NCBI GenBank assembly: GCA_030751555.1
Contig: JASMFX010000048.1
Location: forward strand, 1 to 27,697
Source of the DNA: Candidatus Woesearchaeota archaeon
GTDB lineage: Archaea; Nanoarchaeota; Nanoarchaeia; Woesearchaeales; CALCXY01
Direction: 5' to 3'
DNA length: 27,697 nt
Shown here: piece after piece, positions 1 through 27,697 of the stretch
How the letters are laid out: each line of letters opens with the position of its first letter
Numbering within the stretch: position 1 is the stretch's first letter
Program-made: the position numbers and the translations under genes
Notes under the pieces: generated by a model
Database searches by the model: none
The model's input: the letters and a program-made list of their open reading frames with translations, nothing else
Told to the model about the DNA's origin: nothing

Positions 1-2
1 TT

Positions 3-98
3 ACTCCAGCAGAAGCTGCTGGAATCTTCCTCCAACTCCAAAGAAATAGATTCCTATCACTCATAGAAAAATATCAACCCATAATTAGAGCTTCATAG
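3..98 (+). CDS. C-terminal fragment of a DDE-type transposase (cut by window edge)
   Basis: Frame 3 is open from the window edge to a TAG at 96-98. It gives about 31 residues that begin TPAEAAGI and continue with NRFLSLIEKY. A TPAEAAGI-like motif followed by an N-x-W/F-x-x-LI tail is common at the C-terminus of integrase-core transposases of archaeal and bacterial insertion sequences; that is family knowledge. Only the tail is visible, so I cannot say whether the element is intact. No terminal inverted repeat is obvious between the stop and the next promoter at 133. It could also be a chance frame; confidence is moderate because of the motif alone. Confidence 0.45.
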   Translation, partial: TPAEAAGIFLQLQRNRFLSLIEKYQPIIRAS

Positions 99-132
99 CA
101 CCGATAAATTAACAGTGTCTGTGATGCAAACC

Positions 133-140
133 TTTATATA
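133..140 (+). promoter_or_regulatory. TATA box of the cupredoxin-like gene
   Basis: TTTATATA is centred about 26 nt before the ATG at 163, the spacing expected for a leaderless archaeal transcript. It lies inside the longer open frame starting at 115, which argues that the upstream GTG and ATG codons are not used. Confidence 0.65.
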
Positions 141-162
141 CCTGAAAACTCAAAATCAAGTT

Positions 163-1020
163 ATGCCAACACTACTCAAAAAGCATCATGCGAGCAGATT
201 CCACTTTGCAATGTTTGCTATATTCCTTGTTCTCATAGTGCTCATAGTATCTTATCCAACATCAAACGATGCTGTTGATGCTCAAGAACAATATCCCCAA
301 AAATTTGTACAACTAACAGAGAATCCTGAGCAAAGTACAAATGGCCAAGACTCAGTAAACCTCGAGTCAACCACCGAGCCAGTCCAGACAGATACATTGG
401 ATGAATCTCTTATTGCTCTGACTAAGAAAAGAGCTCCTGCACCAGACCAAGAAGTAGTTGTTATTGATGAGACAAACGTTGGGCTTGATAAAACCGATTC
501 CTCTCTGTTGGAGCTTGCAGAGGATAGACTAGTTAGCCAAGAGAGTTTAGTCCTAAACAAAAATAGCGTAAATATTGACATTACTTGGGGATCCTTCAGC
601 CCTGAAAAGATCCAGGTTAAGAGGGGCACAAAAGTAACATGGACGCATTCAGATGATTCTAAGAAATTCCTGATAGCGTGCTATCTTGGTCCTAATAGAA
701 TATTGAAAAGTGAAAACCTCTTTCCAGGAGAGTCTTTTTCATACACATTTACAGAGGACAATGAATACCTCTGCATTGATGCAATCTATGGGGCTAGAGG
801 CTTCATAACAGTGGGCAATAAAAAGCCAGGCAATGCAATCACTGGAGGCATTGTTAATATTGATAATCTGCAAGGAAGTACAAGCGGTATGTCCTTAAAA
901 GTCTCACTAGATCCTCTAAGGAGATTATTGGCAAATCCTATATCATTGAATGCCTTTGCAACAATTGCTCTAATCTTAATGGTTGTCTCCACTCTAGAAT
1001 ATAGTATTCATCTGGATTAA
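163..1020 (+). CDS. Membrane-anchored cupredoxin-fold surface protein
   Basis: The product has 285 residues from the ATG at 163, chosen because a TATA box sits 26 nt upstream; an in-frame GTG at 115 would lie before the promoter. A basic start (KKHHASR) precedes a hydrophobic segment (FAIFLVLIVLIV), so the bulk should be outside the cell. A polar, acidic linker of about 100 residues follows, then a plastocyanin-like beta domain (ITWGSFSPEKIQVKRGTKVT through YLCIDAIYGARGFITV), and a hydrophobic segment near the C-terminus. The fold pattern is clear, but the usual copper ligands are not: the segment after the conserved Cys reads CIDAIYGAR rather than C-x-x-H-x-x-x-x-M, and the upstream His position is not obvious. 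A structural or binding role rather than electron transfer is my inference. Confidence 0.6.
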   Translation: MPTLLKKHHASRFHFAMFAIFLVLIVLIVSYPTSNDAVDAQEQYPQKFVQLTENPEQSTNGQDSVNLESTTEPVQTDTLDESLIALTKKRAPAPDQEVVVIDETNVGLDKTDSSLLELAEDRLVSQESLVLNKNSVNIDITWGSFSPEKIQVKRGTKVTWTHSDDSKKFLIACYLGPNRILKSENLFPGESFSYTFTEDNEYLCIDAIYGARGFITVGNKKPGNAITGGIVNIDNLQGSTSGMSLKVSLDPLRRLLANPISLNAFATIALILMVVSTLEYSIHLD

Positions 1021-1048
1021 ACCTTCTCAAAATTATCACAAGAACTAT

Positions 1049-1360
1049 CTACTTAAACTCAAACTTCTTTGCTCTAAAACCCTTCCTCTGCGTATGACTT
1101 TTCTTGCATTCTTTACATTGATATCGAAGATCGCTTTTCTTAGAACTCTTTGCACCAGTCATTTTCCACTTACCTACGGGAGGTTTACTACCATATCTTC
1201 CTAGATTGCCATGTCCTTTGCCAAAACCAGTCCTAGCCTTTGTATATCTACCCATAGGCCTTGCTGAACCAGGTGTTCTAGACTTGCTCATAGAGATCTT
1301 ATGCTCAGTGTGTTTTTTACACTTAGGACAGTATCTCTTAGCTGCTTTAGGTAATTTCAT
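1049..1360 (-). CDS. rpl44e: 50S ribosomal protein eL42 (L44e)
   Basis: This is a 103-residue basic protein that starts MKLPKAAKRYCPKCKKHTEH, has a second cysteine pair (YQCKECKKSH), and ends GFRAKKFEFK. Paired CxxC motifs plus the GFRAKKFE tail are diagnostic of eL42, a zinc-binding protein of the large subunit near the E site. Length matches the archaeal family. TTTATAAA-type sequence at 1384-1392 is centred 28 nt before the ATG, so the message is probably leaderless. The next gene upstream on this strand is the GINS subunit at 1605-2330; ribosomal and replication genes are often neighbours in archaea. Confidence 0.95.
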   Translation of the reverse strand: MKLPKAAKRYCPKCKKHTEHKISMSKSRTPGSARPMGRYTKARTGFGKGHGNLGRYGSKPPVGKWKMTGAKSSKKSDLRYQCKECKKSHTQRKGFRAKKFEFK

Positions 1361-1481
1361 ACTTATTAAGAATTTGGGAGTGGTTTATAAATGTTTTGTT
1401 GAAGAGTCACGAGAGATCGCGGCGAACAAGAAATTTTGGCTCATTCTTTCAGGTTTTCTCCTCCTGAACTATATTAGGGTT

Positions 1482-1523
1482 CCTTTTTTCTCCCCCGTAC
1501 CTGGGTAAGGGGGAGAAAAAAGG
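1482..1523. repeat. Palindromic hairpin repeat, copy 1
   Basis: The arm CCTTTTTTCTCCCCC (1482-1496) pairs perfectly with 1509-1523. Between them is G-TAC-CTGG-GTA-A, the same core as copies 2 and 3. A second small hairpin, TTCAGG/CCTGAA, lies just before it (1448-1468). The element is between the Gins51 stop and the eL42 promoter. Confidence 0.85.
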
Positions 1524-1604
1524 GAGTGGTAAATCAATCAGGAACAACAAATCAATTAGTAGTACGCCAAATTTGCCCAAGGAAGGATAGATAATATTTA
1601 CTAA

Positions 1605-2330
1605 CTATATCTCCTCATCAATTGCCTCAGCCCTACCTTTCTTAATAAGAACCTCTGCAATATCTTTGGGAAGGTTAGCAACATCCTCCTCGTCAAAAGG
1701 TCCTATGGAGTCTAAATCTTCACCAACAAACTTTGGAACTGCACTGAGAAATCTAACTAATGTTGTCTCTGTATTAGATACCTTAGGAGACTCTTTTTTT
1801 GGCTCTGAGACTTCATTTTGCTGCTCTATGATTGGTTTTTTATATTCTTTGATACTCTCTAAGATGCCCAGCCTATAACGCTTTAGCACTCCAGAAAGGT
1901 CATTAAACAGATTTGCCTCCTCTTTGAGGAGAGGAGAGGTGTCAATTAACGATCCTCCTACCCTGCTTTTATCTATCGCCATATTAATTATCTTGCGCTC
2001 ACGCTTATCATAAAGTTTATCTAGCAATCTCATTACATTGTCTAATTGTATCCGTGTATTCTCTTTTTCAGTGCTTGAAAACAGATCTCCTTCACTAGGC
2101 ATATCCAGTATCTTCTTTTTATCAGTGAGATACTGAATTAAGTCAATGTAGAAGCTATCACTGAGCTTTTGCAACTCAGCTCTATTATTCTCTACTCTAG
2201 AGAGATCTTGGACAGTTTGATAGGTGATAGTGATTTCCTTAGCATCCTTAAAATTCACCCTAATCTTATCAGTCTCTTTCTCTTCCTCAATATCTACATC
2301 AGGTAATTCAGGCATCTCGGGTTTATCCAT
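1605..2330 (-). CDS. gins51: GINS complex subunit, Gins51-like
   Basis: The product has 241 residues. The N-terminal part (about 30-150) is charged and helical, with SFYIDLIQYLTDKKK and LDKLYDKRERKIINMA. A polar linker (about 165-187) leads into a compact C-terminal domain: VRFLSAVPKFVGEDL, then GPFDEEDVANLPKDIAEVLI and KKGRAEAI. The order helical A domain then small beta B domain, with the pattern V-P-x-F-V-G-x-D-L ... D-V-x-x-L-P ... A-x-x-L-x-x-x-G-x-A, is that of archaeal Gins51 (Gins15). GINS links the MCM helicase and the GAN/Cdc45 nuclease at the replication fork. TTTATAAA at 2353-2360 lies 26 nt before the ATG. The helical region is divergent; the C-terminal domain carries the call. 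Confidence 0.8.
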   Translation of the reverse strand: MDKPEMPELPDVDIEEEKETDKIRVNFKDAKEITITYQTVQDLSRVENNRAELQKLSDSFYIDLIQYLTDKKKILDMPSEGDLFSSTEKENTRIQLDNVMRLLDKLYDKRERKIINMAIDKSRVGGSLIDTSPLLKEEANLFNDLSGVLKRYRLGILESIKEYKKPIIEQQNEVSEPKKESPKVSNTETTLVRFLSAVPKFVGEDLDSIGPFDEEDVANLPKDIAEVLIKKGRAEAIDEEI

Positions 2331-2403
2331 CCTGATATGGAGACTTCACAACTTTATAAATTTTTAGCTAGTAAGAACTATACTTGGTTGTGTTGACATG
2401 TTA

Positions 2404-3150
2404 CTAATCTCCTTGCTCTCCAATAAAATGCCTACATTTAATAGAAGTATCCAAAAATATTTTCCAATTCTTGGCAAGAACATCACTACAAAAAGTCATA
2501 TCATCATAACCATGAGGATTATATCTGAATTTGATCTTTTCAAGAACATCACGATGGATTAGCACACATCCAAGCCCGACTCTAAGCACAGGCATAAATG
2601 TTTCACCCTCTGTCTCCTTAAAGGTAAGCCTTCTCTTGACCTCTTTTGGATCGAAATTATACTTTTTTAATTCCTCGTACTGATCCTTGTATACTTTAGG
2701 ATCGGCCTTGATCTTTTCGATAAATTCTTTAGCAACACCTACATAGGCCAATGGCATCATCACAGGTTTTTCATTGACTTCTCCTGCTGTAAAATACAAT
2801 CCTGAAACTACTCTTTTATTATGTGCAATCATTTTTATGATAGCGTCTCGGGGGGCAACAACATCCTGTTCAAGACTAAAGAAGTATTCACAATCACCCT
2901 CTAGAAACTGCTCTCGCAACATATTCCTGCTCTCAACAACGCTTTTTACAGGATCATCATAATGCTCTCCCTTAAGTGCATTAATACCTTTTTCCTTGAG
3001 AATATCAAGATATTCATCTGTTTTACTATTATCCGCAATCATAAAATACTTTTCAGGATAATCAAGATTCGTTATTCCATTGAGATATTTGTTTATGCAA
3101 TACTTTTTTCCAATCCAAGTAGGACATCCAATAAACACTTTTGGTTGCAT
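2404..3150 (-). CDS. GT-A-type glycosyltransferase
   Basis: The product is 248 residues from the ATG at 3150. I prefer this start to an upstream ATG at 3192 because the TATA box (3173-3180) lies between the two, and because the GT-A beta strand (KVFIGCPTWIGKKYC) then starts near residue 4. Visible features are the nucleotide-sugar-binding start, a DxD-like acidic motif (SLEQDVVAP, about residues 92-100), and a late YDDMTFCSDVLAKNWKIFLD segment followed by CRHFIG. This resembles the E/D-D-x-x-F-C ... H pattern of GT2/Anp1-like transferases. Donor and acceptor cannot be told; surface glycan or protein glycosylation is plausible. It diverges from the radical SAM gene and shares its TATA box. Confidence 0.65.
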   Translation of the reverse strand: MQPKVFIGCPTWIGKKYCINKYLNGITNLDYPEKYFMIADNSKTDEYLDILKEKGINALKGEHYDDPVKSVVESRNMLREQFLEGDCEYFFSLEQDVVAPRDAIIKMIAHNKRVVSGLYFTAGEVNEKPVMMPLAYVGVAKEFIEKIKADPKVYKDQYEELKKYNFDPKEVKRRLTFKETEGETFMPVLRVGLGCVLIHRDVLEKIKFRYNPHGYDDMTFCSDVLAKNWKIFLDTSIKCRHFIGEQGD

Positions 3151-3172
3151 ACATTGATGATATCCACAGTTC

Positions 3173-3180
3173 TTATAAAT
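3173..3180. promoter_or_regulatory. Single TATA box shared by two divergent genes
   Basis: TTATAAAT with palindromic core TTATAA (3173-3178) is centred 25-26 nt from the leftward ATG (3150) and about 26 nt from the rightward ATG (3202). No other TATA-like sequence sits at the right spacing for either gene. Both transcripts would be leaderless. Confidence 0.6.
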
Positions 3181-3201
3181 GTTTCCAATCATTTTTTAAA
3201 C

Positions 3202-4179
3202 ATGAATAAAACTTATTCTCCTGTGAAAAAAATAATAAAAGTAACCAAACAATCAGGAATCCCTCTAGTAGGCACTATATATTTTGGCATTATGGATCGT
3301 AATACCAGCATTATAGAGGTTAGACCTACCACACTATGTAATATTAACTGCACATTTTGCTCAGTAGCTGCAGGTCCAAAATCAACCTATGAAACCAATT
3401 TTGTCGTCGAGAAATCGTATTTAGTCGAAGAATTGAAAAAATTGCTTGACTTTAAAGAAGAACCAATGGATATCTGGATAAATCCACAAGGAGATCCAAC
3501 AGTCTATCCGGAACTTGAGCAATTAATAGCAGATATACGCAAATTAAAGCATGTTAGGGAAATTATTATCGTAACCAATGGCATGTTGCTCACAAAAGAG
3601 AAGATAGATGCCTACAAAAAGGCAGGATTAACCCAGATAAGCCTCTCAATACAAGCGTTTAGCCTGGAAAACGCCAAAAAATTAGCTGATCTACCCGGTT
3701 ATAACATAGAAAAAATCAAGGATTTATGTCCATATATCGCAAAAAATCTCAGACTAGTATTAACTCCAGTCTATCTTAAAAACCATAATGAAGAGGATAT
3801 AGAGCAGATTGTCAAATTTGCCACGGAAATCAATGCAGAGGTCTCAATCCAAAACTTTCAAAGAAATAGGAGGGGAAGAAACCCTACCTCAGAGCTATCT
3901 TGGAAAAAATTTGCAGCAAAACTTAAAGAGATGGAACAAAAATATTCCATTGATTTACTTAAAACTGGAAAGATAAAAAGAACAAGAATACTGCCTAAAG
4001 TAGCCAAAAAAGGCCAAATTATCACTGTAAACCTGGTGTGTGATAGTAAATTCAAAGAAGAGAAAATAGCAGTCTATCAGGATAAGTGTATAGTGGTCTA
4101 TGGGTCAAAGCATTTTGGTATGACAAAGATTAAGATACTAAAAGCTTCTAATAATCTATACTATGGAAAAGCAATTTAA
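3202..4179 (+). CDS. Radical SAM protein with C-terminal beta (TRAM-like) extension
   Basis: The product is 325 residues from the ATG at 3202, 26 nt after the TATA box; the open frame extends upstream through the promoter and into the opposite gene, so longer starts are unlikely. TTLCNINCTFCS carries the CxxxCxxC cluster motif (Cys46, 50, 53) that binds the SAM-reducing [4Fe-4S] cluster. PQGDP (about residue 92) occupies the GxxxP/GEP-type position, and IIIVTNGMLLT and QISLSIQAF are the next barrel strands. After about residue 255 comes a basic segment (KKGQIITVNLVC) and a beta-rich tail resembling an OB/TRAM-like nucleic-acid-binding module. Function is unknown; an RNA-modification role would be a guess from the tail. 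Confidence 0.75.
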   Translation: MNKTYSPVKKIIKVTKQSGIPLVGTIYFGIMDRNTSIIEVRPTTLCNINCTFCSVAAGPKSTYETNFVVEKSYLVEELKKLLDFKEEPMDIWINPQGDPTVYPELEQLIADIRKLKHVREIIIVTNGMLLTKEKIDAYKKAGLTQISLSIQAFSLENAKKLADLPGYNIEKIKDLCPYIAKNLRLVLTPVYLKNHNEEDIEQIVKFATEINAEVSIQNFQRNRRGRNPTSELSWKKFAAKLKEMEQKYSIDLLKTGKIKRTRILPKVAKKGQIITVNLVCDSKFKEEKIAVYQDKCIVVYGSKHFGMTKIKILKASNNLYYGKAI

Positions 4180-4208
4180 TAATAATCCATCAATACACTA
4201 AAACTTCT

Positions 4209-4964
4209 TTATTCAATTGTGCTTAATAATAGGCCCTCAGGAATCTCCAAATCCTCCTCTGACACAGTATTTACTTCTAAACCCAAGAATTCAATAATAG
4301 TAATCTCATTCTCACTAATGTAATATTGGATATAGTTTGGCAACCCATAGTAGATGTCGATTACTGCTATGCCTGATTTTCCTTTATCATCAAGAAATGC
4401 TACATCCCTCACTTCAGACTTGTCCTGTATCCTAGTAGGTCCTTTGAAATCAGTCTCAATCCAGCTGTCTGGGATCGCCAAAGGATTTTTAGCATTGCTG
4501 TAGTTATTATATTCAACTTCATAGTAAACTGATCTATCTCTTGGGCCACAAAATCCAGTGTCTGTACAATATCCAAATTCCTCTCCAGTATCTAGGTCTA
4601 CAATGACCTTATTGTAGATCTTTTTCCCAATAACTCTCTTTTTATTCAATTCAACAAGTGCTTTGTTGCCTAATATGTAATATTTGTCCTTTGTGTTGAT
4701 AATATCTCTATAAACTATTGATCGTACTCTCGCCCTCTTACTGAGCAGCTCTGTAACCTCTGGATTTAGACGAGGAGGCTCTTTTTTCTCCTCAGTAGCG
4801 TTAGGTCTCACTTCTACTGCTTTTTCGCTTGTAAGGATAACAGGATCCTTATCCAAATCCTCTAGAATGCCGTCTTTTAATCCAGAATCATCCTCTTTTT
4901 CTACTAAAAAAGAACAAGCACTTAGAAGCATAATAGAAATCAGGATAATCAGATACTGTTTCAT
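4209..4964 (-). CDS. Lipobox-containing secreted protein (putative lipoprotein)
   Basis: The product has 251 residues. It begins with a bacterial-style lipoprotein signal peptide, MKQYLIILISIMLLSAC: short basic start, hydrophobic core, then L-S-A-C with Cys17 as the candidate lipidated residue. The rest is polar; residues 20-75 are acidic and probably extended, and the later part (about 80-245) looks like a beta-rich domain with one Cys pair (YCTDTGFCG). I do not recognise the family. TATTTATAAT at 4987-4996 is centred 27 nt before the ATG. The window also encodes LspA (20835-21284), the enzyme that cleaves before such a cysteine, so this is a likely substrate; that link is inference. Confidence 0.65.
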   Translation of the reverse strand: MKQYLIILISIMLLSACSFLVEKEDDSGLKDGILEDLDKDPVILTSEKAVEVRPNATEEKKEPPRLNPEVTELLSKRARVRSIVYRDIINTKDKYYILGNKALVELNKKRVIGKKIYNKVIVDLDTGEEFGYCTDTGFCGPRDRSVYYEVEYNNYSNAKNPLAIPDSWIETDFKGPTRIQDKSEVRDVAFLDDKGKSGIAVIDIYYGLPNYIQYYISENEITIIEFLGLEVNTVSEEDLEIPEGLLLSTIE

Positions 4965-5038
4965 ATCTTTATATAATACTAGCTTGTATTTATAATTTAC
5001 TAAAACAACAAGAAAATTACACTAACAATTTAATAAAT

Positions 5039-5070
5039 TAAGAAAAAGAAAAAAAAAGATAAAAAAAATT
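5039..5070 (-). terminator. Oligo-T terminator of the S-layer gene
   Basis: On the minus strand the S-layer stop is followed within a few bases by T8, then T9 and T5 tracts broken by single bases. Runs of T without a stem are the usual archaeal intrinsic terminator. Confidence 0.6.
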
Positions 5071-5075
5071 TAGGT

Positions 5076-7724
5076 TTACTCAGCTCCTTCACCAGCGTCT
5101 CCTGCATCTGCAGCAGGTGCCTCAGCTACTGCTGGACTTGGGACACTTACAGTTGCTTCAGTTAAGGTTGTACCTGTAACTTCCACTTCCATAACTCCGT
5201 CGTCTAGCTCGGCTAGTTTGGTTCCTTCAGCAATTACCCTTGCTGCTCTTCTTGTGTCAAGTGCACTAAATCCAGCTATAAGCATTGCAACGTTTCCGTT
5301 TGAGTGCTCCCATAGCTTAACAAGTGCCTTTCCTTCTGAAAAGCCAGATGTACAAGGTGTTGGGTTATCCAACAATGTAGCAGCTGCTGTGTTAACACAT
5401 GGTCCACCTACAACGATGGCATTCTGTGCTTTTACGTCAGCTACTTCTGAAGCTAGTTTTGCAGTACCTAAAGCAATTGGTGTTACCTGACTACTAACTG
5501 ATGATCCACCTTCAGTTTGCACTTTAGAGATGGATGGTGCGTTAGCAGTTACATAAACCAAAGCCTCAACCTGATTATTTGGAACTGTTAGTACCAACTC
5601 ATCAGGTCCTTGGGTGTCTACAACTTGCTCAACTAAGATACCATAGACAGTTCGCTCTTCACGATTGTCTTGAGTACCAACTTTATGCAATCCACTCTGG
5701 AATGCTGGTTGGTATCCAGATATCTCAACTGTTGGTGAACCACTTCCTGCAAGATCAATTGCATATCTAGAAATTGTTCCTAGATCCAGTTCTGGAGTTG
5801 AACTCACAGAGATAGGGATCTCTAGAACTTCTTCTTGACTTGAGTCATCAATCTCGTCTGAATCCACATAGATGGAAATGTTCAGTAGAGTACCTACAGT
5901 TGCAGCTCTAAATGCTCCAGTGTTGTTGATGGTTATGTTCATGTAAGCTCCTCCCTTGGTAACAAGGTATGGTGCTTCACTTGGTACAATACTACCTGAA
6001 CCATCAAGATCTACACTGATGTTGCTGTTGTCTGAGTCTGCAGAGATAAAGACTTTAAACTCTTTACCGCCAACAATAATCTCAGCATCTGAACTGTCTC
6101 CAACCTGGGTATACGAAACTTCTATTGTTTCACCAGTACCAACGTCTTTAAACTTCAAAACCTTGTTTGTTGAGTCTTGGTCCTTATACTGCAACACGTG
6201 GGTAAATCCAGTTTGCCTAACACCAATAGCTTTGTTGTCATTAACAATGAAGCTATCTTCATCAGCAATAGGGTATTTTGCTTGATTTACACCTGTAAAG
6301 TTCTCAATATGGATCAGTCTCTTGCTTTGTGAGTCATCTCCAATTCTGTTATCTCCGCTAGAAAGAACGGATACTAATGGGAACTTTATTGTGTCACCAT
6401 CTTTGTTCTCAAAGCTTAGTAGATACTGCTTGTCTCCTGAGTTAGTTATCATAACTTCGGATGTGTCAGCAGTACTTAAACCCTGGAATTCGATGTCAAA
6501 GTTTAGTGTAAAGAATCCCTCTGGCTCATCCAGTTGTTCAGATACAGTCTTGCCTTCAGAAACGTAAAGGTCATCATCTGCATCCAAGGATATCTTTATT
6601 TTACTAATCTTTGTTTTTGTGTTGTCATCACTACCGGATATTTCGATAGTTGCGTCTGAGATTGTTTCGTCTCTAACTTCAAGGCTTCCACCACCCATCT
6701 TTGAGATGTTGGTATCCTGGAAGATAATCTCGTCCACACCTAGGTAGAACTCAACCAGATCCTGAGTAACGTCGCCAGCCTCATTTCCTAGAATGTTTCG
6801 AATACCAACCTCAATACCATCTGATAAGGTATCAGTTTGATCTTCTTTTAACTTTCTAGTAACTTCGCCGTTGATCTTCAGCTTTACTGCTGGAGTAGAC
6901 GTTGTATCGTCTATGATCAGTGCTGTTACTTCATAATCTTTTCCATCCACAACATAGGTTTTGGTTTGACCCTCTTCTAATGTGTCTGAAACATCTCCTC
7001 CAAATAAGGTTAACTTAACCTTGTTTTGAGCCGATCTTGCTGCTTTGGTAATACTGTATTTCTTTCCCATTAACCAGATGTCTTCATCCTCGAAGTCATA
7101 TAGGGTATTACCATTTGTAGCTGCAGTACCTGATGCATCTGTAATATCTGATTCAGCCGGCTCTTGAAACTCAAGCTCCCAAATATAGATATCATCTCCT
7201 GATGTTACAAATAGGTAGTCTGCAGGTATATCCTCGTCGTCATCGTCATCAATGGCATAATCTACATATTGCCTGGATGAGTCATTAAACTTAATATATT
7301 GGTTGTAAGTAAATGAACCCTGGCTATTATCTAGTGTGCCTTGTGCCAAGACATTCAAGTCATCTTTTGTCAGAACTTCTGTTACATTATATAATGTCTC
7401 ATGAAGCTCTAAGATGTCTGAACCATCTTTGACTTGCGCTGCATCTCCGCTAATACTAACGGAAGCTCCGCCTGAAGAAGTAACTGGTACTTCAACTTTT
7501 GCCAGATACTGCAAATTTGTTGCAATATCAACTGAACCTGCAACGTCTGATGCTGCTGCTGTATCTCCGAAAACGATCACGCCATTAAAGACTCCGTCTT
7601 TAATAAACTGGCCTGGGTACGCTTTCAAATCAGCTGCTGCTGACGCGCCTAATAGAGTTGCTCCGACCATTGAAAGGCCTGTTCCTAATGCAACAATCTT
7701 TTTAATTGCTTTCCTTAATTTCAT
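5076..7724 (-). CDS. S-layer protein
   Basis: The product is 882 residues with a typical signal peptide: MKLRKAIKKIVALGTGLSM, then a hydrophobic stretch ending GASAA, with cleavage probably before ADLKAYPGQF. The opening (DGVFNGVIVFGDTAAASDVA) and the late block (AIVVGGPCVNTAAATLL ... LIAGFSALDTRRAARVI) match the N- and C-terminal domains of archaeal S-layer proteins of the S_layer_N/S_layer_C type. The middle is long, acidic and beta-rich, with Asp-rich patches (DDDDDED) that may bind Ca2+. There is no C-terminal membrane helix; the protein ends in an Ala/Glu/Pro/Asp tail, so anchoring must be by other means. Two cysteines (GGPCVN and TPCTSG) could form a disulfide. Translation starts from GGAGGTG 5 nt before the ATG, and the gene has a leader of roughly 60 nt, unlike most of its neighbours. 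High expression is expected. Confidence 0.9.
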   Translation of the reverse strand: MKLRKAIKKIVALGTGLSMVGATLLGASAAADLKAYPGQFIKDGVFNGVIVFGDTAAASDVAGSVDIATNLQYLAKVEVPVTSSGGASVSISGDAAQVKDGSDILELHETLYNVTEVLTKDDLNVLAQGTLDNSQGSFTYNQYIKFNDSSRQYVDYAIDDDDDEDIPADYLFVTSGDDIYIWELEFQEPAESDITDASGTAATNGNTLYDFEDEDIWLMGKKYSITKAARSAQNKVKLTLFGGDVSDTLEEGQTKTYVVDGKDYEVTALIIDDTTSTPAVKLKINGEVTRKLKEDQTDTLSDGIEVGIRNILGNEAGDVTQDLVEFYLGVDEIIFQDTNISKMGGGSLEVRDETISDATIEISGSDDNTKTKISKIKISLDADDDLYVSEGKTVSEQLDEPEGFFTLNFDIEFQGLSTADTSEVMITNSGDKQYLLSFENKDGDTIKFPLVSVLSSGDNRIGDDSQSKRLIHIENFTGVNQAKYPIADEDSFIVNDNKAIGVRQTGFTHVLQYKDQDSTNKVLKFKDVGTGETIEVSYTQVGDSSDAEIIVGGKEFKVFISADSDNSNISVDLDGSGSIVPSEAPYLVTKGGAYMNITINNTGAFRAATVGTLLNISIYVDSDEIDDSSQEEVLEIPISVSSTPELDLGTISRYAIDLAGSGSPTVEISGYQPAFQSGLHKVGTQDNREERTVYGILVEQVVDTQGPDELVLTVPNNQVEALVYVTANAPSISKVQTEGGSSVSSQVTPIALGTAKLASEVADVKAQNAIVVGGPCVNTAAATLLDNPTPCTSGFSEGKALVKLWEHSNGNVAMLIAGFSALDTRRAARVIAEGTKLAELDDGVMEVEVTGTTLTEATVSVPSPAVAEAPAADAGDAGEGAE

Positions 7725-7759
7725 CTAAACACCTCCGTGTTTTCTGATTTTTTTATCAT
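7721..7759 (-). CDS. 12-codon leader peptide overlapping the S-layer start
   Basis: An ATG at 7759-7757 follows AAAGGAGGT with a 7-nt gap and opens MIKKSENTEVFR. Its TGA (7723-7721) overlaps the S-layer ATG as ATGA. The perfect SD, in-frame run and stop/start overlap suggest a translated leader coupled to the main ORF. It is very short, so chance is possible; ribosome profiling would settle it. Confidence 0.4.
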   Translation of the reverse strand: MIKKSENTEVFR

Positions 7760-7779
7760 CCAAAAACCTCCTTTTGGAT
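7727..7779 (-). promoter_or_regulatory. S-layer mRNA leader: two hairpins with SD sequences in the loops
   Basis: The upstream hairpin has arms ATCCAAAA (7779-7772) and TTTTGGAT (7765-7758) around the loop GGAGGT; its 3' arm takes in the first two bases of the leader-peptide ATG. The second has arms AAACAC (7742-7737) and GTGTTT (7732-7727) around the loop GGAG, the core of the S-layer SD. The arrangement suggests ribosome access or message stability is controlled here. Confidence 0.5.
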
Positions 7780-7807
7780 CCGTTCTCAGTTAATCTGATG
7801 GAAGATG

Positions 7808-7815
7808 TTTATAAA
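7808..7815 (-). promoter_or_regulatory. Probable S-layer promoter TATA box
   Basis: TTTATAAA is centred about 87 nt before the S-layer ATG. Transcription from near 7785 would give a leader of about 60 nt that contains both hairpins and the leader ORF. Further TATATATA runs at 7843-7853 and 7860-7868 could be alternative boxes. Confidence 0.5.
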
Positions 7816-8241
7816 CATTGCGCTCTTGGCACCATGCTTTTTCAATATATATAACGGATTATATATATCCTCCATCTTCCTCATTATATTAACTGGATAA
7901 AGCACAATTTTGCGGGTACTGCTTTATAAAGCTTTCGTAATCATTTGGTCACATATATGGCTCAATAATCTCTAGAAGGCCTATATGGCCAATATTCAGC
8001 CATTTCAGCTGTTTATCACTATAAGATGGTATTTGAAATTCTTTTTAAAGAAGATAGTTCTATTGGTCTGATTTTCGTGCTGATCATATTTTGCCATTTT
8101 TTTGTCAAGATATCCTTTTTTGGTCCATAATTGCTAAATTTGATCAATAACCTCGGAGTTGTCCATATATCTACTAAACACCTATATATAGGTATCTATG
8201 GGGATCTAAATGCTGATCAATCTTTAATTTAGAACGATGCT
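7816..8241. other. AT-rich non-coding region upstream of the S-layer gene
   Basis: I see no gene here. It holds two perfect palindromes, GCTTTATAAAGC (7921-7932) and ACCTATATATAGGT (8180-8193), a GGCC-TATAT-GGCC block (7978-7990), and several TGATCA sites (one near 8080, one near 8138, one near 8213). These may be regulator sites or extra promoters for the S-layer gene; part must also be the 3' region of the MPN-like gene. Confidence 0.4.
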
Positions 8242-8649
8242 TTACCCATGATAAACGCGACCATTTTCAGCGCTATCCACAACAAGCCCAACTGGATAAA
8301 TATCCAATTCTTTGCAAAAAGCCATCCTTGCTTGCCTATTACTGTAGCTTTCAACCCTGTTGCTTTCCACTGCTGCACCTCCATTATACTGGACAAATCC
8401 CACTATTGTTAAGCCAGAACTTCGAAGTTGACTCATAGCTCTTCCATATTCCTCTTTAGAAACCCTTGAGCTAGTGCCTCCTGAGGTTTGCTCAGGAACA
8501 TAAACTGCTACAATTTTAACCCCATTAGGACTTCGATTTCCTACTAAAATGCCTGTTCTTACGTGATTTTTTGCCCCATTAGAAAGATCTTCAGCAATCT
8601 CACTTACTGTTTTTTGGGTAATTTTCACCGAAATTCGGTCAGGTGGCAT
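8242..8649 (-). CDS. MPN/JAB-like domain protein without the JAMM zinc motif
   Basis: The product has 135 residues from the ATG at 8649. A longer frame from a TTG at 8739 exists, but a TATA box (8672-8678) lies inside it exactly 26 nt before 8649. The sequence follows the MPN/JAB outline: MPPDRISVKITQKTVSEIAE, then HVRTGILVG where family members have E-x-G-x-L-x-G, a strand VKIVAVYVPEQ, then LTIVGFVQYNGG where active enzymes have G-x-x-H-S-H-P, and finally KELDIYPVGLVVD. The HxH and the later S-x-x-D ligands are not there, so a zinc isopeptidase activity is unlikely. An inactive scaffold or ligand-binding role is inference, and the family match itself is by eye only. Confidence 0.4.
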   Translation of the reverse strand: MPPDRISVKITQKTVSEIAEDLSNGAKNHVRTGILVGNRSPNGVKIVAVYVPEQTSGGTSSRVSKEEYGRAMSQLRSSGLTIVGFVQYNGGAAVESNRVESYSNRQARMAFCKELDIYPVGLVVDSAENGRVYHG

Positions 8650-8671
8650 ATTAAACCTAATTTTAATGGAA

Positions 8672-8678
8672 TTTATAA
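8672..8678 (-). promoter_or_regulatory. TATA box of the MPN-like gene
   Basis: TTATAAA on the minus strand, centred 26 nt before the ATG at 8649. It decides that start over the upstream TTG at 8739. Confidence 0.6.
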
Positions 8679-8777
8679 GGTTTTGGCTTAAATTTTCACT
8701 TAGTGTTGTGAAATTATTCCTCTGCTCTCTATTATTCAAGGTTATTGCTTTATCTTCTGCTGTCAGTCAAAATTTAC

Positions 8778-8847
8778 CTAATTTCTCTCCCCCGTACCCT
8801 AGTAAGGGGGAGAGAAATTAGCCAGGATAAGCAGTTCAGGAGCAAAA
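8778..8847. repeat. Palindromic hairpin repeat, copy 2, with flanking block
   Basis: The arm CTAATTTCTCTCCCCC (8778-8793) pairs perfectly with 8806-8821 around G-TAC-CCTA-GTA-A. From 8806 to 8847 it aligns without gaps to 15516-15557 of copy 3, about 34 of 42 bases identical by my count, ending in the same CAGGAGCAAAA. The side hairpins present in copy 3 are not preserved here. Confidence 0.85.
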
Positions 8848-8888
8848 ATTAGGGTGTTCAGAATAATGTGAGGAGGAGGACTCAGAAC

Positions 8889-8960
8889 CCAACTTTTTGC
8901 TTCCGCAAAAAGTTGGACCAAAACAAATCTGTGGAACCAAAACCCTTGGTTTTGTTCCAC
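8889..8960. repeat. Two perfect or near-perfect hairpins downstream of tRNA-Leu
   Basis: CCAACTTTTTGC (8889-8900) pairs fully with 8905-8916 across a TTCC loop. GTGGAAC-C-AAAAC (8931-8943) pairs with 8949-8960, with one bulged C and a CCTTG loop. Both are followed or led by ACCAAAAC. They begin 26 nt past the 3' end of the tRNA (minus strand) and could be processing or termination structures, or part of the copy 2 repeat. Confidence 0.7.
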
Positions 8961-8985
8961 TGCTCAAACTGCTTATGAAATGGTA

Positions 8986-9069
8986 TGTGGGAAGGAGGAT
9001 TCGAACCCCCGTAGGCACTAAGCCAACAGGTCCTAAGCCTGTCCCGTTTGGCCACTCCGGCATCCCCAC
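8986..9069 (-). tRNA. tRNA-Leu (anticodon UAG)
   Basis: The gene is 84 nt with discriminator A. The acceptor arm GTGGGGA pairs with TTCCCAC. The anticodon arm is ACAGG-CTTAGGA-CCTGT, giving anticodon TAG, which reads CUN leucine codons. A long variable arm (type II) and the T arm GGGGG-TTCGAAT-CCTCC support leucine. CCA is not encoded and no intron is seen. TATATATAAA at 9094-9103 is the likely promoter. Confidence 0.95.
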
Positions 9070-9225
9070 GTGGGTAATTCTAAGGTTTTGGGCTATATAT
9101 AAACATTTCTAAACTTCTGGATTATAATATGCATATTCTGACCAATATTCCACTAATTAGCTTCTATTAATCTGTTTTCTCTACTTCCACAAACAATATA
9201 AACTAGTAGAATCTTCCTGAGAATC

Positions 9226-10011
9226 ATGAAGAAAAAGAAATTTCCTTCAATTGCTCTTTTTGTGGTTTTATTATTGCTCATAATACTAGTTATTTCGTTA
9301 ATTACCTATGATTCAGGACCATGCAGCAATAGGTCTCCCTATGAAAAGGAGCAATGTCTAGCTGAATACGCAATTCTCAATCACTCAGTCAATGATTGTG
9401 GGGATCTGGATAATAGAGACTTGAGAGAGTATTGCATCCAGGAGATTGGGATAAAGCTGCAAAATATCCAGATATGCAATCTTCTCGTCAATCAAACTCA
9501 AGGAGCATGCATAACAGATATTGCTCAACAAAAAGAGGATATAAGCATCTGTGAAAATGTTAAAACATATTACTGGTTTGATGTATGTCTAAAATCTCTC
9601 TCTGTTTTAACCAATAAAACAGATCGTTGCTTCGAGATAGGTGATGGAATCCTGAGGGATGAATGCATAATGGAGTTAATGCCTACGAGAAACGACTTTG
9701 AACTTTGTAAAAAGATTACTGATGCAACAAAAAGACATCGTTGCATGCGCAACATAGCTATTTTTGAGGATGATGTTGAAAGATGCAAAATAATCCAAGA
9801 TCCTTTCTACAGGGACAGCCAATGCTACAAGAAATTTGCACAAAATAGGGGAGATAAAACAATCTGTGACAGAATCTCCATTGGTGCTATCAGGGTGAGA
9901 TGCTATGAGCGAGTATTAAATATTACATTAGTAGATCCAAACACTAGGGGAATAATTAATGCTCATTTTATTGAAGAATTTGATTTGGATATTAGGCAGA
10001 CTGGAAGTTAA
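9226..10011 (+). CDS. Surface protein made of Cys-pair repeats
   Basis: The product has 261 residues. A KKKK start and a strong hydrophobic segment (IALFVVLLLLIILVISLI, about 9-26) anchor it with the rest outside. The outside part is about eight repeats of roughly 25-30 residues, each with two cysteines about 10 apart around the pattern I/L-x-x-x-x-x-R-D-x-C, for example ERCKIIQDPFYRDSQC and DRCFEIGDGILRDEC. Helical hairpins held by disulfides are likely. There are several N-glycosylation sequons (NRS, NHS, NQT, NKT, NIT). I do not know a function; similar repeats are seen in predicted surface proteins of small-genome archaea. AATATAAA at 9196-9203 is 26 nt before the ATG. It converges on eL37 with a 7-bp gap. 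Confidence 0.7.
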   Translation: MKKKKFPSIALFVVLLLLIILVISLITYDSGPCSNRSPYEKEQCLAEYAILNHSVNDCGDLDNRDLREYCIQEIGIKLQNIQICNLLVNQTQGACITDIAQQKEDISICENVKTYYWFDVCLKSLSVLTNKTDRCFEIGDGILRDECIMELMPTRNDFELCKKITDATKRHRCMRNIAIFEDDVERCKIIQDPFYRDSQCYKKFAQNRGDKTICDRISIGAIRVRCYERVLNITLVDPNTRGIINAHFIEEFDLDIRQTGS

Positions 10012-10018
10012 TTTTATT

Positions 10019-10189
10019 CTACTTCCCAGCCTTTTTCCACTTAAACTTTCGTATCTTGGCACTAGCACCATAACCGCAGCTAGCACACTTCTTCTTTCTC
10101 ATATGATATGTGGGTTTTCCGCATCTTCTACATCTGATATGTGTTTTCTTACCAGACTTTTTACCCATAGAAGCAGTTCCTTTACTCAT
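10019..10189 (-). CDS. rpl37e: 50S ribosomal protein eL37
   Basis: This 56-residue basic protein begins [20 protein letters not shown] and contains [11 protein letters not shown] and KKCASCGYG, so two C-x-x-C pairs 14 residues apart form the zinc site of eL37. It ends [13 protein letters not shown]. The protein binds 23S rRNA in the large subunit. The ATG lies 10 nt after the LSm stop on the same strand, and LSm-eL37 is a conserved archaeal gene pair. GGTATTGAAG just before the ATG may act as a weak SD. Confidence 0.95.
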
Positions 10190-10199
10190 CTTCAATACC

Positions 10200-10424
10200 T
10201 TATGCAGGGGAAATTAGGATTATTGCATCTCCTCTTAGGAATACAACACCTAGCTTTCTTTTAACTTCTCCGTTTTCTCTCTCTTCAGCATCATTAAGAA
10301 CAACATTAATGTGAATATCAAATGCCTTTAGCTTACCTAGAAACTGTTTGCCATTCTTTAACTCTACGATAACATTCTTATCTCTTGCACTATTTAATGC
10401 ATCCAGTGGTCTTGAAGCTTCCAT
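10200..10424 (-). CDS. Sm-like archaeal protein (SmAP/LSm)
   Basis: The product has 74 residues. Sm1 motif: [31 protein letters not shown] in outline, with the NGK and D-x-H-x-N signature of the RNA-binding site. Sm2 motif: [16 protein letters not shown], with the invariant RGD. LSm proteins form hexa- or heptameric rings that bind U-rich RNA. It leads a two-gene operon with eL37. TATATAAA at 10468-10475 would start transcription near 10445, leaving a short leader with GGGGGA about 6 nt before the ATG, so this gene is probably SD-led. Confidence 0.92.
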
Positions 10425-10536
10425 AAAAATCCCCCATATAGGTTATAAGATTAGATAACACTGCCAGTATATAAAGTTTGCTATAATTAATACATAAAAC
10501 GCAACATTTTTAAATGAACCCTTCATCCTTCCTTTC

Positions 10537-10935
10537 ATGGCAAAATCACAGCTAAGGGCACATACCAAACCAACTGGCGGAAGGCTCAAAGCATTTAGAA
10601 AGAAAAGAAAATATGAGCTAGCAGGCTTGTCAGCCCATACAAAGATTGGTCCTAAGAAAACTATCTCTCACAGGAAGCGTGGAGGAAGTACAAGAGTCAA
10701 ATTACTTGTAGTCGATACAGCAAATGTCTATGATCCTAAATCTAAAAAAGTTTCTAAAACAAAGATTAAGAGTGTTAGTGCAAACCCTGCTAATCGGCAC
10801 TTTGTCCGAAGAAATATCCTGACAAAGGGCGCTGAGATTGAAACCGAGCTCGGCATTGCAAAAGTAACCTCACGACCTGGTAAAGAAGGAGTTGTGAATG
10901 CTGTGCTTCTTGAAAAACAGAAAGCGCAATCTTAA
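10537..10935 (+). CDS. rps8e: 30S ribosomal protein eS8
   Basis: The 132-residue basic protein starts MAKSQLRAHTKPTGGRLKAF and continues KKRKYELAG, with HTKIGPKK, RKRGGSTRVKLL and NPANRHFVRRNILTKGA, then ends in a beta strand region (IAKVTSRPGKEGVVNAVLLE). This order is that of archaeal eS8, which is shorter than the eukaryotic protein. TTTTTAAAT at 10507-10515 is centred 26 nt before the ATG, so leaderless. A methyltransferase gene follows after 9 nt, probably in the same transcript. Confidence 0.95.
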   Translation: MAKSQLRAHTKPTGGRLKAFRKKRKYELAGLSAHTKIGPKKTISHRKRGGSTRVKLLVVDTANVYDPKSKKVSKTKIKSVSANPANRHFVRRNILTKGAEIETELGIAKVTSRPGKEGVVNAVLLEKQKAQS

Positions 10936-10944
10936 ATCCTATTT

Positions 10945-11502
10945 ATGAATAAGAAAATTCTCTCAGTCTTACAGTCTATCGATGAGATTTCCAAGACTCA
11001 GGGAGGCGTCTATAATATCTCTTTTCAACAAGGAACCTTTCTAGCAATGCTCATTAAAGCGATTAAAGCTAAAAATGTTCTAGAGTTGGGTGTCTCTCAC
11101 GGCTATTCCACTATTTTTCTTGCAAATGCACTAAGTGAAACCTCTGGAAAGGTAACTGCTATTGAGCATAGTAAAGAAAAAGTCATAATAGCTACAAAAA
11201 ACCTAGCTAATGCTGGCCTCCAGGATTATGTCGATATAAAGCATGGTTCCTGCCTGGGCATTATCCCTCAGCTTGATCAGGAGTTTGATCTTGTTTTTTT
11301 GGATATCCACAAAGATCAATACCTCGATGCTCTCCATCTGTTCCTTCCAATGGTAAGAAAGCAAGGCATAATCATGGCTGATAACATCCTTACTCATAAG
11401 GATGGGACAAAGCTCTATGTTAATTACGTGAGAAATAATAAAGATCTGCAAAGCCTCCTAGTGCCTATTGGCAATGGTTTTGAGATGAGTTTGAAGATTT
11501 AA
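10945..11502 (+). CDS. SAM-dependent O-methyltransferase (caffeoyl-CoA-type fold)
   Basis: The product has 185 residues. SAM-binding motif I is VLELGVSHGYSTIFLA (G-x-S-x-G-Y-S-T), the acidic end of strand 2 is VTAIEHS, and FDLVFLDIHKDQYLDAL matches the D-x-D/H-K-x-x-Y metal/substrate segment of class I O-methyltransferase family 3. GIIMADNILTH is the usual A-D-N block. Family members methylate small catechol-like molecules in a metal-dependent way; the archaeal substrate is unknown. It lies 9 nt behind eS8 without its own clear TATA box, so it is co-transcribed. No SD is evident. Confidence 0.8.
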   Translation: MNKKILSVLQSIDEISKTQGGVYNISFQQGTFLAMLIKAIKAKNVLELGVSHGYSTIFLANALSETSGKVTAIEHSKEKVIIATKNLANAGLQDYVDIKHGSCLGIIPQLDQEFDLVFLDIHKDQYLDALHLFLPMVRKQGIIMADNILTHKDGTKLYVNYVRNNKDLQSLLVPIGNGFEMSLKI

Positions 11503-11576
11503 TGTAATTTTTCTAACTTTTACACAATTTCTGCCAAAATACAGTTCACCACTTTTTAGTAAGAAAGACCGAAAGA

Positions 11577-11584
11577 TTTAAATA
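11577..11584 (+). promoter_or_regulatory. BRE and TATA box of the structured segment
   Basis: CCGAAAGA followed by TTTAAATA is a good BRE/TATA combination. It predicts a transcript from about 11606, inside the left arm of the first stem. No good TATA box lies 26 nt before the next ATG (11770), so this may be the promoter of that gene, leaving a leader of about 160 nt. Confidence 0.55.
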
Positions 11585-11586
11585 TG

Positions 11587-11743
11587 TCAAGATTTACCTC
11601 ACCTATAGGATGAGAGGAAGAGAATCTTCGTACCATTCAAAAATAGGAGGTAAATCTTGAGCATGATCAAGAACCACACACTGGTGTTTAGGAATGTAAG
11701 GCAGAGCCTTACATGTTCCCCCTCTGTGATGGGTGGTTCTTGA
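11587..11743 (+). ncRNA. Candidate structured RNA or 5' leader with alternative stems
   Basis: TCAAGATTTACCTC (11587-11600) is perfectly complementary to 11647-11660; TCAAGAACCAC (11667-11677) is perfectly complementary to 11733-11743. Inside the second, ATGTAAGGC (11694-11702) pairs with GCCTTACAT across an AGA loop; inside the first, GAAGA-GAA-TCTTC forms a small hairpin. TCTTGA (11655-11660) can instead pair with TCAAGA (11667-11672), which would break both long stems. I do not recognise an RNA family. It may be a free RNA, a regulatory leader of the 11770 gene, or a DNA cruciform. Confidence 0.5.
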
Positions 11744-11769
11744 CATCCTAAAAACTCTCGTCTATAAGA

Positions 11770-12387
11770 ATGACTAAAATAGATGTATTTACAGAAAGAG
11801 AAGATTTCGCTCAATTTGTAGCTCTGGCAACAACATATACGAAGGAGCCTACGCTTATTACATCAGTTGGCACTAATAGGGGCAGCACCACTGAATCACG
11901 AATTGAAGTAATTGTGACAGCAAATATTGGCCACCAAACAGAAGCACCCTTTGATGTTTCATATAATGAATGGTTTATTGGAGCAGAACCTGATGAGGCT
12001 GCTATTAACGTGCTCCACCCCATAAGTAAGATGTTTGGATCATACCTCTACAGCATAAAGTATCAGGCCAAGAAATTGCTTGTCACTGATAATGCAAGGG
12101 ATTGGCATACTGATGAATTTTTGCAAGCACAGCGTTTACGATCACCAGCACCTGGTAGCATGGAAAGATCAGATGCTGAAGAGCTTTGCACATTCCTGCA
12201 TATCCCTCAAAGAAATCTTGGATTTATAGGTGATGAAGAATCTGTCCCTAGCAGTTCATACTCAACATCAGATCTACAACATTTGATAACTCATAGAAAA
12301 GATCTTAAAATTCCACAAGGGGTTGCCCTCGCAGCAATTGTCTACATCCATGAAAAAAGAAATCCTCCACCAATAGATCCAGCATAA
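11770..12387 (+). CDS. Protein of unknown function
   Basis: The product has 205 residues and begins MTKIDVFTEREDFAQFVALA. I do not recognise it. There is no signal peptide or membrane helix. The N-terminal half alternates strands and helices (LITSVGTNRG, IEVIVTANIG, YNEWFIGAEPDEAA), and the C-terminal part contains LCTFLHIPQRNLGF and VALAAIVYIHEKR. The lone ATG has no SD and no TATA box at the usual spacing; the closest good promoter is at 11577, across the structured segment. This makes it a candidate for control by that segment. Codon use looks like its neighbours. Confidence 0.6.
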   Translation: MTKIDVFTEREDFAQFVALATTYTKEPTLITSVGTNRGSTTESRIEVIVTANIGHQTEAPFDVSYNEWFIGAEPDEAAINVLHPISKMFGSYLYSIKYQAKKLLVTDNARDWHTDEFLQAQRLRSPAPGSMERSDAEELCTFLHIPQRNLGFIGDEESVPSSSYSTSDLQHLITHRKDLKIPQGVALAAIVYIHEKRNPPPIDPA

Positions 12388-12459
12388 CATTCTAAATTCA
12401 ACTCAAAACATGAACAAATTAAAACATTTTAAATACTTCTTCTGAATCAAACAATAAAT

Positions 12460-14370
12460 ATGGAATATCAAGGCCTTACATTAGACAAATTTCAAGAAGA
12501 TTCTATTAAATCGATAGAAAAGGGCAACAGTGTTGTAGTTTCTGCTCCAACTGGTTCTGGAAAAACATTGATAGCTGATTATCTTATTGAACAGAAACTC
12601 AAAGCAAAAAAAAGAGTTGTCTACACTGCTCCAATTAAAGCCCTCTCCAACCAAAAATACAAGGAATTTAAAAAATTGTTTGGCCGGAGCAATATTGGGC
12701 TAATGACTGGGGATGTAGTTGAAAATCCAGGAGCACCGGTCTTAATCATGACAACAGAGATCTACAGAAACATGTGTCTTGTTGATGATGAGGCGATGCA
12801 GGATGTCTATGCAGTTGTTTTTGATGAGATCCACTACATTAATGATATTGAGAGGGGCTATGTATGGGAAGAGTCAATTATCTTTTCAAAACCAAAAGTA
12901 AGATTTCTATGCTTATCTGCCACAATACCCAACGCTGCTGAGTTTGCAGACTGGATCCAGACAATAAAAAAACATCAAGTAGACACTATTGTTCATCACA
13001 AGCGTGCAGTTCCCTTGGAGCACAAATTCTTTGACGTTGATCTTGGGATAACAACACTTCCAGAGATTCGTGATATTAAAGATATTCCTCAATACAGCCG
13101 AGTCATGCGTAAAAGAAAGGGCAAGAGACCCAGAATTCCCATGCCTGACCATACAAGGCTTATTAGGGAGTTAGGAGATAATGTACCCTGCCTCTATTTT
13201 AGTTTTTCAAGGGATGACTGTGTAAAAAAAGCGCAAGCCCTGGCAAACAAAAATCCTTATGGAACCAATCAAAAGATAACAAAATACATTCGAGAAAAGC
13301 TTAGTGATATTCCTGCTGACGTAAACAAAATAAAAGCAACAAAAATTTTGAGAGAGACTCTACCAAAACACATAGGGTTTCATCATGCGGGTTTGCTCCC
13401 AATCCTCAAAGAGTTAGTTGAGGAACTTTTTGGAAAAGGATTGATCAATGTCCTCTATGCTACAGAGACATTTGCAGTGGGAATTAACATGCCTGCAAAA
13501 ACAGTCTGCTTTGATTCGCTTAAAAAGTTTGACGGTGTCTCTCTGAGATTTCTTAACAGCAAAGAGTATTATCAAATGGCAGGAAGAGCAGGAAGAAGAG
13601 GGATTGACACAAAAGGCCTTGTTGTTACCATGATTTTTAGGCAGAGTTTCGAATATAACACCATTAAAAAAATCACTGACAAGGACATGGTTCCTATCCA
13701 ATCACAATTTAGATTAAGTGTAAACACTGTCCTTAACCTCATTAAACTCCATGAAGAGTCAGAGATTGACATCATCTTGGAACAGAGTTTCCTTGCCTAT
13801 CAACAAAAAAAGAAGAACAGGCAAACCACAATGAAGTCACGCTTTGGCAATATTAAAAAAATGCTTGAGGGTCATGGTTACGTAGAGGGCAATACCTTGA
13901 CTGATAAGGGAGATTTCGCTGCAAAAATATACAGTGATGAACTTTTAACCACAGAGATCTTTGGAAATGAAAATGCAAGCACATTCTCAGAGTATGAAAT
14001 TTTTTTAACACTTGCAGTTTTAGCATATGAACCAAGGGACAAGGACAAATTCTTTGAAAAACTTAAGAACCACACTATCATGGATTTGAAAGACAAGCTC
14101 AGAAAGATTCAAGCTACAAAAAAAGAAAAAAGGTTTAGATATCTCTTTGAGATGGCCTCAATGATAGACCCTTGTTTTAAAGGAGGGGATTTCTTTGATA
14201 TTGTAGACATAACAACCCTGCTGGAAGGAGACATCCTAAGATTATTCGGCCAGATTCTTGATAGATTAAGACAGATTAGAAGGGCTTCAATGGACGATGA
14301 TCTTGCCCAAAAACTAGATCACATTGCTGATAAAATAAGAGTTTTCTTGAGTGATGTTACGTTGTATTAA
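12460..14370 (+). CDS. Ski2/Mtr4-like superfamily 2 RNA helicase
   Basis: The product has 636 residues. Walker A is APTGSGKT (29-36), followed by motif Ia (TAPIKALSNQKY), Walker B DEIH (122-125) and motif III SAT (153-155). The second RecA domain carries GFHHAGLLP, ATETFAVGINMPAKTV and motif VI YQMAGRAGRRG (371-381). The A-P-I-K-A-L-S-N-Q-K and F-A-x-G-x-N-M-P-A blocks are typical of the Ski2/Mtr4 branch rather than Hel308. After about residue 440 a helical domain follows, shorter than in eukaryotic Mtr4 and without an arch. Eukaryotic relatives feed RNA to the exosome; an RNA-decay role here is inference. TTTAAATA at 12428-12435 is about 28 nt before the ATG. Its stop overlaps the convergent gene by 4 nt. 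Confidence 0.88.
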   Translation: MEYQGLTLDKFQEDSIKSIEKGNSVVVSAPTGSGKTLIADYLIEQKLKAKKRVVYTAPIKALSNQKYKEFKKLFGRSNIGLMTGDVVENPGAPVLIMTTEIYRNMCLVDDEAMQDVYAVVFDEIHYINDIERGYVWEESIIFSKPKVRFLCLSATIPNAAEFADWIQTIKKHQVDTIVHHKRAVPLEHKFFDVDLGITTLPEIRDIKDIPQYSRVMRKRKGKRPRIPMPDHTRLIRELGDNVPCLYFSFSRDDCVKKAQALANKNPYGTNQKITKYIREKLSDIPADVNKIKATKILRETLPKHIGFHHAGLLPILKELVEELFGKGLINVLYATETFAVGINMPAKTVCFDSLKKFDGVSLRFLNSKEYYQMAGRAGRRGIDTKGLVVTMIFRQSFEYNTIKKITDKDMVPIQSQFRLSVNTVLNLIKLHEESEIDIILEQSFLAYQQKKKNRQTTMKSRFGNIKKMLEGHGYVEGNTLTDKGDFAAKIYSDELLTTEIFGNENASTFSEYEIFLTLAVLAYEPRDKDKFFEKLKNHTIMDLKDKLRKIQATKKEKRFRYLFEMASMIDPCFKGGDFFDIVDITTLLEGDILRLFGQILDRLRQIRRASMDDDLAQKLDHIADKIRVFLSDVTLY

Positions 14371-14864
14371 GCTTTAGTTTTTCTCTTTAGATCTCTTATA
14401 ATCCCATCAAGGTCAACCTTCGGAAGAATATCCTTTGTCTCCACCTGTGCAGCCCACAGAGTATTTCTCTCAGTCGGCTCCAGAATAGCAGTTGGTAATC
14501 TAATAATAGTAATCCTCGGTACAATGTGAACCCATCGAGGATGTGCAATATCAACATATAACTCATTGTCAGGATCATGATTCCAATAATGATGTTGAGG
14601 ATTTCTTACCATGCCAGATATGGGTTTTCCATCAATATAATGGTGAGAAAATGTCAAATGGTCTCCCCCGATCTGAGCTAACCCACATACCTCATGATTT
14701 ACCCTCATCATAGCAGAACACCATCCTATCGGAAAACTCCCGTGATGTTCATTCATGTAAGCAACTGTTATCTCTAATTTTTCATAGTATGGCAGCTCCT
14801 TAGCCTCCTTCTCATCTAGGATTATCTCCCTTTGAGGGCTTATGATATTATGTTTGTAGGGCAT
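14367..14864 (-). CDS. Paralogue A: possible papain-like (Cys-His-Asp) protein
   Basis: The product has 165 residues from the ATG at 14864, 4 nt after the stop of paralogue B. This start aligns residue for residue with that of B, whereas the longer frame from 14900 would overlap B. It shares with B the blocks EKEAKELPYYEKL, a Cys followed by S/T-A (Cys49), GLAQIGGDH, HYWNHDPDNELYVD (His92, Asp105) and PRITIIRLP. The order Cys at a helix start, then H-x-W-N, then D about 13 residues later recalls transglutaminase/papain-like folds, where these three form the triad. There is no signal peptide. No function is known; the fold is inference from pattern. B and A are probably co-transcribed. Confidence 0.6.
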   Translation of the reverse strand: MPYKHNIISPQREIILDEKEAKELPYYEKLEITVAYMNEHHGSFPIGWCSAMMRVNHEVCGLAQIGGDHLTFSHHYIDGKPISGMVRNPQHHYWNHDPDNELYVDIAHPRWVHIVPRITIIRLPTAILEPTERNTLWAAQVETKDILPKVDLDGIIRDLKRKTKA

Positions 14865-14868
14865 TGTA

Positions 14869-15372
14869 TTAAGCAGCGATATTTCCTCTAATTTTTTCAA
14901 TTACTTTTTCCAAATCTGCCTCTCCAGCTAGTTCATCAATATCCCAACTTAATTGCAGCAAAGTGGCATCTTTGTTGGGAACAAGCATAAGACTTGGACA
15001 CCTCATGATAACAATTGAGGGTATGCCCTCTCCAAATTGGTCTTGATTAGTATCAATGAATAATCTTCTTTGAGGGTCATAATTCCACGCATGCCAATTA
15101 GTTAGTTTTCTAGAACAATCTGGCCTATAAATATCATTTATTATCGGTATCATATCGTAAGTGTAATCTCCCGCTAATTCAACTAAACCTATGATTAATT
15201 TATTTGATCGAGTAGCAGCAGTGCATTGACAAGCAGGATAATCTATCAGCTCATTTTCCAATGTCGCTCGGATCTCTTTAAGTATCGAAAAGTAAGGCAA
15301 AGCCTCCATCTCTTTCTTGGATAAGAAAAGTTCAGAATATTCCCTGATCCCATGGTTGTTTCCCTTGTACAT
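14869..15372 (-). CDS. Paralogue B: possible papain-like (Cys-His-Asp) protein
   Basis: The product has 167 residues from the ATG at 15372. The longer frame to 15411 is disfavoured because ATTTTTAAAT (15394-15403, minus strand) is centred 26 nt before 15372. Conserved with paralogue A: KKEMEALPYF, Cys50 followed by TAATRSN, GLVELAGDY, NWHAWNYDPQRRLFID (His94, Asp107) then TNQDQF, and IPSIVIMRCPS. The segment H-A-W-N ... F-I-D-T-x-x-x-Q-F is like the H-x-W-N ... D-L-T-x-x-Q-F signature found in several cysteine-peptidase-like families. An extra Cys48 is present. No signal peptide. It reads away from the cloverleaf repeat and the DNA glycosylase gene. Confidence 0.6.
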   Translation of the reverse strand: MYKGNNHGIREYSELFLSKKEMEALPYFSILKEIRATLENELIDYPACQCTAATRSNKLIIGLVELAGDYTYDMIPIINDIYRPDCSRKLTNWHAWNYDPQRRLFIDTNQDQFGEGIPSIVIMRCPSLMLVPNKDATLLQLSWDIDELAGEADLEKVIEKIRGNIAA

Positions 15373-15462
15373 AGTTGATAAGAATATAATTTCATTTAAA
15401 AATCTTAGCAAAATAAAGCAAATGAAATAATTCTGCGATTATTTTTGTTACTTGAAACGCAC

Positions 15463-15557
15463 TTTTGCTCCTGGGCACATAAGTGCCTTAATTTTTCTCC
15501 CCCGTACCGAGGTAAGGGGGAGAAAAATTAACCCTGCGAAGCAGGGCAGGAGCAAAA
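15463..15557. repeat. Cloverleaf inverted repeat (copy 3 of the hairpin family)
   Basis: Every base of this 95-nt element fits a four-way junction. Outer stem: TTTTGCTCCTG (15463-15473) with CAGGAGCAAAA (15547-15557). Arm 1: GGCAC-ATAA-GTGCC (15474-15487). Arm 2: TTAATTTTTCTCCCCC (15488-15503) with 15516-15531 around G-TAC-CGAG-GTA-A. Arm 3: CCCTGC-GAA-GCAGGG (15532-15546). All stems are perfect and no base is left over at the junction. It sits between the divergent promoters of paralogue B and the glycosylase gene. Confidence 0.9.
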
Positions 15558-15621
15558 CCCAATTAAGTAAGATGAAAATTAAGTGTGCATTGTCCACTGC
15601 AAAATTAACCATGCCGCAAGA

Positions 15622-15629
15622 TATAAATA
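15622..15629 (+). promoter_or_regulatory. TATA box of the DNA glycosylase gene
   Basis: TATAAATA is centred 26 nt before the ATG at 15652, which selects that start over the upstream in-frame ATG at 15583. Confidence 0.65.
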
Positions 15630-15651
15630 TCCTAACAATTCAATATCAAAA

Positions 15652-16347
15652 ATGATATCCAAAATCTACAAAACACTATTAAAAAGATATGACAAACAAG
15701 GCTGGTGGCCCATAACTCCTCCAGGCCATGTTGAACCTGTCTATGATAAAGGACCTCGAACTGCTAAACAAAAATTAGAAGTATGTTTCGGAGCAATCTT
15801 AACACAAAACACATCCTGGAAGAATGTTGAAAAAGCAATTGTGAATCTGAACAAGCATGACCTCATTGAGATAAATAAAATCCTAAGAATTCCTAAGTCT
15901 CAACTGGCTCAATATATCAAACCCTCTGGTTATTTTAATCAAAAGGCAATCAAGCTAAAATCCTTTTGCCAGTATATTAAAGATAACTATCAAAGCAGCC
16001 TAGAATTATTCTTTGAAAAAACAATTAAAACTTTAAGGCGAGAGTTATTATCCATCCATGGCATTGGTCCTGAGACAGCTGATTCGATTATACTCTACGC
16101 AGCAGCCAAACCCTCTTTTGTTGTTGATACATATACAAAGAGAATCCTTTCAAGGTATGGTTCGATCTCAAAAAAAGCGAGCTATGATGAAATCAAAGAG
16201 TTGTTTGAGTCCCAGTTTGGAAAAAACTCACAAGTATACAATGAGTATCATGCTTTGATTGTTAAATTGGCTAAAACCCACTGTCTTGCTAAATATCCAA
16301 CTTGTAGTAGTTGTCCTTTGACAAAAGGGTGTAAGAAGGATTATTAG
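15652..16347 (+). CDS. FeS HhH-GPD DNA glycosylase (endonuclease III superfamily, MagIII-like)
   Basis: The product has 231 residues. An early FGAILTQNTSWKNVEKAI helix pair matches the Nth fold. The helix-hairpin-helix is LLSIHGIGPETADSIILYA (133-150), followed by SFVVDTYTKRIL with the catalytic Asp159. Four cysteines in C-x6-C-x2-C-x5-C (211, 218, 221, 227) bind the [4Fe-4S] cluster. The lysine that makes Nth a lyase (in G-V-G-x-K-T-A) is Glu141 here, so this is probably a monofunctional glycosylase, as in the MagIII/3-methyladenine branch that also carries G-I-G-x-E-T/S-A-D. The damaged-base substrate is not deducible. The gene is leaderless by promoter spacing. Confidence 0.82.
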   Translation: MISKIYKTLLKRYDKQGWWPITPPGHVEPVYDKGPRTAKQKLEVCFGAILTQNTSWKNVEKAIVNLNKHDLIEINKILRIPKSQLAQYIKPSGYFNQKAIKLKSFCQYIKDNYQSSLELFFEKTIKTLRRELLSIHGIGPETADSIILYAAAKPSFVVDTYTKRILSRYGSISKKASYDEIKELFESQFGKNSQVYNEYHALIVKLAKTHCLAKYPTCSSCPLTKGCKKDY

Positions 16348-16437
16348 CAATAGGTCAACTTTGATGGGTTGCAAGTTGCTGCCGCTCAGTTGCTTCACCG
16401 ATTTAACAGATCCTTTACAGGAGTTGTATCACTCTTG

Positions 16438-16481
16438 AATTTCTTCTCTCCCCCTACCTGGGTATGGGGAGAGAAGAAATT
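16438..16481. repeat. Palindromic hairpin repeat, copy 4
   Basis: The arm AATTTCTTCTCTCCCC (16438-16453) pairs perfectly with 16466-16481 around C-TAC-CTGG-GTA-T. The mismatch pair next to TAC...GTA is C/T rather than G/A, and there are four instead of five C/G pairs. Upstream, TCCT-TTAC-AGGA (16411-16422) makes a further small hairpin with a CAGGAG. The element lies between the glycosylase stop and the decarboxylase promoter. Confidence 0.8.
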
Positions 16482-16577
16482 AGGCATTATATGTATGCGG
16501 CGAAAATCCCCGAATTACAAAAGCTATCAACCAGTCCTAATCATTAACTTTTTAAATCCTGATTTATTTATCTAACC

Positions 16578-17204
16578 ATGGCGTTGGGCATTAGCATTGC
16601 ATTTATTGTCATAGGTGCACTTATCGTTTTCTACTACTTTGTTTTCAAAAGAGATCCAGCTGTCCAAACTCCCCAAGGGAAAAACATTGTCAGCCCAACA
16701 AGTGGCAAGGTAATTGCAATCATATCATCAAATAATTTGGAGAGTATTGAGATCAAAAAAGGAATGATGGGAAAGATAAAAACAATAGCATCTGAGGTTG
16801 CCAAGGAATACACCATAGTGTCTATCATGATGACTCCTTTAGACGTTCACTTTCAATACGCCCCAATCTCTGGCACAATTATCTCAACAAAACACATTTC
16901 TGGAACTTTTGTCAATGCAGTCTCAACTCAGTCACTAGATATCCTTGAGAATGAAAACAACGAGATCCTAATTAAGGGATCAAATTATAAAATCAAGGTT
17001 ATCCAGATAGCTGGATTTCTTGCAAGACGAATCAATTGCTATGTCTCTAAAAATCAAAAAGTAGATAAAGGAGAAAAGATAGGATTTATAGATCTAGGAT
17101 CACAAGTGTCTTTGATCCTACCATCAAGCATTAAAATTACTGTGAAGAAAGGACAAAAAGTAATAGGTGGCCAAACCATAATTGCAAATGAAAAAAATCA
17201 ATAG
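16578..17204 (+). CDS. psd: Phosphatidylserine/archaetidylserine decarboxylase
   Basis: The product has 208 residues. One N-terminal membrane helix (about 4-24) precedes the soluble domain. MTPLDVHFQYAPISG (85-99) is the conserved D-V-H-x-x-x-x-P-x-x-G block, and FIDLGSQVSLILP (170-182) holds the G-S processing site, where Ser175 should become the pyruvoyl group after self-cleavage. The size fits the short prokaryotic class. The enzyme turns a serine head group into ethanolamine. TTTTTAAAT at 16549-16557 is 25 nt before the ATG. It overlaps by 17 nt the CDP-alcohol transferase gene that would make its substrate, so the two are translationally linked. Confidence 0.85.
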   Translation: MALGISIAFIVIGALIVFYYFVFKRDPAVQTPQGKNIVSPTSGKVIAIISSNNLESIEIKKGMMGKIKTIASEVAKEYTIVSIMMTPLDVHFQYAPISGTIISTKHISGTFVNAVSTQSLDILENENNEILIKGSNYKIKVIQIAGFLARRINCYVSKNQKVDKGEKIGFIDLGSQVSLILPSSIKITVKKGQKVIGGQTIIANEKNQ

Positions 17205-18231
17205 AGATGAGCTCTTCACAATGTTCTATTTTCTCAGGATTATTTTAGCAATTGTAGTTATGATAACATTGTTTAAGCCTTGGCGCATACTTACCCTACT
17301 TTTGTTTCTTGTGACGATTCTTGTTGGCTTTGCCGATTACGCCAGATTCAAGGTTACAAAACAATATTCTCAGGTTGATTCTATCCTAAGTAGTTTTGCA
17401 GACAAGCTTCTCATTGATCTCTCTGCAATTGCGCTCTATATCGAAGGGCTCTTGCCGGTCTGGGTGTTAGTGGTTTTCCTGACAAAGGATATCCTATTTA
17501 TAGCAGGAGGGTTCTATACACTCTCAAAAAACCAATATGCAGTATTTCATCCAAGCACAGTAAGCAAGATAACGCTGTTCTTTCAAGTTGTTGCCATAAT
17601 AATGATTATGTTTGACAAGCCAGATCAAATACTGCTCTTGACAGCTGTTTTTCTGACTCTAGGAACAATTATCTTTACCTATTTTAGGCCTGAAATCAAA
17701 ATCCTGAAAAAAAAGGAGCAACTACCACAATTTACATTTAAGAATTTGATCAAGCCTGCAGATTATTTTACCATGGGAAATGTTCTGCTTGGTTTATTAA
17801 GCATAACCTTCGCCATACTTGGAAGGACAAGGATTGCTGCGAGTATCTTGGTGGTTGCTGTTATTACTGATTATTTTGACGGAAAGATTGCTCGTATGAC
17901 AAAGACCAGCAGTGAATTTGGAAAGCAGCTTGACAGTCTGGCTGACACTGTGAGCTTTGGAGTTGCGCCAACAGTAATCGCTTTTACCTTAAACCAATCC
18001 CGATTAGCAATCATTGCATTCTCAATCTTTCTAATCTGTGGAGTATTGCGATTAGCAAAATACAACATTATGGAGTCACAGGGATACTACATTGGGATGC
18101 CTATCACGCTAAATGGCATAATCATTCCAGTGCTCTACTTTGTAGGGCTGCCTGCACTCTATCTGCCATATATCTACTTAATTCTTGGAATTCTTATGGT
18201 GGCTCCTGTCCAATTGAAGAAGAGGAGATAG
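17188..18231 (+). CDS. Two-domain CDP-alcohol phosphatidyltransferase (serine type likely)
   Basis: The product has 347 residues from the ATG at 17188 (17221 is also possible). The C-terminal half (about 185-347) is a complete CDP-alcohol phosphatidyltransferase: NVLLGLLSITFAIL, then the catalytic D-x2-D-G-x2-A-R-x8-G-x3-D-x3-D motif at DYFDGKIAR ... GKQLDSLAD (228-253), and five or so membrane helices. The N-terminal half (1-175) repeats the same membrane layout, with FADYAR and VDSILSSFADKLL at the matching place, but the D-x2-D-G is gone and D-x3-D is stretched. So it looks like a fusion of a dead and a live domain. Next to the decarboxylase, a phosphatidyl/archaetidylserine synthase role is likely. 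Confidence 0.78.
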   Translation: MKKINRDELFTMFYFLRIILAIVVMITLFKPWRILTLLLFLVTILVGFADYARFKVTKQYSQVDSILSSFADKLLIDLSAIALYIEGLLPVWVLVVFLTKDILFIAGGFYTLSKNQYAVFHPSTVSKITLFFQVVAIIMIMFDKPDQILLLTAVFLTLGTIIFTYFRPEIKILKKKEQLPQFTFKNLIKPADYFTMGNVLLGLLSITFAILGRTRIAASILVVAVITDYFDGKIARMTKTSSEFGKQLDSLADTVSFGVAPTVIAFTLNQSRLAIIAFSIFLICGVLRLAKYNIMESQGYYIGMPITLNGIIIPVLYFVGLPALYLPYIYLILGILMVAPVQLKKRR

Positions 18232-18417
18232 ACAGACAAACCTCTCCCATTTTCTCGTCCATAGAAAAATATTTTTTTAAGATTCTCGAATTATTAATCC
18301 TATAAAAAGAAAATTCTGGATAAACGATTCCCTATTAGTGATTTCTTTCGATTTCAAGAAAAATTCTCCCTTTTTTTCAGCCAAAGGCATATTAAAAATC
18401 ATCACCTAGTATTCTTT

Positions 18418-18657
18418 GTGATCCAGATGGGAATTATTACAAAATCAATGAAATATGCTTTGATTGTTGGAAGCGCATTTTACATGGGCTATGGTTGTGG
18501 GATAAAATCTCCAAAAAGGCCTATTGAACCACTCTCAAAGAGAACATCCTATCTTGATTACACTGTTAGAGAGATAATTGACATTGGTAAAAACAAAATG
18601 AAGCAATCAATCGAGGATTCGCTCATGGATGAGGTGATTAATCATGGAAATGAATGA
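18418..18657 (+). CDS. Small single-span protein of unknown function
   Basis: The product has 79 residues from the GTG at 18418; ATG at 18427 is the other option. The AT-rich box CATATTAAAAAT (18389-18400) fits either start. A hydrophobic segment (KYALIVGSAFYMGYGCG) is followed by a polar, mostly helical tail. The Cys after MGYG resembles a lipoprotein site but lacks the usual L at -3, so lipidation is doubtful. I do not recognise the family. It opens a run of small genes: the next start overlaps its end. Confidence 0.5.
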   Translation: MIQMGIITKSMKYALIVGSAFYMGYGCGIKSPKRPIEPLSKRTSYLDYTVREIIDIGKNKMKQSIEDSLMDEVINHGNE

Positions 18658-18847
18658 AATTAAACAATACTGCAAGGAAAAGGCAAGAAAAGTTGCAATT
18701 GTCGGCGCACTCTATATCACTTTGGTGAATCCGGGCATTGGATATTTCATCAGTAATTCTCCTAAAAAATGGGTGCAGGATGCATACCATCTTGTACATA
18801 CAAAGAGAGATAACATTTCAGATTTTCTCTATGAAGGTCTGAAGTAA
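18644..18847 (+). CDS. Small single-span protein of unknown function
   Basis: The product has 67 residues. The ATG at 18644 overlaps the previous stop by 14 nt and is preceded by GAGGTGAT (18631-18638) at 5-nt spacing, a near-perfect SD inside the upstream gene, so it is read from the same message. One hydrophobic segment (KVAIVGALYITLVNPGIGYF) lies between a short polar start and a helical tail. The layout (basic segment, A-I/L-V-G, Pro/Gly-rich turn, then N/K-S-P-K-K) resembles the preceding protein, so the two may be old duplicates; similarity is too weak to insist. Confidence 0.5.
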   Translation: MEMNEIKQYCKEKARKVAIVGALYITLVNPGIGYFISNSPKKWVQDAYHLVHTKRDNISDFLYEGLK

Positions 18848-18873
18848 AGAATAGAAGGAAGAAAAAAGACATA

Positions 18874-18894
18874 CATAGCGATAGCTATGGAGGT
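18874..18894 (+). promoter_or_regulatory. Hairpin abutting a strong SD of the 18901 gene
   Basis: CATAGC-GATA-GCTATG (18874-18889) runs directly into GGAGGT (18889-18894), 6 nt before the ATG. The first G of the SD is the last base of the stem. Confidence 0.5.
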
Positions 18895-18900
18895 AATAAA

Positions 18901-19920
18901 ATGGAAAATATGTTTTCGTTAATGAACGAACAGTCAAAAGATAGCGCCACAACATGGCGAAGCACAACAACATTAAGGCTCATCGGTCAAGTTGAAGAAC
19001 AATTAGGAAGAGCATTAAGGGATGATTATGACGTGCAACAGAACCGAAATTATCCAGATGATCTTGCAAGCAGTTCAATTGCTGAGGGTAGAGAAAACCT
19101 TGTGGGAACAGCTCTTTCGATCTCCAGAGATCTAACACCTAGCTTTTTTGATAGGTTAAAGAGAGCAGTCACTAGTAATGGCAAAAAGGATTTGGAAACA
19201 AAAATAAAAAGAGCTCAAAGTGCTCTGCAGGATCTCAGTCGGACTAGTGCCCACTATAGAAATTTGATACCCAGACTTGAAGAAAAGCACTTTGCAGATC
19301 TGGAAAACTTCAAGCAGGAAGTACTCCAGGTAGAGGCTTACCACACACTTATTCCACTCATAGGTAAAGAACTAGAAAGGCTAAATAAACAATATGAGCA
19401 GTCAAACAGTAAAGAGACTCTACCAGGTTTCGAAAAATCGTGCAAAACAAAACAAAAGTTATACCCAATCAGACAAGATGCAATGATATCTGGTATCTAT
19501 CATCTTGGAGCTATTCGATCCGGGCTTATAGCTTACGATGATATGCAGGTCTCTGAGAAAGAGGTTGAGGATGCAACAGCAGCCTACACTATCTCTATGG
19601 ATACCCAGACACAGCTCAATATCTATTTGCAACATGCAAAAAAAGCATTTAATAATGGTTCATATAATGGTGAAGTTATAGAGGCTGTATCTCAATTAAG
19701 GAATTATGCTATGGGTATTGAAGAGGATCATACTGAGCGAGTCAAAATGATCAATGAGGAAAGAAAGGCTTATAGGCATCGGCTTAGTCAGATAAAAGCC
19801 ATCAATCTAGTCCCTGTCTGTAACCAAAACGGGATTGACATGGAGCGCCTAGATGCAATCTACAATTCAACCATTCAACTCCTAGGCATGAATGGGAACA
19901 ACCACCAACTGAGAAAATAA
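18901..19920 (+). CDS. Coiled-coil protein of unknown function
   Basis: The product has 339 residues, nearly all helical and charged, with no signal peptide or membrane segment. Long heptad-like stretches occur at about 95-170 (KIKRAQSALQDLSRTSAHYR, LIPRLEEKHFADLENFK) and 235-310. SD GGAGGT at good spacing and lack of a TATA box place it third in the 18418-18847-18901 transcript. The all-helical profile is reminiscent of proteins that bind membrane stress or filament factors, but I could not match a family and give no function. Confidence 0.55.
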   Translation: MENMFSLMNEQSKDSATTWRSTTTLRLIGQVEEQLGRALRDDYDVQQNRNYPDDLASSSIAEGRENLVGTALSISRDLTPSFFDRLKRAVTSNGKKDLETKIKRAQSALQDLSRTSAHYRNLIPRLEEKHFADLENFKQEVLQVEAYHTLIPLIGKELERLNKQYEQSNSKETLPGFEKSCKTKQKLYPIRQDAMISGIYHLGAIRSGLIAYDDMQVSEKEVEDATAAYTISMDTQTQLNIYLQHAKKAFNNGSYNGEVIEAVSQLRNYAMGIEEDHTERVKMINEERKAYRHRLSQIKAINLVPVCNQNGIDMERLDAIYNSTIQLLGMNGNNHQLRK

Positions 19921-19935
19921 TCACCATCCATAACA

Positions 19936-19980
19936 TTTATATACCATAAGCACCAAATTTACTCCAAAAAGAGGTGCTTA
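19936..19980 (+). promoter_or_regulatory. Promoter with perfect 8-bp inverted repeat around the start site
   Basis: TTTATATA (19936-19943) predicts transcription from about 19966. TAAGCACC (19947-19954) and GGTGCTTA (19973-19980) are exact inverted repeats 18 nt apart, the second touching the ATG and containing the SD-like GAGGTG. This could be an operator for a dimeric repressor, or an SD-masking stem if the message starts further upstream. Confidence 0.5.
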
Positions 19981-20505
19981 ATGGGAGTTATGGATAAGTT
20001 AATGTTCTGGAAGAAAGGTGATGACTTTGATTTTGATAAGGATTTAGGGGATGATTTAGGCCCAGGAGCTTCACCTCCCACTCCCAACCTCGGATCAGGA
20101 CCTGATAATAAGGAATTGAACATACCAAGCCTTGAAGGCTCGGAATCAGGTCCGCCAGGTAGTTCTCCAAAAGATGATCTTGCGCTGCCAGGTTTAGAGT
20201 ATTCTGATCCTGCAATGGCAAAGTTAGATAATCCAAAGATAGGACCACTTGAGCCTATGAGTAATAATCCAATGACTCAGGCAACAGCACCAGGCCCTTC
20301 TAATCCAGGACCACCAGTTTCTCCAGTTACAACAGCTCCATTACAATCTGCTGTATCTGAAGTTAGTGAAAAAAATATGGAAGTAATCTCTGCAAAGCTT
20401 GATATGCTAAAGGTTTCAATAGAGAGCTTAAATCAAAAGCTTGATAACCTCACACGTATAGCTTCTGATCATTCTGACACAGATCAATTTAAGAAGCATT
20501 GGTAA
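19981..20505 (+). CDS. Disordered Pro/Gly-rich protein with C-terminal coiled coil
   Basis: The product has 174 residues. It starts MGVMDKLMFWKKGDDFDFDK, a short amphipathic helix that may touch the membrane, followed by about 100 residues rich in Pro, Gly, Ser and Asn with no predicted structure. It ends in one heptad helix (EKNMEVISAKLDMLKVSIES then LNQKLDNLTRIA, about 128-162). I do not know the family, though MFWKK-plus-linker proteins of this layout occur in DPANN-type genomes. GAGGTG lies 5 nt before the ATG, so it is SD-led, unlike its right-hand neighbours. Confidence 0.55.
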   Translation: MGVMDKLMFWKKGDDFDFDKDLGDDLGPGASPPTPNLGSGPDNKELNIPSLEGSESGPPGSSPKDDLALPGLEYSDPAMAKLDNPKIGPLEPMSNNPMTQATAPGPSNPGPPVSPVTTAPLQSAVSEVSEKNMEVISAKLDMLKVSIESLNQKLDNLTRIASDHSDTDQFKKHW

Positions 20506-20576
20506 TAATCAAAAATATATACACTCTATATTCTATTGGGACAATGACTATATAATCCTATTACTACATTTCCTGT

Positions 20577-20795
20577 ATGAAATATAATCCCTTATTTGAA
20601 AAACCTAAAAATGTTCCTATACTCTGGCAAGTAGACCATAGAGTAATAGCCATTCCTGTAAAAGAAGTAGATCCTCCTAAACATGATTTTGTTAATCCCC
20701 TTGTTGAGCAGAGTTTTCGATTAGACAAATTCTATGAAAAAACACCAATTCTGGAGTATCTTCAACTTCCAGGAAAAAAAGAATATTTTCTCTAG
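20577..20795 (+). CDS. Small protein of unknown function
   Basis: The product has 72 residues: MKYNPLFEKPKNVPILWQVD ... QLPGKKEYFL. It is soluble, rich in Pro and aromatic residues, with no motif that I recognise. A TATA box (TATATAAT, 20549-20556) sits 25 nt before the ATG, matching the leaderless pattern, which is the main reason to call it a gene. It stands alone between the 19981 gene and lspA. Confidence 0.5.
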   Translation: MKYNPLFEKPKNVPILWQVDHRVIAIPVKEVDPPKHDFVNPLVEQSFRLDKFYEKTPILEYLQLPGKKEYFL

Positions 20796-20834
20796 TCCAA
20801 AAACCTTTTAAACCTGCTCATTACAATTATCATC

Positions 20835-21284
20835 ATGAAAGAAGAGAACAAAAAAACCATAATTGTTTTTTTAACTCTGATTATTGTGGTTATACTTGAC
20901 CAAATAACAAAAGTTTGGGCAGTTAATTCATTAAAAGAGACTGTGCCCCTAATCGGTAATATCCTTAAGTTTCAGCTTACTGTAAACACAGGAGCTGGCT
21001 TTGGATTCTTGCAAGGTTATAATCTCTTATTTATCTGGATCATGATCGTAATTATTGGAGGGATCCTCTTTTATTATGATAAAATTCCTGAAAAGTCATA
21101 CCTCTGGTTCGCAACAGGATTAATCCTGGGAGGAGCAATTGGGAATCTTATCGACAGAATCCATCTAGGATATGTTATTGATTTTATTGATTTTATCTAC
21201 TGGCCTGCATTTAATATTGCTGATAGTGCAATAACTATTGCTGCAGTTCTTGTTGGCATTTATATTATATTTGAGGACTCTTAA
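20835..21284 (+). CDS. lspA: Signal peptidase II (prolipoprotein signal peptidase)
   Basis: The product has 149 residues and four membrane helices, the normal LspA size. Conserved boxes: LDQITKVW (Asp22, Lys26), VNTGAGFGF (Asn51), GGAIGNLIDRIHLGYVIDFID and YWPAFNIADSAI. The two catalytic aspartates of the family are Asp116 (in V-I-D-F) and Asp130 (in F-N-I-A-D). The enzyme cuts the signal peptide before the lipid-bearing cysteine of lipoproteins. It is a bacterial family; most archaea lack it. TTTTAAA at 20806-20812 is 26 nt before the ATG, so the gene has a native archaeal promoter. The lipobox protein at 4209-4964 is a likely client. Confidence 0.92.
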   Translation: MKEENKKTIIVFLTLIIVVILDQITKVWAVNSLKETVPLIGNILKFQLTVNTGAGFGFLQGYNLLFIWIMIVIIGGILFYYDKIPEKSYLWFATGLILGGAIGNLIDRIHLGYVIDFIDFIYWPAFNIADSAITIAAVLVGIYIIFEDS

Positions 21285-21302
21285 TTATAATTATTCTTAG
21301 AT

Positions 21303-21788
21303 CTATTTCTTCTTAGCCTTGCTCTTTCTACTAGATTTCTTTTTAGGTGCTGATGCTGATTTAGAAGCAACACTTCTCTCCTCATAGACTTCAACCTTTG
21401 GATCTTCAACAACGGGCGGTGCTACTTCTTCTCCCTCCTGCATTCTCCATTTTCTCTCTTCATAACTCTCAAGGCTCCCAACACAGACGAGGAATGCAAA
21501 CAGATTGATGATAGACAGACCTATAAATGTCCAGAATCTGCCAATACCAAAGTAGAGCAGGATAACATAGACAAGTAGAGCTGCAAATAACAGCATACCA
21601 ATCTGATATGTCCAAGGCCTGTCTCCAAGAATTCCAAGTAAAACAACTAGTCCTATAATTCCAAAAAATGCCATTAAAGCAAAATGGGTATAGAATCTAT
21701 CTCCTGTTCTCTCGAAAACTCGATAAACAATGCCCAAAAAGTTCAAAAACAAGATGAGCAACAATATAATAAAACGTCTTTCCCCCAT
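21303..21788 (-). CDS. Four-helix membrane protein with Lys-rich tail
   Basis: The product has 161 residues from the ATG at 21788; TATTTAAA at 21812-21819 is about 27 nt upstream, whereas the longer frame (21812) would begin inside the promoter. Four hydrophobic segments (FIILLLILFLNFLGIV; FALMAFFGIIGLVVLLGIL; IGMLLFAALLVYVILLYFGI; FTFIGL-like IGLSIINLFAFLVCV) are followed by an acidic linker and a tail ending SKSASAPKKKSSRKSKAKKK, probably cytoplasmic. Such Lys/Ala/Ser tails recur in small archaeal genomes. No enzymatic motif is seen and I do not name a function. Its end is 18 nt from the end of lspA (convergent). Confidence 0.6.
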   Translation of the reverse strand: MGERRFIILLLILFLNFLGIVYRVFERTGDRFYTHFALMAFFGIIGLVVLLGILGDRPWTYQIGMLLFAALLVYVILLYFGIGRFWTFIGLSIINLFAFLVCVGSLESYEERKWRMQEGEEVAPPVVEDPKVEVYEERSVASKSASAPKKKSSRKSKAKKK

Positions 21789-21859
21789 GTAAACTACTGA
21801 AAGGAAATTCATATTTAAAGATTTCTATTGTCAAGTAGTATCAATGGAAACTATATGAT

Positions 21860-22204
21860 TTAGAACTCATCAACATCTGTCAATTTATCGAGCATCCCTT
21901 TTCTTTTAAGGAAATCTACCTGAGCAGGCCTGTATTTGATAATGATATCGCCTTTCCCATCCCCTCCTAATTCCCATGGCTGGACAAGAACAATATCCCC
22001 AGCTCTCACCCATAACCTTCTTTTGAGCTTTCCAGGAATCCTACAGATCCTTGTTTTGCCATCCAAACACCTTACTCGAGAACGAGAAGCACCCAATCTT
22101 TGATCAAGAATTCCAATACTTTGATTGCCTCTTGGCATCATAACTCTGCTAAGATCCTGTTGTATTGCATCTTGTTTTGCTTGTTCTTCTTTCTTTTTAC
22201 TCAT
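21860..22204 (-). CDS. eif1A: Translation initiation factor aIF1A
   Basis: The product has 114 residues. After a charged start ([20 protein letters not shown]) comes an OB fold: [39 protein letters not shown] and [16 protein letters not shown], then a [18 protein letters not shown] segment. The R-x-P-G-K-x-(K/R)-(R/K)-x-W-V/I-R-x-G-D block is the aIF1A/eIF1A signature. The factor occupies the A site of the small subunit during initiation. TTTATAA at 22228-22234 is 27 nt before the ATG. Confidence 0.95.
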
Positions 22205-22243
22205 TAAAACTCTAAAAAGCGGAACGATTTATAAGAGTTGTGG

Positions 22244-23107
22244 TCAAAAAACAGGGTTCTGTTTCATGTCCAAACTCTTCTCATATCTAGAAAGTATATC
22301 AGTCATTCCATCGATGAAATCATCCCCTCCTACCAGAAGAGGGTGGGAATAGAGAACCTCCCTAGCGCCATGGTTGTATTTTTGGCATTCTAAATCCATG
22401 TCAAATCCTCTATAAGGTCTTCTTCTATGATCTACTGCTTTAGCATCACTGAATCTGCTAAACAAGGGTTCGGTTGAGATATCATGAACTGCTAATCCTG
22501 TATGAAAATAACCAGTCCATAGGCCTTCGTAGACACGTGTTCTTGCTAGAAAGTCCTGCTGATCAACTATAACTCTACTGCCAGGAAACCTCTCCTGGAT
22601 ATCCCATGATAACTCCTCTCTCCATGCTAATCCATCCTCTGGAGTCTCATGCTCAGGCAGCTTTTGTTCCAAAAAAATTACATTCTCCTTGCTTTCATTC
22701 TTAGGGCCTAACCTCTCCAAACCATCAATGGTAAGGATGTGGGTAATCTCTGTGAGAGTATCCTGTTTCAGACCAGCCACAAGTTCATTATTTTCATAGA
22801 TTCCTATTATGGTTCCAAAACCACCTCTTCTAGCTGCATAATTCCTTGTACAATCCAATGGATCAAGTATGATAACCTTGCCGTTTCCATTGTAATGGGC
22901 ACCGAATTCTTCCCCAAAAATATTGTAATCTGGCAGAATCCTGTTAAAGTAATCTCTCAGAAGAACCTCGGTCTCTATATCAGCAGCAGTTGCAATGTCT
23001 GTATTATCATACTTGCCATTGACTCCAATATTCCCTCTAGCAAGCACTTCCAGATGCTTTGCTTTTGCCAATCCACCTGCTTCCAATAGTATATTTCTAT
23101 ATTCCAT
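22244..23107 (-). CDS. Inositol-monophosphatase-family phosphatase
   Basis: The product has 287 residues from the ATG at 23107 (a TTG two codons earlier is possible). Motifs: DIATAADIETE (the T-x-A-D block), IFGEEFG (metal-binding Glu), ILDPLDCTRNY (D-P-x-D-G/C-T-x-N-Y/F), and AVHDISTEPLF in the place of W-D-x-A-A, so the third metal Asp is kept while Trp is His. The family removes phosphate from inositol phosphate, fructose-1,6-bisphosphate or PAP using Mg2+; the substrate here is open. A middle insertion (about 140-190) is longer than in typical archaeal IMPases. TATATAT at 23153-23160 gives a leader of about 24 nt. Confidence 0.75.
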   Translation of the reverse strand: MEYRNILLEAGGLAKAKHLEVLARGNIGVNGKYDNTDIATAADIETEVLLRDYFNRILPDYNIFGEEFGAHYNGNGKVIILDPLDCTRNYAARRGGFGTIIGIYENNELVAGLKQDTLTEITHILTIDGLERLGPKNESKENVIFLEQKLPEHETPEDGLAWREELSWDIQERFPGSRVIVDQQDFLARTRVYEGLWTGYFHTGLAVHDISTEPLFSRFSDAKAVDHRRRPYRGFDMDLECQKYNHGAREVLYSHPLLVGGDDFIDGMTDILSRYEKSLDMKQNPVF

Positions 23108-23203
23108 ATACAATTTTGAAAAGGATAGTGGCTTTAGGTGTGTCGATAGAGACTATATATTGAGGGGGAAATCTATATATTTTAACTAGGTAAAGAAAAA
23201 ATA

Positions 23204-23304
23204 CGAGCCTGCGAGGATTTGAACCCCGGTCTGCCGGTCCGAAGCCGGCCGTACTATTTGCCTTAGCAAATAAACCTTTGCTACCCAGGCTATACTACAG
23301 GCCC
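23204..23304 (-). tRNA. tRNA-Arg (anticodon UCG) with a D-loop intron
   Basis: The acceptor GGGCCTG pairs with CAGGCTC (one G-U); discriminator is G. Anticodon arm GCCGG-CTTCGGA-CCGGC gives anticodon TCG, arginine CGN. T arm CGGGG-TTCAAAT-CCTCG is normal. The D arm (GTAT ... GTAC) is interrupted by 27 extra nucleotides; removing them leaves a standard D loop AGCCTGGGTA and a mature tRNA of 74 nt. CCA is not encoded. TATTTAAA at 23330-23337 is a suitable promoter. ArgRS is encoded about 1.7 kb away. Confidence 0.92.
23255..23281 (-). other. 27-nt intron in the D loop of tRNA-Arg
   Basis: The extra 27 nt can be placed in any of about three registers because TAG is repeated at both ends. They contain the hairpin TATTTGC-TAAG-GCAAATA. 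I could not draw a strict bulge-helix-bulge with certainty; a relaxed one is likely. The position between bases 20 and 22 of the D loop is non-canonical. Confidence 0.75.
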
Positions 23305-23350
23305 ATGAGAAATTACTGTTTATTGATACTATTTAAACTTAATGAGAAAT

Positions 23351-23632
23351 TTAGACATCCCTTCCAATAACAATCTCCACTGTAGAAACGCGAACTTCTT
23401 TTCCTTCCTTGTTCTGGAAAGCCTCTGAATCTATTTTGATATCATTCACCTTAACCTGACCCTCTAGAAATCGTTTACATGACACCTCAGCAACATCAAC
23501 TGCTCTGGATATGTACTTACCTCGAGCTTTAACAATAACCTCAGAAGCGTTTTTGGTGGTGAACTGCATCACTACACCAGTTACATAGTTCATGAATGGT
23601 TTTCCACCAATGAAGATGGAATTGTCTGCCAT
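23351..23632 (-). CDS. albA: Alba-family DNA/RNA-binding protein
   Basis: The product has 93 residues. It has the Alba layout: NSIFIGGKPFMNYVTGVVMQ (the K-P-x-M-N-Y-V box that contacts nucleic acid), then VIVKARGKYISRAVDVAEV (A-R-G-x-x-I-x-x-A-V-D-V-A-E), and a final beta hairpin with VSTVEIVIGR. Alba dimers coat DNA and bind RNA in archaea. It follows eS17 by 10 nt on the same strand, with GAGG about 8 nt before the ATG, so it is read from the eS17 promoter. Confidence 0.95.
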   Translation of the reverse strand: MADNSIFIGGKPFMNYVTGVVMQFTTKNASEVIVKARGKYISRAVDVAEVSCKRFLEGQVKVNDIKIDSEAFQNKEGKEVRVSTVEIVIGRDV

Positions 23633-23642
23633 GGCTTGGCCT

Positions 23643-23825
23643 CTAGGCTCTGTTCTTTCTTGTCACATAGCCTGCTATAATATTTCTATGCTTTTTACTT
23701 GGTATGTCTGCTAATTCTGTAACAACTTTTTTATTGTCTTCGAAGTTGTCCTTTACCTTATCCTTGTGGTCTCTGATTATTTTGTTTGTTATTCTCTTCA
23801 ATAGCTGTGTTTTTATTCGTCCCAT
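23643..23825 (-). CDS. rps17e: 30S ribosomal protein eS17
   Basis: The product has 60 residues: MGRIKTQLLKRITNKIIRDH, then FEDNKKVVTEL, and KKHRNIIAGYVTRK. The M-G-R-I-K-T start and the (S/T)-K-K-x-R-N-x-I-A-G-Y-V/I-T end are diagnostic of archaeal eS17. TATTTAAA at 23851-23858 is about 29 nt upstream of the ATG. First gene of an operon with Alba. Confidence 0.95.
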   Translation of the reverse strand: MGRIKTQLLKRITNKIIRDHKDKVKDNFEDNKKVVTELADIPSKKHRNIIAGYVTRKNRA

Positions 23826-23941
23826 GACAATAATAGGTTATGTAAAGATGTATTTAAAGCTTTGGTAATAATTAATATTTTACCATATTGTAAAGAATTA
23901 ATTAGGGTCAATATTAAAAACCCCAAGCTAATTGCTTACTT

Positions 23942-25018
23942 ATGGATGAAAGGTTAATCACGGCTGATGGGGAAGGGTTTATGCCTTTGATAGATGAAGA
24001 AGAACCTGAGTTTCTAGATAGGGCAGATAGAACAAAAGAAACAGGGCAAGCATTTATCAGTGATTTTAAGGATCTGGACAGAAAAAAATATTTCGAGGGT
24101 GGAGTAGAATCTATTATCCTTTTCCACCCCTCATCAAAGAAAAACGTCTTTGACCACGTTGAAGATCAATGGTCTTTCAGGCCTGAACACATTCCTATTC
24201 TACAGTATCCCCATGGAGTCTGGATCAAACAGAAAAATGATAATCAGGAACTCCAGAGGGGAAGGATTGCTTTGGGCCACCTAGGAAGAACCACTTTAGA
24301 TTTTCTCTACAAGAGTACTGAGATCCCCATCGCAGGAGTGATAGAAAGCATTTTTTTTGATGGAGAGTGTGATACAGTCTTTGCTCATGAACTAACTCAC
24401 TGTGCAAGAGGCGTAATCTCAAATCAGGATACACATATCTATCCAAAGAGTGAATTTGAACATAGAAGAAACATCCTTGAAGAGACCATCGGTTATTATA
24501 CCTCTCGGGAAAGGATGCGAAAACAAAAGGCAATCGGTGACCTTATGAAACAGGGCTATCTAGGTCTAAGCATGACTGATTCTAGAGTGACTATAAGGGC
24601 TGACAGCCCATACATAAACACACAGGAGATCATCAGTGGAGCAGTCACACCCTACCCATTAATGAAAAAGAAAGTTTTAGGTGCAGCGCTAGCGACAATT
24701 GGAGGTTCAGCACTAGCAGGTCAGGCCAAACTAGCAATTGGATTGACATTGGTCTTAGGCTTAGCACTCTATAAATCTAGACAGAGAAAAAGAAGGTTTA
24801 TGACTGTTTGCGATGATTTTTTCAATATCCAGGACTATCTTATGACTTCGCTGCCAGAAAAGAATGCTCGAGCTATTTTAGGAAGATTAGCATTGCGTGA
24901 GGTTGATGAAATAAGCCAATGTATGGACAGGGGAATGAACATTAAACAGTATGCACACGGAAAATCAAAATTAGGCCACTTAAAATGGCAAATCATCCAG
25001 GAAAAATATATTGATTAA
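23942..25018 (+). CDS. HExxH protein with a membrane hairpin, putative metalloprotease
   Basis: The product has 358 residues. VFAHELTHCARG (147-158) contains HELTH, a zincin motif with His149, Glu150 and His153; ILEETIGYY (178-186) gives a glutamate about 27 residues later, as in gluzincin-like proteases where it is the third zinc ligand. Residues about 244-275 form two short hydrophobic stretches (VLGAALATIGGSALAG and LAIGLTLVLGLALY) that could be a membrane hairpin, followed by basic KSRQRKRR. There is no N-terminal signal, so the protease part is probably cytoplasmic. I do not recognise the family. A TATA-like ATATTAAAAA (23911-23920) is 26 nt before the ATG. Its stop abuts that of argS. 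Confidence 0.6.
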   Translation: MDERLITADGEGFMPLIDEEEPEFLDRADRTKETGQAFISDFKDLDRKKYFEGGVESIILFHPSSKKNVFDHVEDQWSFRPEHIPILQYPHGVWIKQKNDNQELQRGRIALGHLGRTTLDFLYKSTEIPIAGVIESIFFDGECDTVFAHELTHCARGVISNQDTHIYPKSEFEHRRNILEETIGYYTSRERMRKQKAIGDLMKQGYLGLSMTDSRVTIRADSPYINTQEIISGAVTPYPLMKKKVLGAALATIGGSALAGQAKLAIGLTLVLGLALYKSRQRKRRFMTVCDDFFNIQDYLMTSLPEKNARAILGRLALREVDEISQCMDRGMNIKQYAHGKSKLGHLKWQIIQEKYID

Positions 25019-26698
25019 TCACATCCTCTCTGGAGCCTTGATTCCTAACAAACCTAATCCATTCTCTAAGACTTGCTTCACAGCTAATATCAACACCAAT
25101 CGTGCATCTCTAAATGTTTCATCCTCTTTTAAGATTGGTTTTGTATGATAGAATTCGTTAAATGATCTGGCTAAAGCCAACAAATAATGAGAAAGACTAT
25201 GGACTTTTAATGAATTTGCTGACTCAGAAACTACTTTAGGAAAATCACCTATGAGCTTGATGATTCCAAGTTCATCTTCTTCCCCAAGAAAACTTAGATC
25301 TGCTTTGGTATTTACCTTTTTACCATACTTTCTAAGAATAGAACAAATCCTGGCATGTGCATATTGTACGTAAGGTCCTGTTTCACCTTCAAATTCAAGT
25401 GCTTTATCCCAATCAAATATTAATATCTTATTATTTTCTCTTGTAAGCATCCCAAATTTTAATGCCCCCCATGCTATATTGCTTGCGCTCTCTTCAATTT
25501 CTTTCTTACTCCATTCCTTATGCCTCTTCTTTACCTCTTCCAAACTCTTGGAAAAAAGCTTATCTCTTAAATCAGGAAAAATAACAACATTTCCTTCACG
25601 AGAACTCATTTTTCCCTCAGGGAGCATAACCAATTCGTAGATAAGATGCTTACTAGGAAGTTTTTTGTGAATGCCAAGTAATTCATACATTTTGTAAACC
25701 TGCATAAAGTGAAGTTCTTGTTCTTTACCGACCAGATTAATGCTTTGAGTAAGTTTAGGATACTCCTTAATCTTAAGCATAGCTAAACCTAAATCCTTTG
25801 AAGAATAAAGCGCCTGGCCTTCCTGTGTTACTAAAACCACAATTCCCAAAACCTCATCTTTAAAATCAATAATAATTGCGCCTTGGTCTACTTTAGCTAT
25901 CTTTTTCTTTACTAAGTCATTCGATATCTTAACACCTAGCTCTTCAACTTCGCTTTCAAAGTACAATCTATCAAACTTAACTCCGAATTCCTTATAGAAC
26001 TCCTCAAATTCATCTATGCAGTCTTGCCTAGTCTCTTTCCATTTCTTGACGATCTCCTCATCCCCTTCATAGAATTTTTTGGACATTTCTTTAATTTCGT
26101 TTTCATATTTTTTATTATCCTTTATTTTCTTATTTGCATCCATGTAGATTTTTCCATAAAAGTTCAACTTATCCTTATTTGGGGCTTTTTTATTTTTTAA
26201 TCCCCACAAACATTTGATTACATGGGGTCCAACATCTCCTTGATAGTTTGATCTAATGATGTTCTTTCCAGAGAACTCCATAATTCTGCTTAATGCAGCC
26301 CCCAGACAAATATTTCTTATATGGCCAATATGGACTGCTTTGTAAGGATTAGCGTGAAAAAATTCAACCATGATGTTATCCTTTCCTTTTTTCTGAGAAC
26401 CATACTTATCCTTCTCCTTTAACACAAGCTTAATAACATCCTGTAGGAAGGAACTCCTATCAACAAAGAAATTAAGATAGGGTCCAGATGCCTCGATTTT
26501 ATCAATCCCTTTTGGTAGTTCAATCTTTTCCTTTAACTCGTTAGCAATCTCCACAGGGCTCTTTTTCAATGTTTTAGATAAAACAAAGCAAGGAAAAGCA
26601 AAGTCTCCCATGCTTTGGTCTGGAGGTACCTCTAGAGGGATCTCCTTGAGCTTTGTCTCTTTTTTCAGAAGCTTGACAATTATTTCTTTAAAGTCCAT
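25019..26698 (-). CDS. argS: Arginyl-tRNA synthetase
   Basis: The product has 559 residues, class I. The N-terminal add-1 domain (1-100, with GDFAFPCFVLSK and ASGPYLNFFVD) binds the tRNA elbow. HANPYKAVHIGHIRN holds the HIGH box (123-126), and LPEGKMSSREGNVV the KMSKS-type loop (KMSSR). The C-terminal helical domain contains ALARSFNEFYHTKPIL and ends GLGLLGIKAPERM, the ArgRS anticodon-binding signature. It charges tRNA-Arg, one of which is encoded at 23204-23304. ATATAAAT at 26722-26729 is about 27 nt before the ATG. Confidence 0.97.
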   Translation of the reverse strand: MDFKEIIVKLLKKETKLKEIPLEVPPDQSMGDFAFPCFVLSKTLKKSPVEIANELKEKIELPKGIDKIEASGPYLNFFVDRSSFLQDVIKLVLKEKDKYGSQKKGKDNIMVEFFHANPYKAVHIGHIRNICLGAALSRIMEFSGKNIIRSNYQGDVGPHVIKCLWGLKNKKAPNKDKLNFYGKIYMDANKKIKDNKKYENEIKEMSKKFYEGDEEIVKKWKETRQDCIDEFEEFYKEFGVKFDRLYFESEVEELGVKISNDLVKKKIAKVDQGAIIIDFKDEVLGIVVLVTQEGQALYSSKDLGLAMLKIKEYPKLTQSINLVGKEQELHFMQVYKMYELLGIHKKLPSKHLIYELVMLPEGKMSSREGNVVIFPDLRDKLFSKSLEEVKKRHKEWSKKEIEESASNIAWGALKFGMLTRENNKILIFDWDKALEFEGETGPYVQYAHARICSILRKYGKKVNTKADLSFLGEEDELGIIKLIGDFPKVVSESANSLKVHSLSHYLLALARSFNEFYHTKPILKEDETFRDARLVLILAVKQVLENGLGLLGIKAPERM

Positions 26699-26826
26699 AT
26701 TGTTCTAAGTAAAATGTTAGAATATAAATGTTTCTATGTTCCTTTTCCGATTAAGCCGAAAATACGCATGAAAATTCTCCGATAGGCATATTAATTCCTT
26801 TAACTCAATCACTAAAAACCGAAAAG

Positions 26827-26847
26827 TATATATAAAAGTATACTTTT
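26827..26847 (+). promoter_or_regulatory. TATA box overlapped by a palindrome (toxin-antitoxin operator)
   Basis: TATATATAAA (26827-26836) is followed by the perfect 14-bp palindrome AAAAGTATACTTTT (26834-26847). AAAAGTATA is also directly repeated (26822-26830 and 26834-26842). The palindrome overlaps the TATA box and ends before the start codon, the position for autorepression by a dimeric antitoxin. Confidence 0.6.
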
Positions 26848-26861
26848 TAGTATAAGTATGA

Positions 26862-27116
26862 GTGAGAGAATTGACAATTGGAAAAATAAGTATTCGCCCT
26901 ACAAAGCACTATCTGCAAAATCATGCAGATGTAGAATGGGATTTAGTAATACTTACAATCCTCTCACCAAGCAAAGTCCAAAAAAACAAGCGCTATGGTA
27001 AAGATAGATTCACCTACATAAAATACATGAAGAAGCAGATTATCAAGATTCATGCAAAAACTGACAAACTAGAAAACATAATATGGGTCATTAATGCCTT
27101 TAAACTGAAAAAATGA
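26862..27116 (+). CDS. Putative toxin of a toxin-antitoxin pair (DUF4258-like)
   Basis: The product has 84 basic residues from a GTG. IRPTKHYLQNHADVEWDLVI, then ILSPSKVQKNKRYGKDRFTY and IIKIHAKTDKLENIIWVINAF, follow the outline of small DUF4258/RelE-like proteins: a conserved H ... H, a basic middle strand and a final V-x-T/I strand. Such proteins are RNases or their relatives and pair with zinc-finger antitoxins; for this protein the activity is inference. The stop overlaps the next ATG as ATGA. The start is uncertain: an ATG at 26858 is exactly 27 nt from the TATA box but in another frame (46 codons). Confidence 0.55.
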   Translation: MRELTIGKISIRPTKHYLQNHADVEWDLVILTILSPSKVQKNKRYGKDRFTYIKYMKKQIIKIHAKTDKLENIIWVINAFKLKK

Positions 27117-27409
27117 AATGCCAACAATGCAAAAATAACATGAAAAAGGTCATATTTGATCTAGGATATGGAGTAGATGTTGAATCATTTCACTGCAAAA
27201 AATGTGGTTTTAATGTTACTCCTGATAAAAAAATGAAGAAAGCCTTAACTTCTTTAAGAGATCAAATGAAAAAAGAAATCAAGATAATTAAGATAGGTGA
27301 TGGATTAGGTGTAAGATTCCCAAATGAGATAGTAAAATCATACAATATCAAGAAAGGTGGAGAAATTACCATCAAGCCAGTTTCTGACGGTATAAAATTG
27401 GATATTTAA
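27113..27409 (+). CDS. Putative antitoxin: zinc ribbon fused to an AbrB/MazE-type domain
   Basis: The product has 98 residues. CQQC and CKKC (Cys3, 6, 28, 31) make a YgiT-like zinc ribbon. After a basic helix (MKKALTSLRDQMKKE) comes IIKIGDGLGVRFPNEIVKSY and IKKGGEITIKPVSDGI, a clear AbrB/MazE swapped-hairpin DNA-binding domain (V-R-F/I-P ... G-x-x-I-x-I). The zinc ribbon would bind the toxin and the AbrB part the operator at 26834-26847. In the known MqsA/YgiT antitoxins the second domain is helix-turn-helix, so the AbrB pairing is less usual. It overlaps the toxin by 4 nt and the convergent gene by 4 nt. Confidence 0.72.
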   Translation: MKCQQCKNNMKKVIFDLGYGVDVESFHCKKCGFNVTPDKKMKKALTSLRDQMKKEIKIIKIGDGLGVRFPNEIVKSYNIKKGGEITIKPVSDGIKLDI

Positions 27410-27654
27410 TTTAGTTCTTCTTCTATATCAACAACATCCCTACAAGCCCTCTTCAGCTCTTCACAACGGACTAAATCAGTAGGTTTAGCACCAACACCAC
27501 ATTGTTCAGAATAATCCTGGCAGGGAAAAGCACTGTAAGCTAAACCTACAGTAGGAGGTCCAAATGGGACAGTCATCTCCAAAGCAATACCTCCAGCTAC
27601 TAAAAGAATCATCAAAAGAACCAAACCATCATGCTTCTTAGGCCTGTAAACCAT
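27406..27654 (-). CDS. Small single-span surface protein with four cysteines
   Basis: The product has 82 residues. After MVYRPKKHDG a hydrophobic segment (LVLLMILLVAGGIALEM) should leave about 50 residues outside, with Cys in FPCQDYSEQCG and RCEELKRAC, consistent with two disulfides. No family recognised. TTTAAAAA at 27676-27683 is 26 nt before the ATG, so it is leaderless. It may be related in style to the Cys-pair protein at 9226-10011 but shares no clear sequence. Confidence 0.55.
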   Translation of the reverse strand: MVYRPKKHDGLVLLMILLVAGGIALEMTVPFGPPTVGLAYSAFPCQDYSEQCGVGAKPTDLVRCEELKRACRDVVDIEEELN

Positions 27655-27697
27655 GATATCTAGACATTATATGGGTTTAAAAACATTGTCACACATC

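Follow-up and report, generated by a model that had tools for sequence, protein, structure and literature searches.

A cloverleaf-forming DNA core probably marks a family of short non-autonomous transposons in Woesearchaeota and related archaea

In a stretch of 27,697 nucleotides from Candidatus Woesearchaeota archaeon (contig JASMFX010000048.1, here called the window) the positions 15463–15557 form a four-armed cloverleaf. Probably this cloverleaf is the core shared by a family of non-autonomous DNA transposons (MITEs) that occurs in Woesearchaeota and their phylum-mates. A DDE transposase acting in trans would move these elements and generate target duplications of 8–9 bp. As we reconstruct it, the full element would measure 142–174 bp and would begin with an end of ∼23–39 nt, in which the terminal inverted repeat is included, followed by a core of ∼85–110 nt that can fold into a four-way junction and by a mirror-image end.

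The 95 nt of the core are described here on the plus strand, the strand being chosen so that the central hairpin starts with its pyrimidine-rich arm. The outer stem of 11 bp is formed by its 5′ arm (15463–15473, TTTTGCTCCTG) and its 3′ arm (15547–15557, CAGGAGCAAAA) and encloses hairpin 1 (15474–15487, 5 bp with the loop ATAA), the central hairpin (15488–15531, 16 bp followed by TAC/GTA beyond one G/A mismatch) and hairpin 2 (15532–15546, 6 bp with the loop GAA). All four stems are perfect and the junction contains no unpaired base, exactly as the original prediction had described it. The minimum free energy is −60.2 kcal/mol versus a mean of −26.29 kcal/mol (sd 3.48) for shuffled sequences (z −9.7), and none of 200 dinucleotide shuffles gave an equally stable fold. 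A detector of perfect four-way junctions assigns a score of 38 to the core and reported a single object, with a score of 22, in 80 other fetched loci comprising 695,519 bases. At this position all Rfam families stay below their gathering scores, by far in the case of the five matches seen under relaxed thresholds, and ARAGORN finds no tRNA here, the only tRNAs that it reports in the window lying at 8986–9069 and 23205–23276. The cloverleaf thus matches neither a tRNA model nor a described Rfam family.

Two covariance models were used to follow the family: model R1 of the central hairpin, built from eight rows out of 17 hairpins (nine were left out; in the MAFFT alignment of the 17 some rows were off by one base), and model R2 of the whole cloverleaf, built from six founding rows. 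Model R1 detects four copies in the window, at 1479–1525, 8776–8822, 15486–15532 and 16438–16481, given here on the plus strand. In the second family copy (1479–1525) the central hairpin is intact and the outer parts are degraded; R2 matches it at 1457–1548 on the minus strand with 40.4 bits. The third copy (8756–8846) has an intact central hairpin (8776–8822) and has retained the 3′ outer arm AGGAGCAAAA with a degraded 5′ arm, and the fourth (16438–16481) consists of the central hairpin alone. A perfect 12-bp hairpin (CCAACTTTTTGC/GCAAAAAGTTGG) is present at 8889–8916, between the third copy and the tRNA-Leu gene. A further structured intergenic region with two long hairpins within ATGTCAAGA...TCTTGACAT ends is found at 11584–11746 and is possibly another mini-element.

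The core lies between two divergently oriented genes. The left one (14869–15411, minus strand) has no Pfam match and is 34% identical to its counterpart in the locus L006, and the right one (15652–16347, plus strand) codes for an HhH-GPD (endonuclease III-like) glycosylase whose closest relatives are found in records titled Woesearchaeota, the best being the L006 counterpart with 68% identity. In L006 the corresponding divergent gene pair is separated by a gap of 70 bp without a core. The core-holding gap of the window measures 171–279 bp depending on the start codons, or 240–279 bp if the glycosylase starts at 15652, close to where the similarity begins. On sequence comparison this difference fits an insertion, the flanks being too diverged for the joint to be readable and the exact empty site lying beyond the reach of L006.

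Further copies are present in related genomes. When the element was compared by BLAST to the genomes of L006, L007 and L008, the best E values were 2.3e-18 in G001 and 7.3e-9 in G002, and there was no match below E 0.5 in G003. A strict pattern of the hairpin tip matched G001 alone among 60 genomes and was too narrow; therefore the covariance models were used instead. Likewise, the perfect-junction detector recovers just three distinct members across the family loci, because most copies contain a mismatch or a short stem, and the wider copy counts are therefore based on R2. Among 60 relatives of G001, R1 identified four genomes at E ≤ 0.001; it finds 19 distinct sites in G001, which is the nearest relative genome, ten in G038, five in G002 and none in G003. 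Model R2 matches G001, G002 (five sites), G038, G043 and G044 (nine sites), and a scan of 371 genomes sampled from G001's phylum gave at least 12 with a match at E ≤ 1e-6, among them G158 with seven and G352 with eight sites; the figure of 12 is a lower bound because 11 candidates per genome were scored. In total, at least 14 genomes have matches to the cloverleaf model, all of them relatives or phylum-mates of Woesearchaeota, with the label Woesearchaeota itself being certain just for the genomes reached via titled loci. In a mixed control of 46 genomes reached via other loci (bacteria, other archaea and some other DPANN groups) only the already known G044 matched, and 44 of the 45 genomes without a match were new, G343 having been part of the phylum scan. 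None of 36 genomes from the phylum of the methanogen G430 matched R2, two of these 36 being also in the mixed control. In viral contigs a 16-base exact pattern of the 5′ side matched five times, never followed by the fold, and neither the central-hairpin pattern nor the neighbouring glycosylase had a match. The record of L061 is titled as Aminicenantes bacterium, and its genome, G044, was drawn among the relatives of G001; the title may be a mislabel. With respect to genes, 33 of 40 cores do not overlap an open reading frame of at least 120 amino acids, and the neighbouring genes of these 33 are divergent in 13 cases, tandem in 13 and convergent in six, with one case unassigned.

The fold is conserved by paired changes. 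Already in the six founding rows pairs have changed on both sides in all four stems (4, 3, 7 and 2 pairs), with 25 double-sided cells versus a mean of 7.2 in the shuffles; none of 500 shuffles was as high on four of five measures, and 11 of 500 were on the fifth. For the wider alignment 103 matches of R2 on both strands in 54 sources were reduced to 53 unique places by keeping the better-scoring strand, and these were collapsed at 80% identity to 44 rows. In these rows, which were found and aligned by a structure model and are thus biased toward the fold, 88.0% of the cells are Watson–Crick pairs versus a mean of 53.2% and a maximum of 55.4% in 500 shuffles, and 482 double-sided changes are counted versus a maximum of 163. 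At least two double-sided cells are present at 39 of the 40 pairs (outer stem 10/10, hairpin 1 5/5, central hairpin 18/19, hairpin 2 6/6). The original prediction had held that a set of matches in which each of the four stems shows compensatory changes would support selection on the fold, and both alignments contain such a set. In addition, the same four-stem plan is obtained when many copies are folded independently. On the other side, when wobble pairs are disallowed, no more than 19 of the 53 cores fold as three hairpins that are closed at the extreme ends of the cut-out, and in the core of L155 the side hairpins are weak. In most rows the outer stem ends with G, hairpin 1 has the form GT...AC, the central hairpin starts with its pyrimidine-rich arm, and hairpin 2 as well as the outer 3′ arm begin with C. 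The junction letters are correspondingly conserved among the 53 cores: G of the outer stem in 46, G and T of hairpin 1 in 50 and 43, T of the central hairpin in 46 and C of hairpin 2 in 46. Single mismatches within helices, again with wobble disallowed, number 52 in total with 13 G·T and 12 A·C; in the covariance-model alignments, where a few rows are possibly read on the opposite strand, there is a modest G·T excess of 79:60 (53 rows) and 71:52 (44 rows).

That the family is mobile is supported by the ends of the elements. We examined 75 copies (66 and nine added later) for terminal repeats and target duplications, and 12 of them in five genomes (L097, L155, L225–L233 and L295) score at least 23.5, a value found at none of 600 random places; the best random score was 22.5, with this null using the settings of the 66-copy scan, which are slightly narrower than those for the nine added copies. 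The 12 elements are 142–174 bp long, encode no transposase, have terminal inverted repeats matching at 10–14 of 16 positions and are flanked by mostly perfect 8–9-bp target duplications. L230–L233 from G177 are 143-bp elements with the perfect 9-bp duplications CTGTTGGGA, CGCTAGTGG, GTCCAATAG and GAGTTTCAA. In G158 the duplication is a perfect 9 bp in L227 and L228, has one mismatch in L229, is a perfect 8 bp in L225, and in L226 contains a mismatch and measures 8 or 10 bp. The duplications of L155 (G038), L097 (G002) and L295 (G151) are TATCAGCGC, CTAATTTT and GCATTAAT, respectively. L292 (G074) with a score of 22.0 lies below the line, and its ATTGAAAACC end is also found in L225. G158 alone contains two transposon-end types with nearly identical arms of the central hairpin.

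The other 63 of the 75 copies do not reach the line, including all four copies of the window and all copies of G001, and the best score of the window copy, 19.5, was equalled by 42 of the 600 random places. Thus, the suggestion that the cloverleaf is a mobile non-autonomous element is supported for the family, given its scattered copies, inverted repeats and duplications in five genomes, and is not supported for the window copy itself. Several G001 copies end in TTTTTCGGCGCC/GGCGCCGAAAAA, and a target duplication was looked for and not found. Several copies of G001 (L098, L099, L148 and L149) have the outermost repeats TTTTTCGGCG.../...CGCCGAAAAA in common, with no target duplication found; these repeats are a separate end class. 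Two others (L100 and L101) have the central hairpin alone and share a longer flank (GGCACTTTGTAATAG...), which suggests a larger repeat.

A candidate for the mobilising enzyme is found in G158. The IS240-type catalytic domain PF13610 was detected in just two of the 14 core-bearing genomes, G158 and G280, and one such gene of G158 (PF13610, E 4e-16) is located within a 938-bp element (L284:1184–2121) which has the ends GATGAAGTCAAGTTAGGTGTC and GGCAAAGTCAAGTTAAGTGTC and the perfect 9-bp duplication AGCCAACAA. Six bases inside its ends GTCAAGTTAGGTG / GTCAAGTTAAGTG is found; the motif TCAAGTTAAGTG is equally deep from the end in L284 and in the mini-elements of G177 and G038, and the duplication length is alike, the agreement of the ends being one across genomes only. 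Elements of the TCAAGTTAAGTG end class would thus be moved by an IS6/IS1-like transposase. The L284 protein scores 59.8 bits against PF13610 (cut-off 27) and is marginally above the cut-off of the IS1/IS1595 zinc-binding domain (28.4 versus 28 bits). However, it is below the NCBIfam cut-offs for IS6 (NF033587, 98.2 of 125 bits) and IS1 (49.4 of 100 bits), and the mini-elements, unlike IS6/IS240 and IS1, have no transposase. Apart from the mini-elements, a search of G177 and G038 for the TCAAGTTAAGTG motif gave weak matches at scattered places, and no autonomous element was recognised; for the G158b ends no additional copy in that genome was recognised as an autonomous element. The ends around the other IS240-domain genes (L285–L287) are not above noise. 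The 3′ end of the transposase gene in L284 contains a perfect 26-bp tandem duplication (1299–1350).

The strongest rival for the covariation is an element that is mobile as well, with a functionless fold whose arms stay paired because replication switches template from one arm to the other and thereby copies changes across. Such a process acts on DNA and would yield Watson–Crick covariation without a wobble bias, as is observed. The near-identical and recent copies L225, L226 and L229, however, have lost pairs without compensation, and these uncorrected mismatches speak against template switching, which in addition would not by itself preserve the four-stem plan and the junction letters in many genomes. 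We therefore regard this explanation as unlikely, albeit less so than those that follow.

Alternatively, transposons could carry a non-coding RNA whose structure contains the four-way junction, and the strong conserved fold, the compensatory changes in all stems and the conserved junction letters would all agree with that. An RNA fold tolerates G·U pairs, and therefore G·T should far exceed A·C on the transcribed strand, which is not what the 13 and 12 single mismatches show; the modest excess in the covariance-model alignments counts somewhat in favour of RNA. As wobble mismatches are not favoured, the mismatch pattern argues for a core that acts as a DNA fold or is subject to a process at the DNA level. 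Moreover, no Rfam family matches and the neighbouring genes occur in all arrangements. The earlier suggestion of an unusual RNA is consequently disfavoured, and we consider it improbable.

Still less probable is a REPIN-like element that a Y1 (IS200/RAYT-type) transposase moves in the form of single-stranded DNA. In the available parts of the REPIN study (Bertels and Rainey 2011; PMC3116915) REPINs are likewise short mobile DNA with a middle that keeps its foldability by compensatory changes, and they differ in their Y1 tyrosine transposases and their single hairpin. The G001-type copies without target duplication and the Y1 transposases in four of the 14 core-bearing genomes would be in line with such an element. 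On the contrary, Y1 enzymes are absent from the other ten, including G001, G002, G038, G044 and G177 (drafts which are possibly incomplete), and 12 copies of the cloverleaf family have DDE-type ends with inverted repeats and 8–9-bp duplications. To our knowledge, Y1 enzymes make no target duplications of this length. A transcription terminator or regulatory site for the neighbouring genes, as strong hairpins in intergenic DNA might indicate, is the least credible reading, as the T-run precedes the stem and the A-run follows it, an order opposite to that of a terminator whichever strand is read, as convergent genes flank just six of the 33 cores, and as the counterpart gap of L006 has no such element.

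Thus, we favour a transposon core whose fold would act as DNA, either as a cruciform or in the single strand. The pairing would be required by the copies that are still spreading, since pairs are lost uncompensated in recent copies but maintained over lineages. A 143-bp duplex has about one persistence length and is hard to bend end to end, so that a compact junction in its middle would place the ends side by side; we therefore hypothesise that the fold may bring both ends of a short and stiff element together for the transposase. The copies of the window would belong to the family by homology of their core, their own ends being presumably lost or unrecognised. Target duplications of MITEs are reported to wane with age (available parts of PMC10969869), which would explain why some copies have no recognisable ends. 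Truncated MITEs that lack their ends occur as well (available parts of PMC10969869 and PMC2229807).

Prokaryotic MITEs comprise ERIC, RUP, Correia/NEMIS, CIR and QMITE, with archaeal cases in Sulfolobus and Haloquadratum, and the available parts of two publications (PMC10969869, PMC2229807) describe them, as our elements are, as ∼100–200 bp long, intergenic and stem–loop forming, bounded by terminal inverted repeats and flanked by target duplications. The MITEs described there are long stem–loops or, in case of CIR, two arms with a linker, whereas in the cloverleaf family four stems meet without a spare base, covary across many genomes and are combined with several end types. The words "cloverleaf" and "cruciform" are absent from the available text of PMC2229807, as are "cruciform" and "hairpin" from that of PMC10969869, and a survey on hairpins and cruciforms from 2026 (PMC13155455) has in its available text a single mention of MITEs and none of Woesearchaeota, Nanoarchaeota or a cloverleaf. 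The original prediction of an undescribed element holds insofar as our searches of the open-licence PMC literature gave no description of a cloverleaf MITE family; its kind, the MITE, is already known. The family would accordingly add mobile elements to those of the archaea.

Hairpin-forming MITEs are common, and the unusual part is a multi-branched fold which is kept by paired changes in four stems. Several end types carry the cloverleaf, which would point to selection on the shape of the interior rather than on its letters. We tentatively suggest, with rather less confidence than for the transposon family as such, that the DNA cloverleaf is selected as a shape and that mobile DNA of this archaeal phylum reuses it as a module. 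Perhaps this module joins the ends of elements whose shortness and stiffness prevent looping; alternatively, as an inbuilt four-way junction, it perhaps attracts junction enzymes of the host. If true, this would be direct evidence of selection on the DNA shape of a transposon interior, while the letters and the terminal repeats vary between genomes. The family also offers a way to test if DDE transposons of very small size depend on a compact fold for the joining of their ends.
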